From NCBI RefSeq assembly GCF_000010305.1, contig NC_012489.1, positions 3,045,646 through 3,109,645 of the forward strand: a stretch of 64,000 bases of DNA. The letters are read 5' to 3'. The notes below the pieces were generated by a model, which was given only the letters and a program-made list of their open reading frames with translations, was not told the DNA's origin and ran no database searches. Position 1 is the first letter of the stretch. Each line of letters opens with the position of its first letter. Source of the DNA: Gemmatimonas aurantiaca T-27. Its GTDB lineage: Bacteria; Gemmatimonadota; Gemmatimonadetes; Gemmatimonadales; Gemmatimonadaceae. Both the position numbers and the translations under genes were made by a program. This document shows, one piece after another, positions 1-64,000 of the stretch.

Positions 1-211
1 CGCGCAACAATTCATCCACGGACGTTTGCGACACGCCGGGCATGGAACCGATCGGCGTGCGCACGCCGGTGCCTGACCGCACAAACAACGGCCAGATGAA
101 CTGCGACGGATGCAAGCGCGTCTCACGCACCAGGCGCCGCATGGCTTCGCTGCCACGCAGACGACGCATGCGCACGGCAGACATCACCGGTGAAGCGTGG
201 GCGTCGGTCAT
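1..211 (-). CDS. hemB: Delta-aminolevulinic acid dehydratase (porphobilinogen synthase), N-terminal part
   Basis: Condenses two 5-aminolevulinate molecules into porphobilinogen in the cytoplasm, the step before HemC. Reading leftward from the ATG at 211-209, about 70 residues are visible, including the family's N-terminal pattern MRRLRGSEAMRRLVRET followed by FIWPLFV. The gene runs off the left edge, so the active-site lysines cannot be seen. Its ATG overlaps the hemC stop as ATGA (208-211), which implies translational coupling and a hemC-hemB operon. The match to the HemB N-terminus and the position behind hemD-hemC make the call firm despite the truncation. Confidence 0.88.
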   Translation of the reverse strand, partial: MTDAHASPVMSAVRMRRLRGSEAMRRLVRETRLHPSQFIWPLFVRSGTGVRTPIGSMPGVSQTSVDELLR

Positions 212-1137
212 CGGATCTCCGAAAGAATCTGTGCACCACCGGCTGCCCGCAGTTGTCGGGCCAACTCGATGCCGGATGCCGCAGGGTTGGCATGATCAAC
301 GGGATATCCACCGCGCACGGCAGACGAACCATCCAGAGAAACGATCACCGCGTGCAGGATCGTGCCGTATTCCGGTTCTTCCAGTACCGCCGCACCAATA
401 GGTACCTGGCATCCACCTTCCAGCGCGGCAAGCAAGGCGCGTTCTGCCGTCACGGCGACACGCGTGGGTGCGTGATCGAGCGAAGACAACGTGGAAAGCA
501 GGGCCTCGTCATCAGCGCGCCCTTGTACGGCAATTGCCCCCTGCCCGGGTGCACTCAGCCATTCCGGCGCATCGAGGTACGCCACAATGCGATCCGCCAG
601 CCCGAGACGATGCAGCCCGGCCGCTGCCAGCAGCGCGGCATCCACCTGACCTTCATCGAGCTTGCGCAGGCGTGTCCCCACATTGCCCCGCAGTTCGCAC
701 ACCTCGAGATCACTGCGCAACGCCTGCAACTGTGCGCGACGACGCAACGAAGACGTGCCGACACGGGCGCCCTCCGGCAATGTGTCGAGGCTGTGTGCGT
801 CGACACCGGCGCGCACCACCAGCGCGTCCCGCGGATCCTCACGTTCCAGCAATGCCACGACGATGATGCCCTGCGGGTCGGCCGTGGGCAGATCCTTGAG
901 TGAATGCACGGCGCAGTCGATGCGCCCGGCGAGCAGGTCGGCTTCGAGTTCGGCCGTGAACAATCCCTTCTCACCGATGGCCGAGAGTGGGCGATCGAGA
1001 ATGCGATCGCCGAGGGTGGTGTACTCCACCAGTTCACTGGGCACACCACGCGCATCGAGCTGCGCGGCAACCTGTCGCGCCTGACGCAGGGCGAGTTCGG
1101 AGCTGCGGGTACCGATTCGGACGGGGACAGTCATCAT
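208..1137 (-). CDS. hemC: Hydroxymethylbilane synthase (porphobilinogen deaminase)
   Basis: Polymerises four porphobilinogens into hydroxymethylbilane, the substrate of HemD. The 309-residue length is normal. It starts MMTVPVRIGTRSSELALRQA, the family N-terminus; either Met could be the start. The catalytic Asp lies in HSLKDLPT (D82), the arginine-rich segment is SSLRRRAQL (about 129-137), and the cysteine that carries the dipyrromethane cofactor is in EGGCQVPIG (C243). It overlaps hemB by ATGA and lies about 50 bases after hemD, so it is probably part of one ccm-hem transcript. Confidence 0.96.
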   Translation of the reverse strand: MMTVPVRIGTRSSELALRQARQVAAQLDARGVPSELVEYTTLGDRILDRPLSAIGEKGLFTAELEADLLAGRIDCAVHSLKDLPTADPQGIIVVALLEREDPRDALVVRAGVDAHSLDTLPEGARVGTSSLRRRAQLQALRSDLEVCELRGNVGTRLRKLDEGQVDAALLAAAGLHRLGLADRIVAYLDAPEWLSAPGQGAIAVQGRADDEALLSTLSSLDHAPTRVAVTAERALLAALEGGCQVPIGAAVLEEPEYGTILHAVIVSLDGSSAVRGGYPVDHANPAASGIELARQLRAAGGAQILSEIR

Positions 1138-1187
1138 CGGAAACTAGGCGATCCCGCGCCCGTCGTGCACGCGGAATGGTACGGAGG

Positions 1188-1967
1188 TCATCCCGTCGAT
1201 CGCGACGCGTACGCCTGCACGATGCTGCGCACCCAGCCTTCCACCGTGGGCGCGGTGCTTTCCACCTTCACCGGAAAGCCCGCCAGGCGCGCCGCGCGTG
1301 CCGTCACCGGACCAATGCACGCCACAGGCAACCGGCTGGCCCGTTCGGGCGGCAAGGCGTCCAGCAGGGCATCCATCGCACTGGGTGCGGCCAGCGTGAC
1401 CAGGTCCACTTCGCCAGACTCCACCAGCGCCAGCATACGCTCCTGCCCCGCAGCGTCCGGTACGGTGCGATAGGTCGCGATCACATCCACAACGGCACCG
1501 AGCGCGCGCAGCCCCTCGGGCAGCACATCGCGCGCACCAGCCGCAGCGGGATACAGCACCCGGGAGCCTTCCACATCCGAACGCGACGCCAAGTCATCCA
1601 GCACCCCCTCGGCCTGCATGCGCTCGGGCTGCACCGTGGGTAATCGCCAGCCATGCGATTCACACGCGGCGGCCGTGGTACTGCCCACCACCGCCAGACG
1701 ACGCGATTCCATCACCGACTCCGCACCGACCTCCCGCACGGCCTGCGCCAGTCGTTCCACGGCATTCACGCTGGTGAGCAGCACCCAGTCGTAGTGCGCC
1801 AGTTCACGCAGCGCGGCATGCAAGGGCGCCGCATCGAGTGGCTCGATATGGGTGAGAGGAATCTCATGCACCGTGGCCCCCACTCGTCGCAACGCATCGG
1901 CCAGCGGGCCGCCCCGTTCGACCGTGCGTGTCACGGCAATGCGCACACCAGCCAGCAGCGAGCCCAT
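1188..1967 (-). CDS. hemD: Uroporphyrinogen-III synthase
   Basis: Cyclises hydroxymethylbilane with inversion of ring D to give uroporphyrinogen III. The family is poorly conserved, but the start LLAGVRIAVTRTVERG, the segment YDWVLLTSVNAVERL, the VEGSRVLYPAAAGARDVLP stretch and the late PVACIGPVTARAARLAGF are typical, and it lies directly before hemC. I chose the ATG at 1967 (about 259 residues) because it sits just before the conserved LAGVRIAVTR. A GTG at 2009 overlaps the preceding ccmD stop as GTGA and would add 14 residues; coupling makes that start equally plausible. A longer in-frame extension further upstream only shadows ccmD. Confidence 0.88.
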   Translation of the reverse strand: MGSLLAGVRIAVTRTVERGGPLADALRRVGATVHEIPLTHIEPLDAAPLHAALRELAHYDWVLLTSVNAVERLAQAVREVGAESVMESRRLAVVGSTTAAACESHGWRLPTVQPERMQAEGVLDDLASRSDVEGSRVLYPAAAGARDVLPEGLRALGAVVDVIATYRTVPDAAGQERMLALVESGEVDLVTLAAPSAMDALLDALPPERASRLPVACIGPVTARAARLAGFPVKVESTAPTVEGWVRSIVQAYASRSTG

Positions 1968-2005
1968 GGCCCCCGCTAGCGGCGTGAGACGATCACGCGG
2001 TGCAA

Positions 2006-2272
2006 TCACCGGGCACTGCCGCCCGAGTCGTTGCCATGGCTCAGCGCTTCGAGTTGCCGCTTGCTGTGCGCGATCCGACGGACCATGAGCGCGATGTAGC
2101 CGGCATAACAGACCAGCGCCACGATATAGCCCGCGTACATGTACGAAGACGTGTCCGGCGGCCCACCCGACTGTGCGACGTATGCCACTTTGCCACTCGT
2201 ATCCTGCGCGGCAATGTGTCCGGACGCGGGCACAGCGTCCTGCAACAGCGCGGTGATGGAGAACGTGTGCAT
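2006..2272 (-). CDS. ccmD: CcmD-like small membrane protein of cytochrome c maturation
   Basis: An 88-residue protein with one membrane segment near residues 45-65 (YMYAGYIVALVCYAGYIAL) followed by a basic MVRRIAHSKRQ tail. This is the usual layout of CcmD, which stabilises the CcmABC haem-handling complex. The start at 2272 overlaps the ccmC stop as TGATG. The N-terminal 35-40 residues before the membrane helix are longer than in proteobacterial CcmD and contain Gly/Pro-rich sequence. Sequence identity in this family is very low, so the call rests on topology, size and position between ccmC and hemD. Confidence 0.65.
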   Translation of the reverse strand: MHTFSITALLQDAVPASGHIAAQDTSGKVAYVAQSGGPPDTSSYMYAGYIVALVCYAGYIALMVRRIAHSKRQLEALSHGNDSGGSAR

Positions 2273-3000
2273 CACGCAGTCTCCAGCGCGGTGACCGCGT
2301 TGCGCAGCCCCGCCCAGCGGAAGCGAATGCGCAGCAGCGCAAAGAAGAGCAGCAGGAACGCCATATTCGCCCACAGGAAGGTGGTCAACATCTCCGGCGG
2401 GAGCGACGGGGCTTCAGGCTTGAGCACCACCGGCCCGGGGTGCATGCCGCGAAACAGGCGTACGGTGAGATGCACAAATGGCACCAGCAACACCGCCAGT
2501 CCACCCATGACGGCCGACAGACGCGCACGACTCTCCGGCGTCTCCACCGCGCCGCGCAACACCAGATAGCCGAGCACCATCAACCACAGGAACACGGTGG
2601 ACGTGATGCGGGCTTCCCAGACCCACCATGTGCCCCAGCTCGTGCGAGCCCAGATCGGTCCCGTCACCAGCACCATCCCCATGAACAGCAGCCCCACTTC
2701 CGCGCTCGCTTCCGCGAGACGATCGAGGCGCTCGTCCTTGATCCAGAGATAACCCAGACTCGAAATCGCCAGCAGCGGACACGCGATGTACAGCCCGCCA
2801 ATGGCCGCCGGCACGTGGATGTAAAAGATCTTTTGCGCGGCGCCGAGCATGGCGTCCACCGGCGTATACCAGATGGCGCGTACGCAGACCGCGACGACCG
2901 CCATCAGTGCGACGATGAGGAAGGCATCGATCCCCTGCACCGATCGCCAGTTGGGCGCCGCCGTGGGGGTCACCGGAGTCGCCGGCGAGTGGGTGGCCAT
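2272..3000 (-). CDS. ccmC: Haem exporter/haem-handling protein CcmC
   Basis: Multi-pass inner-membrane protein that binds haem at the periplasmic face and passes it to CcmE for cytochrome c maturation. Length is 242 residues with about six membrane helices. The two conserved haem-ligand histidines are in IFYIHVPAA (H62) and PFVHLTVRLF (H177). The tryptophan-rich haem-binding loop reads WGTWWVWEARITS (122-134), where the family usually has Asp after the last Trp; here it is Glu129. It ends with a TGATG overlap to ccmD and begins 12 bases after the ccmB stop. Confidence 0.94.
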   Translation of the reverse strand: MATHSPATPVTPTAAPNWRSVQGIDAFLIVALMAVVAVCVRAIWYTPVDAMLGAAQKIFYIHVPAAIGGLYIACPLLAISSLGYLWIKDERLDRLAEASAEVGLLFMGMVLVTGPIWARTSWGTWWVWEARITSTVFLWLMVLGYLVLRGAVETPESRARLSAVMGGLAVLLVPFVHLTVRLFRGMHPGPVVLKPEAPSLPPEMLTTFLWANMAFLLLFFALLRIRFRWAGLRNAVTALETA

Positions 3001-3011
3001 CTATCGAACCT

Positions 3012-3707
3012 CTACTCCTCGATCGTGAACGGAAAGACCACGATGCACGCCGAGACGAACATCAGGTCGAACGCGAGCAACAACTTGAACCACTCCATCG
3101 CGCTACTGAGCGGTAGTCCGCGCAGCACCACCGAGGATGCCTGCGCCGCCGGAATCACCAGCGGTACAAAAAAGGGCAACGTCATCATCGGCAACAACAA
3201 CTCCGCCAGACGGGTGTTGGCGGCGACAGCGGCGAACAGGGTGCCAACCGCCGACAATCCCAGCGCCGCGAGCAGGACGATGCCGATCAATACCCCCCAC
3301 GCCCCGCCAATCTCCAGACCGAAGAACAACGCGACCGCCGGAATGGCCAGCATCTGGATGGCCGACACAAATACAAAGTTGGCCAGCACCTTCCCCACAA
3401 AAATCGACTCGCGCGAGACCTGCGACGCCAGCAACCCGTCGTAGGCCCGCTCGGCGAGCTCCAGGGAAAAGGAGCGATTGAGCCCCAGCAAACCGGAGAA
3501 GGTGAAAATCACCCAGAGGACCCCGGGCGCGAGGTCCATGGCAGGAATGGCCGTGGGATCCCAGGTGAACCGGAAGATCGCCACCGCCAGTACAGCAAAG
3601 ACGGTTGCCGCAAGGAAAGCGCTGCGGGTACGGAACTCGATCAGCAGATCCTTCCGCGCAATGCGCCACGCATCGGCCAGAAAGGCGGGCGCACGATGTG
3701 CCGTCAC
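3012..3707 (-). CDS. ccmB: Haem exporter permease CcmB
   Basis: Membrane subunit of the CcmAB ABC complex, which uses ATP to release holo-CcmE from CcmC. Length 231 residues; begins with a cytosolic RIARKDLLIEFRTRSAF segment typical of CcmB and has six predicted membrane spans, ending FPFTIEE. The stretch LELAERAYDGLLASQVSR matches the conserved cytoplasmic loop. It overlaps ccmA by four bases (3704-3707), which couples their translation. Confidence 0.94.
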   Translation of the reverse strand: MTAHRAPAFLADAWRIARKDLLIEFRTRSAFLAATVFAVLAVAIFRFTWDPTAIPAMDLAPGVLWVIFTFSGLLGLNRSFSLELAERAYDGLLASQVSRESIFVGKVLANFVFVSAIQMLAIPAVALFFGLEIGGAWGVLIGIVLLAALGLSAVGTLFAAVAANTRLAELLLPMMTLPFFVPLVIPAAQASSVVLRGLPLSSAMEWFKLLLAFDLMFVSACIVVFPFTIEE

Positions 3708-4495
3708 GCGATGGCCTCGTGCACCAGGCTGCGATACAAGGCCTGGAAACGCGGCAGATCGAACCCGCCGTCCACCGCGTGCTCTTCATGCACGATCTGC
3801 CCGTCCTTCATGATCGCCGCCCGATCACCCAGCATCAGCCCCTCGGCCAGATTGTGCGTGATCAGCACCAAGGTGGCGCCGGACGCTTTGAGCTCCCGCA
3901 GCGCACCGGTGAACACCAGCGCACCAACTTCGTCGAGCCCGGTATAGGGCTCATCGAGCAGCACCAGCCGCGGACCGTGCACCAGGGCCCGCGCAATCGA
4001 TACCCGTTGCTGCAACCCCCGGCTCAGATAGCGCACCGGTGACTCCGCGCGATCGAGCACCCGCAATTGCTGCAGCACACGCGTGGTCGCGGTGTCCGCA
4101 TCCATCACGCCCTGGCACTCGGCCGCAAAACGTACATTCTCGCGTACCGTAAGGGCCGGATACAGCATCGCATGGTGGCTGATGAGTCCCACCAACCGTC
4201 GCGTGGCGGACGGCCCGGGCAGCGGAGTACCGTGCAGCATGGTGCGCCCACGGGTAGGCCGGAGCAGACCGCCGAGCAGGCGTAACAGGGTGGTCTTGCC
4301 AGCGCCATTCGGGCCGAAGAGCGCGAGACATTCGCCGTCTGACAGGCGCAGCGATACGTCGTTTACGGCCTTTCGGGACCCAAAAGCACGTACCAACCCC
4401 TCCGCGACCAGCGCAATGTCGCCGTCTCCTGCCACCGACGGATCGGCGGCTGAGTCCGCGACACCTGTCGCAGCGGTTCCGTGCGGAATTGGCAT
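3704..4495 (-). CDS. ccmA: Haem ABC exporter ATP-binding protein CcmA
   Basis: ATPase of the CcmABCD complex. Walker A is GPNGAGKTT (61-69), the signature is LSRGLQQR (157-164), and Walker B is LVLLDEP (177-183) followed by YTGLDEVG. The first 26 residues are low-complexity and do not belong to the ABC domain, so a downstream start is possible. It is first in the leftward cluster ccmA-B-C-D-hemD-C-B. It diverges from acs, with the shared upstream region at 4496-4637. CcmE, CcmF and CcmH are not in this window. Confidence 0.93.
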   Translation of the reverse strand: MPIPHGTAATGVADSAADPSVAGDGDIALVAEGLVRAFGSRKAVNDVSLRLSDGECLALFGPNGAGKTTLLRLLGGLLRPTRGRTMLHGTPLPGPSATRRLVGLISHHAMLYPALTVRENVRFAAECQGVMDADTATTRVLQQLRVLDRAESPVRYLSRGLQQRVSIARALVHGPRLVLLDEPYTGLDEVGALVFTGALRELKASGATLVLITHNLAEGLMLGDRAAIMKDGQIVHEEHAVDGGFDLPRFQALYRSLVHEAIA

Positions 4496-4637
4496 CGCTC
4501 TACATTAGTGGGACACGCGGCTGGCCGCGACACGACTCGCCCTCTGTCGGATGTCCCTCACACCCACGTGGGACTGACCGCTCCGGGCATCCTTCCTGGC
4601 TTCCTTTCCGCGCCGGCTGCCCCGGCCTTCCGAGCCT

Positions 4638-6602
4638 ATGAGCGACATCGACGTCCTGTTGCAGGAAACACGCACGTTTCCGCCTTCCGAAGAATTCCGC
4701 GCCGGTGCCTGGGTGCGTGACAACGCCCTGCGCGAGGCGGCGGCGGCCGACCCGGTCGGCTTCTGGGCCAAAGAATCGGAAGCCCTCGATTGGATGACCC
4801 CGTGGTCCACGGCACTCGAGTGGGAGCCGCCGCGCGCCAAGTGGTTCCAGGGTGGCACGCTGAACGCCTCGGTGAACTGCATCGACCGCCATGTGCATGG
4901 CCCGCGCCGCAACAAGGCGGCACTGATCTGGGAAGGCGAACCGGGTGATCGTCGGACGTTCACCTATTGGGATCTGTATCGCGAAGTGAATCTCGCGGCC
5001 AACATGCTCAAGAAGCTGGGTGTGGGTCGTGGTGATCGTGTGGCCATTTACCTGCCCATGATCCCTGAGGCGGTGATCGCGATGCTGGCCTGCGCGCGCA
5101 TCGGTGCCATTCACACCGTCGTGTTTGGTGGCTTCGCGCCCGAGTCATTGCGTGACCGGATCAACGATTGTGGCTGCAAGTTGCTCATCACCGCCGATGG
5201 TGGTTCTCGCCGCGGGCAGATGGTGCCGCTCAAGCGCAATGCCGACGTCGCGCTCAAGGAATGCCCCAGCATCGAAAACGTGCTCGTGGTGATGCGGCGG
5301 CGCAGTGGCGTGGGTGACGAAACCTTCGCCGAGATGCAGGAAGGCCGCGATCACTGGTGGCATCGTCTCAAGCGCCAGGTGCCGCGCTATTGCGAGCCCG
5401 AAGCCATGGACGCCGAGGACGTGCTGTTCGTGCTGTACACGTCCGGCACCACCGGCAAGCCCAAGGGCATCGTGCACACCACCGGTGGATTTCTCACCGG
5501 CGTCGCCACCACCACCAAGTACACCTTCGATCTCAAGGAAGAAGACGTGTACTGGTGCACAGCCGACATCGGCTGGATCACCGGCCACTCGTATCTCGTG
5601 TACGGCCCGTTGGCCAATGGTGCGACGTGCGTGATGTACGAAGGTGCGCCCGACTGGCCCGACAAGGACCGGTTCTGGCAGATCTGCGAGCGCTATGGCG
5701 TCACGATTCTGTACACGGCGCCCACCGCCATTCGGGCGTTCATGAAGTGGGGCACGGAGTACGTCAAAAAGCACGATCTCTCGCAACTGCGTGTGCTCGG
5801 TTCGGTGGGGGAGCCCATCAATCCCGAAGCCTGGATGTGGTATCACGAGCATATCGGCGACTTTCAGTGCCCTATTGTCGATACATGGTGGCAGACGGAA
5901 ACCGGTGCCATCATGATCACACCACTCCCCGGGGTCACCACCACCAAGCCCGGCTCGGCCACGGTGCCGTTCCCCGGTATTCGCACGGCCCTGCTCGACG
6001 CCAACGCCAACGAACTCACGGTCGGCGGTGGATTGTTGGCCATCACGCACCCCTGGCCCAGCATGCTGCGCACGATCTGGGGTGACGATCAGCGATACGT
6101 GGACACGTACTTCTCGAAGTGGCCCGGTCGTCCCGATCTGTACTTCCCGGGCGACGGGGCCAAACTCGACGAAGACGGCTACCTCTGGATCCTCGGCCGC
6201 GTCGATGATGTGCTCAACGTGTCCGGCCACCGCATCGGCACGATGGAAGTGGAAAGCGCCTTGGTCGACCATCCGTCGGTCGCGGAAGCTGCCGTGGTGG
6301 GCAAACATCACGATCTCAAGGGGCAGGCCATCGCAGCCTTCGTGACATTGCGTGCCGGATTCACCGCCAGTGGCAGCCTGCGCGACGAACTGCGCGATCA
6401 CGTGGCACAGAAGATCGGTGCGCTGGCCCGTCCCGACGACATCCTGTTCAGCGCCGATTTGCCGAAGACGCGGTCGGGCAAGATCATGCGCCGCCTGCTG
6501 CGGGATATCGCCGAAGGCCGCGCACTGGGCGACACCACGACGCTGGCCGATCCGTCGGTGGTCGCCTCACTCAAGGATCAGTACGAGGCGCAGGAATCGT
6601 AA
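4638..6602 (+). CDS. acs: Acetyl-coenzyme A synthetase
   Basis: Activates acetate to acetyl-CoA through acetyl-AMP. The 654-residue length is that of bacterial Acs. The N-terminal ACAS cap ([18 protein letters not shown]) is followed by the AMP-binding loop [11 protein letters not shown] (about 267-277), the DTWWQTETG substrate motif, the hinge and C-terminal region [27 protein letters not shown], and [11 protein letters not shown]. Lys615 in the last motif is the lysine that is regulated by acetylation in characterised Acs enzymes. It stands alone and is transcribed away from ccmA. Confidence 0.97.
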
Positions 6603-6729
6603 TTCCCGCGTGGGTTGGTACTCGCGGCGTCGTGTCGGGTAGAAATCACCCGGTGCGGCGCCGTGTTGGCTATCGGTGATTCAGATCACGGCACGAAACC
6701 CGTCCGCGTGCCATTTCGTCAGTACCCAT

Positions 6730-7125
6730 ATGTCCATTCTGAACAAGCTCTTCCCGGAAACGCTGTTCCCCCGCAAGCTCTCGGCAGAAGCCGAGCAGCG
6801 GCTTCGTCTCGTGCAGGCCCGTGCGGAGGAGGCGCTGATCCGCACGCACGTCGAGAACGCGCTGTTGTTCGTGGACACGCTGACCACAGACGTGGGATAC
6901 GAACGGGCGCTCGACATCTACGTGCGGGAGATGAGCATTCCGGAACCGCTCGCGTCGGTGGTCGCGACCCGCGCCCTCGTGGCGCTGGGCGAGACGCTGG
7001 TGCCTCACGCCGACGATCCCGAATCGGCCACGGACACCCCCGACAATGCAAACGGCACCGCCGAAGCGGTGCCGATGCCGGAATTGCGTCTGGATGACGC
7101 GCAGGCCCGCCGTCGGCGGGCCTGA
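6730..7125 (+). CDS. Uncharacterised small protein
   Basis: A 131-residue protein starting MSILNKLFPETLFPRKLSAEAEQRL. Residues 1-90 look wholly helical and charged (EAEQRLRLVQARAEEALIRTHVENALLFVDTL), with a disordered acidic tail rich in Asp, Ala and Asn and a basic end RRRRA. There is no signal peptide, membrane segment or recognisable catalytic motif. I placed the start at the ATG at 6730, since the 18 residues read upstream have no protein-like character. It follows acs by 127 bases and converges on the DsbA-like gene. Function unknown. Confidence 0.6.
   Translation: MSILNKLFPETLFPRKLSAEAEQRLRLVQARAEEALIRTHVENALLFVDTLTTDVGYERALDIYVREMSIPEPLASVVATRALVALGETLVPHADDPESATDTPDNANGTAEAVPMPELRLDDAQARRRRA
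7104..7122. terminator. GC-rich hairpin at a convergent gene junction
   Basis: GGCCCGCC and GGCGGGCC form a perfect 8-bp stem around a 3-base loop, overlapping the end of the small gene at 6730-7125, 15 bases before the convergent gene's stop. There is no T-tract on either side, so terminator function is only suggested by its location. Confidence 0.3.
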
Positions 7126-7136
7126 CGCGGCAGGAC

Positions 7137-7865
7137 TTACTTCTTGGTGGTATCCGTGGCCGGGGCCGGCGTGGTGGCCGGCAGCGTGGCGCGGATGGAA
7201 TCCACGATCTGCTTGAGCTGATCCGCCGTTGGCGCCGGCGAATACACCTTGTTGCCGATGATGATCGTCGGCGTGCTGTTCACGCCACGCTCGCTACCCG
7301 CAGCGGCATTGGCCTGAATCTGCGCCAGATTGCGCTGCGAATCGTAGCACTCACCGAACTTCGCAGCATCGAGACCGAGCTTGGTCACGTATCCGTCAAA
7401 AATCTTGCGCGGGTTGCTGGCCGCCTGTGAGTTCCAGTCGTACTGGCCTTCGAACAGCAAGTCATGATACTCCCAGAACTTGCCCTGCTCGTTGGCGCAC
7501 GACGCGGCGAGGTGAGCCGCCAGCGTGTTGCGGTGAATGGACGTGAGCGGGAAGTCGTAGAAGCGGAAGTTCGCCAGCCCGGCGTCGAACACACGCTTGC
7601 GCAGATCAGGCTCCTGCACCGTGGCGAACTGACCGCAGCCCGGGCACTCGAAGTCGGCAAACTCGATGATCGTGATAGGCGCGTTCGGGTCACCATACAG
7701 GTAGCCCTGCGCCTGCGGCAGCGGCGTGCCGGGAGCGAGCTCGATCGGCGTCGGCTTGCTGTTCTTCATCGCGGTCCAGATGCCGGCGCCACCGGCCACG
7801 AGCACCACCAGGATGACGGCAAGAAAGGCCGTATTGGACTTCTTCTTGGGGCTGGGCTTTGCCAC
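7137..7865 (-). CDS. DsbA-family thiol:disulfide oxidoreductase, membrane-anchored
   Basis: A 242-residue protein with a lysine-rich start and one membrane anchor (AFLAVILVVLVAGGAGIW, about 13-30), then a periplasmic thioredoxin-fold domain of the DsbA/BdbD type. The redox motif is ECPGCGQF with C74 and C77; the cis-proline loop is NSTPTIIIG. The phrase GDPNAPITIIEFADFECPGC is typical of the family, which oxidises cysteines of exported proteins. The C-terminus is a Pro/Ala/Thr tail ending KK. Its promoter must lie in the divergent stretch before the hydrolase gene. Whether it is an oxidase or an isomerase cannot be told from sequence. Confidence 0.9.
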   Translation of the reverse strand: MAKPSPKKKSNTAFLAVILVVLVAGGAGIWTAMKNSKPTPIELAPGTPLPQAQGYLYGDPNAPITIIEFADFECPGCGQFATVQEPDLRKRVFDAGLANFRFYDFPLTSIHRNTLAAHLAASCANEQGKFWEYHDLLFEGQYDWNSQAASNPRKIFDGYVTKLGLDAAKFGECYDSQRNLAQIQANAAAGSERGVNSTPTIIIGNKVYSPAPTADQLKQIVDSIRATLPATTPAPATDTTKK

Positions 7866-8035
7866 TCGTTCTCCTCGTCGTCCGGCGGCGGGCCACCGGT
7901 GGGTTCCAGAATGCTTCGGGGATGTCAGGCGGGGCGCCCGTACACCCGCCGCACGATCGTGCGACGCGTTCGCTGAGCGACACCCAAGCTACGCCAAGCT
8001 ACCCGCCCGACCCTTCCCGGCGCTATCCTGCCAGC

Positions 8036-8965
8036 GTGTACACCGAGCACCTGCACATCCCCGTGGGCGTGGGCACCCTGCATGTCGAGCGTCGGGGCCG
8101 TGGTGGCCCCGCGGTCGTGCTGCTGCATGGCTTTGCCACCTGCGCCTTCCTGTGGCGTGACGTCGCCCCTCGGCTCGCGGCCGCCGGACTGACCACGGTC
8201 GCCATCGACTTGCTCGGGCATGGGGAATCCGACCGCCCCGCCGATGCACTCTACGGGGCCAGTGCCCAGGCGGACTATGTGGACCGCGCCCTCACCGCCC
8301 TCCGGTTGGGGGAAGTCACGGTCGTGACCCAGGATGCCGGGGCGCTGGTTGGCGCGCTCCTGGCCAGCCACCGTCCGACCAGGGTCCGATCCCTGGCACT
8401 GGTCGAGCCACTCGATCCGGAGGAGCTCCCTGGTCCGATGATCCGGGCCATGCAGCGGAGCTCGGCACTTTCCGCACTGAGCGCCAACGCCCTGTTCGGG
8501 GCGCGACCGCTGCTGGAGCCATGGCTGCTGGAGCGCCTGGGAGACGCGGCAGAGCCCGATCGCCTGGTGGCCCGGTATCTGGCCCCATTTGTGGGAAGTG
8601 CGGGCGCAGCGGAGCTGCTGCAGCTCGCCAGCCATGTCATGCTGTCGGACACGGAACGCCGACGGCTGGCCGATGTGGCAGTGGACACCCACCTCTGGCT
8701 CGGCCGTGGTGACCCGCTGGAGGCATCCGCGGTTGTCATATCGGAGACTCTGAGGCCGGCGACACTGCCTCACTCCATCGGCACGCGTGGGCTGTTCGAT
8801 CGCTGGTCGGCCCTGCTGCCGGCGTCATCCGTGCAGGCACGGGTCGCAACGACCCCGCCTGGCGCGCTGGTGGCCGAGGTTTCGGCTTCGGCACTGGCCG
8901 ATGTCATTCGTGAGATCGTGGAACCCGGTATCCCGTCCGGCTCCGCGCCAGCGAACGAGAGTTGA
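8036..8965 (+). CDS. Alpha/beta-hydrolase-fold protein, probable loss of catalytic histidine
   Basis: A 309-residue protein from a GTG at 8036 (VYTEHLHIPVGVGTLHVE), where the fold begins. The oxyanion-loop motif LLHGF is at 29-33. The nucleophile elbow reads VVTQDAGALVG, so the nucleophile would be Asp100, as in haloalkane dehalogenases and epoxide hydrolases, but the tryptophan usual in QDWGG is absent. A possible acid is in LGRGDPLE. Near the C-terminus, where the family has GHFVxEE, this protein has PPGALVAEV with no histidine. An upstream ATG at 7922 would add a disordered extension. Substrate unknown; it may be a non-catalytic homologue. Confidence 0.75.
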   Translation: MYTEHLHIPVGVGTLHVERRGRGGPAVVLLHGFATCAFLWRDVAPRLAAAGLTTVAIDLLGHGESDRPADALYGASAQADYVDRALTALRLGEVTVVTQDAGALVGALLASHRPTRVRSLALVEPLDPEELPGPMIRAMQRSSALSALSANALFGARPLLEPWLLERLGDAAEPDRLVARYLAPFVGSAGAAELLQLASHVMLSDTERRRLADVAVDTHLWLGRGDPLEASAVVISETLRPATLPHSIGTRGLFDRWSALLPASSVQARVATTPPGALVAEVSASALADVIREIVEPGIPSGSAPANES

Positions 8966-9086
8966 CCTGCGTAGCAAAAGAGCTGCCTTCACGTGCAGCC
9001 CTAGAAAGTGCATCTCTCATCGGTTAGATTTTTGTGGCTATCCCGGAGTCGCCGGGCGGCCCAGTTGGACGCATTACCCAGAGGAA

Positions 9087-9356
9087 ATGGCCAAGCCGAA
9101 GCTTCGTCCGCGTCGTGACGCCATGGTGCCTTCGCCGTATCAAGAGGCCCGTGACGAGCTGTTCCAGCAGATCATGCAGTGCGGTGTGATTGGATGTCAC
9201 CCCGAAGACCAGAAAGAGTGGTTTGACGCCACCATGGTCTACCTGTCGAATCGGTACCCGGAGCTGAAAGCTCCCGAGTTCACCGAACTGCGCACGTTGG
9301 GCGAGCGCTTTGCGCAGCCCACCAAGAAGCAGACACAGGAAGCGGCTGCCGTTTAA
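9087..9356 (+). CDS. Uncharacterised conserved-looking small protein
   Basis: An 89-residue soluble protein, MAKPKLRPRRDAMVPSPYQE..., with a basic start, a helical middle and the cysteine pair MQCGVIGC (C32, C37) before HPEDQKEWFDATMVYLSNRYPEL. GAGG lies only two bases ahead of the ATG at 9087, which is close but usable. No signal peptide or membrane segment. It is monocistronic: the next gene is convergent and a strong hairpin follows at 9437. I do not recognise the family. Confidence 0.65.
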   Translation: MAKPKLRPRRDAMVPSPYQEARDELFQQIMQCGVIGCHPEDQKEWFDATMVYLSNRYPELKAPEFTELRTLGERFAQPTKKQTQEAAAV

Positions 9357-9436
9357 TCGGCATCATCGCACGCACGCTGGACCAGTGCACGATACGCCGC
9401 ACGATCAGCCGTTCGTATCGCAGCACAAAGCGCAGT

Positions 9437-9469
9437 GACAAACGCCTTCCAGTCGGGAAGGCGTTTGTC
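9437..9469. terminator. Perfect 14-bp hairpin terminator between convergent genes
   Basis: GACAAACGCCTTCC and GGAAGGCGTTTGTC form a perfect 14-bp stem around AGTCG, placed between the 89-aa gene (ends 9356) and the convergent phosphatidyltransferase (ends 9484). The T-rich end of the stem and GTTTC after it fit a bidirectional terminator. Confidence 0.8.
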
Positions 9470-9483
9470 GTTTCAGGCCGGAC

Positions 9484-10044
9484 TCATCCCGCTTCGTCGG
9501 TGCGGTCCGTGCGCACCCGCTCGCGCCAGAGCATGAGGGTGTAGTCGACGGTGGCCACCACACCCAGCACCGCCACCACGATGACCAGCGCGTCGACCCA
9601 TCGTGGGGCCAGCAGCACCGCAATGAACGTCGCCAATTGGAACACGGTCACCAGCTTGCCCACGATCCGCGCCCGGAACGTGATCGGTCGCAGCCAACTC
9701 ACCCGCCGAGCCACGAACCACCCGATCACGGACATCACGTCGCGGAACATGATCGCGACCGCCTGCCAGATGGCCAGCTCTCCACCGATGACGTAGCTGA
9801 GCACCACGCCCAACACGAACAACCGGTCGGCGATCGGATCGATCAGCGCACCGATGCGCGAAGCCGCCTGTGTCCGGCGCGCAATCCATCCGTCCAGAAA
9901 ATCCGTGATGGACGCAGCGCCGATGAGCGCCAGGCGCACGGGCACCGCATCGACCGCCACGAAGCCGATGGCCAATGCCACACGGGACGTGGACACGATA
10001 TTGGGAAGCGTCAATACACGGGACGCATCGGACGCGCGGGCCAT
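9484..10044 (-). CDS. CDP-alcohol phosphatidyltransferase (phosphatidylglycerophosphate synthase type)
   Basis: Integral membrane enzyme that transfers a phosphatidyl group from CDP-diacylglycerol to an alcohol. The family motif D-x2-D-G-x2-A-R-x8-G-x3-D-x3-D is complete: TDFLDGWIARR ... RIGALIDPIADR. About 186 residues and five or six membrane helices fit PgsA-type enzymes, and TLPNIVSTSRV at the start is typical. The ATG at 10044 is chosen; a GTG at 10080 would add 12 residues. PgsA (glycerol-3-phosphate acceptor) is the likeliest member, but the sequence does not settle the acceptor. Confidence 0.88.
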   Translation of the reverse strand: MARASDASRVLTLPNIVSTSRVALAIGFVAVDAVPVRLALIGAASITDFLDGWIARRTQAASRIGALIDPIADRLFVLGVVLSYVIGGELAIWQAVAIMFRDVMSVIGWFVARRVSWLRPITFRARIVGKLVTVFQLATFIAVLLAPRWVDALVIVVAVLGVVATVDYTLMLWRERVRTDRTDEAG

Positions 10045-10181
10045 GCAGGAAACTATGCCCAGCGCACCGTCCGGCGACACCCGCCGCAGGCAGGCGAAGA
10101 CAACATGGCATTCCCAAGTGTGACAGAAGCGGCATCACACGGGCTGTCAGCGATCCGCCACGCACGTTATCGTGCCGGAAC

Positions 10182-11711
10182 ATGTGGACTGATCCGCTTC
10201 CCTTGGTGGTGATCGGCATTGCGGCCGCCGTGCTGGCGTGGGACGTCACGCTGGCCGGGTGGATCACCACACGCCGCGAAGCGCCGCGCCTCTTCACGCA
10301 GCTCACGGCGTTCTGTGGTCTGTTGGTCGTACCGGCGCTCGTTGTCAGCGTGGCCTCCGGTACGGAAGCGGGGGCACGCACCATCTCCGGCATCACGTGG
10401 CTGCAACCGCTGGTCGCGGTGGCGTTTGTCGTGCAGGTGCTCTACGCCGTCGGCATCCGACTGGTCTCTCCTGTCGTCGGCATTCCGATTCTGCTCTACG
10501 ATCTGCTGCTCGCCGTCGTAGCCATCGGTGACTATCTCGTCTCGCAGTTCGGCAGTGCACCGCTGGCCCTGCAAGCGGCGGTGTCGGCACGCGATGTCAT
10601 CGTCGGTATCGGCGTCGGGCGCGCCGCGCTGCTCTCCTCGTTGACCGCGCTGGTGCCGATGCTCGCGCCGGCCTACCCGGCGCGATGGCGGATCTCAGCG
10701 GCTGTCCGCGCCGGACTCGTACTCGCTGCCGTGGCGCTCACCACGCTGCTGGCCATGGAATGGCCGCGCGGTGTGGCTGCGGTACGCAGCTACGACGTGG
10801 CCGTCGCTGAACCGATGCAGGCCCGTCCGCGTGGAGATTTTTTGATCGGCGTGCGTTTCCTGCCCGTGCTCAATGGCGTGCCGCTCGCACGCACGGTACG
10901 CAGCGATACGGCGTTGTTCGGTGCCTTTGATCCCGATGTGGTCCTCATCGTGCTCGACGACGAAGGCACCCGCCCCGCCGCACTCGATTCACTCGCCCGT
11001 GTGCTCGAGCCATGGCGCGTGGACAGTGCCACCGGTGACACGCTGCGATTGGCGGTGGGCCTTCGTATCGGCCGTCGGGCTCCAGTCGCGGGCGACGCGC
11101 AGCGCGTACGCGCCGTTGGCCGCGTGCTCGAACGTCTTCGCCCCGATGTGATCTTTCCGGCCTTGCCCGATCCCGTGCCGTCGTGGCTTGGTGCCGCACC
11201 ACCCTCGTTGACCTGGTGGCAAGCCACGCTTCGTCAGACGGCACAGGAGGTGCGCCGCGTGCGACCACGCACCCATGTGGGCTGGAGTGCCACTCGCCTC
11301 GATGCCACCGACAGTGCCGTATACGCCTGGGCTGCCAGCAGCGGATCGCCGGTGACATTGCTCGGTGCCGTCGCGTTCCCTGGTTTCTCTGGACTGCCCG
11401 CAGTGGACGCGCGTTTGCGCGCCTTCGAACGCTGGCACGCGCAGGCGCTCGCTGCTGGTGGTGCACAGCAACCACATTGGCTGACCACCGTTGGCGGATT
11501 GCCACATGCACACGGTGATGCCGCGCAGGTGGCGGCGATCCGGCGTGCACTGGCCTGGGGCTCACGCCGCGAGTGGATTGGCGCGGCCATCGTGGGGGAG
11601 CCTGCCGACTACGACGGATGGACGGGGCTACGCGCTTCGAACGGTCGCATTCGCAGTGCGATGACCTCACTGGGACTGGCCTCACGCCGCATGCGCGAAG
11701 TGCGCCGCTGA
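10182..11711 (+). CDS. Uncharacterised membrane protein with large extracytoplasmic domain
   Basis: A 509-residue protein from the ATG at 10182. Residues 1 to about 200 hold six or so hydrophobic segments, the last being AGLVLAAVALTTLLAMEW. The rest, about 310 residues, is soluble and probably outside. Its alternating strands and helices (DVVLIVLDDEGTRPAALDSLARVLEPW; THVGWSATRL; HWLTTVGGLPHAHGD; EWIGAAIVGEPADYDGW) resemble a TIM-barrel hydrolase layout, but I cannot name a family. The coding frame also reads through to 9975; that upstream part overlaps the antisense pgsA-like gene and looks non-coding. It is convergent with the M16 peptidase, 7 bases apart. Confidence 0.7.
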   Translation: MWTDPLPLVVIGIAAAVLAWDVTLAGWITTRREAPRLFTQLTAFCGLLVVPALVVSVASGTEAGARTISGITWLQPLVAVAFVVQVLYAVGIRLVSPVVGIPILLYDLLLAVVAIGDYLVSQFGSAPLALQAAVSARDVIVGIGVGRAALLSSLTALVPMLAPAYPARWRISAAVRAGLVLAAVALTTLLAMEWPRGVAAVRSYDVAVAEPMQARPRGDFLIGVRFLPVLNGVPLARTVRSDTALFGAFDPDVVLIVLDDEGTRPAALDSLARVLEPWRVDSATGDTLRLAVGLRIGRRAPVAGDAQRVRAVGRVLERLRPDVIFPALPDPVPSWLGAAPPSLTWWQATLRQTAQEVRRVRPRTHVGWSATRLDATDSAVYAWAASSGSPVTLLGAVAFPGFSGLPAVDARLRAFERWHAQALAAGGAQQPHWLTTVGGLPHAHGDAAQVAAIRRALAWGSRREWIGAAIVGEPADYDGWTGLRASNGRIRSAMTSLGLASRRMREVRR

Positions 11712-11718
11712 GACGGCG

Positions 11719-14430
11719 TCACGAGTTGCCGGTGCCCTGCACCAACCCCTCCGCTTCGAGTCCAGGCTGCAGATACCGTTGCGCGAGCTGCAACACGTCC
11801 GCGCCGGTGACCGCCGCGAGTCGAGCCGCCTCTTCGTGACGCTCATGCAGCCCCTCGCCGAACAACCAGGCGTCCACTAGATCGGCCAGCACCGTACCGC
11901 CCGATTGTTGACTGATGGCATGGGTGCCGACGAGGTAGTTCCGTGCTCGCGTCAGCTCTTCCGCAGAAGGCTCGGCCTCACGGAACTTCGCGAACTCCCG
12001 CATGAGCCCTTCCCGCGCTTCGTCTTCACGCGATGGCGAGGTGGCGATGTACGCCGCGAAGGCTCCACCGGCACGCCGTTCCACCGGGAACGCGCTCACC
12101 GTGTATGCGAGCGACTGCACATCACGCAGTTGTTCGAAGAATCGCCCACCCAGTCCGCTGGCAATCGCCGATAGCACCCGCGCAGCGTAGCGTGCCGGAT
12201 CATTCCGTGCCGGACCGGGGAACAGCAATGCCAACGCCGACTGCTGCTTGGCGCGGGTGTCACGCGCCGCCACCCGCGTCTCGGGCCAGGGCAGCGCCGG
12301 TAGTGGCACATCGTCAACCTGCTGCATGCCGGCAAAATGTGTCTGGCACAGCGCAGCCACCTCGTCGGGCTCGACATCACCCACGACCGCGATCACTGCC
12401 GGCCCCCGCATGGCGTGCTGTGCATGCCACGCCACCACGTCAGCACGTCCCAATGCGGCCAACGAGGTTTCGCTGCCGATCACGGAGCGTGCATAGGGGT
12501 GTGTGCCATACGCCGAGGTCACGGCCAGTCGCATGGGCCAGCGATACATGTCGTCGCGTACGCGTGCCACCTCGGCCAGCGCGAGAGCGCGCTCTGTTTC
12601 CACACCATCGTCGGGAAACGCCGGGTGCTGCACCACATCGGCCAGCAGTTCGAGCGCCGCCGGCAAGTGGCGCGTGGGCACCGACATCGACCACCCCACG
12701 CTCTCCAGACCGGCCGACACGCCGACACTGCTCCCCAGCGCTTCGGCCACTTCGGCAATCTGCGCCCCACTGCGGGTCATCGTGCCTTTCAGCATCGACT
12801 GCGCCGTGAGACGGGCCAACCCTTCGTGCTCAGGCGCGTCCACCACCGCACCGCCGCGCACGAATGCCCCAAAGTGCACCAGCGGTGCGCCGGGCTTCCG
12901 CACGACCAGCACCGGCACACCGGCGTCGGTGCGATACACCGCCACATCGCCCTGCACGTCGGCCTGCGGCCTCTGAGCCTTCGACGACATTGCGGACGGT
13001 GGGCGCACCACATTTGCTGCGACAGGTGCGTCGGCGTGTGCCGGTGTGGCCTCAGTCGGTGTGGCAGCAATCGGAGTCACCATCACCGCGCTGCCCATCG
13101 AAGCTTCGGCATCCAGCATCGCTTGCAGCGCCCCGACATCAGCAGCGATCTCGTCGCTTCCTTCGGGGCGATACGACACTACACTCACCTGCCCGGGTGC
13201 CAGATGGCGCTGCATCGCGTCCTGCACCGCGCGCGCATCGAGCGACAACAGGGTGTCGTAATACTGCGAGGCCAACGCGAGGCCGCCGTCCGCTTCCCAC
13301 GAGGCCAGATACTGCGCTTGACCGTCCATACTCTCCAAACGACGTAACCAACGGGCTTCCAGGATACGCTGGGCACGGTCCACTTCCGCCGCCCGCATCC
13401 CGTCGGTACGCGCCGCCTGCAATTCACGCCACACGGCACGCGTCGCCGGGCGCGCCTGTTCGGACGGTGATTCGGCATGCGCCACAAACACACCCACGTC
13501 ACCGCTCGTGTAGTTCCACGCCGACACCGAGCTGGCCAACTGGCGTTCACGGACGGCACGATACAGACGCGACGCACGTCCGGTCCCGAGGACGACACCC
13601 GCCAGATCCAGCGCCGGAGCATCCGCGTGATGCAACGACGGCGTACGCCAACCGAAGGCGATCTGCTGTTGCGCGATGTCTCCCGCCCACTCCTGATGAC
13701 GCACGCCCGGCAAGGCCTGCTCCAGCGGCCCCGCAGGGCGCGGCGGCGCACCAGCCGGCAACGTCCCATGGCGCGCCAGCACCTCCCGCAGCACGACATC
13801 CGGATCGACATCACCTACGACGGCCATGATGGTGTTGCCGGGCTGATACCAGTGTCGGTAGAAGCCGACCAGCTTCTCGCGGGTGAACGTGCGCAGTGCG
13901 TCTTCCTCGCCCATGCGCCACCGGCGAATGCGGTGATGATCGTGCAGCAGCGCGTAGAGCGATTCGATGGTCACCGCGGATGCGGTGTCCCGCTTCCGCT
14001 TCACTTCCTGGATGATGACTTCCAGTTCACGCGCCAGCTCTTCGCCATCGATGACCGACCGGGCGTACGCATCGAACTGAATCTCCAGTCCCGCCACGAA
14101 CGACGACGACGGCAGCACCGTGTAGTAGCTCGTGTGGTCGTAGATCGTGTGCGCGTTGAGATAGCCACCGTTGGCCTTTGTTTCACGCGCGATCTGACCG
14201 ACCCCACGCGTGGGCGTGCCCTTGAAGAACATGTGTTCGAGCACATGCGCGATGCCCACTTCGTCATCACGCTCGTCGAAGTAGCCGGTCTTCACGTGGG
14301 TCACAATCGACACGGCGGGCGCCGAGCGATCCTGGCGCACCAGCAGAGTCAGTCCATTCGGCAGTACGGTGCGAACGGTTTCGGTGTGCAACACCAGCGC
14401 CTCACTGGGGCGCTGTATCGTCGTGGTCAT
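11719..14430 (-). CDS. M16 family zinc metallopeptidase, two-domain (pitrilysin/processing-peptidase type)
   Basis: A 903-residue peptidase with tandem M16 domains. The N-terminal half has the inverted zinc motif HVLEH (H62, E65, H66) in GIAHVLEHMFFKGT, with the third ligand expected in ELEVIIQEVKRKRD. After an Ala/Thr/Pro linker (about 475-525), a second domain begins at VPVLVVRKPGAPLVHFGAFVRGG. It lacks HxxEH (GLARLTAQSMLKGT), as in the non-catalytic partner of such enzymes, and contains the RNYLVGTHAISQQ hinge-type segment. No signal peptide, so probably cytoplasmic. The ATG at 14430 overlaps the stop of the TPR gene as ATGA. Peptide substrate unknown. Confidence 0.93.
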   Translation of the reverse strand: MTTTIQRPSEALVLHTETVRTVLPNGLTLLVRQDRSAPAVSIVTHVKTGYFDERDDEVGIAHVLEHMFFKGTPTRGVGQIARETKANGGYLNAHTIYDHTSYYTVLPSSSFVAGLEIQFDAYARSVIDGEELARELEVIIQEVKRKRDTASAVTIESLYALLHDHHRIRRWRMGEEDALRTFTREKLVGFYRHWYQPGNTIMAVVGDVDPDVVLREVLARHGTLPAGAPPRPAGPLEQALPGVRHQEWAGDIAQQQIAFGWRTPSLHHADAPALDLAGVVLGTGRASRLYRAVRERQLASSVSAWNYTSGDVGVFVAHAESPSEQARPATRAVWRELQAARTDGMRAAEVDRAQRILEARWLRRLESMDGQAQYLASWEADGGLALASQYYDTLLSLDARAVQDAMQRHLAPGQVSVVSYRPEGSDEIAADVGALQAMLDAEASMGSAVMVTPIAATPTEATPAHADAPVAANVVRPPSAMSSKAQRPQADVQGDVAVYRTDAGVPVLVVRKPGAPLVHFGAFVRGGAVVDAPEHEGLARLTAQSMLKGTMTRSGAQIAEVAEALGSSVGVSAGLESVGWSMSVPTRHLPAALELLADVVQHPAFPDDGVETERALALAEVARVRDDMYRWPMRLAVTSAYGTHPYARSVIGSETSLAALGRADVVAWHAQHAMRGPAVIAVVGDVEPDEVAALCQTHFAGMQQVDDVPLPALPWPETRVAARDTRAKQQSALALLFPGPARNDPARYAARVLSAIASGLGGRFFEQLRDVQSLAYTVSAFPVERRAGGAFAAYIATSPSREDEAREGLMREFAKFREAEPSAEELTRARNYLVGTHAISQQSGGTVLADLVDAWLFGEGLHERHEEAARLAAVTGADVLQLAQRYLQPGLEAEGLVQGTGNS

Positions 14431-15479
14431 CGAGGTGGAGACATCGGGTACGGGGTAGGCATGCCAAGTGGCGCCGGCATCGACGCGAGGCACTGCTGCC
14501 ATTCACCAGGTCCGGCACGCTGGATCCAACGCAGGGCTTCGTCAAACCGACCAAGCCGCACCAGCGCACAACCGAGAAATCCCTGGGCGATACGATCACC
14601 AGGATCGAGTTGCAGCGCACGCACGTAGAAGCGGCGGGCAATTTCCGGTTGCCCGTCAGCCAGCATGATGCTCGCCAACTCCCGCGCGGCCACCGCGCTC
14701 TCCGGCGCCAGGCGCACTGCGTTCGTGAGGAACGTGCGGGCACGAGCCAGGTCGCCGTCTTCGCGCGTGATGCGTCCGATGTAAATGAGCGGGCGCGCAT
14801 CGTCCGGATGTTCCATGGCGAGCCGCGCAAAGGCGGTACGAGCCACTTCCCGCGACCCGCGCTGGTACGCCGATATCGCCTCGGCCAGCTCGCGTTCAGG
14901 TTGACCGGTGGTGAACCACCACGTCCCCGCTCCCCCGAGTGCCGCCAGCAACACCACGGCACCAACGGCAGGCCAGAGCCAACGGCGGCGTGGTTTCACG
15001 GAGCGGTCAGCATCACCCGCATCCCCGATGAACGGAGGAGGTGCTGCCGGCGCCCCGGTTTGTGCGCTGGCGTGTCCATACGCCGCACCACCGGGCGCCC
15101 ACGTTTGATGTGGTGCGGATGTTGGAGGCGTGCCGGCAGGGGCGGAGGCAAAGCCGGCGATCGGTGCTTCGGGAATGGCATGCTCCAATGCCATCCACGC
15201 TTCACGCACCAGAATGCGTTCCGCTTCGTTCTCGGCCAGCCCGGTGGACCGATCCGCCCAAGCGGCGAGCGCCACCAGCGCATGCGCATCGGCGAGGTTG
15301 ATCAGGCCAAGTTGTCGTACTTCCGTCACCAGCGCCTGTCCGGTGAGTTCCGGCCGCCCGATCACGCCCTGCAACACACCCTGTGCCGAATGCCACAGCT
15401 CAGGTGCGGTGTACCGATCCGACGCGGCGAAAACGCCACGCGCCGCGTCCAGCGCGGCGCGTGCAGAGTGCGGGGTCAC
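14427..15479 (-). CDS. Membrane-anchored tetratricopeptide-repeat protein
   Basis: A 350-residue protein with a helical N-terminal region, a Pro/Ala/Gly linker, a basic stop (RSVKPRRR), one membrane helix (WLWPAVGAVVLLAALGGAGTWWF, about 168-190), and C-terminal TPRs of the ARxxFxxLAxxxPxDARPLIYIGRI type over about 200-320. These repeats normally scaffold protein contacts. It is translationally coupled (ATGA) to the M16 peptidase and follows another TPR gene by 8 bases, so the three probably form one operon and may act together. No enzymatic motif. Confidence 0.8.
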   Translation of the reverse strand: MTPHSARAALDAARGVFAASDRYTAPELWHSAQGVLQGVIGRPELTGQALVTEVRQLGLINLADAHALVALAAWADRSTGLAENEAERILVREAWMALEHAIPEAPIAGFASAPAGTPPTSAPHQTWAPGGAAYGHASAQTGAPAAPPPFIGDAGDADRSVKPRRRWLWPAVGAVVLLAALGGAGTWWFTTGQPERELAEAISAYQRGSREVARTAFARLAMEHPDDARPLIYIGRITREDGDLARARTFLTNAVRLAPESAVAARELASIMLADGQPEIARRFYVRALQLDPGDRIAQGFLGCALVRLGRFDEALRWIQRAGPGEWQQCLASMPAPLGMPTPYPMSPPR

Positions 15480-15487
15480 CGGAGCAC

Positions 15488-16675
15488 TCAGCGCACGATG
15501 CGGAGCATGCCAGCGTCGGCACTCCCCCGGATGAATGCTTCCGGGGCATGAGAGTCGACACGCGTACCGGTCGCGCCATAAAACCGGCGCGCTTCCACAG
15601 CCATGTACTCCTCGAGAGATCGGCCAGCATCCCGCGCATCACGCAGGGCCTTCACGATCTCTTCCCAGGTGCCTTCGAACGTCGTGCCATCACGCATGAT
15701 GACCCGATGCGTGCCCGCGTCGGCGCTCAGCACGTGCGATGATGCCAGGGCTTCGGCGGCCAGATCGACATTGAGGTCGAGGCCGGATTCCGCCTGCTGG
15801 CTGGCCAATCCGGTGAGCAACGTGCCGAGCGTCTCCAGCTGCCCCGATGACGGGGCAGCCGAGACTTCCTCGGACGCGTCCATGGCGGCCTGCTCGATCT
15901 GATTGAGCAGGTCGTCGATGGCATCGGGTTCACCGGCCAGTTCCTTCAAGCGTGCCTCCCACGGCTTGAATTCGCCGTCGCTTTCCGGGAGCCGGTAGAT
16001 GGACTTCTTGAGTTCGATCAGCCGCCAGATCCCGAGTTCATCCCAGTGATCTTCCGGCGAGGTCTGTTCGAACTCACGCAACGCGGCCTCGAGATCGCCG
16101 GCATCGTACAGGATGTTGGCGAGATAGACGCGCGCTTCTGCGAACTGCGGATCGATGGTGACCGCCTGCCGCAACGCCGCCATCGCTTCCGCGTCGTTGC
16201 CCAAACGGTGCTGCGCATAGCCGATGCAGGCCACGGCTTCGCTGGAGTCTTCGGCATGATGCACGGCCCGCTCGAAATACGTCAGCGACATGTCGACGTA
16301 TCCTTCGCGGAACAGGGCCCGGCCGATCTGCAGCATGAGATCCACATCGTCATCGTATCCGAGCGTGAGCGTTCGCTCGAATGCGCGGAACCCCGCGTCG
16401 ATTTGTCCGAACTTGAGCAGCACTTCACCGAGTCCGGCGAGGGCGTCCTCATGTTCGGGATCGAGCAGCAAGGCTTCCTCGAAACTGCGCCGTGCCCAGG
16501 CGTACTCCTCGCGCGCGAGTCGCGCGTAGCCGGCCCCCACATGCAATTCCACCGCAGCGGGATACAGCGAGAGTCCCTCGCGCAACAACTCGAGCGCCTC
16601 ATCGAACTGCCCTTCGTTGTACAGGGCGTGGGCGCGTTCGTCGTACTCCTCGGAACTCAGGAACGGGTGGGACAT
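15488..16675 (-). CDS. Tetratricopeptide-repeat protein
   Basis: A 395-residue soluble protein. Residues 1-200 carry about five TPR units (YDERAHALYNEGQFDEALELLREGL; AVELHVGAGYARLAREEYAWARRSFEEAL; DALAGLGEVLLKFGQ...; EARVYLANILYDAGDLEAALREFEQ). The C-terminal 180 residues are acidic and different in character, ending in a compact region (THRVIMRDGTTFEGTWEEIVKALRDARDAGRSLEEYMAVEARRF) of unknown role. No signal peptide. First gene of the TPR-TPR-M16 run, 61 bases after the psuG stop on the same strand. Confidence 0.8.
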   Translation of the reverse strand: MSHPFLSSEEYDERAHALYNEGQFDEALELLREGLSLYPAAVELHVGAGYARLAREEYAWARRSFEEALLLDPEHEDALAGLGEVLLKFGQIDAGFRAFERTLTLGYDDDVDLMLQIGRALFREGYVDMSLTYFERAVHHAEDSSEAVACIGYAQHRLGNDAEAMAALRQAVTIDPQFAEARVYLANILYDAGDLEAALREFEQTSPEDHWDELGIWRLIELKKSIYRLPESDGEFKPWEARLKELAGEPDAIDDLLNQIEQAAMDASEEVSAAPSSGQLETLGTLLTGLASQQAESGLDLNVDLAAEALASSHVLSADAGTHRVIMRDGTTFEGTWEEIVKALRDARDAGRSLEEYMAVEARRFYGATGTRVDSHAPEAFIRGSADAGMLRIVR

Positions 16676-16736
16676 TGCCAGTCAAGCCTCCGGAGCTAGC
16701 GGGTTACCGGATTGTACCGTGCACCACGACGTTGGT

Positions 16737-17657
16737 TCACGGAGTTCCCTCGACCAACGCCACCGCGATCTGTCCCGCCAGTCGCGCGTTGGCTTCCAGC
16801 AGCGCGAGATTGGCAGACACGGACCGTCCTTCTGTTCGCTGTTGAATCTGAGCCAGCAGGTACGGCGTGACGGCCGCCCCGCGAATCCCCGCGAGACTGG
16901 CCGCCTGCAGGGCCGCCCGGGTCGCCGCATCGACGATGTCTGCAGGAATCGCGACATCGGCCGGCGGAGGCTGCACCACCAGCATGGCACTCTCGCGCCC
17001 CAGAGCCCGGTGCGCCCGCCAGGCGCGGGCGATCTGCTCCGGTCGATCCAACCGGGACGTGAGCCTGAGCCCCGTGCTGAGCGAAAAAAACCCTGGCAGT
17101 TCGTCGGTGCCACAGCCGACCACCGGTACCCCGAGTGTCTCCAACCGCTCGAGTGTGGCCGGCAAGTCGAGGATGGACTTGGCCCCCGCGCACACCACGA
17201 TCACCGGGGTACGGGATAGTTCGATCAGATCGGCCGACTCATCGAACGGCGCATCCCGGTGGACCCCACCAATACCGCCGGTGGCAAACACCTCGAGTCC
17301 CCCCAACGCACACAGCGCCAAGGTGGCCGCAACGGTGGTGGCACCATCGGCCCCGTCGGCCATGGCAATGCCCAGATCGCGTGCGGAGACCTTTCGAACT
17401 CCATCACGCTGCAGGAACCGCTCGAGATCCTCGTCATCGAGGCCGAGGGTGGGCGTCCCCCGGGAAATGGCGGTGATGACCGGTATCGCTCCGACCGCTG
17501 TCACCGCCTCGGTCATGCGCCGAGCCGCCTCGCGGTTGTACGGCGGCTCGAGTCCCTGCGCCAGCACCGAGCTTTCGAGCGCAACCAGTGCCGCACCGCG
17601 TTCGAGCGCTTCGAACACGGTCGATGTGGCGCGCGGCCGAAGCAGGCGCTCACTCAC
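16737..17657 (-). CDS. psuG: Pseudouridine-5'-phosphate glycosidase
   Basis: Cleaves pseudouridine 5'-phosphate reversibly to uracil and ribose 5-phosphate. The 306-residue length and the family's conserved blocks are present: ALESSVLAQGLEPPYN near the start, VSARDLGIAMADGADGATTVAATL, the FATGGIGGVHR loop, and VVCAGAKSILDLPATLERLETLGVPVVG. The canonical partner, the kinase PsuK, is not next to it: the 3' neighbour is a TPR gene and the 5' neighbour a 78-residue unknown 6 bases away. The call is firm from the motif set. Confidence 0.95.
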   Translation of the reverse strand: MSERLLRPRATSTVFEALERGAALVALESSVLAQGLEPPYNREAARRMTEAVTAVGAIPVITAISRGTPTLGLDDEDLERFLQRDGVRKVSARDLGIAMADGADGATTVAATLALCALGGLEVFATGGIGGVHRDAPFDESADLIELSRTPVIVVCAGAKSILDLPATLERLETLGVPVVGCGTDELPGFFSLSTGLRLTSRLDRPEQIARAWRAHRALGRESAMLVVQPPPADVAIPADIVDAATRAALQAASLAGIRGAAVTPYLLAQIQQRTEGRSVSANLALLEANARLAGQIAVALVEGTP

Positions 17658-17663
17658 GCGGAA

Positions 17664-17900
17664 TCAGCCTTCGGCGTCCTGAAACCCGTCGGCCTTTCGT
17701 GATTCCAGCAGTTCCCAGTCGCTCGACGTCGGGTCGAACACGGCCATGACCTTGATCGTCTCGCCGGACCACGCATCGAAGACCTTGCCCGTGTTCTGGT
17801 AGATCTTGATTTCGTGTCCATCCTCGAACTTCAACACGATGAGGGGATGCGTGTTGTTCGCATACTGTTTACGCAACTTCTGGGGCGTAGGCGCGTTCAT
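17664..17900 (-). CDS. Uncharacterised 78-residue protein
   Basis: Soluble small protein starting MNAPTPQKLRKQYANNTHPL, with a mostly beta pattern (LIVLKFEDGHEIKIY; TIKVMAVFDP) and the acidic end DGFQDAEG. The ATG at 17900 is chosen because the 40 residues read further upstream are basic and patternless. It lies 6 bases ahead of psuG on the same strand, so the two may be co-transcribed, but nothing links it to pseudouridine metabolism. Family not recognised. Confidence 0.6.
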   Translation of the reverse strand: MNAPTPQKLRKQYANNTHPLIVLKFEDGHEIKIYQNTGKVFDAWSGETIKVMAVFDPTSSDWELLESRKADGFQDAEG

Positions 17901-18146
17901 CGGTCCAGGGTCAGGGTGCACGTGTATCCTCGTCTGAAACTTGCGATGGCGCACCAGCTCGCGCCAGACAGTCCCTCGACCATGTCCTTTCCAATCACCG
18001 CGTCGCGGCACCGTCATCACTGGTCGTCACGACGGGTTTCCGGGGAGGCCTGGATCGATGGTCGCCGGGCCACGGCGGCACCTCAGGGGCGGGATCGGGT
18101 ACAGAGCGGCACTCCACCTGCAGCACTTCCTACCTGGAGGCCCACC

Positions 18147-18695
18147 ATGTACACACGGCATTCGCCGCACGCGCACACCACGGCCGCGCATACATCGTCC
18201 GCCATGCCGCACCTCTCCCCACGCATTCGTGCCATGGCACGTCCATCCATGTCATCCGGACTGCGCCTGGGGCTCATCCTGACGGCCATGCTGCCTCTGC
18301 TGCCGCTGACGACGGCAACGGCGCAATCCCAAGCCACACTGGCGCATCAGGCGATGACACCGTCGACCCTGTCGCTGATAGCGCCTTCCGGCAGTTCCAT
18401 CACACGTTCCAAAACAAGCCCCATCGCCAGCCCGGCCACCGCGGACACCACCGCCGTGACCGCGGATCATGCGGCTGCGGTGACCGCACAACCGGTGGCT
18501 CTGCGGACACGCGCGGTGGCACCGGCCGAAGCACCACGCGCGCCCCATGTGTCCAAACAGAGTAGCTCGGCCCTCATGATCGTTGGCTTCGCCGCCATGA
18601 TCGTGGGCGCGGTGGTCGACGGAGATGCCGGCACACTGATCATGGTCGGTGGCGCGGGCGTGGGCCTCTACGGGCTGTATCACTACCTCAACTGA
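18147..18695 (+). CDS. Uncharacterised membrane-anchored protein
   Basis: A 182-residue protein from the ATG at 18147, preceded by a good ribosome-binding site (GGAGG, 7-base spacing). A basic/His-rich start leads to a signal-type segment (LRLGLILTAMLPLLPLTTATAQS, about 40-62), then a long Ala/Thr/Pro/Ser-rich stretch likely to be disordered, and a C-terminal pair of hydrophobic segments (ALMIVGFAAMIVGAVV and LIMVGGAGVGLYGLY). No known domain. The 246 bases upstream separate it from the divergent 78-aa gene. It converges on the efflux pump gene with a 6-base gap. Confidence 0.6.
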   Translation: MYTRHSPHAHTTAAHTSSAMPHLSPRIRAMARPSMSSGLRLGLILTAMLPLLPLTTATAQSQATLAHQAMTPSTLSLIAPSGSSITRSKTSPIASPATADTTAVTADHAAAVTAQPVALRTRAVAPAEAPRAPHVSKQSSSALMIVGFAAMIVGAVVDGDAGTLIMVGGAGVGLYGLYHYLN

Positions 18696-18701
18696 TCGGA
18701 T

Positions 18702-21700
18702 TCACCGCGCCGGTGCGGTCGAGAGGACGCGGGAGCGGCGCGCTGCAGACGCGGCGGCGCGACGCTCCCGCCACTCTTCCAACCAGCCGTACAGCACGGG
18801 CAGCACGAACAACGTGAGCACGGTGCTCGTGACGAGACCACCAATGACGACGCTGGCCAATGGCCGCTGCACTTCACTGCCCGGACTCGTACTGAGCGCC
18901 ATCGGGACAAAACCCAGACTCGCCACCAGCGCGGTCATGAGCACAGGACGCAGCCGATCGGCTGCCCCCTGCCGAACCCGCCCACGCACCGACCGATCGG
19001 GCAGATGGGCATCGTGGCGTAGATGATTGAGATGCTCCACCATCACCACGCCATTCAGCACCGCAATGCCAAACAAGGCGATGAAGCCAATGCTCGCCGA
19101 CAGGTTCAGATTGAGTCCGCGCATCCACAGCGCCGCGACACCGCCCACCAGCGCGAAGGGAACATTCGACAACACCAACACGGCCTGGGGAATGGAGCGG
19201 AACGACAGATACAACAATCCGAAGATCAGGAGCAGCGCCAACGGCACCACCAGTTCGAGCCGCACCATCGCGCGTTGCTGATTCTCGTACTGACCACCCC
19301 ACTCCAGGAAGACACCGCTCGGCAGTGTCACTTCGTCGGCAATGCGTGCTCGCACCTCTTCCACGAAACTGCCAAGATCGCGGCCGCGGACATTACTCAA
19401 CACCAGTGAACGACGTTGGGCGTCCTCATGTCCGATGAGTTCCGGTCCGGTGGTCGACACCATTTCCGTCAGCACCGACAAGGGCACCAGCTCCCCACCC
19501 GGCGCACGCACCAGAATGCGTCCGATGGCCGCGGCATCATGGCGATACGCATCGGGCAAGCGCACGACAACGGGAATCCGACGGAATCCGTCGATCAGCT
19601 CCGCCGCCGTCTGTGAACCCATCGCATGATCGATGGCATCACGCACATCGGCCACACTCACGCCGTACTGCGCCAGCACCTCCCGTCGCACCTGCATGCG
19701 CACCTGACCGCTACCCTCCGCCACTTCCACCGACACATCGGCATTGCCGGGCACGGTGGCCACGATGCGCCGCAGCCGCTCCGCGACCTGCTGATTCTGC
19801 ACGAGATCCGGTCCGACCACCTTGATCCCCAGATCCGTCTTGATGCCGCTCTCCGCTTCATCGAGCCGCATCGCCAGCGGCTGCGTGAACGACACGTCCA
19901 CACCGGGCAATACCCGGAGCGCCGAGTCCATGGCGGCGACCAATCCGTCGCGATCCTTGGCCGTGGTCCATTCACGTCGTGGCTTGAGAATGACATACAT
20001 GTCGCCCTCGAACAGCCCCATGGCTTCCGTGGCCAGATCGGGGCGCCCTTCCTTCGTCACCACGGTGAGCACCTCCGGAAAACGCATCGTGATGCGCTCG
20101 GCCGCCAACGACAGGCGCGTGGCGTCCGCGAGATCCACACTGGGCATACGACGGGTGTTCACCAGAATGGCCCCTTCATCGAGCTTGGGCATGAATTCGG
20201 TGCCGATGCGCGACAGCGACCACAGTGACGTCACCACCAACACCACCGACACCAGCAACAGGGGCTGCGGACGTCGGATCACACCATCAAGCGCGCGGCG
20301 ATATCGCTCGGTGAGACGCTCCAACCACGGCGCCGGTGTGCTGCGCACATCCCGCAGGGCCCACGCCGATACCGCCGGTACATAGGTGAGGGCCAGCAGC
20401 AAGGAGCCCAGCACCGCGCACACCACGGTGAACGCCATGGGCTTGAACATGCGCCCTTCCATGCCATCGAGCGTGAAGATGGGGATGTACACCGCCACGA
20501 TGATGGCAATACCGAACAGGATCGGCCGTCCCACCTCGACGGCGGCCCGTTCGAACAGTCCAAGACGATGGCCATCCTGATCGTGCTCCAGCCGTCGGAT
20601 GAAACTCTCCACCATCACCACGGACGCATCCACGATGAGCCCGAAGTCCAGCGCCCCCAGACTCATGAGGTTGGCCGAGTAGCCAAACACCGCCATGCCG
20701 ATGAACGCCATCAACATGGAGATCGGGATGACAGACGCCACGATCAGCGCGGCACGCACGTTGCGCAGGAACAGGAAAAGCACGGCGATCACCGGCAGAC
20801 CACCTTCCACGAGGTTCTTCACGATCGTGGTGGTGGTATGCCCCACGAGATCGGTCTGATCGTAGAACGGTGTGATCTGCACATGCGCCGGCAGTGCCGC
20901 CTTGACCTCCTCCATACGCGCGCGCACGCGCTCGATCACATCGCGCGAGTCGGCCCCTTTGAGCTTGAGCACCATGCCACTCACCACTTCGCCTTCACCA
21001 TCTTTCGTGACCGCGCCGTTGCGTGGCAACGCGCCTCGGCGGACGGTGGCGACATCGGCGACCCGAACCGGCGCACCGTTGCTCGCGCCCACCACGATAC
21101 CGGCGATCTCGTCGGCGTTCTCCACCCGACCAAGACCACGGAGCGTAAACCGCTCCCCAGCCTGTTCGAGGTAGCTGCCGCCAAACGCCATGTCATTGCG
21201 TTCGAGCGCGTTGTGCACGTCGGTCATCGTGAGACGACGCGCCGCGAGACGCACCGGATCGACTTCCACCTCCACTCGTTCCGTGTATCCGCCCCACGAA
21301 TTCACCTCGGACACCCCCGGCACGGTGCGCAGGCGTGGCCGGATGACATAGTCGTGCAGCGTCTTGAGGTCCGTCAGCGACATCGAGTCACTGGTGATGA
21401 CGTACTGGTACAGCTCTCCCATTGGCGTCGACACCGGCCCCAACGCGGGCTCAATGCCTACCGGCAGCGCGCCCTTGGCATCGCCGAGTCGCTGTTGCAC
21501 CAGTTGACGCGCAAAGTACACATCCATGTCGTCGGGGAACGGCACGGTGATCAACGACAGGCCGAATTTGGACACCGACCGCACGCGCTCGGCGCCCGGC
21601 ACACCCATCAGCGTGGATTCGATGGGATAGGTCACCAACCGCTCCACTTCTTCGGGCGCCATGCCCGGCGCCATCGTGATGACTTCCACGCGCGTGCCGG

Positions 21701-21824
21701 TGAGATCGGGGAACGCATCGAACGGAATGCGCTGCAGGGCATATAGACCAGCAGCCATCAACGCCAGCGTCAGCGCCACCACGATCCCGCGGCGGTGCAG
21801 CGCAAAGTGAACCAATGCGCGCAT
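18702..21824 (-). CDS. Heavy-metal efflux RND transporter, CzcA/CusA family
   Basis: Inner-membrane pump of 1040 residues that exports metal cations with a periplasmic adaptor and outer-membrane channel. Twelve membrane helices are expected. The HME-RND proton-relay motif in helix 4 reads ALDFGLIVDASVVMVE, with D393, D399 and E406 matching the essential acidic residues of CzcA. The N-terminus has RIPFDAFPDLTGTRVEV and APGMAPEEVERLVTYPIE, typical of the family. The acidic trio points to divalent cations (Zn/Co/Cd class) rather than the Cu/Ag group, though the substrate is inferred. It is the last gene of the czcC-B-A-like operon, 2 bases after its adaptor. Confidence 0.94.
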   Translation of the reverse strand: MRALVHFALHRRGIVVALTLALMAAGLYALQRIPFDAFPDLTGTRVEVITMAPGMAPEEVERLVTYPIESTLMGVPGAERVRSVSKFGLSLITVPFPDDMDVYFARQLVQQRLGDAKGALPVGIEPALGPVSTPMGELYQYVITSDSMSLTDLKTLHDYVIRPRLRTVPGVSEVNSWGGYTERVEVEVDPVRLAARRLTMTDVHNALERNDMAFGGSYLEQAGERFTLRGLGRVENADEIAGIVVGASNGAPVRVADVATVRRGALPRNGAVTKDGEGEVVSGMVLKLKGADSRDVIERVRARMEEVKAALPAHVQITPFYDQTDLVGHTTTTIVKNLVEGGLPVIAVLFLFLRNVRAALIVASVIPISMLMAFIGMAVFGYSANLMSLGALDFGLIVDASVVMVESFIRRLEHDQDGHRLGLFERAAVEVGRPILFGIAIIVAVYIPIFTLDGMEGRMFKPMAFTVVCAVLGSLLLALTYVPAVSAWALRDVRSTPAPWLERLTERYRRALDGVIRRPQPLLLVSVVLVVTSLWSLSRIGTEFMPKLDEGAILVNTRRMPSVDLADATRLSLAAERITMRFPEVLTVVTKEGRPDLATEAMGLFEGDMYVILKPRREWTTAKDRDGLVAAMDSALRVLPGVDVSFTQPLAMRLDEAESGIKTDLGIKVVGPDLVQNQQVAERLRRIVATVPGNADVSVEVAEGSGQVRMQVRREVLAQYGVSVADVRDAIDHAMGSQTAAELIDGFRRIPVVVRLPDAYRHDAAAIGRILVRAPGGELVPLSVLTEMVSTTGPELIGHEDAQRRSLVLSNVRGRDLGSFVEEVRARIADEVTLPSGVFLEWGGQYENQQRAMVRLELVVPLALLLIFGLLYLSFRSIPQAVLVLSNVPFALVGGVAALWMRGLNLNLSASIGFIALFGIAVLNGVVMVEHLNHLRHDAHLPDRSVRGRVRQGAADRLRPVLMTALVASLGFVPMALSTSPGSEVQRPLASVVIGGLVTSTVLTLFVLPVLYGWLEEWRERRAAASAARRSRVLSTAPAR

Positions 21825-21826
21825 GG

Positions 21827-23047
21827 TCAGTCTCCCAATCCGCCGCGACGCCGCATGAGCTCCGCCTTGGCAATCGCCGCACCACGCACCACGACCAGCG
21901 CGCCGCTGGACACGCCATGGATCACCTCTGCACGGTCGACGCTGCGCCGTCCCACCTGCACCGTGGCAGCGCGCAACACCAGATCGACGCCGCGGTACTC
22001 CGCCACAAAAACCACCATCTCGCTACCGATCGCCTGAATGGCGCCAATGGGCACGACCAATGCTGGTTTCGTCCCCTGACCCAACACCTGCGCCTGCACG
22101 AACGACTCCGCCCGGGCCGGCGAGACAGCTTCCGGCCGGGCCACGACTTCCACGGTGCGGGTCAGGGTGTCGATGGTTGGAGCGATGCGCGTCACCCGTG
22201 CGGTGTGTGTCACCGACGGCGCATCGGAGAGTGCATACCGCACTACACTCCCCACATCGATGCCGGTGGCCGCGTTCTCGGCCAGATGCAACTGCAGTTG
22301 CAGGCGACGTGGATCGCCCACTGTCACGAGTGGCATGCCGGGCAACACCACACTCCCGGGCTGGGCGATCCGCTCGGTCACCACACCACTGATCGGTGTG
22401 CGAATGAGCACATCATGTTCATCGGCGCCGGTGGGGAGGGGGCCTGTTCCGGCCAGATGTTCCACCAGGGCTGCGGCGCGATCCCGTTCCGCCGTCGCTT
22501 CATCGTACCCGGCGCGAGCCACCCGCTCGGCCACTGCAGCCCGTTCGAGCTCGGCGCGTGAGAGGGCTCGCGCATCGAACAGCCGCTGGGCGCGCGCAGC
22601 CGAGGTATTGGCCAGGTCACGCTCCGCGATGGCCGCATCGAGTCGCGCCTTGGCACGCAACAATCCGCTGCGCGCATCCATGATCTCGTGGCTGTGGATC
22701 ATGACGAGGGTTTGTCCTGCCGTCACCCGGTCACCCACACGCACGGTGACATGAGTGATGCGCCCCTCGGTGATCGAACCGATCGATTCGAACGCGCTGG
22801 GATCGAGCATGAGCCGCCCTGGAGCGGTGACCGACGCTTGCCATGGCAGGGTGCGCACCGTGTCGGTGGTGATGTCCGCGATACGCGCGGCCTCCGCCGA
22901 GAACGTCATGGTATCGACGGGGGATTCCGTGCCGCCGGCGTGCTCCGTCACTGGCACCTGGGCGGTATTGCCACCACAGGCCATCAGGAGCAGTACCGGG
23001 AACAGGTACGGCAACGGCTTCAAAGGCGTGCATGCGTGCATCGTCAT
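21827..23047 (-). CDS. RND periplasmic adaptor (CzcB/CusB-like) lipoprotein
   Basis: A 406-residue membrane-fusion protein. The signal peptide ends in the lipobox LLLMACGG (C24), so it is probably lipid-anchored. It has a split biotinyl-lipoyl domain (GRLMLDPSAFESIGSITEGRITHVTVRVGDRVTAGQTLVMI and later ISGVVTERIAQPGSVVLPGMPLVTVGD) flanking a coiled-coil hairpin (ARLDAAIAERDLANTSAARAQRLFDARALSRAELERA). The C-terminal membrane-proximal domain is present. It bridges the pump and the TolC-like channel, overlaps the channel gene by four bases, and precedes the pump by 2 bases. Confidence 0.92.
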   Translation of the reverse strand: MTMHACTPLKPLPYLFPVLLLMACGGNTAQVPVTEHAGGTESPVDTMTFSAEAARIADITTDTVRTLPWQASVTAPGRLMLDPSAFESIGSITEGRITHVTVRVGDRVTAGQTLVMIHSHEIMDARSGLLRAKARLDAAIAERDLANTSAARAQRLFDARALSRAELERAAVAERVARAGYDEATAERDRAAALVEHLAGTGPLPTGADEHDVLIRTPISGVVTERIAQPGSVVLPGMPLVTVGDPRRLQLQLHLAENAATGIDVGSVVRYALSDAPSVTHTARVTRIAPTIDTLTRTVEVVARPEAVSPARAESFVQAQVLGQGTKPALVVPIGAIQAIGSEMVVFVAEYRGVDLVLRAATVQVGRRSVDRAEVIHGVSSGALVVVRGAAIAKAELMRRRGGLGD

Positions 23048-24384
23048 CGTCCTGGCACCAACGTGGAAAGCAGCGGGAGATCGAGGGGACTATCGGCATC
23101 GAGTCGCGCACCGACGGCCCGTTCGAGTTCGAACCGCGCGAGCCAGGCGTCGACCTGCCATTGCAGGTGCGCCTGCATGGCATCGGCCGAAGCGCGTTCC
23201 GCGTCGAGCAGTTCGGTGAGGGAGATGTGCCCTTCGCGATAGGCGATGCGCGCGATGTCGCCCACATCACGTCCGCGCGACCCGAAGGTGCTGGCATCGG
23301 GTTGGGTGGCCCGCAGACTGCGGTAGTGCAGCAACGCCACGCGCACGGCACCATGCACCGAGCGCCGGACATCCTCGAGTTGCAGCCGTGCTTCCATCGA
23401 CTCTCCACGGGCACGCTGTCGCGCGCCGTCATTGCGATTGAAGAACGGCAGCGGCATCGCAATGCCCACCTGCCCGGTCATGACACCACTCGTTTCTTTG
23501 GTGCCTCCCTGCAGTTGCACTTCCCCGAACACCCCGCGTTGCTCGGCCGCGAGACGTCGTTCGGTTTCGCGCACGAGGGCTTCCCGGGCGCGTATTTCCG
23601 GGCGAGCGGCGGCGGCCACGACCAGCAGCGCGGCCGAATCGGGCGCCTCCGGCAGCAGCGGCGTTTCCAGCGCCCGCACCCTGAGCGGCTCCGCGAGCGT
23701 CAGGCCCAGCAGCCGGGCCAGTTCCGCGCCGGCCGCCTCGGCTTCGGTACGCGATCGCACCAGTGCGACACGCGCACGGTCCGCCTCGAGCGACGTCCGC
23801 AGCCCCACGGCGTCCGAAACCAATCCTTCTCGCAAGCGGGCCGCGTCCACGTCAGCGATCTGTCGCAACGCCTCGGCCTGACGCTCCAGCACCACGAGCT
23901 GGCCAGCGGTCCGGGCCGCGTGCAACCATCCGCGTGCCACATCGAGATCGGCGCTGCGCCAATCGACGAGGCGATCGCCATGTGCCCGTGTGGTGCCTGC
24001 CGCGGCCGATTGCCGCAGCGCCAGCCGGCGCCCGGAAAAGTCGAAGGGCACGTAAGCGGTGGTGAAGATGTCCGGCTGGAGCGCACTGCCCAGATTCTCA
24101 CGGCGCCATTCCAGGGACGGATTGGCCCACTGCGTGCTTTCTCGGACCCGGCCAATGGCCGTCTGCTCACGTGCGTCCGCGAGGCGGTGCAATGGCCCAC
24201 GGGCACGCGCCGTCTCCAGCGCCTCGCGGAGATCGACCGCCGCGGTCTGGCGCGACGCACCGGCAGCCGCTTCCTGGGCATCGAGAGGGGCCGCGGCGGT
24301 GACGACCAGCATCACCACCGCGATGAACCGCGCAGCGCCGCGCGGTCGCGCACGCTCGGCGGCGCGGGGAATCGGTTCGCTCAT
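23044..24384 (-). CDS. Outer-membrane efflux channel, TolC/CzcC family
   Basis: A 446-residue exported protein with a signal peptide (RFIAVVMLVVTAAAPLDAQEA). It has two outer-membrane-efflux repeats: long helices with conserved short motifs NPSLEWRRENLG and ARPEIRAREALVRETERRLAAEQRG, and late MPLPFFNRNDGARQRARGE, which is typical of CzcC. First gene of the three-gene metal-efflux operon; overlaps the adaptor gene by four bases. A perfect 8-bp palindrome lies about 60 bases upstream (24444-24460) and could be an operator. Confidence 0.92.
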   Translation of the reverse strand: MSEPIPRAAERARPRGAARFIAVVMLVVTAAAPLDAQEAAAGASRQTAAVDLREALETARARGPLHRLADAREQTAIGRVRESTQWANPSLEWRRENLGSALQPDIFTTAYVPFDFSGRRLALRQSAAAGTTRAHGDRLVDWRSADLDVARGWLHAARTAGQLVVLERQAEALRQIADVDAARLREGLVSDAVGLRTSLEADRARVALVRSRTEAEAAGAELARLLGLTLAEPLRVRALETPLLPEAPDSAALLVVAAAARPEIRAREALVRETERRLAAEQRGVFGEVQLQGGTKETSGVMTGQVGIAMPLPFFNRNDGARQRARGESMEARLQLEDVRRSVHGAVRVALLHYRSLRATQPDASTFGSRGRDVGDIARIAYREGHISLTELLDAERASADAMQAHLQWQVDAWLARFELERAVGARLDADSPLDLPLLSTLVPGR

Positions 24385-24443
24385 GCGGGATTGTATTTCC
24401 GTTGCATGAACGTTCCGTGAACGGCATCACCGTCACAGTGTGG

Positions 24444-24460
24444 CCGTCCGCGGCGGACGG
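24444..24460. promoter_or_regulatory. Palindrome upstream of the metal-efflux operon
   Basis: CCGTCCGC-G-GCGGACGG is a perfect 8-bp inverted repeat with a one-base centre, 60 bases ahead of the czcC-like start in the only non-coding stretch before the operon (24385-24605). A dimeric regulator could bind here, but no metal-regulator gene is adjacent, and a GC-rich palindrome can arise by chance. Confidence 0.3.
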
Positions 24461-24605
24461 TGTCACGCCCCCGCGCTCACCATCACGCCGACGTGATCCA
24501 ATTCGCATTTCCGATTCAAGTCAGGGCGTCGGGCCGCCGATGAACACTTTGCGGCGCAACACATCGCGCCAGGCTGACTGTTTCTGTCCCGCGCCCGCTC
24601 CAAAA

Positions 24606-24995
24606 ATGTCTCCGATTATTCAACAGACGATCGACGGCGATCGTCCTCTCATCGAGCCACTGACCCGCCTCGTTCGGGCCTATGACCGAGCGATCCACGC
24701 GTGTGAAGCGTTCGACCACGCCGCATCGCGTGAAGCCATTGGTGTCCTGCGGTGTGCGCTCGAACTCGACTCGAGTGCTTCGCGAAGCTTCGATGCACTC
24801 TACGCGTGGTGCGAAGAGGCGGTGGATTGCCGAGATTTTGTGGGGGCGGCCCAGTGCCTGCGTACGCTCCGCAATGCATGGCGCGCAGCCACGAATCCGT
24901 CGGCCGATGTACCGACCAGCCTCGAGACCCCACCGGATCGGTGGTCGGAGACGCGGTCGGTGATCGTCCCCCGCACCGACATTCCCGTTAGCTGA
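24606..24995 (+). CDS. Small helical protein, possibly FliS-like
   Basis: A 129-residue protein from the ATG at 24606 (MSPIIQQTIDGDRPLIEPL). It is almost all helical until a Pro-rich tail. The order of features recalls the flagellin chaperone FliS: LVRAYDRAIHACEAF (cf. the LYDGAI helix), a middle helix, then ALYAWCEEAVD and LRTLRNAW, where FliS has ALYxYM...LxxLRxAW. The last helix pair is about seven residues shorter than in FliS and no flagellar gene is nearby, so the match is weak. An ATG at 24540 is an alternative start. Convergent with the histidine kinase gene. Confidence 0.55.
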   Translation: MSPIIQQTIDGDRPLIEPLTRLVRAYDRAIHACEAFDHAASREAIGVLRCALELDSSASRSFDALYAWCEEAVDCRDFVGAAQCLRTLRNAWRAATNPSADVPTSLETPPDRWSETRSVIVPRTDIPVS

Positions 24996-25002
24996 ATACC
25001 CG

Positions 25003-25024
25003 ACTCCGCCCGTGGGGGTGGAGT
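25003..25024. terminator. Hairpin between convergent genes
   Basis: ACTCCGCCC and GGGTGGAGT form a 9-bp stem (one G-T wobble) around GTGG, lying in the 28-base gap between the small helical protein gene (ends 24995) and the histidine kinase gene, whose stop it touches. There is no long T-run, so function is likely but weakly supported. Confidence 0.4.
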
Positions 25025-26442
25025 TATCCCTGGGCCAACGGCAGCCGGACCACGAACACCGATCCGCCCGCGGTGCCCTCTGCGACGTCGATACGCCCAC
25101 CGTGGCGGCGGACGATCCACATCGCAATGGCGAGCCCAAGCCCGCTGCCATCCGCCCGTTTGTGGCGGGCGTCTTCGCCTCGGTAGAAACGATCGAAGAT
25201 CCGGGCGCGGTCGCTGGCCGGAATGCCAATGCCGTTGTCTTCGACCTCGAAGCGGGCCACCCCGTTGTCTGGACGCACCGACAGCCGGACATCGCCACCT
25301 TCGTGCCCGTAGCGCAGCGCGTTGTCCACCAGTACGCCCACCAGGCGGCTCAGCAGCACCGGATCCCCCAGCACAGGTGTTTCCTCGAGAACCACAAAAT
25401 CGAGGCTGAGCCCCAGCTTGACCGCCTGGGGGCGCCACCGGGGCAACTCATCGGCGACCAGGTCATCAAGGAACAAGCGTCGCAACACGGGCGCTTCGTC
25501 GCCCATCGCGTCGGCACGCGCCAACTGGAGCAGTTCGTCCACCTGATGTGAGACGGCGCGCAGTTCGCCGTCGAGTGCGATCAACACATCACCGCGCGCG
25601 ACCTCGCCGGTCACGTCGGCACCATCCGGACCCTGCACACTCACACCCAACATCGCCAGCTCCACACGAGCACGCATGCGGGCAATCGGTGTGCGCAGCT
25701 CGTGCGCCGCATCGGCCAGAAACTCACGCTGCTGCGAGAGCGCCCCATCGAGCCGGTCGAGCAGCGCATTGAAGCGCAGACCCAGACGCCCGATCTCGTC
25801 ACGCGGATCGTCCACGGGCAACCGAATACCGCTGGCCGGAGCGATGCGCGCCGCAGCATCGGCCATGGCGCCAACCGGACGCAACGTACGGCCCGTGAGC
25901 CACCATCCGGCCCCAGCGGCGCACAGCACCAGAAACGGAATGCCGATGAGGAACCACCGATCCACTTGCTGCTGCAGTGCGAGCATGTTGCTGAGGCTCG
26001 CACGCACTTCCACGTAGTATCCCGGCGCCAGCGGCGGGTCGAGTGGCACACGCATCACCCGCACCGGTCCCACCGGCAGGTCCTGTGCGCGGCGGGCCAG
26101 CTTGGCGGAGTCGCCCACCATCGACCCATCGGGACGGCGCACCCGGATGGCTCGATCTTCGAACACCAACTCCTCGGTCACATGCACGATGGTGCCTTCG
26201 ATCGTGCGCAGCTCGTGGATCTCCGTGCGAAAGAACTGCTGCACAAAGCCCGCCGACGCGGCCACCGATTCCGAAAACTCCCGCTCCAGCGTGGCGCGCA
26301 AGGCGAATCGCAGCGCTGTCGCCGCCGACAACAACACCACCAGCAGCGTGGTGGCATACAGCGCAGTGAACCGCAGTCGGATACGCGGCAGATGCGCATC
26401 GGGGCGCAGCGCCATCCGCGGGCGGAGTGGTGTCTCCCGCAC
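25024..26442 (-). CDS. Two-component sensor histidine kinase
   Basis: A 472-residue membrane kinase. Two membrane helices (about 26-46 and 163-184) bracket a periplasmic sensor of about 115 residues; a HAMP-like segment follows (RTLRPVGAMADAAARIAP). The phospho-accepting H-box is FLADAAHELRTPIARM (H247). The ATPase domain has N (LVDNALRYG), G1 (VEDNGIGIP), F (IFDRFYRGEDARH) and G2 (GSGLGLAIAMWIVRRHGG) boxes, all intact. It lies 2 bases after the response-regulator gene and is its obvious partner. The signal is unknown; proximity to a metal-efflux operon is suggestive only. Confidence 0.94.
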   Translation of the reverse strand: MRETPLRPRMALRPDAHLPRIRLRFTALYATTLLVVLLSAATALRFALRATLEREFSESVAASAGFVQQFFRTEIHELRTIEGTIVHVTEELVFEDRAIRVRRPDGSMVGDSAKLARRAQDLPVGPVRVMRVPLDPPLAPGYYVEVRASLSNMLALQQQVDRWFLIGIPFLVLCAAGAGWWLTGRTLRPVGAMADAAARIAPASGIRLPVDDPRDEIGRLGLRFNALLDRLDGALSQQREFLADAAHELRTPIARMRARVELAMLGVSVQGPDGADVTGEVARGDVLIALDGELRAVSHQVDELLQLARADAMGDEAPVLRRLFLDDLVADELPRWRPQAVKLGLSLDFVVLEETPVLGDPVLLSRLVGVLVDNALRYGHEGGDVRLSVRPDNGVARFEVEDNGIGIPASDRARIFDRFYRGEDARHKRADGSGLGLAIAMWIVRRHGGRIDVAEGTAGGSVFVVRLPLAQG

Positions 26443-26444
26443 CG

Positions 26445-27125
26445 TCAGCCGCGCGACGGCACGGCGAGCCGATAGCCGGCACCGCGCACCGTCGACAAAA
26501 GCGGCACGTCACCGTCGGCATCGACCTTTCGCCGCAAGCGGGCGATGTACACATCGATCACATTGCTCATCGGATCGAAGTTGTCGTCCCACGCGTGTTC
26601 GCCGATGAATTCGCGCGTCAGCACCCGGCCGGGTGCCCGCATGAGCACCTCCAGCACGGCGAACTCCTTGGTCGTGAGGGTGATCACGCGCCCGTTGCGA
26701 CCGGCCTCACGCGTGGCTGGATCGAGCACGAGGTCTTCCACCCGCAGCAGCGTGGGGGCGGCATGGTCCGGTCGACGCATCAGCGCCCGCACGCGCGCCA
26801 CCAGTTCGCCCAGCGCATACGGTTTGACGAGATAGTCGTCGGCGCCGAGATCGAGTCCGGCAATGCGATCTTCGACCGCATCCCGCGCCGTGGCCATCAA
26901 CACACGCGGCGCCGGTGTTCGCGCACGCAGTGCCGTGCACAGCACAAATCCGTCGTCATCGGGTAGTCGAATGTCGAGCACGACGACATCGTACGGGCTG
27001 ACGGCCGCGAGCGAACGCGCCATCTTCCCCGTGCCCGCCGGATCTACCGCAAATCCGGACGCCCGAAGGAACGCCGTTGCACTCTCGCGCAATGTGTCGT
27101 CGTCTTCCACCAGCAGCACTCGCAT
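26445..27125 (-). CDS. OmpR/PhoB-family response regulator
   Basis: A 226-residue transcription regulator. The receiver domain has the acidic pair VEDDD (8-10), phospho-acceptor D51 in VVVLDIRLPDDDGF, and the conserved lysine in GADDYLVKPYA (K100). The C-terminal winged helix (LTTKEFAVLEVLMRAPGRVLTREFIGEHAW ... VIDVYIARLRRKVD ... LLSTVRGAGYRL) is complete. The ATG at 27125 is the natural start; the frame read further upstream is noise. It is co-transcribed with the kinase and diverges from the patatin gene with a 33-base gap. Confidence 0.95.
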   Translation of the reverse strand: MRVLLVEDDDTLRESATAFLRASGFAVDPAGTGKMARSLAAVSPYDVVVLDIRLPDDDGFVLCTALRARTPAPRVLMATARDAVEDRIAGLDLGADDYLVKPYALGELVARVRALMRRPDHAAPTLLRVEDLVLDPATREAGRNGRVITLTTKEFAVLEVLMRAPGRVLTREFIGEHAWDDNFDPMSNVIDVYIARLRRKVDADGDVPLLSTVRGAGYRLAVPSRG

Positions 27126-27158
27126 TCGAAGGAATCTATCGGCGATTATGACGGGCGC

Positions 27159-28298
27159 ATGAACGGCAGACGACGGAAGATCGAGACACCCACGGGGGAG
27201 TGGGCCGCCGCCAGGCCACAGGCACGCCCGCGCATCGGGGTGGTGCTCGGTGGGGGCGCGCTCAAAGGCATAGCGCACATTGGAGCGCTGCGGGCCCTCG
27301 AGGAGGCCGGCATCGTGCCCACGCTCTATGCGGGTACCAGCATCGGCGCGATGATCGCCGCCGCCGCGGCGTCGGGGCGGTCCGCCACCGATCTCACCGA
27401 GCGCGCGAAGCACTTCCGCCGCCGCGACCTGTTCCGCATCAACCACATGGGCATGTTGATGGAGCGCATGCTGTCGCGCTCCATCTATCTCGAGGCACCA
27501 CTCCGCACGCTGTGTGAGCTGCTGGTGGATGAAGGCACCTTCGACTCGTTCAAGGTGCCACTGTTGGTCACAGCCGTCGACATCGAGCGTGGCGTGCCCC
27601 TGGTGTTCGGGCGCCCCGGCTTACGCGACGTGAAGGTGCGTGATGCCGTGTACGCCTCCTGTGCCCTGCCCGGTTTCTTCCCGCCCGGTGTGGTGGGCAA
27701 TCGCGTCTGCATCGACGGCGGCACCACCGACAACCTGCCGATCGGCATCGCGGCGCTCGAGGTCGATGCCCTGATCGCGGTGGATGTGGGCATGGCCGAT
27801 GTGCCACTCGCCACCGGTGTGGCCGAGCAGGGGTTTGCGTCCATCTTCATGCGCGCGGCCGCCATGATGATGCATGAACAGCAGCAAAGTGTGCTCGATC
27901 ACTGGGCCGCGCCGCCGCTGCTGCTCGTCCGGCCACCCGTGACACACATCGGCCCCTTCTCCTTCTCCCACGTCGCCGAACTCATTGAGCTCGGCTACCA
28001 GGCCACCCAGCAGGCCCTGGGCTCCCTCGATGAGATGCTGGCGGCCCCGGGTGGCGTATACCCGAGACGAGAAGTCAGGATTCGGGTGGATCGCGCGCTG
28101 TGCACCGGTTGCGGGATCTGTGTGGCGACCGCCCCGGAGCTCATGGCGCTCGATCGGGAACAGAAGGCCTTCCCGCTCCTGCCCATTCACGAGTTCTCCC
28201 CGGCCGATGCGGCGTTTGCCCGCTGCTGCCCCGAAGAAGCCATCCGGGTCGAAACCTCGACGGCGGCCGAGATGAGCGTCATGGGACCGTTCGTCTAA
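27159..28298 (+). CDS. Patatin-like phospholipase fused to a ferredoxin-type Fe-S domain
   Basis: A 379-residue two-domain protein. Residues 25-290 are a bacterial patatin: oxyanion-hole GGGALKG (31-37), nucleophile elbow GTSIG (S61), and catalytic D186 in IDGGTTDN, so lipid acyl-hydrolase activity is expected. Residues 304-365 form a small ferredoxin: CTGCGIC (C315, C318, C321) followed about 35 residues later by CCPEEAI (C357 before Pro). This is the C-x2-C-x2-C...C-P pattern of single-cluster bacterial ferredoxins. No signal peptide or membrane segment. It diverges from the two-component operon; aconitase follows after 220 bases. The combination suggests a redox- or iron-responsive lipase, which is inference. 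Confidence 0.85.
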   Translation: MNGRRRKIETPTGEWAAARPQARPRIGVVLGGGALKGIAHIGALRALEEAGIVPTLYAGTSIGAMIAAAAASGRSATDLTERAKHFRRRDLFRINHMGMLMERMLSRSIYLEAPLRTLCELLVDEGTFDSFKVPLLVTAVDIERGVPLVFGRPGLRDVKVRDAVYASCALPGFFPPGVVGNRVCIDGGTTDNLPIGIAALEVDALIAVDVGMADVPLATGVAEQGFASIFMRAAAMMMHEQQQSVLDHWAAPPLLLVRPPVTHIGPFSFSHVAELIELGYQATQQALGSLDEMLAAPGGVYPRREVRIRVDRALCTGCGICVATAPELMALDREQKAFPLLPIHEFSPADAAFARCCPEEAIRVETSTAAEMSVMGPFV

Positions 28299-28301
28299 CA
28301 C

Positions 28302-28323
28302 CCTGCCGTGCACCGCCGGCAGG
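28302..28323 (+). terminator. Weak hairpin after the patatin-ferredoxin gene
   Basis: CCTGCCG and CGGCAGG pair over 7 bp around an 8-base loop, starting four bases after the stop codon. No T-run follows. The remaining stretch to 28519 leads to the aconitase start and shows no clear promoter to me. Confidence 0.3.
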
Positions 28324-28519
28324 CGGGTAGGGGCCGATTGGACCCGTTTCCTGTAATTGCTCCCGATTACTGGTGACACCGAGTACCACGGTCGATATTT
28401 CCGGTAGCCTCGTCGGTACCGGGCGCCACCTGCATGGTGGCACCACGGCGCGATGAGTGGCTCCGTTCCGCACGCGCGTAGCCGCCCGAGGGGTCGGCGC
28501 GCGCAGGACAACCCCTTCC

Positions 28520-31273
28520 ATGCCGCATCCCAATTCATTTGGCAGCCGCAGCGCGCTGCAGGTGGGCGATCGTTCCTATGCCTACTACCGTCTCGACGCG
28601 CTCGACTCCCTGTCGGGGAGCTCGGCCCGCACGCTTCCCTTCTCCTTGCGCGTTCTCCTCGAGAACCTGTTGCGCGGCGAAGACAATGCCTTCGTGAAGA
28701 AGGCCGACATCGAAGCGCTCGCGCACTGGGACGTGAAGGCACCCGTCGACAAGGAAATCGCTTTCCGCACGGCGCGTGTGCTGCTCCAGGATTTCACCGG
28801 CGTGCCCTGCGTCGTCGACCTCGCCGCCATGCGCGATGCGATGGTCGCCCTGGGCGGTGACCCGACGCGCATCAACCCGCTCCAGCCGGTCGATCTCGTG
28901 ATCGATCACTCGGTGCAGGTTGATGAATACGGCACCGAAGCCTCATTGCTGCTCAACACCGAGCTCGAATTCGAGCGCAACGGTGAGCGCTATCAGTTCC
29001 TCAAGTGGGGCCAGACGGCCCTTCGCAATTTCCGCGCGGTGCCGCCGGGCACCGGCATCTGCCACCAGGTGAATCTCGAATACCTGGCACAGGTGGTTTT
29101 CACCGCCCAGGAGGGCGGCGAGACAATCGCCTACTGTGATTCACTGGTGGGCACGGACTCGCACACCACGATGATCAACGGCCTTGGTGTATTGGGCTGG
29201 GGCGTCGGCGGTATCGAAGCCGAAGCCGCCATGCTCGGTCAGCCGGTCAGCATGCTGATCCCGGAAGTCATCGGCTTCAAGCTGCACGGCAAGTTGCCGG
29301 CTGGCGCGACGGCCACCGATCTCGTGCTCACGTGCACCGAGATGCTTCGCAAGAAGAAGGTGGTTGGCAAGTTCGTCGAGTTCTACGGCACGGGTCTCTC
29401 GAGCCTGGCGCTCGCCGACCGGGCGACCATCGCCAACATGGCCCCGGAATACGGCGCCACGATGGGCTTCTTCCCGGTCGATGCTGAAACGCTCAAGTAC
29501 CTGCGCCTCTCCGGCCGCAGCGAAGAGCAGGTCGCCCTGGTGGAAGCCTACACCAAGGCGCAGGGTCTCTTCCGCACGGATGAAACACCCGACCCGATCT
29601 TCACCGACACGCTCGAACTCGACCTGAGCACGGTCGTGCCGAGTCTGGCCGGTCCGAAGCGCCCGCAGGATCGTGTGCCGCTCACGGAGAGCAAGCGCAT
29701 GTATCGTGAGGCACTCGCCGCGCAGATGGCGTCGCAGGCCAGTGCGGTCGCCGTGCCGGCGGGGTCCGCAGCAGCAGCGATGGTGTCCGAGGGTGGGCAC
29801 ATCGAAGCCGAAGAAGGTGTCCAGTGCACGTACAAGGGACAGAGCTTCAAGCTGCAGCATGGCCATGTGGTCATCGCGGCCATCACGAGCTGCACCAACA
29901 CGAGCAACCCGAGCGTGATGCTTGCGGCCGGCCTGCTGGCCCGCAACGCGGTCGCCAAGGGCCTCAGCACCAAGCCGTGGGTGAAGACCTCGCTGGCCCC
30001 GGGCTCCAAGGTGGCCACCGAGTACTTCAACAAGGCGGGTCTCATGGACTCGCTCGACAAGCTCGGATTCAACGTCGTCGGCTACGGCTGCACCACGTGC
30101 ATCGGCAATTCCGGCCCGTTGCCCACCGAGATCAGCGAAGCGATCGATCTGGGCAAGCTCAACGTGTCGGCGGTGCTCTCGGGCAATCGTAATTTCGAAG
30201 GCCGCGTGAACCCGCAGACGCGCTTCAACTACCTCGCATCGCCGCCGCTCGTCGTGGCCTACGCACTGGCTGGCCGTATGGACATCGACCTCGCCACCGA
30301 GCCGCTCGGCATCGGCAGCGACGGCCCGGTGTTCCTGCGCGACATCTGGCCGTCGCCGCAGGAAGTGGAAGACACCATCCTCACCAGCGTGAAGCGTGAG
30401 CAGTTCACCACGCAGTACGCGGATGTCTTCCTGGGTGACAAGTACTGGCAGGCGATCGCGGCTCCCACAGGCGATCAGTACGCGTGGGACGGCAACAGCA
30501 CGTACGTGAAGAATCCGCCGTACTTCGAAGGCATGACCATGACGCCGCCGGGTATCCGCCCGATCACCGGCGCCAAGGCTCTCGGCATGTTCGGCGATTC
30601 CATCACCACCGACCACATCTCGCCCGCGGGTTCCATCGCGGCCGCGAGCCCGGCCGGCAAGTATCTCAGCGTACTCGGCGTCGAGAAGAAGGACTTCAAC
30701 TCGTACGGGGCCCGTCGCGGCAACCACGAGATCATGATGCGCGGTACCTTCGCCAACATCCGTCTCAAGAACGAACTGACGGGTGGCAAGGAAGGCTGGT
30801 GGACTGCGACGGCGCCGGGCGCCGAACCGGAAGCGATCTACGATGTGTCGATGGCTCGTCAGGCCGCCGGCGTGCCGCAGATCGTCATCGCGGGCAAGGA
30901 GTACGGCACGGGTTCGTCCCGTGACTGGGCCGCCAAGGGCACCATGCTGCTCGGCGTGCGGGCCGTGATCGCCGAGAGCTTCGAGCGTATCCATCGCTCG
31001 AACCTCGTGGGCATGGGCGTGTTGCCGCTCGAGTTCGTGAACGGGGAGACCCGTCAGAGCCTCGGCCTGACCGGCTTCGAGACGTTCGAGATCGTCGGCC
31101 TCGACGATTCGCTCACCCCGCGCGCGACGTTGGTGGTGAAGACCACCGCCACGGATGGCACGGTCAAGCAGTTCTCGGCGCGCTGCCGCATCGACACGCC
31201 GGAAGAAATGCAGTACTACAAGAACGGCGGCATCCTGCCGTACGTGCTGCGCAGCCTGGTGGCGACGAAGTAA
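28520..31273 (+). CDS. acnA: Aconitate hydratase
   Basis: Isomerises citrate and isocitrate in the TCA and glyoxylate cycles. The 917-residue length and domain order match the AcnA/IRP1 branch. The 4Fe-4S ligands are C458 in [11 protein letters not shown] and C524/C527 in [13 protein letters not shown]. Other landmarks are [30 protein letters not shown], and in domain 4 [14 protein letters not shown] and [14 protein letters not shown]. The ATG at 28520 gives the normal [16 protein letters not shown] start; a GTG at 28457 would add 21 residues with no family match. Monocistronic, with a terminator hairpin at 31292. Confidence 0.97.
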
Positions 31274-31291
31274 GTCGGCCACCAACGCAGG

Positions 31292-31332
31292 ACGGCGTGG
31301 AACGCCCGCCCCCGAGCATTCCACGCCGTTTC
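31292..31332 (+). terminator. Intrinsic terminator after acnA
   Basis: ACGGCGTGGAA and TTCCACGCCGT form a perfect 11-bp stem with a 16-base loop, 18 bases after the acnA stop, followed by TTTCC. Confidence 0.7.
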
Positions 31333-31375
31333 CTGCACCAACTGTGTTATCAACACCCCCGTTGGTGCATACCCT

Positions 31376-31415
31376 ACGCCCGGCCCCCGCGTCACCTAGA
31401 TGTGGGGGCCGGGTG
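31376..31415. terminator. GC-rich hairpin between convergent acnA and lipoprotein genes
   Basis: CCCGGCCCCC and GGGGGCCGGG pair over 10 bp, extendable by ACG/CGT with a small bulge. It lies 12 bases past the stop of the leftward lipoprotein gene. There is no T-run, so it is a likely but unproven terminator for that gene. Confidence 0.45.
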
Positions 31416-31426
31416 CGTTCGGGGGA

Positions 31427-32221
31427 TCAGTCCGGCGTACCGTCGCGGTTCTGATCGCGGAACGCCTTGAAGCTGGTACGGACATTGGCGTTGACCGCGT
31501 CAGCCACCGTGCCCGGATCGCCCGCCGCGATGGGCGAGAGCAGGCCACCCTCCGCCCCCCAGAACCACTTGCCGATATCCACCAGCACGGTCACCTGCTG
31601 CAGATCGTCACCACCCGAAACGGCGGCCGTCAGTGGCACCGTGATCACCTCACTCACGTCGGTGGTGTACTCGAAGGCCTCACCATTGTAGGTCCCTTCC
31701 AGACGTACGCTGATGTCCGCAAAGGTCGGATTGGCCAGACGGAACGCCGCATCGATGGAATCACCGGCGATCGGCTTGTGCAGATTGAGGCGCACCGACG
31801 AGAACGTCCCACGCGGCGTGGTCACCGTGACCCGATTGCCATCGGTGCCGTTCACCGGCAGATCCAGGATCATCGGACGCAAGCGAATGGTCGCGCAGCC
31901 CGCCGTGAGCGTGCTGTCGTTGGCCAGACAGGACGTGCCTTCACCATGCAGGCGCACATCACGCAGCACGAGTTCGGCGCTGGTCACCACGATGGTATCC
32001 GTACCACGACCGATGGTGGTCCCCGCCGCGCCCGCGGTGACACCCACGTCCCCCGCAGACTGCGCTCCCCGGGCCACCTGGAAACCGAGCGCTATCTGCG
32101 CGTCGGTCTCCGGGCCAACACCATTGTCATCGTCGTCGCTGCCACAGGCTGCGAGCAGCAGAGCACCAGAGAGTGAAACGGCCACGGCGCCGAGTCGAGC
32201 CGAATGAATGAGTCGATGCAT
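31427..32221 (-). CDS. Uncharacterised lipoprotein
   Basis: A 264-residue exported lipoprotein. The signal peptide ends in the lipobox LLLAACGS, followed by an Asp run, DDDDNG, and the start at 32221 has a good AGGAGTG ribosome-binding site. The body is beta-rich and repeats phrases such as TIVVTSAELVLRDVRL and FSSVRLNLHKPIAGDS. It has a Cys pair (TSCLANDSTLTAGC) and a tail FRDQNRDGTPD that resembles a calcium-binding DxNxDGxxD loop. No family recognised with confidence. It is probably on the cell surface or inner face of the outer membrane. Confidence 0.75.
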   Translation of the reverse strand: MHRLIHSARLGAVAVSLSGALLLAACGSDDDDNGVGPETDAQIALGFQVARGAQSAGDVGVTAGAAGTTIGRGTDTIVVTSAELVLRDVRLHGEGTSCLANDSTLTAGCATIRLRPMILDLPVNGTDGNRVTVTTPRGTFSSVRLNLHKPIAGDSIDAAFRLANPTFADISVRLEGTYNGEAFEYTTDVSEVITVPLTAAVSGGDDLQQVTVLVDIGKWFWGAEGGLLSPIAAGDPGTVADAVNANVRTSFKAFRDQNRDGTPD

Positions 32222-32421
32222 ATTAAGCACTCCTGTCGGATGAAAAATCGATGCGATCGAAAAGACGAGTCGCACGCGCATTTTGTAGGTACACTCGCCG
32301 CTCCCACCTCGTCGGTGATCCATCCCACCGCATCAACATCTTTGTTACTGCTTCCCGTGTGCGTCATCACATCGCAACAACATTTCTCTGCACGTAAGAC
32401 ACTGCAGCGTTCGCTCGTATC

Positions 32422-33357
32422 ATGATTGCTGTCGTCGTCAATCCTGCGGCAGGCAACGGTCGTGCCCGCAACATCGCCAGCGATGTCATGCGTGCATTAC
32501 AACATCGCGAGGACATCGTTGAGTTCACCACGAGAACGCGTGGTGATGAAGCTCAGCAGACATCACTCGCGATCGAACGTGGCGCGCGATGCGTTGTAGT
32601 GGTCGGCGGCGACGGCTCCGTGCATCACGCTGTGCGAGCGCTCACATCGGCGACGCGGCGCGTCCCGCTGGCTATCGTGGCCGCTGGCACCGGCAACGAT
32701 TTTGTGAAATCGCTTGGTACGCCAGCGCACGACATCCACGCCATGGTGCAGTGCATCACGCGCGCACAGACTCGTCCCATCGATGTTGGCCTCATCGATG
32801 GCACGCCGTTTGTGAATGCGGCAGGCCTCGGCTTCGATGTCGCCGTACTTGAACGCATGCAGCAGAAGCAGACACAGGGGCGACAGCAATGGCTCGGCGG
32901 TACGGCTGCATATGTGGTGACAGCCCTTGGCGCACTGCTGGGCTATCGCGGCTTTGACGCATCACTCCGCACCACGCTGGCATCATCGCACGATGCCCCC
33001 GGCGCACCAGCCTGGCAGGAACGCATCGGGCACCACGCGCATCTCATGACCGTGTTTGCCAATGGGCAGTGTTTCGGCGGCGCATTCCGCATTGCACCTG
33101 AGGCACGTCTCGATGACGGACTGCTCGACGTCGTCGATATCGGCGCACTCACACCGTGGCAGCGGCCGGCAGTGTTTCTGCGGGCAGTACGGGGAACCCA
33201 TCTCTCGCATGCGGCGGTGCGCTCACACTTCGGCGCAGCATTCACCTTGCACTGTGAAGCGCCGCCACTCTATGAAGCCGATGGAGAGTTGTATCGCGCA
33301 TCGGCGGCCACGGTGACGATCAGCGTACGTCCGGCGGCGCTCGACATCATCGTCTGA
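32422..33357 (+). CDS. Diacylglycerol kinase-family lipid kinase
   Basis: A 311-residue DAGK-catalytic-domain protein (YegS/DgkB/BmrU type) that phosphorylates a lipid or sphingoid alcohol with ATP. Motifs are in order: VVNPAAGNGRA at the start, VVGGDGSVHHAV with GGDGS (62-66), AAGTGNDF (89-94), and EADGELY near the end. No signal peptide or membrane helix, so it acts at the inner face of the membrane. The start is the ATG at 32422, 200 bases from the divergent lipoprotein gene. Monocistronic. Confidence 0.9.
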   Translation: MIAVVVNPAAGNGRARNIASDVMRALQHREDIVEFTTRTRGDEAQQTSLAIERGARCVVVVGGDGSVHHAVRALTSATRRVPLAIVAAGTGNDFVKSLGTPAHDIHAMVQCITRAQTRPIDVGLIDGTPFVNAAGLGFDVAVLERMQQKQTQGRQQWLGGTAAYVVTALGALLGYRGFDASLRTTLASSHDAPGAPAWQERIGHHAHLMTVFANGQCFGGAFRIAPEARLDDGLLDVVDIGALTPWQRPAVFLRAVRGTHLSHAAVRSHFGAAFTLHCEAPPLYEADGELYRASAATVTISVRPAALDIIV

Positions 33358-33424
33358 AAGCGCCTGAGAGCATTGCCGGTCCATACCGATGTGAATCACA
33401 TGCGCACAACCAACTCGGCGTAAA

Positions 33425-33463
33425 GCAAAACCACCCGAATCGACAATGTCGACCCGGGTGGTT
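33425..33463 (-). terminator. Hairpin terminator, best oriented for the leftward glycine-zipper gene
   Basis: AACCACCCG and CGGGTGGTT form a 9-bp outer stem, with an inner TCGAC/GTCGA stem. On the minus strand it is followed by TTTTGC. It lies in the 297-base gap (33358-33654) between the lipid kinase and the convergent lipoprotein gene and may serve both. I see nothing else in that gap. Confidence 0.65.
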
Positions 33464-33654
33464 CCCCCCTGTTCGCCCCCTCCACGAAGCGTCCAGAAAC
33501 CTTCAGCAGCTCTGTCCCCTCTGACATTCCACTGCCACGCTTTCAAACACCGTGCCTCTTGGAAGGTTCCGATGTCGCGTGACAGTGGGCCTGCATCGTG
33601 CCCGATCGCTGACACACTCCGCATGTGCGTCGATCGATCGGTGTTGCGACATCG

Positions 33655-34254
33655 TTACGGGCGCTGCACCTGATGACCGATCATGCCACCGAGCAACGCG
33701 CCACCGAGCGCGCCAACCGCTGCGCCCTTGCCCTTGTCACGCGACGAGATCACACCGATCGCCGCACCAGCCGCCGCGCCGTAGATGGCACCCTTTTCCG
33801 TTTGGCGACGTCCAGCTTGCGCACCCGTACCTGTGCCCGCGCCGCTACCCGATCCAGCCGTGCCTTCGCCGGTGCTCCCACCGCTGCTGCGCCGTGGCGC
33901 GGAGGTTTGCGGCGCAGGCAGGTAGACCACGCGTGTCTGCGGTTGCTGCGCCGGGTATGCGGCCTGAGGATACGCCGCCTGTTGATATCCATACGGCGTC
34001 TGATATTGCCCCGGATACGGTGCGTATCCCTGCGGATAACCCAGCTCGGCCGGACCGACATACATCTGTCGGTTGGCCGGTGCCTGTGCCGCGGCCATCA
34101 GATCAGCGCGCAGTTGCTGGTCGAAGTCCTTGTCGCGACCACCACACGCGGTGAGTACACCGAAAGCGACCGGAGCGAGGAGTGGCAGCGCCGCATGGCG
34201 CATCCTGCTGGGCAGCGACGGCACACGTTCCGGCTGGTTCTGATTGGTGATCAT
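33655..34254 (-). CDS. Glycine-zipper lipoprotein
   Basis: A 199-residue exported protein with lipobox GVLTACGG and a good AGGAG site before the ATG at 34254. The middle is Tyr/Gln/Pro-rich (GYPQGYAPYPGQYQTPYGYQQ) followed by a Ser/Gly linker. The C-terminus is a double glycine zipper (GAIYGAAAGAAIGVIS and GAAVGALGGALLGGMIG), a motif of proteins that pack into or against membranes, as in SlyB/YMGG-type lipoproteins. Probably an outer-membrane integrity or stress protein; role not shown. Confidence 0.8.
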   Translation of the reverse strand: MITNQNQPERVPSLPSRMRHAALPLLAPVAFGVLTACGGRDKDFDQQLRADLMAAAQAPANRQMYVGPAELGYPQGYAPYPGQYQTPYGYQQAAYPQAAYPAQQPQTRVVYLPAPQTSAPRRSSGGSTGEGTAGSGSGAGTGTGAQAGRRQTEKGAIYGAAAGAAIGVISSRDKGKGAAVGALGGALLGGMIGHQVQRP

Positions 34255-34568
34255 GGTCGGTGCTCCTGATTGGATGGGCACGTGTGGGGATCCATGTGGT
34301 CTTCCCCGACACGCCGCCGACACCCCTGTACTAGGCAGGGACCGTGCCACGACGTTTGCGCCCAATTCCCGGCACTTCTGGCGAATTTCTGGCGATGTTG
34401 TCCTCAATCGTGGTCACTGGGCCGTCCCGCATGGGCGACAGGCGGGTATCAGTCAGGCAGTGACCATCGATCACAACCAGATGGGGATTGGCAGCGTTAT
34501 GCTCACGTGCGTAGCGTTCAGTCCCGCGTCCGGCGGTCAGACCGCCTCCCACCCTTCAGGAGCATTCG
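34255..34568. other. Divergent intergenic region
   Basis: A 314-base stretch between the leftward glycine-zipper lipoprotein gene and the rightward peroxiredoxin gene, so it must hold both promoters. I see no clear sigma-70 hexamers. A short inverted repeat, GGCGGT-CAG-ACCGCC, lies at 34532-34546, and AGGAG for the peroxiredoxin is at 34558-34562. Confidence 0.5.
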
Positions 34569-35144
34569 ATGTCCATTCGTTCGCGTTTCGCCGCCCTGGC
34601 GGCGTCGATCGCCTTCGTACCCGCACTCGTCGGTGCGCAGAGCGCGCCCGCAGGTCCCGCCCCACTCAAGGTGGGCGACGCGGCTCCCGACTTCACGGTG
34701 GCGACCGCAACGGCGGCCGGGCTTTCGGCAAAGCCGTTCAAGCTCTCGGAGCATCGTGGTGAGACCGTGATCCTCGCCTTCTTCCCGAAGGCCCGCACCC
34801 GCGGCTGCACGGTACAGATGGAATCGTATCGCGACCGCTATGCAGAGCTGTTCAAGAGCGGGCAGAAGGTGACGCTGGTGGGCGTGAGCGTCGATCCCGA
34901 CAGCGCCCTCACCTCGTGGGCGAAGGATGCCAAGTTCCCGTTCCAGTTCGCCGCCGATGTGGATCGTAAGGTGGGTGTCGCCTATGCCGCCAATACCGGC
35001 GAAGGCTTTCACAAGCGCCTGCTCTACGTGATCGATCCGCAGGGCAAGATTGCGTACGTCGCCGCGCCCTTCAATCAGATGTCGGCCGACGCGTACACGG
35101 ACCTCGGCTCGGCCATCACGAAGGCCGGCCACGGCGCGCACTGA
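34569..35144 (+). CDS. Exported peroxiredoxin (AhpC/TSA, Bcp-like)
   Basis: A 191-residue thiol peroxidase with a cleavable signal peptide (FAALAASIAFVPALVGAQS), so it acts outside the cytoplasm. The peroxidatic motif PKARTRGC fits P-x3-T-x2-C with C80, preceded by ILAFF. Other family marks are VGDAAPDFTV and VGVSVDPDSALTSWAKD. No second cysteine is present in the sequence, so it would work as a 1-Cys enzyme reduced by an external thiol. It precedes the glycerate kinase gene by 4 bases and could be co-transcribed. Confidence 0.92.
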   Translation: MSIRSRFAALAASIAFVPALVGAQSAPAGPAPLKVGDAAPDFTVATATAAGLSAKPFKLSEHRGETVILAFFPKARTRGCTVQMESYRDRYAELFKSGQKVTLVGVSVDPDSALTSWAKDAKFPFQFAADVDRKVGVAYAANTGEGFHKRLLYVIDPQGKIAYVAAPFNQMSADAYTDLGSAITKAGHGAH

Positions 35145-35148
35145 GTCC

Positions 35149-36681
35149 GTGAAAGACACCCGCGCCCTGCTCGCCGCCCTCCACGCTGCGGCGGTGCAGG
35201 GCGCGGCGCCCTATCTGCATACAACACGCGCGGTCGATCGCTGGCTCATCGCACAGCGCGCCCGCCGCAGTGACACGCCGCTTCCTCCGGTGCATGTCTT
35301 TGCCTTGGGGAAGGCCGCCTGGGCCATGGCAGAAGGAGCCTGTGCCGCCCTGGCCGATCACGACCTCGTCGTTGCCGGCGGCGTGGTGGTGAGCAATCAT
35401 CTGCCCACCGGCGGCACCGCAGGGCAGATCGCCCCACTGCCGTCCGTTCTGCGGCGTGCGCTGGGAGATCATCCCGTACCGGGTCCGGCCTCTCTCGATG
35501 CGGCCGATCAGATCGACGAGGCGATCCGTGACATCGAACCCGGCGCGCTCGTACTCGTCCTGCTCTCGGGCGGAACGACGGCGCTGTGCGCAGCGCCAAC
35601 GGCCGCGCTCTCACAAGCCGTCGGCGACGCCGAACGCGCGCAGGCCCACATCGCCAATCTCGCACAGACGCTGCTCGAGTCCGGGTTGGCCATCCACGAG
35701 ATGAACACCATTCGACGCCGCGTGCTGCGGTTCGGTGCCGGTCGTCTCGCGTCGGCCATCGCCAAACGCGGCGTCATCGCCATCGGTACCTTCGCGATCA
35801 GTGATGTCATCGGCGACGAGCCGTCGGTCATTGGCTCGGGCCCATGCTCTCCCGACCCAATCGATGACGGCGATTTTCTGGCACTGCTCGACGCCCATGA
35901 CCTGCGTCCCCGCCTGGAACGGGCGATGAGCACCGCGCTGGGCCTCGAAGGACACAGCACCCCGCCGGCCGTGCCACGGGCCAACGATCCGGCTTTTGCG
36001 TTGGTCGACTACACACTCGTGGCGCGCAACGCCGATGCCGTGGCGGCCATGGCCGACGCCGCTCGTGGTCAGGGCATCGACGTGGTGCTCACCGATGAAG
36101 ACCCACTCGCCGGTGACGCGGACGCACTCGGCAGCGCGCTCGCCGCCCGTGCGATCCGGCAGGCGCGCACCATGCCTCCCGGCACCTCGACCGTGCTGCT
36201 GGCCGGGGGAGAGCCCGTCGTGAACCTGCGCGCGACGATTGAGCGTGCGGTGCAGCATGGCGATGAGGACGATGCCCGACTGGCGGAGTCGCACCACGAC
36301 GTCCCTGCGCTGGTGGACGCGCCCCTGGTGCCCCCACGTCCGTCAGCGGCTGACGAACCGATGCTGGGCGGCCGTATGCAGGTACTCGCGCTGTCCGCCG
36401 CACTGGCTCTCGAGCAGGCGGCCATGCGCGGCGACACCACCGCCTGGCGCATTGCCCTGGTGGCGGCCGGTACCGATGGCCGCGATGGCCCCACCGATGC
36501 CGCGGGCGCCATCGTCGATGCCGCCGTTCCCGCACTGGCTCGCCGCGCTGGTCGCACGCCGGAAGCAGATCTCGACACCGGTCGGTCCTGGTTTTCGCTC
36601 GACGCCGCCGACGCCCTGCTCCGTACCGGCCCGAGTGGCACCAATGTGATGGACGTGGTCGCGGTGCTGATTCGCACCTGA
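35149..36681 (+). CDS. Glycerate 2-kinase (DUF4147/MOFRL family)
   Basis: A 510-residue enzyme of the GckA/TtuD family, which phosphorylates D-glycerate at C2 (older annotations read hydroxypyruvate reductase). The N-terminal DUF4147 domain has VFALGKAAWAMAEGA, DHPVPGPASLDAA and LLSGGTTALCAAP. The C-terminal MOFRL domain has VLLAGGEPVVNLR and ALVAAGTDGRDGPTDAAGAIVD. The GTG at 35149 is chosen because it follows the peroxiredoxin stop by 4 bases and gives the normal helix-rich start VKDTRALLAALHAA; reading further left only overlaps the peroxiredoxin. Confidence 0.92.
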   Translation: MKDTRALLAALHAAAVQGAAPYLHTTRAVDRWLIAQRARRSDTPLPPVHVFALGKAAWAMAEGACAALADHDLVVAGGVVVSNHLPTGGTAGQIAPLPSVLRRALGDHPVPGPASLDAADQIDEAIRDIEPGALVLVLLSGGTTALCAAPTAALSQAVGDAERAQAHIANLAQTLLESGLAIHEMNTIRRRVLRFGAGRLASAIAKRGVIAIGTFAISDVIGDEPSVIGSGPCSPDPIDDGDFLALLDAHDLRPRLERAMSTALGLEGHSTPPAVPRANDPAFALVDYTLVARNADAVAAMADAARGQGIDVVLTDEDPLAGDADALGSALAARAIRQARTMPPGTSTVLLAGGEPVVNLRATIERAVQHGDEDDARLAESHHDVPALVDAPLVPPRPSAADEPMLGGRMQVLALSAALALEQAAMRGDTTAWRIALVAAGTDGRDGPTDAAGAIVDAAVPALARRAGRTPEADLDTGRSWFSLDAADALLRTGPSGTNVMDVVAVLIRT

Positions 36682-36753
36682 CCTCGTTCCGCTATGGTGG
36701 ATGGTGGGCCGGACCGGTAGTGTTGCCGGATCCATTCCCTCCATCCGTCGGTG

Positions 36754-37602
36754 ATGCCCGCCAAACGCGCTCCGCGACCCCCCGTCCCACCGCCACCCGC
36801 TGCCGAACCGGCCACACCGCCGGCGGCCGCGCCAGAAGCTCCTGCTGGTCCGCCGGACGCGTTCCGCCGGCGCCCACGTCAGTCCCGTGGGCAGAAACGG
36901 GTGGAGTTGTTGTTGGACGCGGCGGCAACGGTGATCGCCCGGTCGGGGCTGGAGGCGGCCACCGCTGAAGCCATCGCACTCGAGGCCCGGACCGCCAAAG
37001 GCTCACTGTACCAGTTCTTTCCCAATCGTGACGCCGTGCTGGCCGCGCTCGCTCTGCGCTTCTCCGACGAGATGCGGGCCATCCACGAGCGTGCCTTTCC
37101 AATCGACTCGCATGGGCTCACCCTCGAACGGTTGATCGATCGCATCGTCAAGCCGTTGGCCGAGTTCCACGATCGCAATCCGGCCTTCCGTCGGGTATTC
37201 GCACATCACGATGGCCCCAGCGACGACACCCGATCGGCCCCCTCGCGACTGCGAGTGCAGCTTTTTGAGTCGTTTGTGGACCGTCTGGACGTGCTGTTTG
37301 CGGCGCGCAATCCACGTCTGGGCACTCGGGAGCGCCGTCGTGCCGCACTGGTCGCGGCCAGTATCGGCCAGAGTATTCTGGCTCGCCGCGCACGCGCAGC
37401 GGCCCCCGACAAGAAGGCCCTGTTCGATGACCTGCGTCGTATCCTGATTCTGTACCTCGAGCCCCTGCTCGATCCGGCGCCGGCCACAAAGCCCCCCGAC
37501 GTCGTCGCCTCCGGCACGGCCAAACGCAGTCGAGCGACCAGCAAAGCGCCGGGCAAGACGGCCACCAAGGCCGGCAAGGGCACCGCCAAGCCCGCCAAAT
37601 GA
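36754..37602 (+). CDS. TetR-family transcriptional regulator with Lys/Ala-rich tail
   Basis: A 282-residue regulator. After a Pro/Ala-rich leader of about 35 residues comes the TetR helix-turn-helix (RVELLLDAAATVIARSGLEAATAEAIALEARTAKGSLYQFFPNRDAVLAALA), then a ligand-binding helical domain. The C-terminus is unusual: from about residue 245 it is a basic, repeat-like tail (SKAPGKTATKAGKGTAKPAK) resembling histone-H1-type DNA-binding tails. The ATG at 36754 and a GTG at 36751 are alternative starts. It stands upstream of aguB but is separated by 104 bases; a role in controlling it is only a guess. Confidence 0.88.
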   Translation: MPAKRAPRPPVPPPPAAEPATPPAAAPEAPAGPPDAFRRRPRQSRGQKRVELLLDAAATVIARSGLEAATAEAIALEARTAKGSLYQFFPNRDAVLAALALRFSDEMRAIHERAFPIDSHGLTLERLIDRIVKPLAEFHDRNPAFRRVFAHHDGPSDDTRSAPSRLRVQLFESFVDRLDVLFAARNPRLGTRERRRAALVAASIGQSILARRARAAAPDKKALFDDLRRILILYLEPLLDPAPATKPPDVVASGTAKRSRATSKAPGKTATKAGKGTAKPAK

Positions 37603-37706
37603 CACGCGGCCATTCCACCGGGGTATGACGCCCGTCGGCGTGTACGCGGCGCATCCTGCGTCGCGCATACGTTGCCCTCGGCTTCCCCATTTGTGAGCTT
37701 TCCGGC

Positions 37707-38630
37707 ATGGCCAACATCGTCACTATCGGAATCGTGCAGGATACGGCGTCCGATGATCTCGCCAGCAATGTCACCAGAGCCGTGGCGCGGGTACGCGACG
37801 CGGCCTCCAGTGGCGCTCAGATCATCTGCCTGCAGGAACTCTTCAACGCGCCCTACTTCTGCAAGACCGTACGCCCCGAGCGATTCGATATCGCCGAGCC
37901 GGTGGACGGTCCGATCGTGCACACGTTCCAGGCACTCGCCAAGGAGCTAGCGGTCGTCATCGTGGTGCCGTTCTACGAACGCGAGGCGCCGGGGCTGTAT
38001 CGCAATTCCGCCACGGTGATCGACGCCGATGGCGCGATCCTTGGCACGTACCGGAAGATGCACATTCCGCACGATCCCCTGTTCGAAGAGAAGTACTACT
38101 TCGCACCGGGCGACGTGACGGGCGACCAGCGCACCGATCGGCATCCGGGCTACAACGGCTTCCGCGTGTGGCGCACCAAGTACGCCGACATTGGAGTGCT
38201 CATCTGCTGGGATCAGTGGTATCCCGAAGGCGCACGCATCACGTCGCTGCTTGGGGCACAGATCCTGTTCTATCCGACCGCCATCGGCTGGCATCCCGCC
38301 GAAAAGCCCACGTTCGGTGACGCGCAGGTCGATGCCTGGCGCACCGCGCAGCGCGCACATGCCATCGCCAATGGGGTGTTCGTCGCGTCGCCCAATCGTG
38401 TGGGGTTCGAACCAGAACCCGGCACCGAGGGACTCGAGTTCTTCGGACAGTCATTCATCTGTGATCCGTTCGGTCGTTACCTCGCGCAAGCAGGTACCGA
38501 GCCGACCATTCTCACGGCGACCTGTGATCTCGGGCTGATCGAGGAGACCCGTCGCAACTGGCCGTTCCTGCGTGACCGCCGTATCGACGCGTACGGCCCG
38601 ATCACGCAGCGATGGCTGGGGGGCGCGTAG
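37707..38630 (+). CDS. aguB: N-carbamoylputrescine amidase
   Basis: Carbon-nitrogen hydrolase that converts N-carbamoylputrescine to putrescine, CO2 and ammonia, the second step of agmatine breakdown. Length is 307 residues. The nitrilase triad is intact: E44 in ICLQELFNAPYF, K117 in TYRKMHIPHD, C167 in VLICWDQWYPEGAR. The ELFNAPYFC and MHIPHDPLFEEKYYF segments are typical of the AguB branch. The agmatine deiminase gene begins immediately after its stop, completing the pathway. Confidence 0.95.
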   Translation: MANIVTIGIVQDTASDDLASNVTRAVARVRDAASSGAQIICLQELFNAPYFCKTVRPERFDIAEPVDGPIVHTFQALAKELAVVIVVPFYEREAPGLYRNSATVIDADGAILGTYRKMHIPHDPLFEEKYYFAPGDVTGDQRTDRHPGYNGFRVWRTKYADIGVLICWDQWYPEGARITSLLGAQILFYPTAIGWHPAEKPTFGDAQVDAWRTAQRAHAIANGVFVASPNRVGFEPEPGTEGLEFFGQSFICDPFGRYLAQAGTEPTILTATCDLGLIEETRRNWPFLRDRRIDAYGPITQRWLGGA

Positions 38631-38631
38631 C

Positions 38632-39807
38632 GTGGCGGTGGCACCGATCATTGCGGCCAATGCGGCGATCATTGCCGCCAACGCCGCCATCACGGCGAGT
38701 GTGGCAGCCAGTCGCGCGGCCGTGCTGAAGCACGGTAGCGGTGCCGTGCCGCCGCTGCGCATGCCGGCCGAGTGGGAACGTCACGACGCGACGTGGATTG
38801 GCTGGCCCAATCACGAACCCGATTGGCCAGGCAAGTTTGCGCCCATCCCGTGGGTGTACACCGAGATCGTGCGGGCGCTCGCGCCGTACGAGCGGGTGGA
38901 GATTCTCTGCCACGACGAAAGCGTGGTGGACAGCGCCCGGCATCATCTGTCGCAGCATGGCGTCGATCCGGCCGGTTATCGGTTGCATGTGCAGCCGACG
39001 GATCGAGTGTGGCTGCGTGATTCCGGCGCCACTGGCGTGATGCGTCCCGATGGCAGCATCGCGCTCGTACAGTGGGGATTCAACGGCTGGGCCAAGTACG
39101 ACAATTCGTCGCTCGATGCCCATGTGCCCGCGCGCATGGCAACGATCGCCGAACTGCCGCGCATCGAGGCGCGTCGCCACGACAATGGCGAGCCGCTCAT
39201 TCTCGAAGGTGGCGGCATCGAGACCGACGGACTGGGCACGATGCTCGTTACCGAAGAGTGGTTGCTGTCCGATGTGCAGGTGCGCAATCCCGGATTCACG
39301 CGCGACGACTACGAGCGGGCTTTTGCCGAATATCTTGGCATCTCGCACACCATCTGGTTGGGTGAAGGCTGTGTGGGCGACGACACGCATGGTCACATCG
39401 ACGACATCGCGCGTTTTGTGGCGCCCGGCGTCGTCGTGCTCGCGCATGAAGAAGATGAGTCCGACGAAAACCACGCCCGTTCGCTCGACAATCTGCAGCG
39501 TCTGAAAAAGGCACGTGATGCGCGTGGCAAGCAGATCGAGGTGGTCACGCTGCCCTTCCCGCGCGCCGTCATCATGGACGACATGCGGCTGCCGGCGAGC
39601 TACGCCAACTTCTACATCGGCAATGGGGTGTGTCTCGTGCCGACGTTCAACGACCGCAACGATCGCGTGGCACTGAACACGATGGCCGAGTTGCTGCCGG
39701 AGCATGACGTGATCGGCATTCATGCGGTGGACCTGGTGTGGGGTCTCGGCACCCTGCACTGCCTGTCGCAGCAGCAGCCGGCAGCACTCGAGGGTGACGC
39801 ACGTTGA
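38632..39807 (+). CDS. aguA: Agmatine deiminase
   Basis: Converts agmatine to N-carbamoylputrescine, the substrate of AguB. The core starts MPAEWERHDATWIGWPNHEPDW. Catalytic residues are in WLRDSGAT (Asp), DDTHGHIDDIARF (His and Asp) and the nucleophile cysteine in TLHCLSQQQPA. The GTG at 38632, one base after the aguB stop, gives 391 residues with an odd leader of about 40 residues (AANAAIIAANAAI repeats) before the enzyme. A later start near 38761 would remove it. Neighbouring aguB and the shared direction imply one operon. Confidence 0.94.
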   Translation: MAVAPIIAANAAIIAANAAITASVAASRAAVLKHGSGAVPPLRMPAEWERHDATWIGWPNHEPDWPGKFAPIPWVYTEIVRALAPYERVEILCHDESVVDSARHHLSQHGVDPAGYRLHVQPTDRVWLRDSGATGVMRPDGSIALVQWGFNGWAKYDNSSLDAHVPARMATIAELPRIEARRHDNGEPLILEGGGIETDGLGTMLVTEEWLLSDVQVRNPGFTRDDYERAFAEYLGISHTIWLGEGCVGDDTHGHIDDIARFVAPGVVVLAHEEDESDENHARSLDNLQRLKKARDARGKQIEVVTLPFPRAVIMDDMRLPASYANFYIGNGVCLVPTFNDRNDRVALNTMAELLPEHDVIGIHAVDLVWGLGTLHCLSQQQPAALEGDAR

Positions 39808-40397
39808 CCAGTCCCACGCCGGACGACCGGCCCGACGATCGTTCCACGCCGGAACTGCCGCGCTGGGCACAGCGGCCCGCCGGTGGCGGAGCGACGCTCT
39901 CCGAAGAACGCATGGCGACCTACTTCGGCGCCAAATGGGACAGTGTGTACAAGCGCAAGCTGGCGCCGTTCCTCGAAGATCCGTCCTTTGTGCCGACCTG
40001 GAATTGGAGTGCCGCGCTGGCTCTGCCCGTCTGGTTTCTGTACCGCAAGTTGTACTTGCCGTTCGCGGTGTTTTTTCTCGTGCCGAACCTGGTGTTCCGA
40101 TTGCTGACCCGCTCCGACACCGCGCTCACCGTTGAGGCGCTGCGCAAGCCGGAGAACGAGTGGCTGCTGATGATGAATCTGGCAGTCCATCTGTCGTCGG
40201 CCATCGCGGCTGGTGGCACCGCCAACTGGCTGTTGTTTCGCCGGGCTCGGGCGGCCTCCCATTTTGTGGAACACCAGCAGCTCCCAGCCGGTGAGGGGCT
40301 GTCCCTGCTCCGTCGGATGGGTGGGGTGAATCGACTGGCCACGGCGCTTTTTGTGTCGCTTTCACTGGTCATCGTGCTTGCCCAGTACCGGGGATGA
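39804..40397 (+). CDS. DUF2628-like membrane protein
   Basis: A 197-residue protein from a TTG at 39804 that overlaps the aguA stop (TTGA). After a polar 35-residue leader, the segment FGAKWDSVYKRKLAPFL and then TWNWSAALALPVWFLYRKLYLPFAVFFL match the layout of DUF2628 proteins, in which an aromatic NWxAxxxxxxWxLYRKxY motif opens a membrane region. Three hydrophobic segments are visible, the last at the C-terminus (TALFVSLSLVIVLAQ). Function unknown; coupling to aguBA may be incidental. Confidence 0.7.
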   Translation: MTSPTPDDRPDDRSTPELPRWAQRPAGGGATLSEERMATYFGAKWDSVYKRKLAPFLEDPSFVPTWNWSAALALPVWFLYRKLYLPFAVFFLVPNLVFRLLTRSDTALTVEALRKPENEWLLMMNLAVHLSSAIAAGGTANWLLFRRARAASHFVEHQQLPAGEGLSLLRRMGGVNRLATALFVSLSLVIVLAQYRG

Positions 40398-40498
40398 AGC
40401 CGGTGTCACAGTCGCGGCCGTCTCGTTTCACGTCCGGACCGTATCCGGTACGTTGAGCGACGAGTGACGGGACGCACGTTGGCGATGTTGTGTCTGTG

Positions 40499-41080
40499 AT
40501 GACTGACGCCGAGTTGGTCGTCCGGACGCGTGCCGGGGATCCGGAAGCGTTCGGAACTCTGGTATCGCGTTATTACAACGCATGCTGGCGGTTCGCCTAC
40601 CACATGCTGGGAGAGCGGGCAGATGCGGAAGACGTGGTCCAGGAGTCATTTCTCCGGGCCTATCTCGCGATTGCGCGGTATGATGAGCGCGATCAATTCC
40701 GTGGCTGGCTTTTCCGAATCCTGACCAATCAGTGCCGCAACGCGCTCACATCCCGCGGCCGTCGCACACGACGGTTCGTGCAGGACGACATCGCTCTGGA
40801 AACCGCGCCGGCCGCTCCGCCGGGGCCGGCTACGGGCGTGGAGGACGCGGCACTCATTCGTGCGCTGGGGCAACTCGATCCGGCGCAGCGGGAAGCATTG
40901 TTGCTCAAGTACGCCGAGGGACTGGAATACTCGGAAATGTCCGCCATGACCGGTGCGGGCGAATCAGCGCTCAAGATGCGCGTGAAACGGGGCAGCGAAC
41001 GGCTCCGCGCACTGCTGGGACGTTCATTCGAAGATCTGCCACCGAACGCATCGCGGTCGCCGGGGGAACCCTCGACGTGA
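40499..41080 (+). CDS. ECF-type RNA polymerase sigma factor
   Basis: A 193-residue sigma-70-family factor. Region 2 spans FGTLVSRYYNACWRFAYHMLGERADAEDVVQESFLRAYLAIARY...FRGWLFRILTNQCRN; a short linker follows; region 4 is ALGQLDPAQREALLLKYAEGLEYSEMSAMTGAGESALKMRVKRGSERLRALL. The ATG at 40499 is chosen; two in-frame GTGs lie just upstream (40490, 40496). It heads a tight four-gene set whose second product is a single-pass membrane protein, the usual place for its anti-sigma factor. No C-terminal extension. Confidence 0.94.
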   Translation: MTDAELVVRTRAGDPEAFGTLVSRYYNACWRFAYHMLGERADAEDVVQESFLRAYLAIARYDERDQFRGWLFRILTNQCRNALTSRGRRTRRFVQDDIALETAPAAPPGPATGVEDAALIRALGQLDPAQREALLLKYAEGLEYSEMSAMTGAGESALKMRVKRGSERLRALLGRSFEDLPPNASRSPGEPST

Positions 41081-41098
41081 TTCATCGTATGGTGCTAC

Positions 41099-41710
41099 AT
41101 GGCTGATCCTATCGAACTCCCCTTCGAGCGTCCGTCGGACGAGGCGGAGCTGATCGCGCGGCTGCGTGGGTCGTATCGTGCACTGCCTGCGCCGTCGGTC
41201 GAACAAATCCAGCGTTGCACCGCTGCGGTGTTCGCGGCAGCGGCGCCTGCGCCGGCGCGCGGTGTCCGCCGTCTGGGGCTGCGTCCTCAGTGGTGGTGGG
41301 GCGCGGCGGCGGCGGCCACGCTGATCGTGACCGTCATGCGGCCGTGGCGTGGCGAAGAAACCCAGCGCCATGCTGACAGCGCCTTTGCAGCCGGCACGGC
41401 GGCGGCACTTCCCGTCGGTTCCACACGGGTCGAAGGTGACGGGGAGATCCGCTTCGAACTCACGCTGCCGAGCACGGCTCGCGCAGTGTCGATCGTCGGG
41501 GATTTCAACGGCTGGGACGAGAAGAAGACGCCAATGGCCAAGCGCGGTGACGAAGGCACCTGGTCGGTGCGGCTACCGCTGAGCCCTGGCCGGTACACGT
41601 ACGCGTTTGTGGTGGACGGTCGCGAGTGGTTGGTGGATGCCCTCGCCCCGCAGGTGCCTGACGCCGGCTTTGGCCCTGCCAATGCGGTGATCGTGGACGG
41701 CGCCGACTGA
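41099..41710 (+). CDS. Single-pass membrane protein with glycogen-binding-type (CBM48/E-set) domain, candidate anti-sigma factor
   Basis: A 203-residue protein with a cytoplasmic segment of about 60 residues, one membrane helix (WWWGAAAAATLIVTVM, about 65-80), and an outer domain (about 115-182) with the E-set/CBM48 signature: VSIVGDFNGWD, TWSVRLPLSPGRYTYAFVVDGREWLVD. CBM48 modules bind alpha-glucans or pack against enzyme domains. The gene sits 18 bases after an ECF sigma gene, so by position the cytoplasmic part could hold the sigma factor; it lacks the classic ZAS His/Cys motif. The anti-sigma role is inference, the domain order is read from sequence. Confidence 0.75.
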   Translation: MADPIELPFERPSDEAELIARLRGSYRALPAPSVEQIQRCTAAVFAAAAPAPARGVRRLGLRPQWWWGAAAAATLIVTVMRPWRGEETQRHADSAFAAGTAAALPVGSTRVEGDGEIRFELTLPSTARAVSIVGDFNGWDEKKTPMAKRGDEGTWSVRLPLSPGRYTYAFVVDGREWLVDALAPQVPDAGFGPANAVIVDGAD

Positions 41711-42453
41711 TGGGTCTTTCCGGCGCCGCCTGGCTGATGCTCGCGCAACTCACCTCTGCCTCTCCGGCGGTCGGTGCGATGCTCGAGCCATCGGCCATGT
41801 TCACTCCCGAGTGGACCGCGTCGGATCTGCAGCACGTCACTCAGTCCCAGCAGCAGGTGCAACAGCAGGTGCAGTTCGATGCGGCGCGTTTCGATTCCGT
41901 CACCGCCAACACGCTGCGCGGGCTGTTCGAAGATGCCGTGGAAATGGGGCTGCCCACCAAGCCGCTCATCAATCGTGCCCTGGAAGGCTCGGCTCGCCGC
42001 ATGACGGGCGAGCGTATCGTGCGGGTGGTGCGGGAGCTCGCGGCCGCGCTGAACGAGGCCAAGGGCGTGCTGGGTCCGGGCTCGACCACGGATGAACTCG
42101 TGGCCGGCGCTGAGGCCCTGCGCGCCGGTTACGATGCGCGAACCGTGGCCGCCGTCCGTGCGGCCCGGACGCCCGGCACGGCCGTGACCGCCTTGATGGT
42201 ACTGACCGACCTGGCCCGCAACGGGGTGCCCACCGGCACGGCCCGTGAAGCGGTCACCAGCATCGCCAAGCTACCGCGCTCCGACGAGGCGCTGCTTGGC
42301 TTGCAGTTGGCGGTCGCCAAGAACGCCCAGCGAGGGCCAGGGATGGCCCTCGACGCGCTCAATCGCTATGTTCGGGGGACGATTCCCGGTTCATCGGGAT
42401 TGTCTGCACCCGCGACGACTGATCGTAAACCGGTCCGGCCTCCAGACTCGTGA
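41710..42453 (+). CDS. Uncharacterised exported helical protein of the sigma cluster
   Basis: A 247-residue protein starting MGLSGAAWLMLAQLTSASPAVGA, a likely signal sequence. The rest is helical, with a Gln-rich run (QHVTQSQQQVQQQVQFD) and repeated helices around residues 80-210 (GLFEDAVEMGLPTKPLINRALEG; LRAGYDARTVAAVRAAR; DLARNGVPTGTAREAVTSIAKL). Start and stop overlap both neighbours: TGATG with the membrane protein and GTGA with the next gene, so it is translationally locked into the operon. No known domain. Confidence 0.65.
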   Translation: MGLSGAAWLMLAQLTSASPAVGAMLEPSAMFTPEWTASDLQHVTQSQQQVQQQVQFDAARFDSVTANTLRGLFEDAVEMGLPTKPLINRALEGSARRMTGERIVRVVRELAAALNEAKGVLGPGSTTDELVAGAEALRAGYDARTVAAVRAARTPGTAVTALMVLTDLARNGVPTGTAREAVTSIAKLPRSDEALLGLQLAVAKNAQRGPGMALDALNRYVRGTIPGSSGLSAPATTDRKPVRPPDS

Positions 42454-43907
42454 CGCCCGCACGCCGCTCTCCCCGCGCGTCGCGCCGCCGCTCTTTGAAG
42501 AGCAGCGGATGGGCCGTGCCGTGCGCGTTTTCTGCGGCATTCGCCAGCGTCGCGCTCTCTGACGTAGCCGATGCGCAGGCCCGGGGCGAAGCACCCATCG
42601 CCCCAGCGGCCACCATCGGCCCCGTCACCGATGCCCCCACGCTCTCGGTGCTGGGCCTGGCGTCCGTCCCCGACGGCAGTGGGAACCCGCTGACGCAACG
42701 CAACGATCTGTGGCTGGGTGCCACCCAGCCTATCGGTCGGCTCGGCCGCTTTCATTTTGCCGCACTCGGCAGCGGCAACTGGCGCTTCCGGGAAACGGCC
42801 AGCAACGACGCACAGTCGCAAGGCATCCTGACGCTGCGCGCCCGCGCGCGCGTAGGCGAGCAGCGTGTCTGGAGTGCGGTGAGTTATGGATATGCTGGCG
42901 GCAACGGCAACCCGGCTTCGGCCATGATGGGTGGCTTGCCCGGCTCGCAGGCGGGCGGTGGGATCGATGGCCGCAGCGCCGACACCACCGTATCCCGCCG
43001 CATCGACGTCGGACAGGTAGGGCGTGCCGAGGCGGGTGTGATGAGCAACTACGGGGGCGTCGAATTTTCCTTCGGCATGTCGCTGGAACGCGCCACCCGG
43101 ATCACCACGCAGACCATCGTGGTCGATGAGCCCAGTTCCATCCCGCTGACCCCCACGGGCGGATCGCGGGTGCTGAGCTCACGGTCACTGCGCACCATGC
43201 AACGGCGCGATCTGGCCACCGGCATGGCTTCCGCAGGCTTCAATACCGGCAGCACCACGTGGTTGGTGTCGGTGTCGGCGCCGGTCGCCACCTGGATCAG
43301 CAGCGATGCACTCGCACCTTCTGCACAACCCATCCCCACCATCGCGTCGCTCGCCGTGGTGCAACCGGTAACGGGTTGGCTTTCGTTGGTGGGCGCAGCG
43401 GCCAGCAATGCGGCGACTCTCGGCCCCAACGCCCTGCGTGATCAGGTGACCCAACAGGGAGGGCGCAACTATCGCAGCTTCTCCCCGGTCGTCGCGCTCG
43501 GTATCCGCATCTCCCGACTCGGCGGCAACGACAACGATGCCACGCCGGGCGGTATCCTCGCGTTCGAAACGCGTACCCTCGGCACCGTCGACTCGATCTC
43601 CATCGAACAAAACTCCCTCGAGCGCGACCACGCCGAAACCGACACACTGCGCGTGGTCCTGCTGATCGATGCCCCACGCGCCGAATCAGTGGAGTTGATG
43701 GGTGACGCGACCTCGTGGACCGTTACGCAGATGCGTCGTCATCCCAGTGGTCGCTGGCGCGCGGAGCTCAAGCTCGCGCCTGGTATGCATCGACTCATCG
43801 TGCGTTCTGATGGCGGCAAGTGGGTCGCGCCACCTGGTCTGCCGGTAGGCAATGATGACTATGGCACCCCGGTCGGGATGGTGCTGATCAAATCGCCAAA
43901 GCATTGA
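42450..43907 (+). CDS. Exported barrel-like protein with C-terminal glycogen-binding-type domain
   Basis: A 485-residue protein from a GTG that overlaps the previous stop as GTGA. A basic leader and signal peptide (WAVPCAFSAAFASVALSDVADAQA) precede a region of alternating amphipathic strands (about 85-390; FHFAALGSGNWRFRE, VWSAVSYGYAGG, VEFSFGMSLERATRI) consistent with an outer-membrane beta-barrel. The C-terminal 90 residues (LRVVLLIDAPRAESVELMGDATSW ... GRWRAELKLAPGMHRLIVRSDGGKWVAPPG) repeat the E-set pattern of the second gene in this operon. Last gene before a perfect terminator hairpin. Confidence 0.7.
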   Translation: MTPARRSPRASRRRSLKSSGWAVPCAFSAAFASVALSDVADAQARGEAPIAPAATIGPVTDAPTLSVLGLASVPDGSGNPLTQRNDLWLGATQPIGRLGRFHFAALGSGNWRFRETASNDAQSQGILTLRARARVGEQRVWSAVSYGYAGGNGNPASAMMGGLPGSQAGGGIDGRSADTTVSRRIDVGQVGRAEAGVMSNYGGVEFSFGMSLERATRITTQTIVVDEPSSIPLTPTGGSRVLSSRSLRTMQRRDLATGMASAGFNTGSTTWLVSVSAPVATWISSDALAPSAQPIPTIASLAVVQPVTGWLSLVGAAASNAATLGPNALRDQVTQQGGRNYRSFSPVVALGIRISRLGGNDNDATPGGILAFETRTLGTVDSISIEQNSLERDHAETDTLRVVLLIDAPRAESVELMGDATSWTVTQMRRHPSGRWRAELKLAPGMHRLIVRSDGGKWVAPPGLPVGNDDYGTPVGMVLIKSPKH

Positions 43908-43917
43908 GAGATAGACG

Positions 43918-43962
43918 AAAAAACGAGCCCCCTACGACCGGTCACTGGTCGTAGGGGGCTCG
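43918..43962. terminator. Perfect 16-bp bidirectional terminator
   Basis: CGAGCCCCCTACGACC and GGTCGTAGGGGGCTCG pair perfectly around a 7-base loop, with an A-run before it that reads TTTTTT on the minus strand. It lies between the end of the sigma operon (43907) and the convergent exported-protein gene (44039), best oriented for the latter but able to stop both. Confidence 0.85.
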
Positions 43963-44038
43963 GTACTAGGTGATACGCGATAGGTGGTAAGTCGGAGCTG
44001 GCTTGGGAGCGTTTCAGCTCAGCAACCCACCACCAGAC

Positions 44039-45859
44039 TTACTTGTTGCCGCTATTCACCCGAACAACCTGGGTCGTGCTATCAGTAACACCTGCCCCGC
44101 TCACCATGAGCGTGAGCTGATAGTCTCCCGACGGCACCGACGGGAAATTGAGCGTCAGGCTGCGACCCGCCCCACCATCCGGCCGACCATTGTCGTTGTA
44201 CTTGATCGAGACTGGCGTGAGGGCTTTGGAGAGTCCGATGGAACTGCCAAGACGCTGGAAAAAGCTCGCCCCGAGACGGGTGGCTCGCAGCGACACTTGC
44301 AGTGGCGCCGACGGGCTGGCCTGACGGTACATCTCCCAGTAAATGCCGATCGTGGTACCGCCCTCGATTTCTGTCGACCCATACGCCTGCGTCGCATTGC
44401 GTTCGAGCGTGGGCGTCGGCGACGGGTCGCCTCGCTGCAACAGCAGGTAGTCGGACAAGCGCGTTTCGCGCGGAAGTGGCGAGACCGTGTTGCGCACGCG
44501 GGCGGCACGCTTGCCGACCGGCGCCAGCACTTCGACACTGGCCAACATGGTGCTGGAGAATGGCACCAGCAGCGCGCTGTTGGCCGGCGCACTGTCTCTC
44601 ACCACTTGCAGCGGCGCGCGGCCATCGAAACCGTCGAGGGTGAGCGCAGCCGTGTACGGTGCGCGCCCCATCTCCAGATCCCGCATCAGGCGATAGCCAC
44701 CTGCAAGGATGGTGGTGTCACCACCTCGAAGGAAACGCGCGAACTGGTGTGGCAGCGCACCGTAGCCCGCGGCATACCGGGTCGAATACCGCATGCGTGC
44801 CTTCTTGCGCGTCGGCTCCCAATCCTTGGCCGTCGCCTGTGTCGGACTGCCGATACCGGAAGGCACCGCCATGAAATCGTAGCTGGGCGTCGGCTCGTGA
44901 CCGACCACCTGCGGCGGCCGCGGATCCGCCGCGCCGCCGTTCTGTACCGACCACGCCGTGGGCCAGCCATACCGAAGCTGTGATTCGAGCAGATCGTCAC
45001 CCCACTGCATGTCATAGGGGAGACGGCCCAGTGAATGCACACGCGACATCGTGAAGCGGGAATACCACTCGTTCTGCAGATCGTTGCCCGGCAGCATCCA
45101 CAGCGGCTGTCCCAATCGGAACACCCGCGCATTTTCGGCGCCGCGCCCGCTGCATCCCAACGCCTTGTAGTTGGCGTGCATGGCAGGATCGAGCCAGAGC
45201 GTGAGATCGTCCCAGGCACAACGCTGGGCTTCCGGCATCGCGGCCAGCGCACGGCCGAACGCTGCCGACGCATCGACATGACGATTCAGATTGTGCAGCG
45301 CCAACCCCTGCAGCGCCGCGCACCACCAGTCGGTGCCTCCGCAGGCACGAGCGGCCTCGAGACCAACCTCAGCCTGCCCACCTTCGATGGCATACCGCAC
45401 ACGCATGCCATTCACCCAATCGTCCTTCGGATTCTCTCGTTGGGCTTTCGCCAGCACCTCGAGCAGCGCCTCGCGCTCGAGACGAGCATCAGCGCGTTCG
45501 GCCGGTGGTGGTACATCGCCATTGTTGTTCCAATAGCAGATGCGCCCCAGCGCCACTTCACAGGTGGCATCGGCACCACCGTTGTAGAAGCGGAGCCCCA
45601 ACCGGTGGCTGCGTTCAAACGCATCCTGCTGCGTGCGCGCTTCGTTGCCGGCCGAGGTGATGGTCGACGGCGTTCCACGGAGCGGGTCCGCCGCACGTGC
45701 CGCCGAACGGGCCGAATCGGCCGCCGGGGAGTTGGCCGACGCAGCAGCGCCCGCCTGCGCAAACAACGACGCGGAGGCGGGCGCAAAGAGGAATGCGGCA
45801 AGCGCTGTAACCGTCATCAACCGACGGGGCGCGCACTTCTTCGAATAGTTCTGATTCAC
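44039..45859 (-). CDS. Large uncharacterised exported protein
   Basis: A 606-residue protein with a signal peptide (LMTVTALAAFLFAPASASLFAQ). The N-terminal third is helical and TPR-like (EREALLEVLAKAQRENPKDDWVNGMRVRYAIEGGQAEVGLEAARACGG; LHNLNRHVDASAAFGRALA), with several cysteines that could pair outside the cell. The middle has aromatic motifs (LWMLPGNDLQNEWYSRFTMSR; DDLLESQLRYGWPTAW), and the C-terminal 200 residues are beta-rich. Parts recall GWxTD-type surface proteins, but I cannot assign a family. It is 62 bases downstream... in the same direction as the outer-membrane gene is not upstream of it: that gene (45922-46569) precedes it on this strand and may share its transcript. Confidence 0.7.
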   Translation of the reverse strand: MNQNYSKKCAPRRLMTVTALAAFLFAPASASLFAQAGAAASANSPAADSARSAARAADPLRGTPSTITSAGNEARTQQDAFERSHRLGLRFYNGGADATCEVALGRICYWNNNGDVPPPAERADARLEREALLEVLAKAQRENPKDDWVNGMRVRYAIEGGQAEVGLEAARACGGTDWWCAALQGLALHNLNRHVDASAAFGRALAAMPEAQRCAWDDLTLWLDPAMHANYKALGCSGRGAENARVFRLGQPLWMLPGNDLQNEWYSRFTMSRVHSLGRLPYDMQWGDDLLESQLRYGWPTAWSVQNGGAADPRPPQVVGHEPTPSYDFMAVPSGIGSPTQATAKDWEPTRKKARMRYSTRYAAGYGALPHQFARFLRGGDTTILAGGYRLMRDLEMGRAPYTAALTLDGFDGRAPLQVVRDSAPANSALLVPFSSTMLASVEVLAPVGKRAARVRNTVSPLPRETRLSDYLLLQRGDPSPTPTLERNATQAYGSTEIEGGTTIGIYWEMYRQASPSAPLQVSLRATRLGASFFQRLGSSIGLSKALTPVSIKYNDNGRPDGGAGRSLTLNFPSVPSGDYQLTLMVSGAGVTDSTTQVVRVNSGNK

Positions 45860-45921
45860 GAGTCCAGTCTTCTGAGGGAAGGCGTGAGAGCGAATCTACA
45901 GCCTCAGAAGCACCGACGGGA

Positions 45922-46569
45922 TCAGAACGTGAACTTCAGTCCTGCCGTCAGCGCAAAGTTGTGTGCCACATTGCCGTCGACACGAAAGCCGATGGCATCC
46001 TGTGAGTTGAACTTGCCGATCCAGTCCTTGGCCTGCAGGCGCAGCGCCATGCCGGGCGTGAAGCCCACGTCCACTCCTACACCCAGAGTGTAGGCAACGT
46101 TCGTCGCGCGCACATTCAGGATGCTGGCATCGATGTCGTTGGTCATCCCGCCGATACCAACGGTGGCAAACGGTGCGATTCCTTCGGGACGAGCCGAGAG
46201 ACCACCAAGTTCGAGACCTGCGTCATACATCCACGTCTTGGTCGACCCCACATTGACACCACCGATCAACGGCAACCCTATGCGCAGATCGCCAGAGCTG
46301 TAGGCCAGGCTGCCCACCAGCGAGACGCCGCGGGCGAGGGGAAAGCTGCCCTGCGCACCGATGACCGGACCGTTCGCATTCTTGAGGCTCGTGCCGATCG
46401 GGCCGTCATACCAGTTGCCGGTCAGCACGTAGCCGGCAAAAGGTGTCAGCGAAGCGCTGCCTCCACCGCCCGTCATGGGGGAAGTCTGCTGCGCCGCAAG
46501 CGGCGCCGCCGCGAAGGTGGCCAGGATCGAAGCGACGGAAAAACCGCGGCGAACAAAAGCTGTGTTCAT
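45922..46569 (-). CDS. Outer-membrane beta-barrel protein
   Basis: A 215-residue protein with a signal peptide (RRGFSVASILATFAAAPLAAQQ) and a good GGAGTG site before the ATG at 46569. It has about eight amphipathic strands (SLTPFAGYVLTGNWYDG; VSLVGSLAYSSGDLRIG; IAPFATVGIGGMTNDID; VAYTLGVGVDVGFTPGMALRLQAKDW) and ends NFALTAGLKFTF, with the terminal Phe used for barrel insertion. It fits the small OmpA-like/porin-like barrel group. The larger exported-protein gene follows on the same strand. Confidence 0.8.
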   Translation of the reverse strand: MNTAFVRRGFSVASILATFAAAPLAAQQTSPMTGGGGSASLTPFAGYVLTGNWYDGPIGTSLKNANGPVIGAQGSFPLARGVSLVGSLAYSSGDLRIGLPLIGGVNVGSTKTWMYDAGLELGGLSARPEGIAPFATVGIGGMTNDIDASILNVRATNVAYTLGVGVDVGFTPGMALRLQAKDWIGKFNSQDAIGFRVDGNVAHNFALTAGLKFTF

Positions 46570-46753
46570 ACTCGGACACTCCAGTAGGTGACGATGCGGC
46601 ATGGTGCACGGAGCGGACCACCCGCACGACATCGAAGCAAGTCTCTTTACGGCAACGCGTTACACGATGACAACCAAACGGATCCCGCCAAAGTGTCCTT
46701 CATTGAGGACAGCCTAATGCATCCGCAAGGTGTCAGCGATCACGAGCGGGCAC

Positions 46754-47491
46754 TCATGGACCGGATCCGGGTTCGGGCTTCGTCCGCGCCCGGGCGCGGA
46801 TGTTGAGCATCTCCACCAACACGGAAAACGCCATCGCGGCGTAGGTGTAGCCCTTCGAGATGTGCTGCCCGAGCCCCTCAGCGACCAGGTTGGTGCCGAT
46901 CAGCACGAGGAACGCCAGCGCCAACATCTTGATGGTGGGGTGTCGGTCCACGAACGCGCTGATGGTGCCGGCCGCCGCCAGCATCACGATCAGGGCAATG
47001 ACGTTGGCCCCGATCATGATCGACACTTCGTCGGCCATGCCCACGGCCGTGATCACCGAGTCGAGCGAGAACACGATATCGATGACCATGATCTGTGCCA
47101 CCGTCACCCACAGGGTCTTCGGCGGACGGGCGTGTTGCTCGAGTTCTTCGTCGGGGCCTTCGAGTTTGGCGTGGATCTCATGGGTGGCTTTGCCGATGAG
47201 AAACAGACCGCCGACCAGCAGGATCAGGTCGCGTCCTGAGAACGGATGCCCGAATGCCGTGAACAGTGTGGCCGTCAGGCGCATCACCCAGGTGATCGAC
47301 AGCAACAGCAACACGCGCGAGACAAACGCACCGGCCAGGCCCAGTGAGCGCGCCCGCGGCTGCTGATCCCGCGGCAGCTTGCCGGCGAGGATCGAGATGA
47401 AGATGATGTTGTCGATGCCGAGGACGACCTCGAGCACCGTCAGCGTGAGCAGGGAGATCCACGCCTGCGGGTCGGAGAGCCAATGGAGCAT
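46754..47491 (-). CDS. TerC-family integral membrane protein
   Basis: A 245-residue protein with seven or so membrane helices. The two TerC signature helices with their acidic residues are present: LEVVLGIDNIIFISIL near the start and IMVIDIVFSLDSVITAVGM in the middle. TerC relatives are linked to tellurite resistance and, in several bacteria, to manganese export or the metalation of secreted proteins; which applies here is unknown. The last 15 residues are basic and cytoplasmic. The gene is monocistronic and divergent from queC. Confidence 0.92.
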   Translation of the reverse strand: MLHWLSDPQAWISLLTLTVLEVVLGIDNIIFISILAGKLPRDQQPRARSLGLAGAFVSRVLLLLSITWVMRLTATLFTAFGHPFSGRDLILLVGGLFLIGKATHEIHAKLEGPDEELEQHARPPKTLWVTVAQIMVIDIVFSLDSVITAVGMADEVSIMIGANVIALIVMLAAAGTISAFVDRHPTIKMLALAFLVLIGTNLVAEGLGQHISKGYTYAAMAFSVLVEMLNIRARARTKPEPGSGP

Positions 47492-47591
47492 CCCACAAGT
47501 CTGGCTCCCGTTCCGGAACGCGCCAAGTCTTGGTGCGCGGATAGGCTAGGGATGGCCTGGCGATGATCCCGATTCGTTATTTTCAAACGCT

Positions 47592-48308
47592 ATGACTTCG
47601 GATCCTCATTCCCCTGCTCCTGAACGTCCGGCGGTTGTGCTGCTGTCCGGCGGCCTCGACTCCGCGACCGCGTTGGCCGTGGCCCGGCGCGATGGGTTCA
47701 CGCCCTACGCCATGACCTTTCGTTACGGGCAACGCCATGCGGGAGAGATCGAGGCCGCCCGTCGGGTTGCCGCGGCGCAGCAAGCCGCCCGTCACGTGGT
47801 GGTGGATATCGATTTGCGGCAGTGGGGCGGATCCGCACTCACCTCCGATGTGGAGGTGCCCAAAGACCGTGATGTGGACGAGGTCACGGACGAGATTCCC
47901 GTGACGTATGTGCCGGCGCGCAACACGATCTTTCTGTCGTTTGCGCTTGCCTGGGCAGAGACGCTGGGCGCCGACGCGATTTTCATCGGCGTCAACGCGC
48001 TCGACTATTCGGGCTACCCGGATTGTCGGCCCGAGTACGTGGCCGCATTCGAGACGATGGCCAATCTCGCCACGCGGGCCGGTGTGGAAGGCACGCAGCG
48101 GTTGACCATTCATGCTCCCTTGCAGCACCTCACCAAAGCCCAGATCGTGACGCTGGGCCGTAGCCTGGGCGTGGATTACAGCCTCACCACAAGCTGCTAC
48201 GACCCGGCACCGGATGGCACAGCGTGCGGGCATTGCGATGCCTGCCAATTGCGCCTGCGGGGCTTCGCCGAAGCCGGCGCTGCTGATCCCATCGCCTACG
48301 CGGGCTGA
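47592..48308 (+). CDS. queC: 7-cyano-7-deazaguanine synthase
   Basis: Makes preQ0 from 7-carboxy-7-deazaguanine with ammonia and ATP, on the queuosine pathway. Length is 238 residues. The PP-loop is [11 protein letters not shown] near residue 18; [18 protein letters not shown] and [13 protein letters not shown] are family landmarks. The zinc-binding cysteines are in [18 protein letters not shown]. The queE gene follows after 5 bases, giving consecutive pathway steps. No preQ1 riboswitch pattern is visible in the 100 bases upstream. Confidence 0.96.
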
Positions 48309-48313
48309 CCGAC

Positions 48314-48952
48314 GTGGCGTACACGGTGAAGGAGTGTTTTTACACGCTGCAGGGGGAAGGCGTGAACGCCGGGCGCGCGGCGGTGTTCTGCCGGTTCTCC
48401 GGGTGCAACCTGTGGACGGGGCGGGAGGCTGACCGGCACAAAGCCACCTGCACGTTCTGCGATACGGACTTCGTGGGCGTTGGTCCCGATGGCGGCAAGT
48501 TTGCCACCGCCGCAGCACTGGCGGCCTTCGTGAAGAGCCGCTGGCCGGTCGACGCTCCGGGCAGTGCGCGACCGTTCGTGGTATGCACCGGTGGGGAGCC
48601 GCTGCTGCAACTCGATGAAGCGGCCATCGACGCACTGCATGCGGAGGGCTTCGAGATTGCCGTGGAGACCAATGGCACGCAGCCGGCGCCGGCAGGGTTG
48701 GACTGGATCTGTGTGAGCCCCAAAGCCGACGCGCCAGTAGTGCTCACACGGGGTGATGAACTCAAGCTGGTGTTTCCCCAGGAGCAGGCACGTCCCGAAC
48801 GATTTGCCTCGTTGGAGTTTGCGCACTTCCTGTTGCAGCCCATGGATGACCCCCAGGCGGCCGAGAACACCCGCGCCGCACTGGCCTATTGCCTCGCGCA
48901 TCCGCAGTGGCGGCTGTCGGTGCAGACGCACAAGGTGCTGGGAATCCGGTGA
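48314..48952 (+). CDS. queE: 7-carboxy-7-deazaguanine synthase
   Basis: Radical-SAM enzyme that contracts 6-carboxy-tetrahydropterin to 7-carboxy-7-deazaguanine, the substrate of QueC. Length is 212 residues, starting with GTG. It opens with VKECFYTLQGEGVNAGRAAVFCRFSGCNLW. The cluster cysteines follow the extended C-x13-C-x2-C form (CNLW...ATCTFCDTDF) used by QueE. The SAM motif is VVCTGGEPLLQ, and VETNGTQ follows. A strong terminator at 49035 closes the queC-queE unit. Confidence 0.95.
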   Translation: MAYTVKECFYTLQGEGVNAGRAAVFCRFSGCNLWTGREADRHKATCTFCDTDFVGVGPDGGKFATAAALAAFVKSRWPVDAPGSARPFVVCTGGEPLLQLDEAAIDALHAEGFEIAVETNGTQPAPAGLDWICVSPKADAPVVLTRGDELKLVFPQEQARPERFASLEFAHFLLQPMDDPQAAENTRAALAYCLAHPQWRLSVQTHKVLGIR

Positions 48953-49034
48953 TGCTCGCGCGGTGAACCCAGGGGTGAAAGCACTCTCCGGTGGGCTGTG
49001 AGGTAACGGACGGCAGCAAGTAGCACGACGGCTC

Positions 49035-49072
49035 AACGCCGGTCACTCGACAGGGTGGCCGGCGTTCTTTTT
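49035..49072 (+). terminator. Intrinsic terminator after queE
   Basis: AACGCCGGTCA and TGGCCGGCGTT form an 11-bp stem with one G-T wobble and a 10-base loop, followed directly by CTTTTT. It is 82 bases after the queE stop and ahead of the multidrug pump operon. Confidence 0.88.
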
Positions 49073-49153
49073 GGGTCTTCGATGAGGTGGCGGTTGTTAT
49101 CGAGGCGTCAGCATCGACTCGCATCTTCCGCGCTCACCCCTCGACCCGTTCAC

Positions 49154-50236
49154 ATGACTTCGAAGATGCTGATGGCCGGATTCACGGCCGTGGTGTTGCT
49201 GCAGGCCTGCAAGCGCGAACACGCAAAGGAGGAAGAGACCTCCCGCTTTCTGGCCATCAGGCCCTTGGTCCTCGATACGTCGTACGAGAAGCCGTATGTG
49301 GCCCAGGTCCGGTCGCTCCGGAATATCGAAATCCGTGCGCAGGAGAAGGGCTTTCTCGAAGAAATGCCCGTGGACGAGGGGCGCACGGTGAAGGCCGGAC
49401 AGTTGCTGTTCCGCATCATGCCGAAGGTGTACGAGGCGGAACTGCAGAAAGCCGAAGCCGAGGTGCGCATGGCCGAGATCGAACTGGAGAACACCCAGTC
49501 GCTGGTCACCAAGCGCATCGTTTCGAAGAACGAACAGGCGATGGCGCAGGCCAAGCTCGATGGTGCCCGCGCCGAAGCCGCGCAGGCCCGGCTGCATCTG
49601 TCCTTCACCGAGATCCGCGCACCGTTCGATGGAGTGCTCGATCGCATCCCGAAAAAACTCGGCAGTCTGATCGAGGAAGGAGAGCTGCTCAGTACACTCT
49701 CCGATAACCGGCGTGTGTTCGCTTACTACAACGTGTCGGAGCCCGAGTACCTCGACTACCGCTCCAAGACGCCCAACGGGAGCGGTCAGAAAGTCACGCT
49801 GCTGCTCGCCAACAACACACGATTTCCGCACAAGGGCGAAGTCGAAACCATTGAAGGCGAGTTCGATCACGAGACAGGCAACATCGCGTTTCGGGCGGTG
49901 TTCCCGAACCCCGATGGCCTGTTGCGGAACGGGGAGACCGGCAAGGTCCTGATGACGGTGCCGTACACCCAGGCCATGGTGATCCCGCAGAAAGCCACAT
50001 ACGAAATCCAGGACAAGACGTACGTCTTCGTGATCGACGAGGCCAACAAAGTGCACGCCCGTCTCATCACGGTCACCGGGCGCATGCCGGATCTGTTCGT
50101 GGTCGGCAGCGGATTGTCGGTGAACGACAAGATCCTGCTCGAAGGGGTGCAGAAGGTGAAGGACGACGACGTGATCAAGTTCGAATTGAAGGACACACGT
50201 CAGGTCCTCGCGTCCCTTCGGCTCAAGGCGGAATAG
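49154..50236 (+). CDS. RND periplasmic adaptor lipoprotein (MexA/AcrA-like)
   Basis: A 360-residue membrane-fusion protein. The signal peptide ends in a lipobox-like VVLLQAC (C19). The lipoyl halves (IEIRAQEKGFLEEMPVDEGRTVKAGQLLFRI and LSFTEIRAPFDGVLDRIPKKLGSLIEEGELLSTL) flank a coiled-coil hairpin (AELQKAEAEVRMAEIELENTQSLVTKRIVSKNEQAMAQAKLDGARAEAAQ... in outline), and the beta-barrel and membrane-proximal domains follow. The ATG at 49154 is chosen at the signal peptide. First gene of a pump operon, 5 bases before the transporter. Confidence 0.92.
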   Translation: MTSKMLMAGFTAVVLLQACKREHAKEEETSRFLAIRPLVLDTSYEKPYVAQVRSLRNIEIRAQEKGFLEEMPVDEGRTVKAGQLLFRIMPKVYEAELQKAEAEVRMAEIELENTQSLVTKRIVSKNEQAMAQAKLDGARAEAAQARLHLSFTEIRAPFDGVLDRIPKKLGSLIEEGELLSTLSDNRRVFAYYNVSEPEYLDYRSKTPNGSGQKVTLLLANNTRFPHKGEVETIEGEFDHETGNIAFRAVFPNPDGLLRNGETGKVLMTVPYTQAMVIPQKATYEIQDKTYVFVIDEANKVHARLITVTGRMPDLFVVGSGLSVNDKILLEGVQKVKDDDVIKFELKDTRQVLASLRLKAE

Positions 50237-50241
50237 ACCGC

Positions 50242-53200
50242 ATGCTGAACAAGTTCATCCAGCGACCGGTGCTCTCCATTGTCCTGTCGCTGTTGATCCT
50301 CTTTGTCGGCGGCTTGGCCCTGACACAATTGCCGGTCACGCAGTACCCGAACATCTCGCCGCCCAAGGTCACCATCCTGGCGGACTATCCCGGCGCCAAC
50401 AACGAACTGCTCATCAAGGCCGTGGTGATTCCGCTCGAGCGGGCCATCAACGGCGCGCCCGGGCTCAAGTACATCACGTCCGACGCTGGCAACGACGGCG
50501 AAGCCAACATCCAGGCCGTCTTCAATCTGGGTACGGATCCCAACCAGGCCACGCTGGCCATTCAGAACCGGGTGGCGTCGGTCGTGAACAAGCTGCCCCC
50601 CATCGTGGTGCGCGAAGGGGTGAAGATCACGCGTGAGGAGCCCAACATGCTCCTCTATGTCAACCTGTACAGCGACGATCCGCAGGCCGATCAGAAGTTC
50701 CTGTTCAACTTTGCCGACATCAGTCTGATCTCGGAGCTCAAGCGCGTCGACGGCGTGGGCTTTGCCGACATTCTGGGCAACCGTGAATACGCCATGCGCA
50801 TCTGGCTCAAGCCTGATCGCCTGACGGCGTTCAAGGTGTCGCCGGAAGAAGTCATGGAATCCCTGAGCGCGCAAAGCCTCGAAGCCTCACCGGGCAAGGC
50901 CGGCGAAAGCTCGGGCAAACGCTCGCAGGCCTTCGAGTATGTGCTCAAGTACCCGGGGCGCTTCACCACCAAGGAGGAGTACGAAAACGTCGTCATCCGG
51001 GCCAGCGCGAATGGCGAGATCCTCCACCTCAAGGACATTGCGGACGTGGAGTTTGGCAGCTCCATGTACGACATCTACTCCACGCTCGACGGCAAACCGT
51101 CGGCGGCGATCGTGCTCAAGCAATCGTATGGCAGCAATGCCAGCCAGGTCATCAAGGATGTGAAGGCCAAGCTGGAGGAGATCAGCAAGTCGACCTTCCC
51201 GAAGGGCATGCACTACGAGATCAGCTACGACGTGTCGTCGTTTCTGGATGCTTCGATCGACAAGGTGCTGCACACACTGATCGAAGCATTCGTGCTGGTG
51301 GGCATCGTGGTGTTCGTGTTTCTCGGCGATTGGCGGTCCACGCTGATTCCGGCGGTGGCGGTGCCCGTCTCGCTGATCGGCACCTTCGCCTTCATGCAGT
51401 ACTTCGGTATCACGCTCAACCTGATCACACTGTTCGCTCTGGTGCTGGCCATCGGTATCGTGGTGGACAACGCCATCGTGGTGATCGAAGCCGTGCACGC
51501 CATCATGGAGGAAGAAGGGCTCGATCCGCTGGCCGCCACACGCAAAGCGGTGAGCCAGATCGCCGGCGCCGTCATCGCGATCACCTTCGTCATGGCCGCC
51601 GTGTTCATTCCCGTGGGCTTTCTCTCGGGACCGGTGGGCATCTTCTACCGGCAGTTCTCCATCACCATGGCCACGGCCATCGTGTTGTCCGGCTTCGTCG
51701 CACTCACGCTCACGCCGGCACTGTGTGCGATGCTGCTCAAACCACATACGCACGACAAGCGACGCTCCCCTGTGGGCCGCTTTCTGGACGCGTTCAATCG
51801 TGGGTTCGGCCGCACCACCGACGGCTATGTGCGCCTGCTGTCGGGCATCGCCTCGCGGCGCCTGGTCACCTTCGGTGTGCTCGTGTTGTTGTGCGGCGGC
51901 ACCTGGCTGGCCGGCAAGACGGTTCAGAGTGGGTTCATTCCCAACGAAGACCAGGGAATGTTCTACGCCATTGTGCAGACACCACCAGGCTCGACGCTCG
52001 AACGCACCAACGAAATCGTCTCGCGCCTGCAGAAGGTGTCGGAAGAGGTCGAAGGCGTGCAATCGGTATCCGCACTGGCCGGCTATGAAATCCTGACCGA
52101 AGGCACCGCCGCCAACACAGGTACCTGCCTCATCAACCTGAAGGATTGGAGTGAGCGCAAACACTCGGCGCAGGAGATCATCGCCGAGTTGGAAGAGAAG
52201 ACCAAGGACATCACTGGCGCGAACATCGAGTTCTTCCTGCCGCCGGCACTACCCGGCTATGGCGCCGCCGGCGGTTTCGAGCTGCGCCTGCTCGACAAGG
52301 CCGGATCGGGCGACTACAAGCGCATGGAAACCATCAGCAACGACTTCGTGGCCGAGTTGTCCAAGCGAAAAGAGATGACATCGGTGTTCACGTTCTACAG
52401 CGCCAGCTTCCCGCAGTACATGCTGCGACTGGACAACGAGCTCGCGCAGCAGAAGGGCGTCAATATCGACAATGCCCTCAACACGCTGTCCACCCTGCTG
52501 GGCTCCAACTACGAAATCAGCTTCATCAAGTTCGACCGGCAGTACAAGGTCATCGTGCAGGCGGCACCGGAATACCGCGCCCAACCCGAGGACGTTCTCA
52601 AGCTGTACGTGAAGAATGATCGTGACGAAATGGTCCCCTACTCCGCCTTCATGCGCATGGAGAAGGTCTACGGCCTCTCGGAAATCACGCGGCACAACAT
52701 GTCGAACGCATCCGAGATCAGCGGATCGGCTGCGCCGGGGTACAGCAGCGGTGAGGTCATTCGCATCATCACCGAAACAGCCAGCAAGGCGCTCCCCCGC
52801 GGATATGCCATCGACTGGGCCGGCATCTCGCTCGACGAAGTACGTCAGGGCAACCAGGCCATCTACATCTTCATCGTTTCGCTGGTGTTTGTGTACCTGA
52901 TTCTCTCGGCCCAGTACGAGAGCTTCATCCTGCCACTGGCCGTGGTGTTCTCGCTGCCCGCCGGGGTGTTCGGCGCCTTCCTGCTGCTGCTCGTGACGGG
53001 ACTCGAAAACAACATCTATGCACAGATCGCGATGGTGATGCTCATCGGCCTGCTGGGCAAGAACGCGGTGCTCATCGTGGAGTTTGCCTCGCAGAAGCAC
53101 AGCCAGGGGGCCACGGCCCTCGACGCCACCATCGAAGGCGCCAAGGCACGATTCCGCCCTATCCTCATGACATCGTTTGCCTTCATCGCCGGCCTGATTC

Positions 53201-53391
53201 CCCTCATGTTCGCCACCGGCCCGGGCAAGATCGGCAACCGTACCATTGGCACGGCGGCTTTCGGTGGCATGCTGCTCGGCACATTGCTCGGCGTCATTCT
53301 CATCCCCGGCCTCTATTACGCCTTCGCGAAGACGTCGGAACGCCATCCGTTCATTGCGAACGAAGAAGAATCGCCGTTGACGGAGCTCTGA
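50242..53391 (+). CDS. HAE1-family RND multidrug efflux transporter (AcrB/MexB-like)
   Basis: A 1049-residue proton-driven drug exporter of the inner membrane. The N-terminus FIQRPVLSIVLSLLILFVGGLALTQLPVTQYPNISPP is classic. The helix-4 proton-relay motif is LAIGIVVDNAIVVIEAVH, with D409 conserved but Asn410 where AcrB has the second Asp (D408). The helix-10 lysine is K940 in GLLGKNAVLIVEFA. The large periplasmic loops, including PNEDQGMFYAIVQTPPGSTLERT, are intact. It lies between its adaptor and outer-membrane channel genes with short spacers. Confidence 0.95.
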   Translation: MLNKFIQRPVLSIVLSLLILFVGGLALTQLPVTQYPNISPPKVTILADYPGANNELLIKAVVIPLERAINGAPGLKYITSDAGNDGEANIQAVFNLGTDPNQATLAIQNRVASVVNKLPPIVVREGVKITREEPNMLLYVNLYSDDPQADQKFLFNFADISLISELKRVDGVGFADILGNREYAMRIWLKPDRLTAFKVSPEEVMESLSAQSLEASPGKAGESSGKRSQAFEYVLKYPGRFTTKEEYENVVIRASANGEILHLKDIADVEFGSSMYDIYSTLDGKPSAAIVLKQSYGSNASQVIKDVKAKLEEISKSTFPKGMHYEISYDVSSFLDASIDKVLHTLIEAFVLVGIVVFVFLGDWRSTLIPAVAVPVSLIGTFAFMQYFGITLNLITLFALVLAIGIVVDNAIVVIEAVHAIMEEEGLDPLAATRKAVSQIAGAVIAITFVMAAVFIPVGFLSGPVGIFYRQFSITMATAIVLSGFVALTLTPALCAMLLKPHTHDKRRSPVGRFLDAFNRGFGRTTDGYVRLLSGIASRRLVTFGVLVLLCGGTWLAGKTVQSGFIPNEDQGMFYAIVQTPPGSTLERTNEIVSRLQKVSEEVEGVQSVSALAGYEILTEGTAANTGTCLINLKDWSERKHSAQEIIAELEEKTKDITGANIEFFLPPALPGYGAAGGFELRLLDKAGSGDYKRMETISNDFVAELSKRKEMTSVFTFYSASFPQYMLRLDNELAQQKGVNIDNALNTLSTLLGSNYEISFIKFDRQYKVIVQAAPEYRAQPEDVLKLYVKNDRDEMVPYSAFMRMEKVYGLSEITRHNMSNASEISGSAAPGYSSGEVIRIITETASKALPRGYAIDWAGISLDEVRQGNQAIYIFIVSLVFVYLILSAQYESFILPLAVVFSLPAGVFGAFLLLLVTGLENNIYAQIAMVMLIGLLGKNAVLIVEFASQKHSQGATALDATIEGAKARFRPILMTSFAFIAGLIPLMFATGPGKIGNRTIGTAAFGGMLLGTLLGVILIPGLYYAFAKTSERHPFIANEEESPLTEL

Positions 53392-53397
53392 CCACAC

Positions 53398-54837
53398 ATG
53401 TCATCACTTTCCCGACTTTCGCTGCTGGTGATGGTGGCCGGCGTGTCCGGATGCGTCGCCCCGTCCATGCCCGCTCCACTGGTGCGCCCCCCCGCGCCCG
53501 CATCTTTTGGCGGCCCGACCGACAGCGCCCACCGCGCAGACACCACCAGCACGGCGACCGTGAACTGGCGGACATTCTTCGAAGATTCCACGCTCCGGGC
53601 GCTGATCGAGACGGCCGTCGCGAACAACCCGGAGATGCTGTCGACGTTGCAGGAGGTCGAGATGGCGCGCAACGAGGTGCGCGCCATCCGCGGGCGGCTC
53701 GCGCCCCAGGTCCGTGCCGGGGCGACGCTGGGCATGGACAAGAGTGCGCGCTACACGGCAGAGGGGGCTGGCAATGCCTCCACCGACATCACCGAAGGCA
53801 AGGAAGTCCCGGAGCCATTGGGAGACATCGGGCTGGGATTCACCGCATCATGGGAAGCCGATATCCGCGGACGCATCCGGAGCCAAAAGGGCGCCGCGCT
53901 CACGCGATACCTGGGCACCGTCGAAGGCAGCCGTTATGTGATGACCAGTCTGGTCGCGGAGATCGCCAACACGTATTACGAGCTCACCGCGCTCGATGCC
54001 AAGCTGGTCATCGTGCAACAGGCGATTGATCTGCAGCGCAACGCGCTCGATGTGGTGCGCGCACAGCGGGAAGCAGCGGCCGTGAGCGAACTGGCGGTGC
54101 AACAATTCCAGGCCTTACTGCTCAATTCTCAGAGCCTCGAGTTCGAACTGCGCCAACAGATTCGCGAAGCTGAGAATCGGCTGAACCTGATGGCGGGCCG
54201 GTATCCGCAGGTGGTGGCGCGGTCGACATCGTTGGGTCCGTCCACGCTCCGATCGTTGGACGCCGGCCTTCCGGCCCAGTTGATCCAGAATCGGCCGGAT
54301 ATCCGGGCGGCCGAGTTCCAACTGCAGGCGGCGCGCTTCGATGTGAAGGCGGCGCGAGCGGAGTTCTTTCCGGAACTCAACCTGTCGGCCGGACTGGGCC
54401 TTCGGGCCTTCTCGTCCAAGTACCTGTTCACGACACCGGAGTCGATGGCGTGGTCGGTGGCGGGCGACGCGATGGCGCCGCTGCTCAACCGCACCGCGAT
54501 CAAGGCGGAGTTCGCGCGGGCGAGCGCGGCGCAGCAGAAGGCGCTGTATGACTACCGCCGGGTGGTGCTGGGCGGGGTGACAGAGGTGTCCACCCTCGTC
54601 TCGGCCATCGACAATCTGCAGCGCATGTACACGTTCAAGGCCGGACAATCCGAGGCCATGGATCGCGCCATCGAGATCTCGGGCGACCTGTTCAACGCCG
54701 CCCGGGCCAACTACCTGGAGGTGCTCACGGCGCAACGGGAAGCGCTCGACGTGAAGCTCGAGCTGGTGGAGATGCGGCTGCATCAGCAGGAGGCCACCAC
54801 CAGTCTGTACAGGGCGCTTGGCGGAGGGTGGCGGTAA
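53398..54837 (+). CDS. Outer-membrane efflux lipoprotein (OprM/NodT family)
   Basis: A 479-residue TolC-fold channel with a lipobox signal (LLVMVAGVSGCVAP). It has two outer-membrane-efflux repeats and NodT-type landmarks: WRTFFEDSTLRALIETAVANNPEM near the start, AGLPAQLIQNRPDIRAAEFQLQAARFDVKAARAEFFPEL, LNRTAIKAEFARASAAQQKAL, and NYLEVLTAQREAL near the end. Last gene of the adaptor-transporter-channel operon, 6 bases after the transporter stop, so a complete tripartite pump is encoded. Confidence 0.94.
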   Translation: MSSLSRLSLLVMVAGVSGCVAPSMPAPLVRPPAPASFGGPTDSAHRADTTSTATVNWRTFFEDSTLRALIETAVANNPEMLSTLQEVEMARNEVRAIRGRLAPQVRAGATLGMDKSARYTAEGAGNASTDITEGKEVPEPLGDIGLGFTASWEADIRGRIRSQKGAALTRYLGTVEGSRYVMTSLVAEIANTYYELTALDAKLVIVQQAIDLQRNALDVVRAQREAAAVSELAVQQFQALLLNSQSLEFELRQQIREAENRLNLMAGRYPQVVARSTSLGPSTLRSLDAGLPAQLIQNRPDIRAAEFQLQAARFDVKAARAEFFPELNLSAGLGLRAFSSKYLFTTPESMAWSVAGDAMAPLLNRTAIKAEFARASAAQQKALYDYRRVVLGGVTEVSTLVSAIDNLQRMYTFKAGQSEAMDRAIEISGDLFNAARANYLEVLTAQREALDVKLELVEMRLHQQEATTSLYRALGGGWR

Positions 54838-54876
54838 CTTCGCGCTCTGGCGCTGCGCCCGGTATCAGAGAATTCG

Positions 54877-55452
54877 CTAGATGAGGCTATCAGCATAGGC
54901 CCCCGTCAACCGATCCAAAAACTCGGCAGAGACAGGTTCCGGGTAGAATGACGGCGCCAGCAGATCTGCAACGTCACTAGCTGACACCCACTCAAAGCCA
55001 TCGACCTGCCTCTCAGCGACTGACACCAACTGCGTACGTGGCGCACCAAGAACCGCAAGCTCCTGGTCCTGGTCAATCCACAGCCCCCATTTCTCCGACG
55101 ATCCCGTGAAAGCCACGGTACGCGCATCGATGTACAGAAGACCATCGCCGTTGCTCCGTCTTTCGTCCAGCCAGTTGATGTAAAGTTCTCGAGTCGCCTC
55201 CGGCCTGAGACTCATCGCTGGAAAGACTGAGGCATACTCTTTCGTCGAAAGGTGATGGACGACAACTGCGAATATGGAATCGTCTTTGAAATGCTGAGCG
55301 CATGCCTTCAAGACCTCCCATCCTCCAAGGGCTGTCAGAAGGGCGGAGTCGGTGAACGCAAACGCCAATTCATCCGCTCTCTTGAATACTTGCTGAGGGA
55401 GTCTGGCGGTAGACTCGAAACGATTCTCAACTGCTTGCTCTGGTCTGGTCAT
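54877..55452 (-). CDS. Putative immunity protein for the displaced Rhs toxin
   Basis: A 191-residue soluble acidic protein from the ATG at 55452 (MTRPEQAVENRFESTARL). No signal peptide or known domain; mixed alpha/beta, with ELAFAFTDSALLTALGGWEVLKACAQHF, SIFAVVVHHLSTKEYASVFPAMSL and a beta stretch TVAFTGSSEKWGLWIDQDQEL. Its ATG overlaps the stop of the upstream toxin reading frame as ATGA, the usual coupling of a polymorphic toxin with its cognate immunity gene. The immunity role is inferred from position only. GC content looks lower than in the neighbouring pump genes, fitting transferred cassette DNA. Confidence 0.6.
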   Translation of the reverse strand: MTRPEQAVENRFESTARLPQQVFKRADELAFAFTDSALLTALGGWEVLKACAQHFKDDSIFAVVVHHLSTKEYASVFPAMSLRPEATRELYINWLDERRSNGDGLLYIDARTVAFTGSSEKWGLWIDQDQELAVLGAPRTQLVSVAERQVDGFEWVSASDVADLLAPSFYPEPVSAEFLDRLTGAYADSLI

Positions 55453-55785
55453 GGTCTTCCCCGTCTGATCTTGCCACGCAGCTCTCCGCACTCGTACACG
55501 CCTGCGGTCCACCCACTGTTGGAGCGCTCGGGCCCACGCACCACGTAGCGTTGATCACCCTTGGTGTATCTTACAATGCCGTCTGCATGGCTCCACCGCT
55601 CGAAGCCAGATTCAATCAAACCTTCACCGAATCTCGCGGCATCTACGTTCGTCGCTCTGTTCCAGACTCTTGCGTTGCGTTTGGTGACATCAACATGGGT
55701 TGACGCTGCTCCAACAGCTTCTCGCGCGAACTTGCCCGACCCAGCGAGCGTTCCCATGAATGTGACGGCCGCGCGCCAACGCCTA
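55449..55785 (-). pseudogene. Displaced Rhs toxin domain, frameshifted from its pretoxin
   Basis: The frame that ends at 55449 reads (after an upstream GRVDRRWRAAVTF) MGTLAGSGKFAREAVGAAST, then a compact C-terminal domain of about 70 residues (ARFGEGLIESGFERWSHADGIVRYTKGD ... QRYVVRGPERSNSGWTAGVYECG ... KIRRGRP). The upstream part continues in sense the pretoxin sequence that lies one frame away (see 55786-56140), so a single-base change near 55780 split the gene. The domain is likely a small nuclease- or RNase-like toxin by context; I do not recognise its family. Its stop is coupled to the putative immunity gene. Confidence 0.55.
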
Positions 55786-56140
55786 TCGACTCGCCCGTCA
55801 GCAGGTCTTTGCCAGCAAGGGCGCTCAGAACATCATATGCGTCTCCGGCGATTGGTACGAAGCCAAACCCAACAGCCATCGCAGTGGAGCACGGCCTACC
55901 GGCCAAGACATGCGGACACAACCCAAACGGATCCGAAAAATTCGCTGGATTGCTCCCCGCAAACCCGTACAGATTCAGCCCGCCGCTCAACCCGATCGGA
56001 CCTTCCCGCGTGAACCGCCCCGCCCGCGTGTGTGAGCACTCTACCTTCCCGTCGTCACACGCCGCCGCGCCCATCTGGCCAAGCGCACTCCATATCAGCG
56101 ACACCGTCTTCGGGGGAGGACCACATGCGCCGCGGTGGTG
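55786..56140 (-). pseudogene. Duplicated Rhs tip and pretoxin fragment (orphan cassette)
   Basis: Reads PKTVSLIWSALGQMGAAAC, then CSHT joined directly to AGRFTREGPIGLSGG, NLYGFAGSNPANFSDPFGL, and a pretoxin segment (VGFGFVPIAGDAYDVLSALAG, KDLLTGES). The first part duplicates the end of the large Rhs gene (PQKTVSLMWSALGKMGAAAC...CSHT...GRFTKEDPIGLSGG) but lacks about 50 intervening residues, an in-frame deletion of roughly 150 bases. The pretoxin resembles PT-TG linkers (GDxxDxxxAxxGKDLLTG). It has no start of its own and is an orphan Rhs C-terminal cassette. Confidence 0.7.
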
Positions 56141-56163
56141 AATTCGAATCCCCCCTGAGTTGG

Positions 56164-56469
56164 TCATGGATGCCGCCGTGGCAACCCCGAGAGTTCAGTT
56201 CGCAGCCATGCTTCTATTTCCTCGATTGCAGCATTCGGAGCTCCGTTGTTCTCAACAAAAAACTCAAAAATGTCAGCGATGTCGCGGCCTCGGTAGAAGA
56301 CTACTTCTAACTCTGACCGCCGACTGCCAACTGATGGATCCAACACCCGAATGCCAAGAAAGTCAGCTCGGAGTTCGAGACCGTTGAGTAGTGACCGATG
56401 CTCCTCAAGCAATCGGAGAGTGAGACTGGCCACCTGCTGCTCGAAGTCGTTCAAGTCAGAATGTATCAT
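56164..56469 (-). CDS. Putative immunity protein of the main Rhs toxin
   Basis: A 101-residue soluble protein (MIHSDLNDFEQQVASLTLRL), mostly helical with a central beta piece (RRSELEVVFYRGRDIADIFEFFVENNG) and no signal peptide. The ATG at 56469 overlaps a stop codon at 56468-56466 as ATGA. That stop ends a short frame with toxin-like character downstream of the Rhs gene, so this gene sits where a cognate immunity gene belongs. Function inferred from position; the family is not recognised. Confidence 0.6.
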   Translation of the reverse strand: MIHSDLNDFEQQVASLTLRLLEEHRSLLNGLELRADFLGIRVLDPSVGSRRSELEVVFYRGRDIADIFEFFVENNGAPNAAIEEIEAWLRTELSGLPRRHP

Positions 56470-56614
56470 GGTCTATCAGGAAATTGTCTCCACGACATGG
56501 GCAATTCGCGCACGGTACCGTATTTGCCAAGGTGGCTCTGATGTTGATGAATGATGCTTCCGGCAGGGTCGACGACGCGATGCGTTTTGGAGAGTTCGCC
56601 TAGCGGCATCCATC
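56466..56614 (-). pseudogene. Remnant of the main Rhs C-terminal toxin
   Basis: A short open frame reads MPLGELSKTHRVVDPAGSII, then HQHQSHLGKYGTVRELPMSW and RQFPDRP, ending at 56466 in ATGA with the immunity gene. The HxHxxxxGxxxxxxPxxW pattern looks like the end of a real toxin domain and is far more protein-like than either other frame. It is out of frame with the Rhs gene, which stops at 56615; a third frame (from about 56735, KFLSSAERAIAKSS) may hold the toxin's start. At least one, probably two, frame disruptions have inactivated it. Confidence 0.5.
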
Positions 56615-59600
56615 TCAATCAAGTGAGCTGACGAAGCACCTTCCGTTTTGCCTAGTGAATTTCGGACGATCACGTGAAACGAATTGCCACTTGATTTTGC
56701 AATTGCCCGTTCTGCTGAAGAAAGGAACTTTCCCGCCGCTCAGCCCGATCGGATCTTCCTTCGTGAACCGCCCCGCCCCCGGATCGTAATACCGGTTCTG
56801 CCGATAGTGCGTGCCCGTCGCCGTCTGTTTATCCGTCAGCAGCGTGCCGCTGAACGCGCTCGGTAGGAACTTCGGGCGCTCGTACATGAACCACAGATTC
56901 GGCAACCCCAACTGCAGGTTCGCGGTGCGCCCGTTCTGTGTGTGTGAGCACTCTGCCTTCCCGTCGGCACACGCCGCCGCGCCCATCTTGCCCAGCGCGC
57001 TCCACATCAGCGACACCGTCTTCTGCGGGAAGACCACGCGCGTGGTGTCGGTGAAGAGATCCACGTACCCATACCGTGTCAGCGCCACCGGCTGGTCCAG
57101 GGTCAACCCATAGGTGTACACGATCCGCCCGAAGAACGGGTTGGGATCCTGATTGTTCAGCACCCGCGGATAGCGGGGCTCGAAGACGTCATTGTCCAGA
57201 ACACTGTCTGGCTCGGCGGGGCGTGTGGGCACCTTCACCGGGAGCTGGATCTCGATCAACTCCCGTTCGCCATCCCACACCGTGCGCTGCAACGTGCTCA
57301 TGTCGCAGTTGAGCCGATCGCGCCCGTTGTCGTTGGGCAGGTTGCACTCCCGATCCGCCCGCACCGACACCCGCCGGCCCAGCGCATCGTAGCGGTACGT
57401 CTCGAACACCCGCCGTCGATCGTCGTCGAGCGTGGTGGCGCGCCAGCGATAGTCGGCCGCGGCGAGGGTGCCATCGGCGGCGTAGTACGACAACCGCCGC
57501 TCGCGGAAACGGCTCTCGTCCGTGCTCCCTTCCGCGCGTCGATACCATTGGGTATTGCCCGCCGCGTCATACGTGTATGTGCGTTCACCGCCCACACCAC
57601 CCACCTGCCGCGTGATCCGGCCGACATTCGGCTGATACTGAGCTCGATAGCCAAACGTCTGGTCGGCTCTGTTCACCCCGCTATTGAGGCCACCGCCCAC
57701 TCGGGTCGTCTTGGAGGTCGTGGTGGAATCGGACAACATGTTGCCCAAGGCGTCGTACGTCAGCCACTCATTGCTGCCGGCCCGGACACTGCCCGCCGTA
57801 ATGAAGCCCTGCTGACTGATGCTGCTGCTGGCCAGATGCCCCATGCCCGTGTAGGTGAAACGCGCCGTATCCCGGAAGCCGGCTGCGTCATAGTGCCATC
57901 GCCGGAATCCACGAGCGTCGAAGGCAGAGCGTGCCGACCGCACCGGTGACACTGGCAGCCGCCCACCCGCCGTGCTCGTATTCGTGATGATGTCCAGACT
58001 GTCGTATCCCGCCGCGCTGTATGTCCACAGTTGTTTGTAGCCATTGGGATAGTCCAGTTCTGCCGGGTCGCCACGTTCATTGTTGGTATAGGTGAACACA
58101 TGACCAAGCGGCTCGACGATCGCCATCACGTCGTCGAGATACGGGTGCCAGACCGCGAGCACACTGTCTTGTCCCACTGCTGTCAGTTGTTGCGGCCACT
58201 TCACCACTTTGCGCCGACTGTTCATGTCGTACTGGTACGTCAACAGATAGTCGTGTTTGGTGAAATCGGTCGAGGCGTCATTGGCACCCCGCAGTCGCTG
58301 CCGTTCCGACGCCAGAAGCCCGTTGGGGAGATAGGTGCGCGTGATCTGCGCATGGCGATTGTTCGCCGTGAGCATCCGCATGGCGCTGTCATAGGTGAAG
58401 CGCTGGGTGTCAGGCAGAATCAGATAGTCACTCCCGCTATTGGGCTTCCACGGGAAGGGCAACGTATCGATCAGCGCGTCGCTGGTTGAGGTGTATCGCA
58501 CCGCCGAGAGGCGCCGGGTCAGCAATTCTCCCGCCAATCCGTACGTCATGGCCAGCGTGTCGTTCTTGCGTGTCACCACCCGCTCCGCGTTGCCCGCCGG
58601 ATCGTAGACGGTGTGCTCCATGAAGCCATCGGGCGCGGTTTCTGTGATGCGCCGTCCAGCGCTGTCGTACTGCCACTGCGTCGTGATGGCCCCGATGCCG
58701 GAGTCCGGCAGCGACGACTGCCGTTGCAACCACACCAGGCGCCCCTCGCGGTCGTAGCGACTCCTTGTGGTCAACGACTGCGTTCCGGCGCCAAGTGGTG
58801 CGGAAATCGTCACCACCGAATCCCGATCCATGCGATCGAACAGCGTTGCGGTGCACTGCTGCGGCGGCGTCACGCCGATACTGGTATCCACACACACCCG
58901 CGCGACGCGACCGATGGCGTCATGCGTCGTATGCGTGGCCGCGTGGATGGTGGTGGTACCGCCGATACGGGATGCCGTGCGCGCGTCGGACACGTTCCCC
59001 AATGCGTCGTATTGCAGCGAATCAAAATCCGTCCGCCCGGCGAGAACGGTCGGATGCACGACTGCGACCAGCAGATTGGCCGCCGAGGTGCCCGCCGCGC
59101 CGTAACTGAACGTCATGCGTCCGGCCGCACCGCGGGCATCCTGGCGGCTGAGCACATTGCCGCGACTGTCGTAGGTGAACTCCACCCAACCACCCATCGG
59201 CATGTACATCGTGGTCACCCCATCCGGCCACTGCGCACTACCGTACACGTAGCCGTAAGACGGCGATACCGTGCTGCCGAACACATTGAGATCGACGCGC
59301 TGCACCACATTCCCACGATCGTTGTAGCTGTACTGCTGGGTGAACCCCATTGGATCCACCGATTCGGTCACGCGGCCCGGGAACCGCGTATCGTTTCGGC
59401 GAAACGTGGACGTACTACCGCGCGGATCACGGATCCGGTTCACGGCCCCATACCGATTCACCGCGATATTCCAGGTGTCGGCCACCGCACGGGGACCATC
59501 GATACGCGTGCGGGCATTCACCGTGTCCGGTGGTGTGGACGCTCCACACGCGCCACTCATCATCACGCCACGTGACTCGGCGGCACACATGGCCCAGGTG

Positions 59601-60121
59601 ATCGGACTCGTCGAACCCGCCCCGGCATAGACCGCGGTTGCCGCGAGACGGCCCGTCCCATCGTGAGTAAACGTGCGCTCACGATTGTGTTTGTCCCGTC
59701 GCGACATCATGACATTCGTCACGGTGGGACTGTGCGCGAAGGTGGTGACGAAGCCATCCGGGTCGGTCAGGGTGATGAGGCGCCCGGAGGTCATGCTGGC
59801 AGTGACATTGCGCGGTGCGCCTGCCACCGCCGGCGCGGTGACCTGCGCAAGTTTCTGATTGCCGTCGTAGGCGAACATGTATGTCAGCCCCCCACGAGGG
59901 AGCGTGACACTCGTCAGCCGCCCACTGGTCCGGGCAAATGTGGTGGTGTCGCCCAGCCGATTGATGGTGGCGATGTGTTCACCCGTGTTGTCGAACACGA
60001 CCCGGGCGCCATTCTCTATCGTGCGAATGTACGTGTAGCTGAACGCTGGACTCCTGATGGAGTCGGGACGGGTGATGGTGTCCGTGACCCAGTCGAGGAA
60101 GGAAATCGTGCCAACCACCAC
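56615..60121 (-). pseudogene. RHS/YD-repeat protein core, disrupted at both ends
   Basis: About 1,165 residues of Rhs/YD-repeat shell: many YDxxGNxxxxxD-type units such as FAYDGNQKLAQVT, YSYNDRGNVVQRVD, VYDPAGNAERVV, RYDALGRRVSVRAD and YDPGAGRFTKEDPIGLSGG at the tip. Such shells encapsulate a C-terminal toxin. In-frame coding starts around 60121 (VVVGTISFLDWVTDT); upstream the same frame is noise, and the true N-terminus lies in another frame (60016-60735). At the 3' end the expected NLYxFxxxNPxxxxDPxGL peptide is missing: after GLSGG the frame runs into KVPFFSRTGNCKIKWQF and stops. Confidence 0.85.
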
Positions 60122-60735
60122 CCTGCCCCGAATTCGGAGGTGCTGCGATTGACAATGACCAACGTGTCGATGGACTGTGTCTGAACCACCGTCCCATTCA
60201 CCGTGGCAGACAACGACAGCGTGTACGGATACACGCCCGTGGGATAGGTGATGCCGTCGAAGGTGAGTGCGACGCGACGGGTACTGCCACCTGGAAGCTG
60301 GGTGCCGGTGTAGGTCTGCGTGGCGACGGTGGTCGGCGTGCCGTTGACGACGAGATGCAGTGTTGCGGTGGCCGCCGAGACCGTGCCTGATGGCATCGTG
60401 ACATTCGCGCGCACCACGGGATACGGGTGCGCATGCTGGGCGTGATACACGAGCATCGGCGCTTGAGCCTTCCCCCGCACTCGTGTTGCCGGGAGCGCAT
60501 GCGTGACGCGCAGATCGCCACAGGAGGATGCGACCGCTCCGTCGAACGCGAAGGTGAAGCACTGATCCCGCGCGATGGACGCTCCCGGATTGACCGACCG
60601 GGTGTCGATGGTGAGGGACTGGATGCGGCGAGTCGAGGGGAGGCCCGACTTCCATGGATGCCACGCGACCGCTGGGAGCGCTGAAGCCAGGGCCACGGCG
60701 CCAATGCTGGTGAGGACTACAAGGCGAGAAATCAT
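60016..60735 (-). pseudogene. N-terminal part of the Rhs protein (export signal and beta domain)
   Basis: The ATG at 60735 has a strong GGAGGAG site. It encodes a signal peptide (RLVVLTSIGAVALASALPAVAWH), then a beta-sandwich-like domain (QCFTFAFDGAVASSCGDLRVTHALPA; GGSTRRVALTFDGITYPTGVYPYTLSLSATVNGT; SIDTLVIVNRSTSEFGAGWW). NRSTSEFGAGWWLA is the usual entry to the YD-repeat shell in exported Rhs proteins. Here the frame then turns to Ser/Thr/Pro noise and stops at 60016, while the shell continues in another frame. A frameshift around 60110-60125, probably with loss of the 40 or so residues that normally follow, separates the two. Confidence 0.75.
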
Positions 60736-60925
60736 GCCAGTCTCCTCCATTGATGAACGGTGATTATTATTATTCCAACAGTGCGTTGACGAATCCCATT
60801 GGAGCAAACACAGCCGAAGACCCTGGAGTGCTCCCGGTCACATTTGGGTTCGTGAACCCTCTGTCACCTCCGCCCCCGGCACCATGAACCGAACACTTCC
60901 CGCAGTGTGACTCCGGCCTCTGGCC
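60736..60925. other. Divergent intergenic region
   Basis: Holds the promoters of the leftward Rhs gene and the rightward NlpC/P60 gene. A short AT-rich run (TTATTATTATT, about 60763-60773) stands out 30 bases upstream of the Rhs start and may mark its promoter. Nothing else is recognised. Confidence 0.35.
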
Positions 60926-61612
60926 ATGCGTCTTTCCGCGGGCTACCTTTTCAGCCTCAAGTCAGTCACCGGCGTCACCCCTCAACCCGGCCTCGCGCTC
61001 CTTAACTGCCTCGTGCTTCTTCGCTCCCGCCCCCTCTACATCGCCCTGACCGTGGCCCTCGTGGCCGGCGCGTCGCCGATGCAGTCGCAGGAGTTGAATG
61101 GCACCGCAGGAGCCGCCAAGACTGAACCGACACTCGAGTCGCGCAAGCCGTTCGCGGCCTTCAGTGCCTCCGCGGAACGCCTCCGCGAGAGCATCGTCGA
61201 GAAGGCCCGCGGATCGGTGGGCACCAAGTACAAGCTGGGCGCCTCCAAGCCGGGAGTCGGGTTCGACTGCAGTGGGCTCGTCCGCTATGTCATGGGCGCT
61301 CTGGATATGGTCCTCCCGCGCACGGCGCAGAGCCAGTCCAAAGTCGGCACCGAAGTCCCGAAGGATGTGGCCGCCCTGCAGCCCGGTGACGTACTCACCT
61401 TCGGCCGTGGCAAGCGGATCTCGCATGTCGGCATCTACGTGGGCGACGGCAAGATGATCCACGCCTCCACGTCCAAGCGCCGCGTCATCGAGACCAGCCT
61501 TGATCGGCGCTCCTCCCTGATCCGTCAGTGGCAGGGTGTCCGTCGTTACGTCGATGGATCCACCAAGGCGTTCAGCGATTCCATCCTCGCCTTCGCCGAC
61601 TCGATCAAGTAG
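60926..61612 (+). CDS. NlpC/P60-family cell-wall peptidase
   Basis: A 228-residue exported cysteine peptidase that cleaves peptide cross-links of peptidoglycan. A long leader with a hydrophobic segment (LYIALTVALVAGASPMQSQ, about 37-55) acts as signal or anchor. The catalytic domain has C115 in GVGFDCSGLVRYVMG, H167 in ISHVGIYVGDG and H179 in KMIHAS, the full triad of the family. The body starts with ARGSVGTKYKLGASKPG. The leader before residue 35 is long, so a downstream start is possible. A strong terminator follows at 61641. Confidence 0.92.
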   Translation: MRLSAGYLFSLKSVTGVTPQPGLALLNCLVLLRSRPLYIALTVALVAGASPMQSQELNGTAGAAKTEPTLESRKPFAAFSASAERLRESIVEKARGSVGTKYKLGASKPGVGFDCSGLVRYVMGALDMVLPRTAQSQSKVGTEVPKDVAALQPGDVLTFGRGKRISHVGIYVGDGKMIHASTSKRRVIETSLDRRSSLIRQWQGVRRYVDGSTKAFSDSILAFADSIK

Positions 61613-61640
61613 CAGGCGGCCCAAGCGCCCCCCAAATGCC

Positions 61641-61673
61641 AACGCGGCGCGAGAAGACTCGCGCCGCGTTTTT
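61641..61673 (+). terminator. Strong intrinsic terminator after the NlpC/P60 gene
   Basis: AACGCGGCGCGAG and CTCGCGCCGCGTT form a 13-bp perfect stem with an AAGA tetraloop, ending in TTTTT. It is 29 bases past the stop codon. Confidence 0.92.
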
Positions 61674-61856
61674 CATAGCCCGACAATGCCCCCGCGTCGT
61701 CAGATCCGGCCGCAGCGTGAGTGACGCCAACAGCAGACACAGGTGAGACGGTGTGCACTGTGACGGACCGCACATCGCCTGCGAAGCACTTGCCGCAGGC
61801 TCGCCAGGACCTTGCGAGCACCGTATGCTCAACGGGTTCCCCTTCAGGAGACCCCC

Positions 61857-63923
61857 ATGCTGCTCCGCCCCCCTCGCAGCGCATTCTCCCCCCGCGCGCT
61901 GCTCCTCGCTCTGCTGACACCGACCTTCGTGTGGTCGTCTTCAGCGAGTGGCCAGTCTGCGACACCTCCCAAAGACCGGCTGACGATCGCCGACTATTTC
62001 AACTGGGAAGACGTCGCGGCCCCTGCCCTCTCCCCCGATGGCAAACAGATTCTCTACACACGCACGTGGACCGATCAACTGAACGATCGACGTGAGTCAT
62101 CGGTGTGGATCATGAACGCCGATGGCACCAAGAACCGGTTCCTGGTGAAGGGATCGAACGCCAAGTGGAGCCCGGAAGGCAGCCGCATCGCGTTCATCGC
62201 CAATGGTGAACCCAGTGGCCAGCAGATCTGGGTGCGCTACATGGATGCCGAAGGCGCCACCACGCAGATCACACGCCTCACGGAGTCCCCCGGCGATGTG
62301 GAATGGAGCCCCGACGGGACCACGCTGGCGTTTGGCATGCTGGTTCGTCAAAACGACGAATGGCGCATCGCGATGCCGGCGGCGCCAAAGGGCGCGAAGT
62401 GGACTGAACCACCGCGTGTGGTCAGCAAGGTGAAGTACCGTGCCGACCGACAGGGCTTCCTCGAGAACGGTCTGCGTCAGCTCTTTACCGTGCCCGCTGA
62501 TGGCGGCACGCCGCGCCAGATCACCACCGGCGACTGGGCTTCCAACGGCACCACCTGGATGCCCGATGGCAAGGCACTGCTCTTCACGTCCTTGCGCACA
62601 GAGGACAGTGAGTACGCTTGGCGTGAAAGCGACATCTACAAGGTGGATATCGCCAGCGGCGACATCACCGCACTCACGAAGCGCAAAGGCCCCGACAACA
62701 ATCCGGTGCCGAGCCCTGATGGCAAGTACATCGCCTACACCGGCTACGACAGCACGGACGCCACGTGGAAGGATGCGGCCATGTACATCATGGACGCCAA
62801 CGGTGGCAACGTGCGGGTGCTCACGGAGAAACTCGATCGTTCGCCCAGCGGCATGATGTGGTCGCCCGATGGCCTTGGCGTGTACTTCAACGTGGAGAAC
62901 GAAGGCTCACGCAACCTCTATCACGTTTCTCTCAAGGGTGACGTGCGGCAGGTGACCAAGGGAGCGCAAACACTCACCGTGAGCGACATCGGCAAGTCGT
63001 TCCTGGCCGTGGGTGTGAACAGCACCTCGATGAAGCCCACCGATATCGTGGCCTTCGATGTGCGCACCCCGGTGCTGAAGCAACTCACCGATGTGAACGC
63101 CGATGTGCTGGCGGGCAAGAAGCTCGCCACCACCGAAGAAGTGTGGTACACGTCGGTCGACGGCATGCGTATCCAGGGCTGGATCGTGAAGCCGGCCGAC
63201 TTCGATCCGTCGAAGAAGTACCCGCTCATGCTCGAAATTCACGGTGGGCCGCACAGCATGTACAACGTGGCCTTCAACTTTTCGCGCCAGGATCATGTGG
63301 CGCATGGCTACGTGCTGCTCTACACGAACCCACGCGGCTCCACGGGCTACGGCAGCGCGTTCGGCAATGCCATCAAGAACGCCTACCCGGGCAAGGACTA
63401 TGATGACCTGATGGCCGGCGTGGACACGGTCATTGGTCGCGGCTACGTCGACACCAACCGCCTGTATGTGTTCGGCTGCTCGGGCGGCGGGGTACTGACC
63501 AGTTGGATCGTGGGCCACACCGATCGGTTCTCGGCGGCGAGTGCCAATTGCCCGGTGACCAACTGGATCAGCTTCGTCGGAACGACCGACGGGTCGAACT
63601 GGTACTACAACTTTGCCAAGTACCCCTGGGACGATCCCAGCGAGCACCTGCGGCGGTCGCCGCTCATGTACGTGGGCAACGTGAAGACCCCCACCATGCT
63701 CATGACGGGTGTCAACGACCTCCGCACGCCGATGGCGCAGACCGAGGAGTACTACGAGGCGCTGAAGATCCGCAAAGTCCCCACGGCCATGGTGCGGTTC
63801 AACAACGAGTGGCACGGCACGAGCTCGACACCCTCCAACTTCCTGCGCACCCAGCTCTATCTGCGCAGTTGGTTCGACAAGTACCAACGGCCCCCCTCGG
63901 CCGCCAAGGTGACGCAGGAGTAG
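61857..63923 (+). CDS. S9 family peptidase (prolyl oligopeptidase/dipeptidyl-peptidase type), exported
   Basis: A 688-residue serine peptidase. The ATG at 61857 has a good AGGAG site and gives a signal peptide (ALLLALLTPTFVWSSSASGQ). An N-terminal beta-propeller of WD40-like TolB repeats (SPDGKQILYTRTW; WSPEGSRIAFIANG; EWSPDGTTLAFG; SPDGKYIAYTG; WSPDGLGVYFN) precedes the alpha/beta-hydrolase domain. The triad is S542 in VFGCSGGG, D621 in GVNDLRTPM and H653 in NNEWHGTS. HGGPHSMYN and NPRGSTGYG are family landmarks. It probably releases dipeptides in the periplasm. The last 77 bases of the window after it hold nothing I can identify. Confidence 0.95.
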   Translation: MLLRPPRSAFSPRALLLALLTPTFVWSSSASGQSATPPKDRLTIADYFNWEDVAAPALSPDGKQILYTRTWTDQLNDRRESSVWIMNADGTKNRFLVKGSNAKWSPEGSRIAFIANGEPSGQQIWVRYMDAEGATTQITRLTESPGDVEWSPDGTTLAFGMLVRQNDEWRIAMPAAPKGAKWTEPPRVVSKVKYRADRQGFLENGLRQLFTVPADGGTPRQITTGDWASNGTTWMPDGKALLFTSLRTEDSEYAWRESDIYKVDIASGDITALTKRKGPDNNPVPSPDGKYIAYTGYDSTDATWKDAAMYIMDANGGNVRVLTEKLDRSPSGMMWSPDGLGVYFNVENEGSRNLYHVSLKGDVRQVTKGAQTLTVSDIGKSFLAVGVNSTSMKPTDIVAFDVRTPVLKQLTDVNADVLAGKKLATTEEVWYTSVDGMRIQGWIVKPADFDPSKKYPLMLEIHGGPHSMYNVAFNFSRQDHVAHGYVLLYTNPRGSTGYGSAFGNAIKNAYPGKDYDDLMAGVDTVIGRGYVDTNRLYVFGCSGGGVLTSWIVGHTDRFSAASANCPVTNWISFVGTTDGSNWYYNFAKYPWDDPSEHLRRSPLMYVGNVKTPTMLMTGVNDLRTPMAQTEEYYEALKIRKVPTAMVRFNNEWHGTSSTPSNFLRTQLYLRSWFDKYQRPPSAAKVTQE

Positions 63924-64000
63924 TAGACGCAGGTCGTGCGGCAGGTCACCAAAGGCCGATCGGAATGTGATCCACGATACTTTCACCGGACGCCTGAGAC

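Follow-up and report, generated by a model that had tools for sequence, protein, structure and literature searches.

What does a compact cluster of four genes in Gemmatimonas aurantiaca T-27 encode, in which a sigma factor gene is followed by those of a one-helix membrane protein and two exported proteins, and do its products form a single signalling unit? The locus lies within the window, the whole stretch of 64,000 nucleotides that was analysed, and was compared with its paralogues and with its relatives across and beyond Gemmatimonadota.

Organization and distribution of the operon

The four open reading frames occupy positions 40499-43907, all on the + strand, and are overlapping or nearly so, as had been noted in the initial annotation. 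Gene 1 (40499..41080, 193 aa) and gene 2 (41099..41710, 203 aa) are separated by 18 nt, genes 2 and 3 (41710..42453, 247 aa) overlap by 1 nt, and genes 3 and 4 (42450..43907, 485 aa) by 4 nt. A long hairpin read from the sequence, GAGCCCCCTACGACC...GGTCGTAGGGGGCTC (43926..43961, no strand assigned), sits between gene 4 and a convergent gene, with its T run on the minus strand, and is a probable terminator.

The initial annotation had taken the first three products for an ECF sigma factor, a protein with one hydrophobic segment and a CBM48 domain, and an exported helical protein of no known family, and all three descriptions held. Gene 1 is, as judged from its sequence, an ECF sigma factor of about 190 aa: Sigma70_r2 (PF04542, 69.3 bits) and Sigma70_r4_2 (PF08281, 43.1 bits) both exceed their Pfam cut-offs, regions 2 and 4 were the only ones found, with no region-1 or region-3 match listed in the Pfam scan, and the predicted fold matches those of SigW, sigma-E, AlgU and CnrH. 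Gene 2 is predicted to have a cytoplasmic N-terminus, a single transmembrane helix and an extracytoplasmic CBM48. Gene 3 had no match in Pfam, NCBIfam or PHROG and represents a new exported family with the motif GLPxxPLxxKALEGxAK, conserved in 96 of the 150 genomes of the phylum.

Gene 4 had been described as an exported, barrel-like protein with a second E-set module at its end. The module is matched below cut-off, as detailed further on. For a homologue (L150), structure prediction gave a barrel of 14 strands that ends in a CBM48; its closest structural match was CymA (Z 20.2), with OmpG also similar, at 7-8% identity. For the barrel part of the window's own protein (residues ~45-395), profile comparison with the barrel of the folded homologue gave no link, and a test of beta-periodicity, which was not discriminating, showed no clear signal. 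Gene 4 is a putative outer-membrane barrel by way of its modelled homologue.

Three paralogous copies of the four-gene set, the window's and two others, are encoded in the 4,636,964 bp genome. Among the 150 genomes of the phylum, the CBM48 modules occur together with the helical protein in 93, and one is present without the other in four (Fisher p 1e-35). In 64 of the 83 loci inspected, genes for sigma, for both of the CBM48 proteins and for the helical protein were found side by side, in varying order, so that the four genes stay linked in relatives, the opposite of what the initial annotation had named as a refutation; in two loci (L041 and L067), the helical and barrel genes have no sigma gene nearby. 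For any two of the genes, the best-matching operon was identical in 28-32 of 53 operons, with score correlations of 0.68-0.82. Given the two further copies in the genome and the recurrence across the phylum, the association of the four genes is far beyond chance. By these homology searches, the operon occurs throughout Gemmatimonadota and sparsely outside the phylum.

The cytoplasmic domain of the membrane protein

The initial annotation had placed a polysaccharide- or E-set-based sensor where a known anti-sigma domain would be expected. No direct Pfam anti-sigma match was found for the N-terminus of gene 2, which is short and poorly conserved in Gemmatimonadaceae, and in which two helices are predicted (residues 15-26 and 34-48, at low pLDDT). 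Outside the phylum, proteins that combine zf-HC2, above its cut-off, with CBM_48 were detected in Desantisbacteria (L165), in Elusimicrobia (L166) and in a MAG labelled Clostridia, the binning of which is uncertain (L157), each adjoining a sigma gene; a further relative (L183) has the HxxxCxxC motif and no zf-HC2 match. The profile A8, built from the zf-HC2-containing set, matches RsiW (E 8.5e-8), followed by MucA, ChrR and RseA as sub-threshold matches. When aligned with A8 by hhalign, the N-termini of Gemmatimonadaceae gene-2 proteins gave a probability of 96.9 (E 1.5e-10), and this profile-profile link (96.9%) is the sole route to a class I assignment for the window's gene 2, the zf-HC2 and RsiW matches belonging to the wider family.

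Because homologues outside the phylum fuse zf-HC2 to the same CBM48, and because their profile matches RsiW, we assign gene 2 by homology as an anti-sigma factor, its residues 1-58 (41099..41272, + strand) being a degenerate, shortened and zinc-less class I domain in Gemmatimonadota. The domain would be a derivative of the zf-HC2 form, which relatives beyond the phylum carry with an intact HxxxCxxC before the same CBM48; the description of a sensor without a known anti-sigma domain was therefore wrong, whereas the proposed sigma/anti-sigma/outer-envelope layout agrees with these homologues and with the linkage among relatives. Gene 2 also adjoins the sigma gene in most loci. In an AlphaFold model of sigma and anti-sigma as a single chain, which read through an in-frame TGA, the domains fold, but the anti-sigma part has a pLDDT of ~50; the alignments used for folding were shallow, comprising the window and related-locus sequences only. 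In a survey of Elusimicrobiota, one genome besides the source (G206) had a close relative, at 60% identity, and most of the remaining matches spanned either the CBM48 part alone or the zinc-finger part alone.

CBM48 modules and promoters

Residues 115-190 of gene 2 (41441..41668, + strand), which lie in its C-terminal half beyond the lone hydrophobic segment, match CBM_48 with 43.4 bits against a cut-off of 22.4. The model of this module has a pLDDT >90 across most of its length and reaches TM-scores of 0.82-0.85 to the AMPK-beta glycogen-binding domain; the module is classed by sequence as a CBM48, with putative alpha-glucan binding. The C-terminus of gene 4 (residues 408-482; 43671..43895, + strand) scored below cut-off for both CBM_48 (16.2 bits; cut-off 22.4) and AMPK1_CBM (PF16561, 20.5 bits, E 5e-4; cut-off 26.8), and its relative L112 scored above it for AMPK1_CBM (30.8 bits). 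The barrel-type module family aligns with the AMPK site at both tryptophan positions. Of the two stacking tryptophans in the glycogen site of AMPK-beta, W100 is kept in 73/73 and 79/79 members of the two module families and W133 in 58/73 and 72/79, while Lys126 is absent from both families, the barrel module has lost Asn150, and position 146 has turned aromatic.

Upstream of the operon, GTGACG-N16-TGTTG (40464..40490, + strand) is a putative autoregulatory promoter of the ECF type, its boxes and spacing being identical in seven of seven Gemmatimonas orthologues with unconserved flanks. Its -10 box ends 8 nt upstream of the sigma ATG and, with the transcription start inferred, the sigma mRNA is probably leaderless. 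A related model, TGTGAC-N16/17-GGTCTA, exceeded 12 bits in 59% of the phylum's sigma upstream regions as against 1.7% of shuffled ones, and the family f2 has CGTTACC-N16-NNTCTTT on both of its divergent operons. In paralogue B, a single promoter type precedes the sigma, barrel and lipoprotein genes: the exact form GTGACC-N17-GGTATCA has just two occurrences in the 4.6 Mb, upstream of sigma B and of a lipoprotein gene, both in the paralogue B locus, while the barrel gene has a variant of it upstream. Much of this pattern is seen again in the orthologues L044 and L074. Considering that the exact form is limited to the paralogue B locus, the switch would mainly drive its own envelope parts. A genome-wide scan with the promoter of the window's operon (operon A) gave 7 matches versus 3 in the control and no clear additional target, and the promoter motif was absent from operon C.

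A proposed trans-envelope switch and its relation to known systems

The elements on which an interpretation can draw, namely the sigma factor, the anti-sigma homology, the CBM48 modules, the phylum-wide linkage and the conserved promoter, are present at the level of sequence. We consider it likely that together they constitute a self-contained trans-envelope switch. In this scheme, the gene 2 product, with its reduced class I domain at the cytoplasmic end and its CBM48 at the extracytoplasmic end, would bind the ECF sigma factor and hold it inactive. An event at this CBM48 would remove the anti-sigma factor, the probable route being regulated intramembrane proteolysis via RseP, which is encoded in the genome; most likely, the module would be triggered by binding either an alpha-glucan-like oligosaccharide or its counterpart CBM48 on gene 4. 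The freed sigma factor would then transcribe its own operon from the leaderless ECF promoter, yielding the exported helical protein and the presumed outer-membrane barrel, the CBM48 of which should hang in the periplasm, facing that of the anti-sigma factor.

In a more specific form, the paired modules would act as a sugar-gated trans-periplasmic switch, ancestral to the phylum and sporadic elsewhere, in which a glucan entering by way of the barrel would bind both CBM48s, bridging them or displacing one by the other, and so control sigma. We regard this as rather unlikely; if true, it would be a form of carbohydrate sensing in diderms distinct from both SusC/D-FecR and RsgI. It is a tentative but serious possibility that the CBM48s are instead E-set domains for protein interaction, devoid of sugar binding, and that the system reports the assembly state or abundance of an outer-membrane partner, the barrel CBM48 or the helical protein binding the anti-sigma CBM48 and controlling its cleavage. 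The logic of RseA/OMP and FecA/FecR, which operates without sugar, is analogous. The same module type is found on both proteins in nearly every copy, the sugar site has lost the AMPK residues named above (Asn150 in one module, Lys126 in both), and the targets so far defined by promoters are the envelope partners themselves; the retention of both stacking tryptophans and the aromatic position 146 speak for a sugar instead, though W100 could be structural.

Two further readings concern the role of gene 2 and the place of sensing. The short and poorly conserved N-terminus of the Gemmatimonadaceae proteins, with no direct family match, would suit a membrane-bound glucan-binding output protein, sigma being controlled transcriptionally or by another regulator. 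Zinc-finger anti-sigma versions of the protein that adjoin this sigma in other phyla, the continuity of profiles from zinc to zinc-less forms and the adjacency to sigma in most copies make this improbable. That the modules sense the cell's own intracellular glycogen is hardly credible: the homology of CBM48 to AMPK and GlgB, and the single GlgB-like protein with two CBM48 domains encoded in the genome, are in its favour, but the CBM48 of gene 2 follows the transmembrane helix and lies outside the cytoplasm by the positive-inside pattern, and gene 4 is exported.

Gemmatimonadota are abundant soil bacteria, in which signalling is, to our knowledge, almost uncharacterised. The trans-envelope switch proposed here would give them a widespread, multi-copy regulator with an unexplored type of sensor, tying the CBM48 fold of AMPK and starch-related proteins to envelope signalling. 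The sigma/CBM48 system is almost always accompanied by a member of a new family of exported proteins, its promoter is defined well enough to test, and G. aurantiaca is culturable.

The surmise of an undescribed envelope system agrees with the open-access literature searched, in which neither CBM48 anti-sigma factors nor this operon are described; the main 2021 ECF reclassification lay outside that search and may contain such a description. Class I anti-sigma factors accompany about 79% of the ECFs of Gemmatimonadetes (Wu et al. 2020, PMC7406223), and the words 'carbohydrate' and 'CBM' are absent from the main text of that study. Like the class I factors RsiW, RseA, MucA and RskA, gene 2 has an ECF partner, a domain with zinc and zinc-less variants and one transmembrane helix, and it differs in its extracytoplasmic CBM48 sensor, in the shortening of the domain in Gemmatimonadaceae and in its conserved envelope partners. 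The CBM48 shares its fold (TM-score up to 0.85) and both stacking tryptophans with the human AMPK-beta glycogen-binding domain and GlgB, but here it is carried by an envelope anti-sigma factor and Lys126 is missing. With the porins CymA and OmpG, the 14-strand homologue of gene 4 shares a predicted fold, which is not proof of transport, and it is set apart by the low identity and the additional, presumably periplasmic CBM48.

FecI/FecR/FecA likewise unites a sigma factor, a membrane anti-sigma factor and an outer-membrane protein, and here too the matching domains outside the cytoplasm are proposed to come together in the periplasm; in the present operon, FecR, TonB-dependent receptor and STN domains had no Pfam match in the proteins at E up to 1. 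The sigma-I/RsgI systems of Clostridium thermocellum, which sense biomass (PMC4711584), have in common with this operon the multiple paralogues per genome and an autoregulated sigma promoter. Here, an ECF sigma factor and a class I anti-sigma domain replace sigma-I and RsgI-N, with RsgI_N absent from the Pfam scans of the operon proteins, and CBM48 takes the place of CBM3; the hosts are diderms, and a conserved exported helical protein and a putative barrel with a second CBM48 are added. The operon apparently represents a variant of ECF/anti-sigma envelope signalling that has not been described before, and its analogues are the sigma-I/RsgI carbohydrate sensors.

Four linked genes across Gemmatimonadota

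The operon lies in a genome assembled as a single contig of 4,636,964 bp. It comprises an ECF sigma factor gene (gene 1, 40499-41080, +), a gene for a protein of about 60 residues followed by one transmembrane (TM) helix and a CBM48 domain (gene 2, 41099-41710, +; 43.4 bits against a curated cut-off of 22.4), a helical protein gene with no family match in Pfam, NCBIfam or PHROGs (gene 3, 41710-42453, +) and a gene with a C-terminal CBM48-like module that scores under the curated cut-off (gene 4, 42450-43907, +). Genes 1 and 2 are separated by 18 nt, genes 2 and 3 overlap by 1 nt and genes 3 and 4 by 4 nt. At 44039-46632 (-) lie two convergent neighbours, encoding an exported protein of 606 aa and an outer-membrane protein of OmpA type; both genes also adjoin the related operon at locus L038, and the former adjoins that at L042 too.

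An AMPK-type CBM search of the T-27 genome returned five matches in three loci, A (the window operon), B and C. All three encode a sigma factor, a TM-CBM48 protein, a helical protein and a longer exported protein that ends in a CBM48. Locus C (L007) has the window's gene order; locus B (L006, minus strand) runs barrel, sigma, TM-CBM48, helical. The sole extra protein from a CBM_48 search was GlgB-like, with 893 aa and two CBM48 domains. In B-type operons, the helical gene is followed by a homologous lipoprotein-like gene (L006, 3343-4197, -; L044, 4345-5214, -; L074, 5917-6780, +), which has a separate copy of the putative sigma promoter and is a probable fifth member of this branch.

Among 150 genomes spread over the phylum, the CBM was found in 94 and the helical protein in 96; 93 had both, 1 the CBM alone, 3 the helical protein alone and 53 neither (Fisher p 1e-35). 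In 64 of the 83 loci read in detail, a stretch of ~11 kb held a sigma gene, two or more CBM48 proteins and the helical protein; this proportion gauges linkage and not prevalence, since 80 of them, outside the T-27 genome, were picked via CBM matches. Content is kept and order differs: sigma-TM-helical-barrel, sigma-TM-barrel-helical, barrel first, TM-barrel-sigma-helical and divergent barrel were all seen. When the four genes were compared pairwise over 53 complete operons, both members of a pair had their best match in one and the same operon in 28-32 instances, score correlations were 0.68-0.82, and for each gene A, B and C act as distinct lineages. Given the complete loci, the co-occurrence and the matched lineages, the genes stay linked in relatives, as the initial annotation's four-gene system would have it. 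The few exceptions include helical and barrel-CBM48 pairs at L041 (5259-7472, -) and L067 (5245-7217, -), with no sigma or anti-sigma gene in the stretch read. At L055 (4117-6258, -), these two proteins are fused in one natural 713-aa open frame, which suggests that they act together.

A predicted anti-sigma factor and its putative CBM48 sensor

Judged by its sequence, the gene 2 product is a predicted anti-sigma factor. A profile of the anti-sigma set matched RsiW (E 8.5e-8), with MucA, ChrR and RseA ranking next, below significance, and the shorter Gemmatimonadaceae N-termini, including that of the window protein, match the anti-sigma profile with 96.9% probability. In a scan of named genomes, the sigma/TM-CBM48 pair was also detected beyond the phylum, in Candidatus Desantisbacteria (L165), Elusimicrobia (L166), a doubtfully binned MAG labelled Clostridia (L157), an unassigned bacterium (L183) and Candidatus Eisenbacteria (L154, possibly a misbinned Gemmatimonadota contig). 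The first four carry an N-terminal HxxxCxxC, and L157, L165 and L166 combine Pfam zf-HC2, above cut-off, with CBM48 in one protein. The Gemmatimonadota homologues align with zf-HC2, missing just the segment that holds the zinc ligands. Class I anti-sigma factors, which come in zinc and zinc-less variants, accompany about 79% of Gemmatimonadetes ECFs according to Wu et al. (2020, PMC7406223). Proteins of >1,000 aa with several CBM48 modules, each beside a convergently encoded small CBM48 protein, were seen in a bacterium (L167, 4444-7653, +) and a Latescibacteria MAG (L177, 4063-7143, +).

The gene 2 CBM48 has a predicted fold with pLDDT >90 over most of the module and TM-scores of 0.82-0.85 to the AMPK-beta glycogen-binding domain. 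Site residues are numbered by AMPK-beta1, with the human sequence as yardstick. Trp100 is invariant among the 73 anti-sigma and 79 barrel modules compared, and Trp133 is retained by 58/73 and 72/79, respectively. Both types mostly have Phe or Tyr in place of Leu146, and both lack Lys126. At the Asn150 position, 49/73 anti-sigma modules have Asn, and the barrel modules mostly have Val. It is plausible that both modules bind sugar.

For the gene 4 homologue of L150 (Roseisolibacter), the predicted structure has 14 beta strands in residues 67-317 and a CBM48 after them; its closest structural neighbours are CymA (Z 20.2) and OmpG. The even strand number would put both barrel ends, and thus the CBM48 tail, in the periplasm. 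The corresponding part of the window protein showed no profile link to this barrel family and no beta periodicity above shuffles; its L042 orthologue scores higher. From position, size, export signal and matching CBM48 tail, we infer that window gene 4 encodes a barrel.

Promoters and a proposed switch

GTGACG-N16-TGTTG occurs directly 5' of the sigma ATG in 7/7 Gemmatimonas operon-A orthologues. Phylum-wide, 59% of the regions 5' of sigma genes score >12 bits with a two-box model (TGTGAC, 16-17 nt, GGTCTA), vs 1.7% of shuffles, a gap partly fitted because the model was trained on the sequences it scored; the constant placement near the start codon supports the putative promoter independently of that training. 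No such motif was found at operon C. Operon B has GTGACC-N17-GGTATCA, whose two exact sites genome-wide lie 5' of sigma B and of the lipoprotein gene, with a near variant 5' of the barrel gene. Sites recur 5' of the sigma and homologous lipoprotein genes in the B orthologues L044 and L074, and in L074 also 5' of the barrel gene. In family f2, with divergently transcribed operons, CGTTACC-N16-NNTCTTT occurs on both strands, common to both operons. In f2-type loci (L077, L078, L083, L087, L088, L156, L161), a weaker second sigma-like gene runs divergently with the barrel gene behind a promoter of this type, so that two sigma genes use one common intergenic region. The -10 box differs between loci and agrees inside each, so all sites of a locus would most likely be read by a single sigma.

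The system is most likely a switch in which an event at the periplasmic CBM48 raises operon expression. The anti-sigma factor would tether the ECF sigma to the membrane. When its CBM48 binds a glucan or touches that of the barrel, the anti-sigma factor might be lost, possibly by proteolysis via RseP, which T-27 encodes, and the freed sigma would increase transcription of its own operon. The homologies, linkage and promoter conservation behind parts of this scheme are established at sequence level.

No account of the system was found in the open-access literature searched, which did not cover the 2021 ECF reclassification. In the way it works, sigma-I/RsgI (PMC4711584) comes closest, but the window system has neither RsgI-N nor sigma-I and is therefore not a member of that group. 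It is of the ECF/class I anti-sigma type, its sensor being unusual and its exported proteins conserved as a set.
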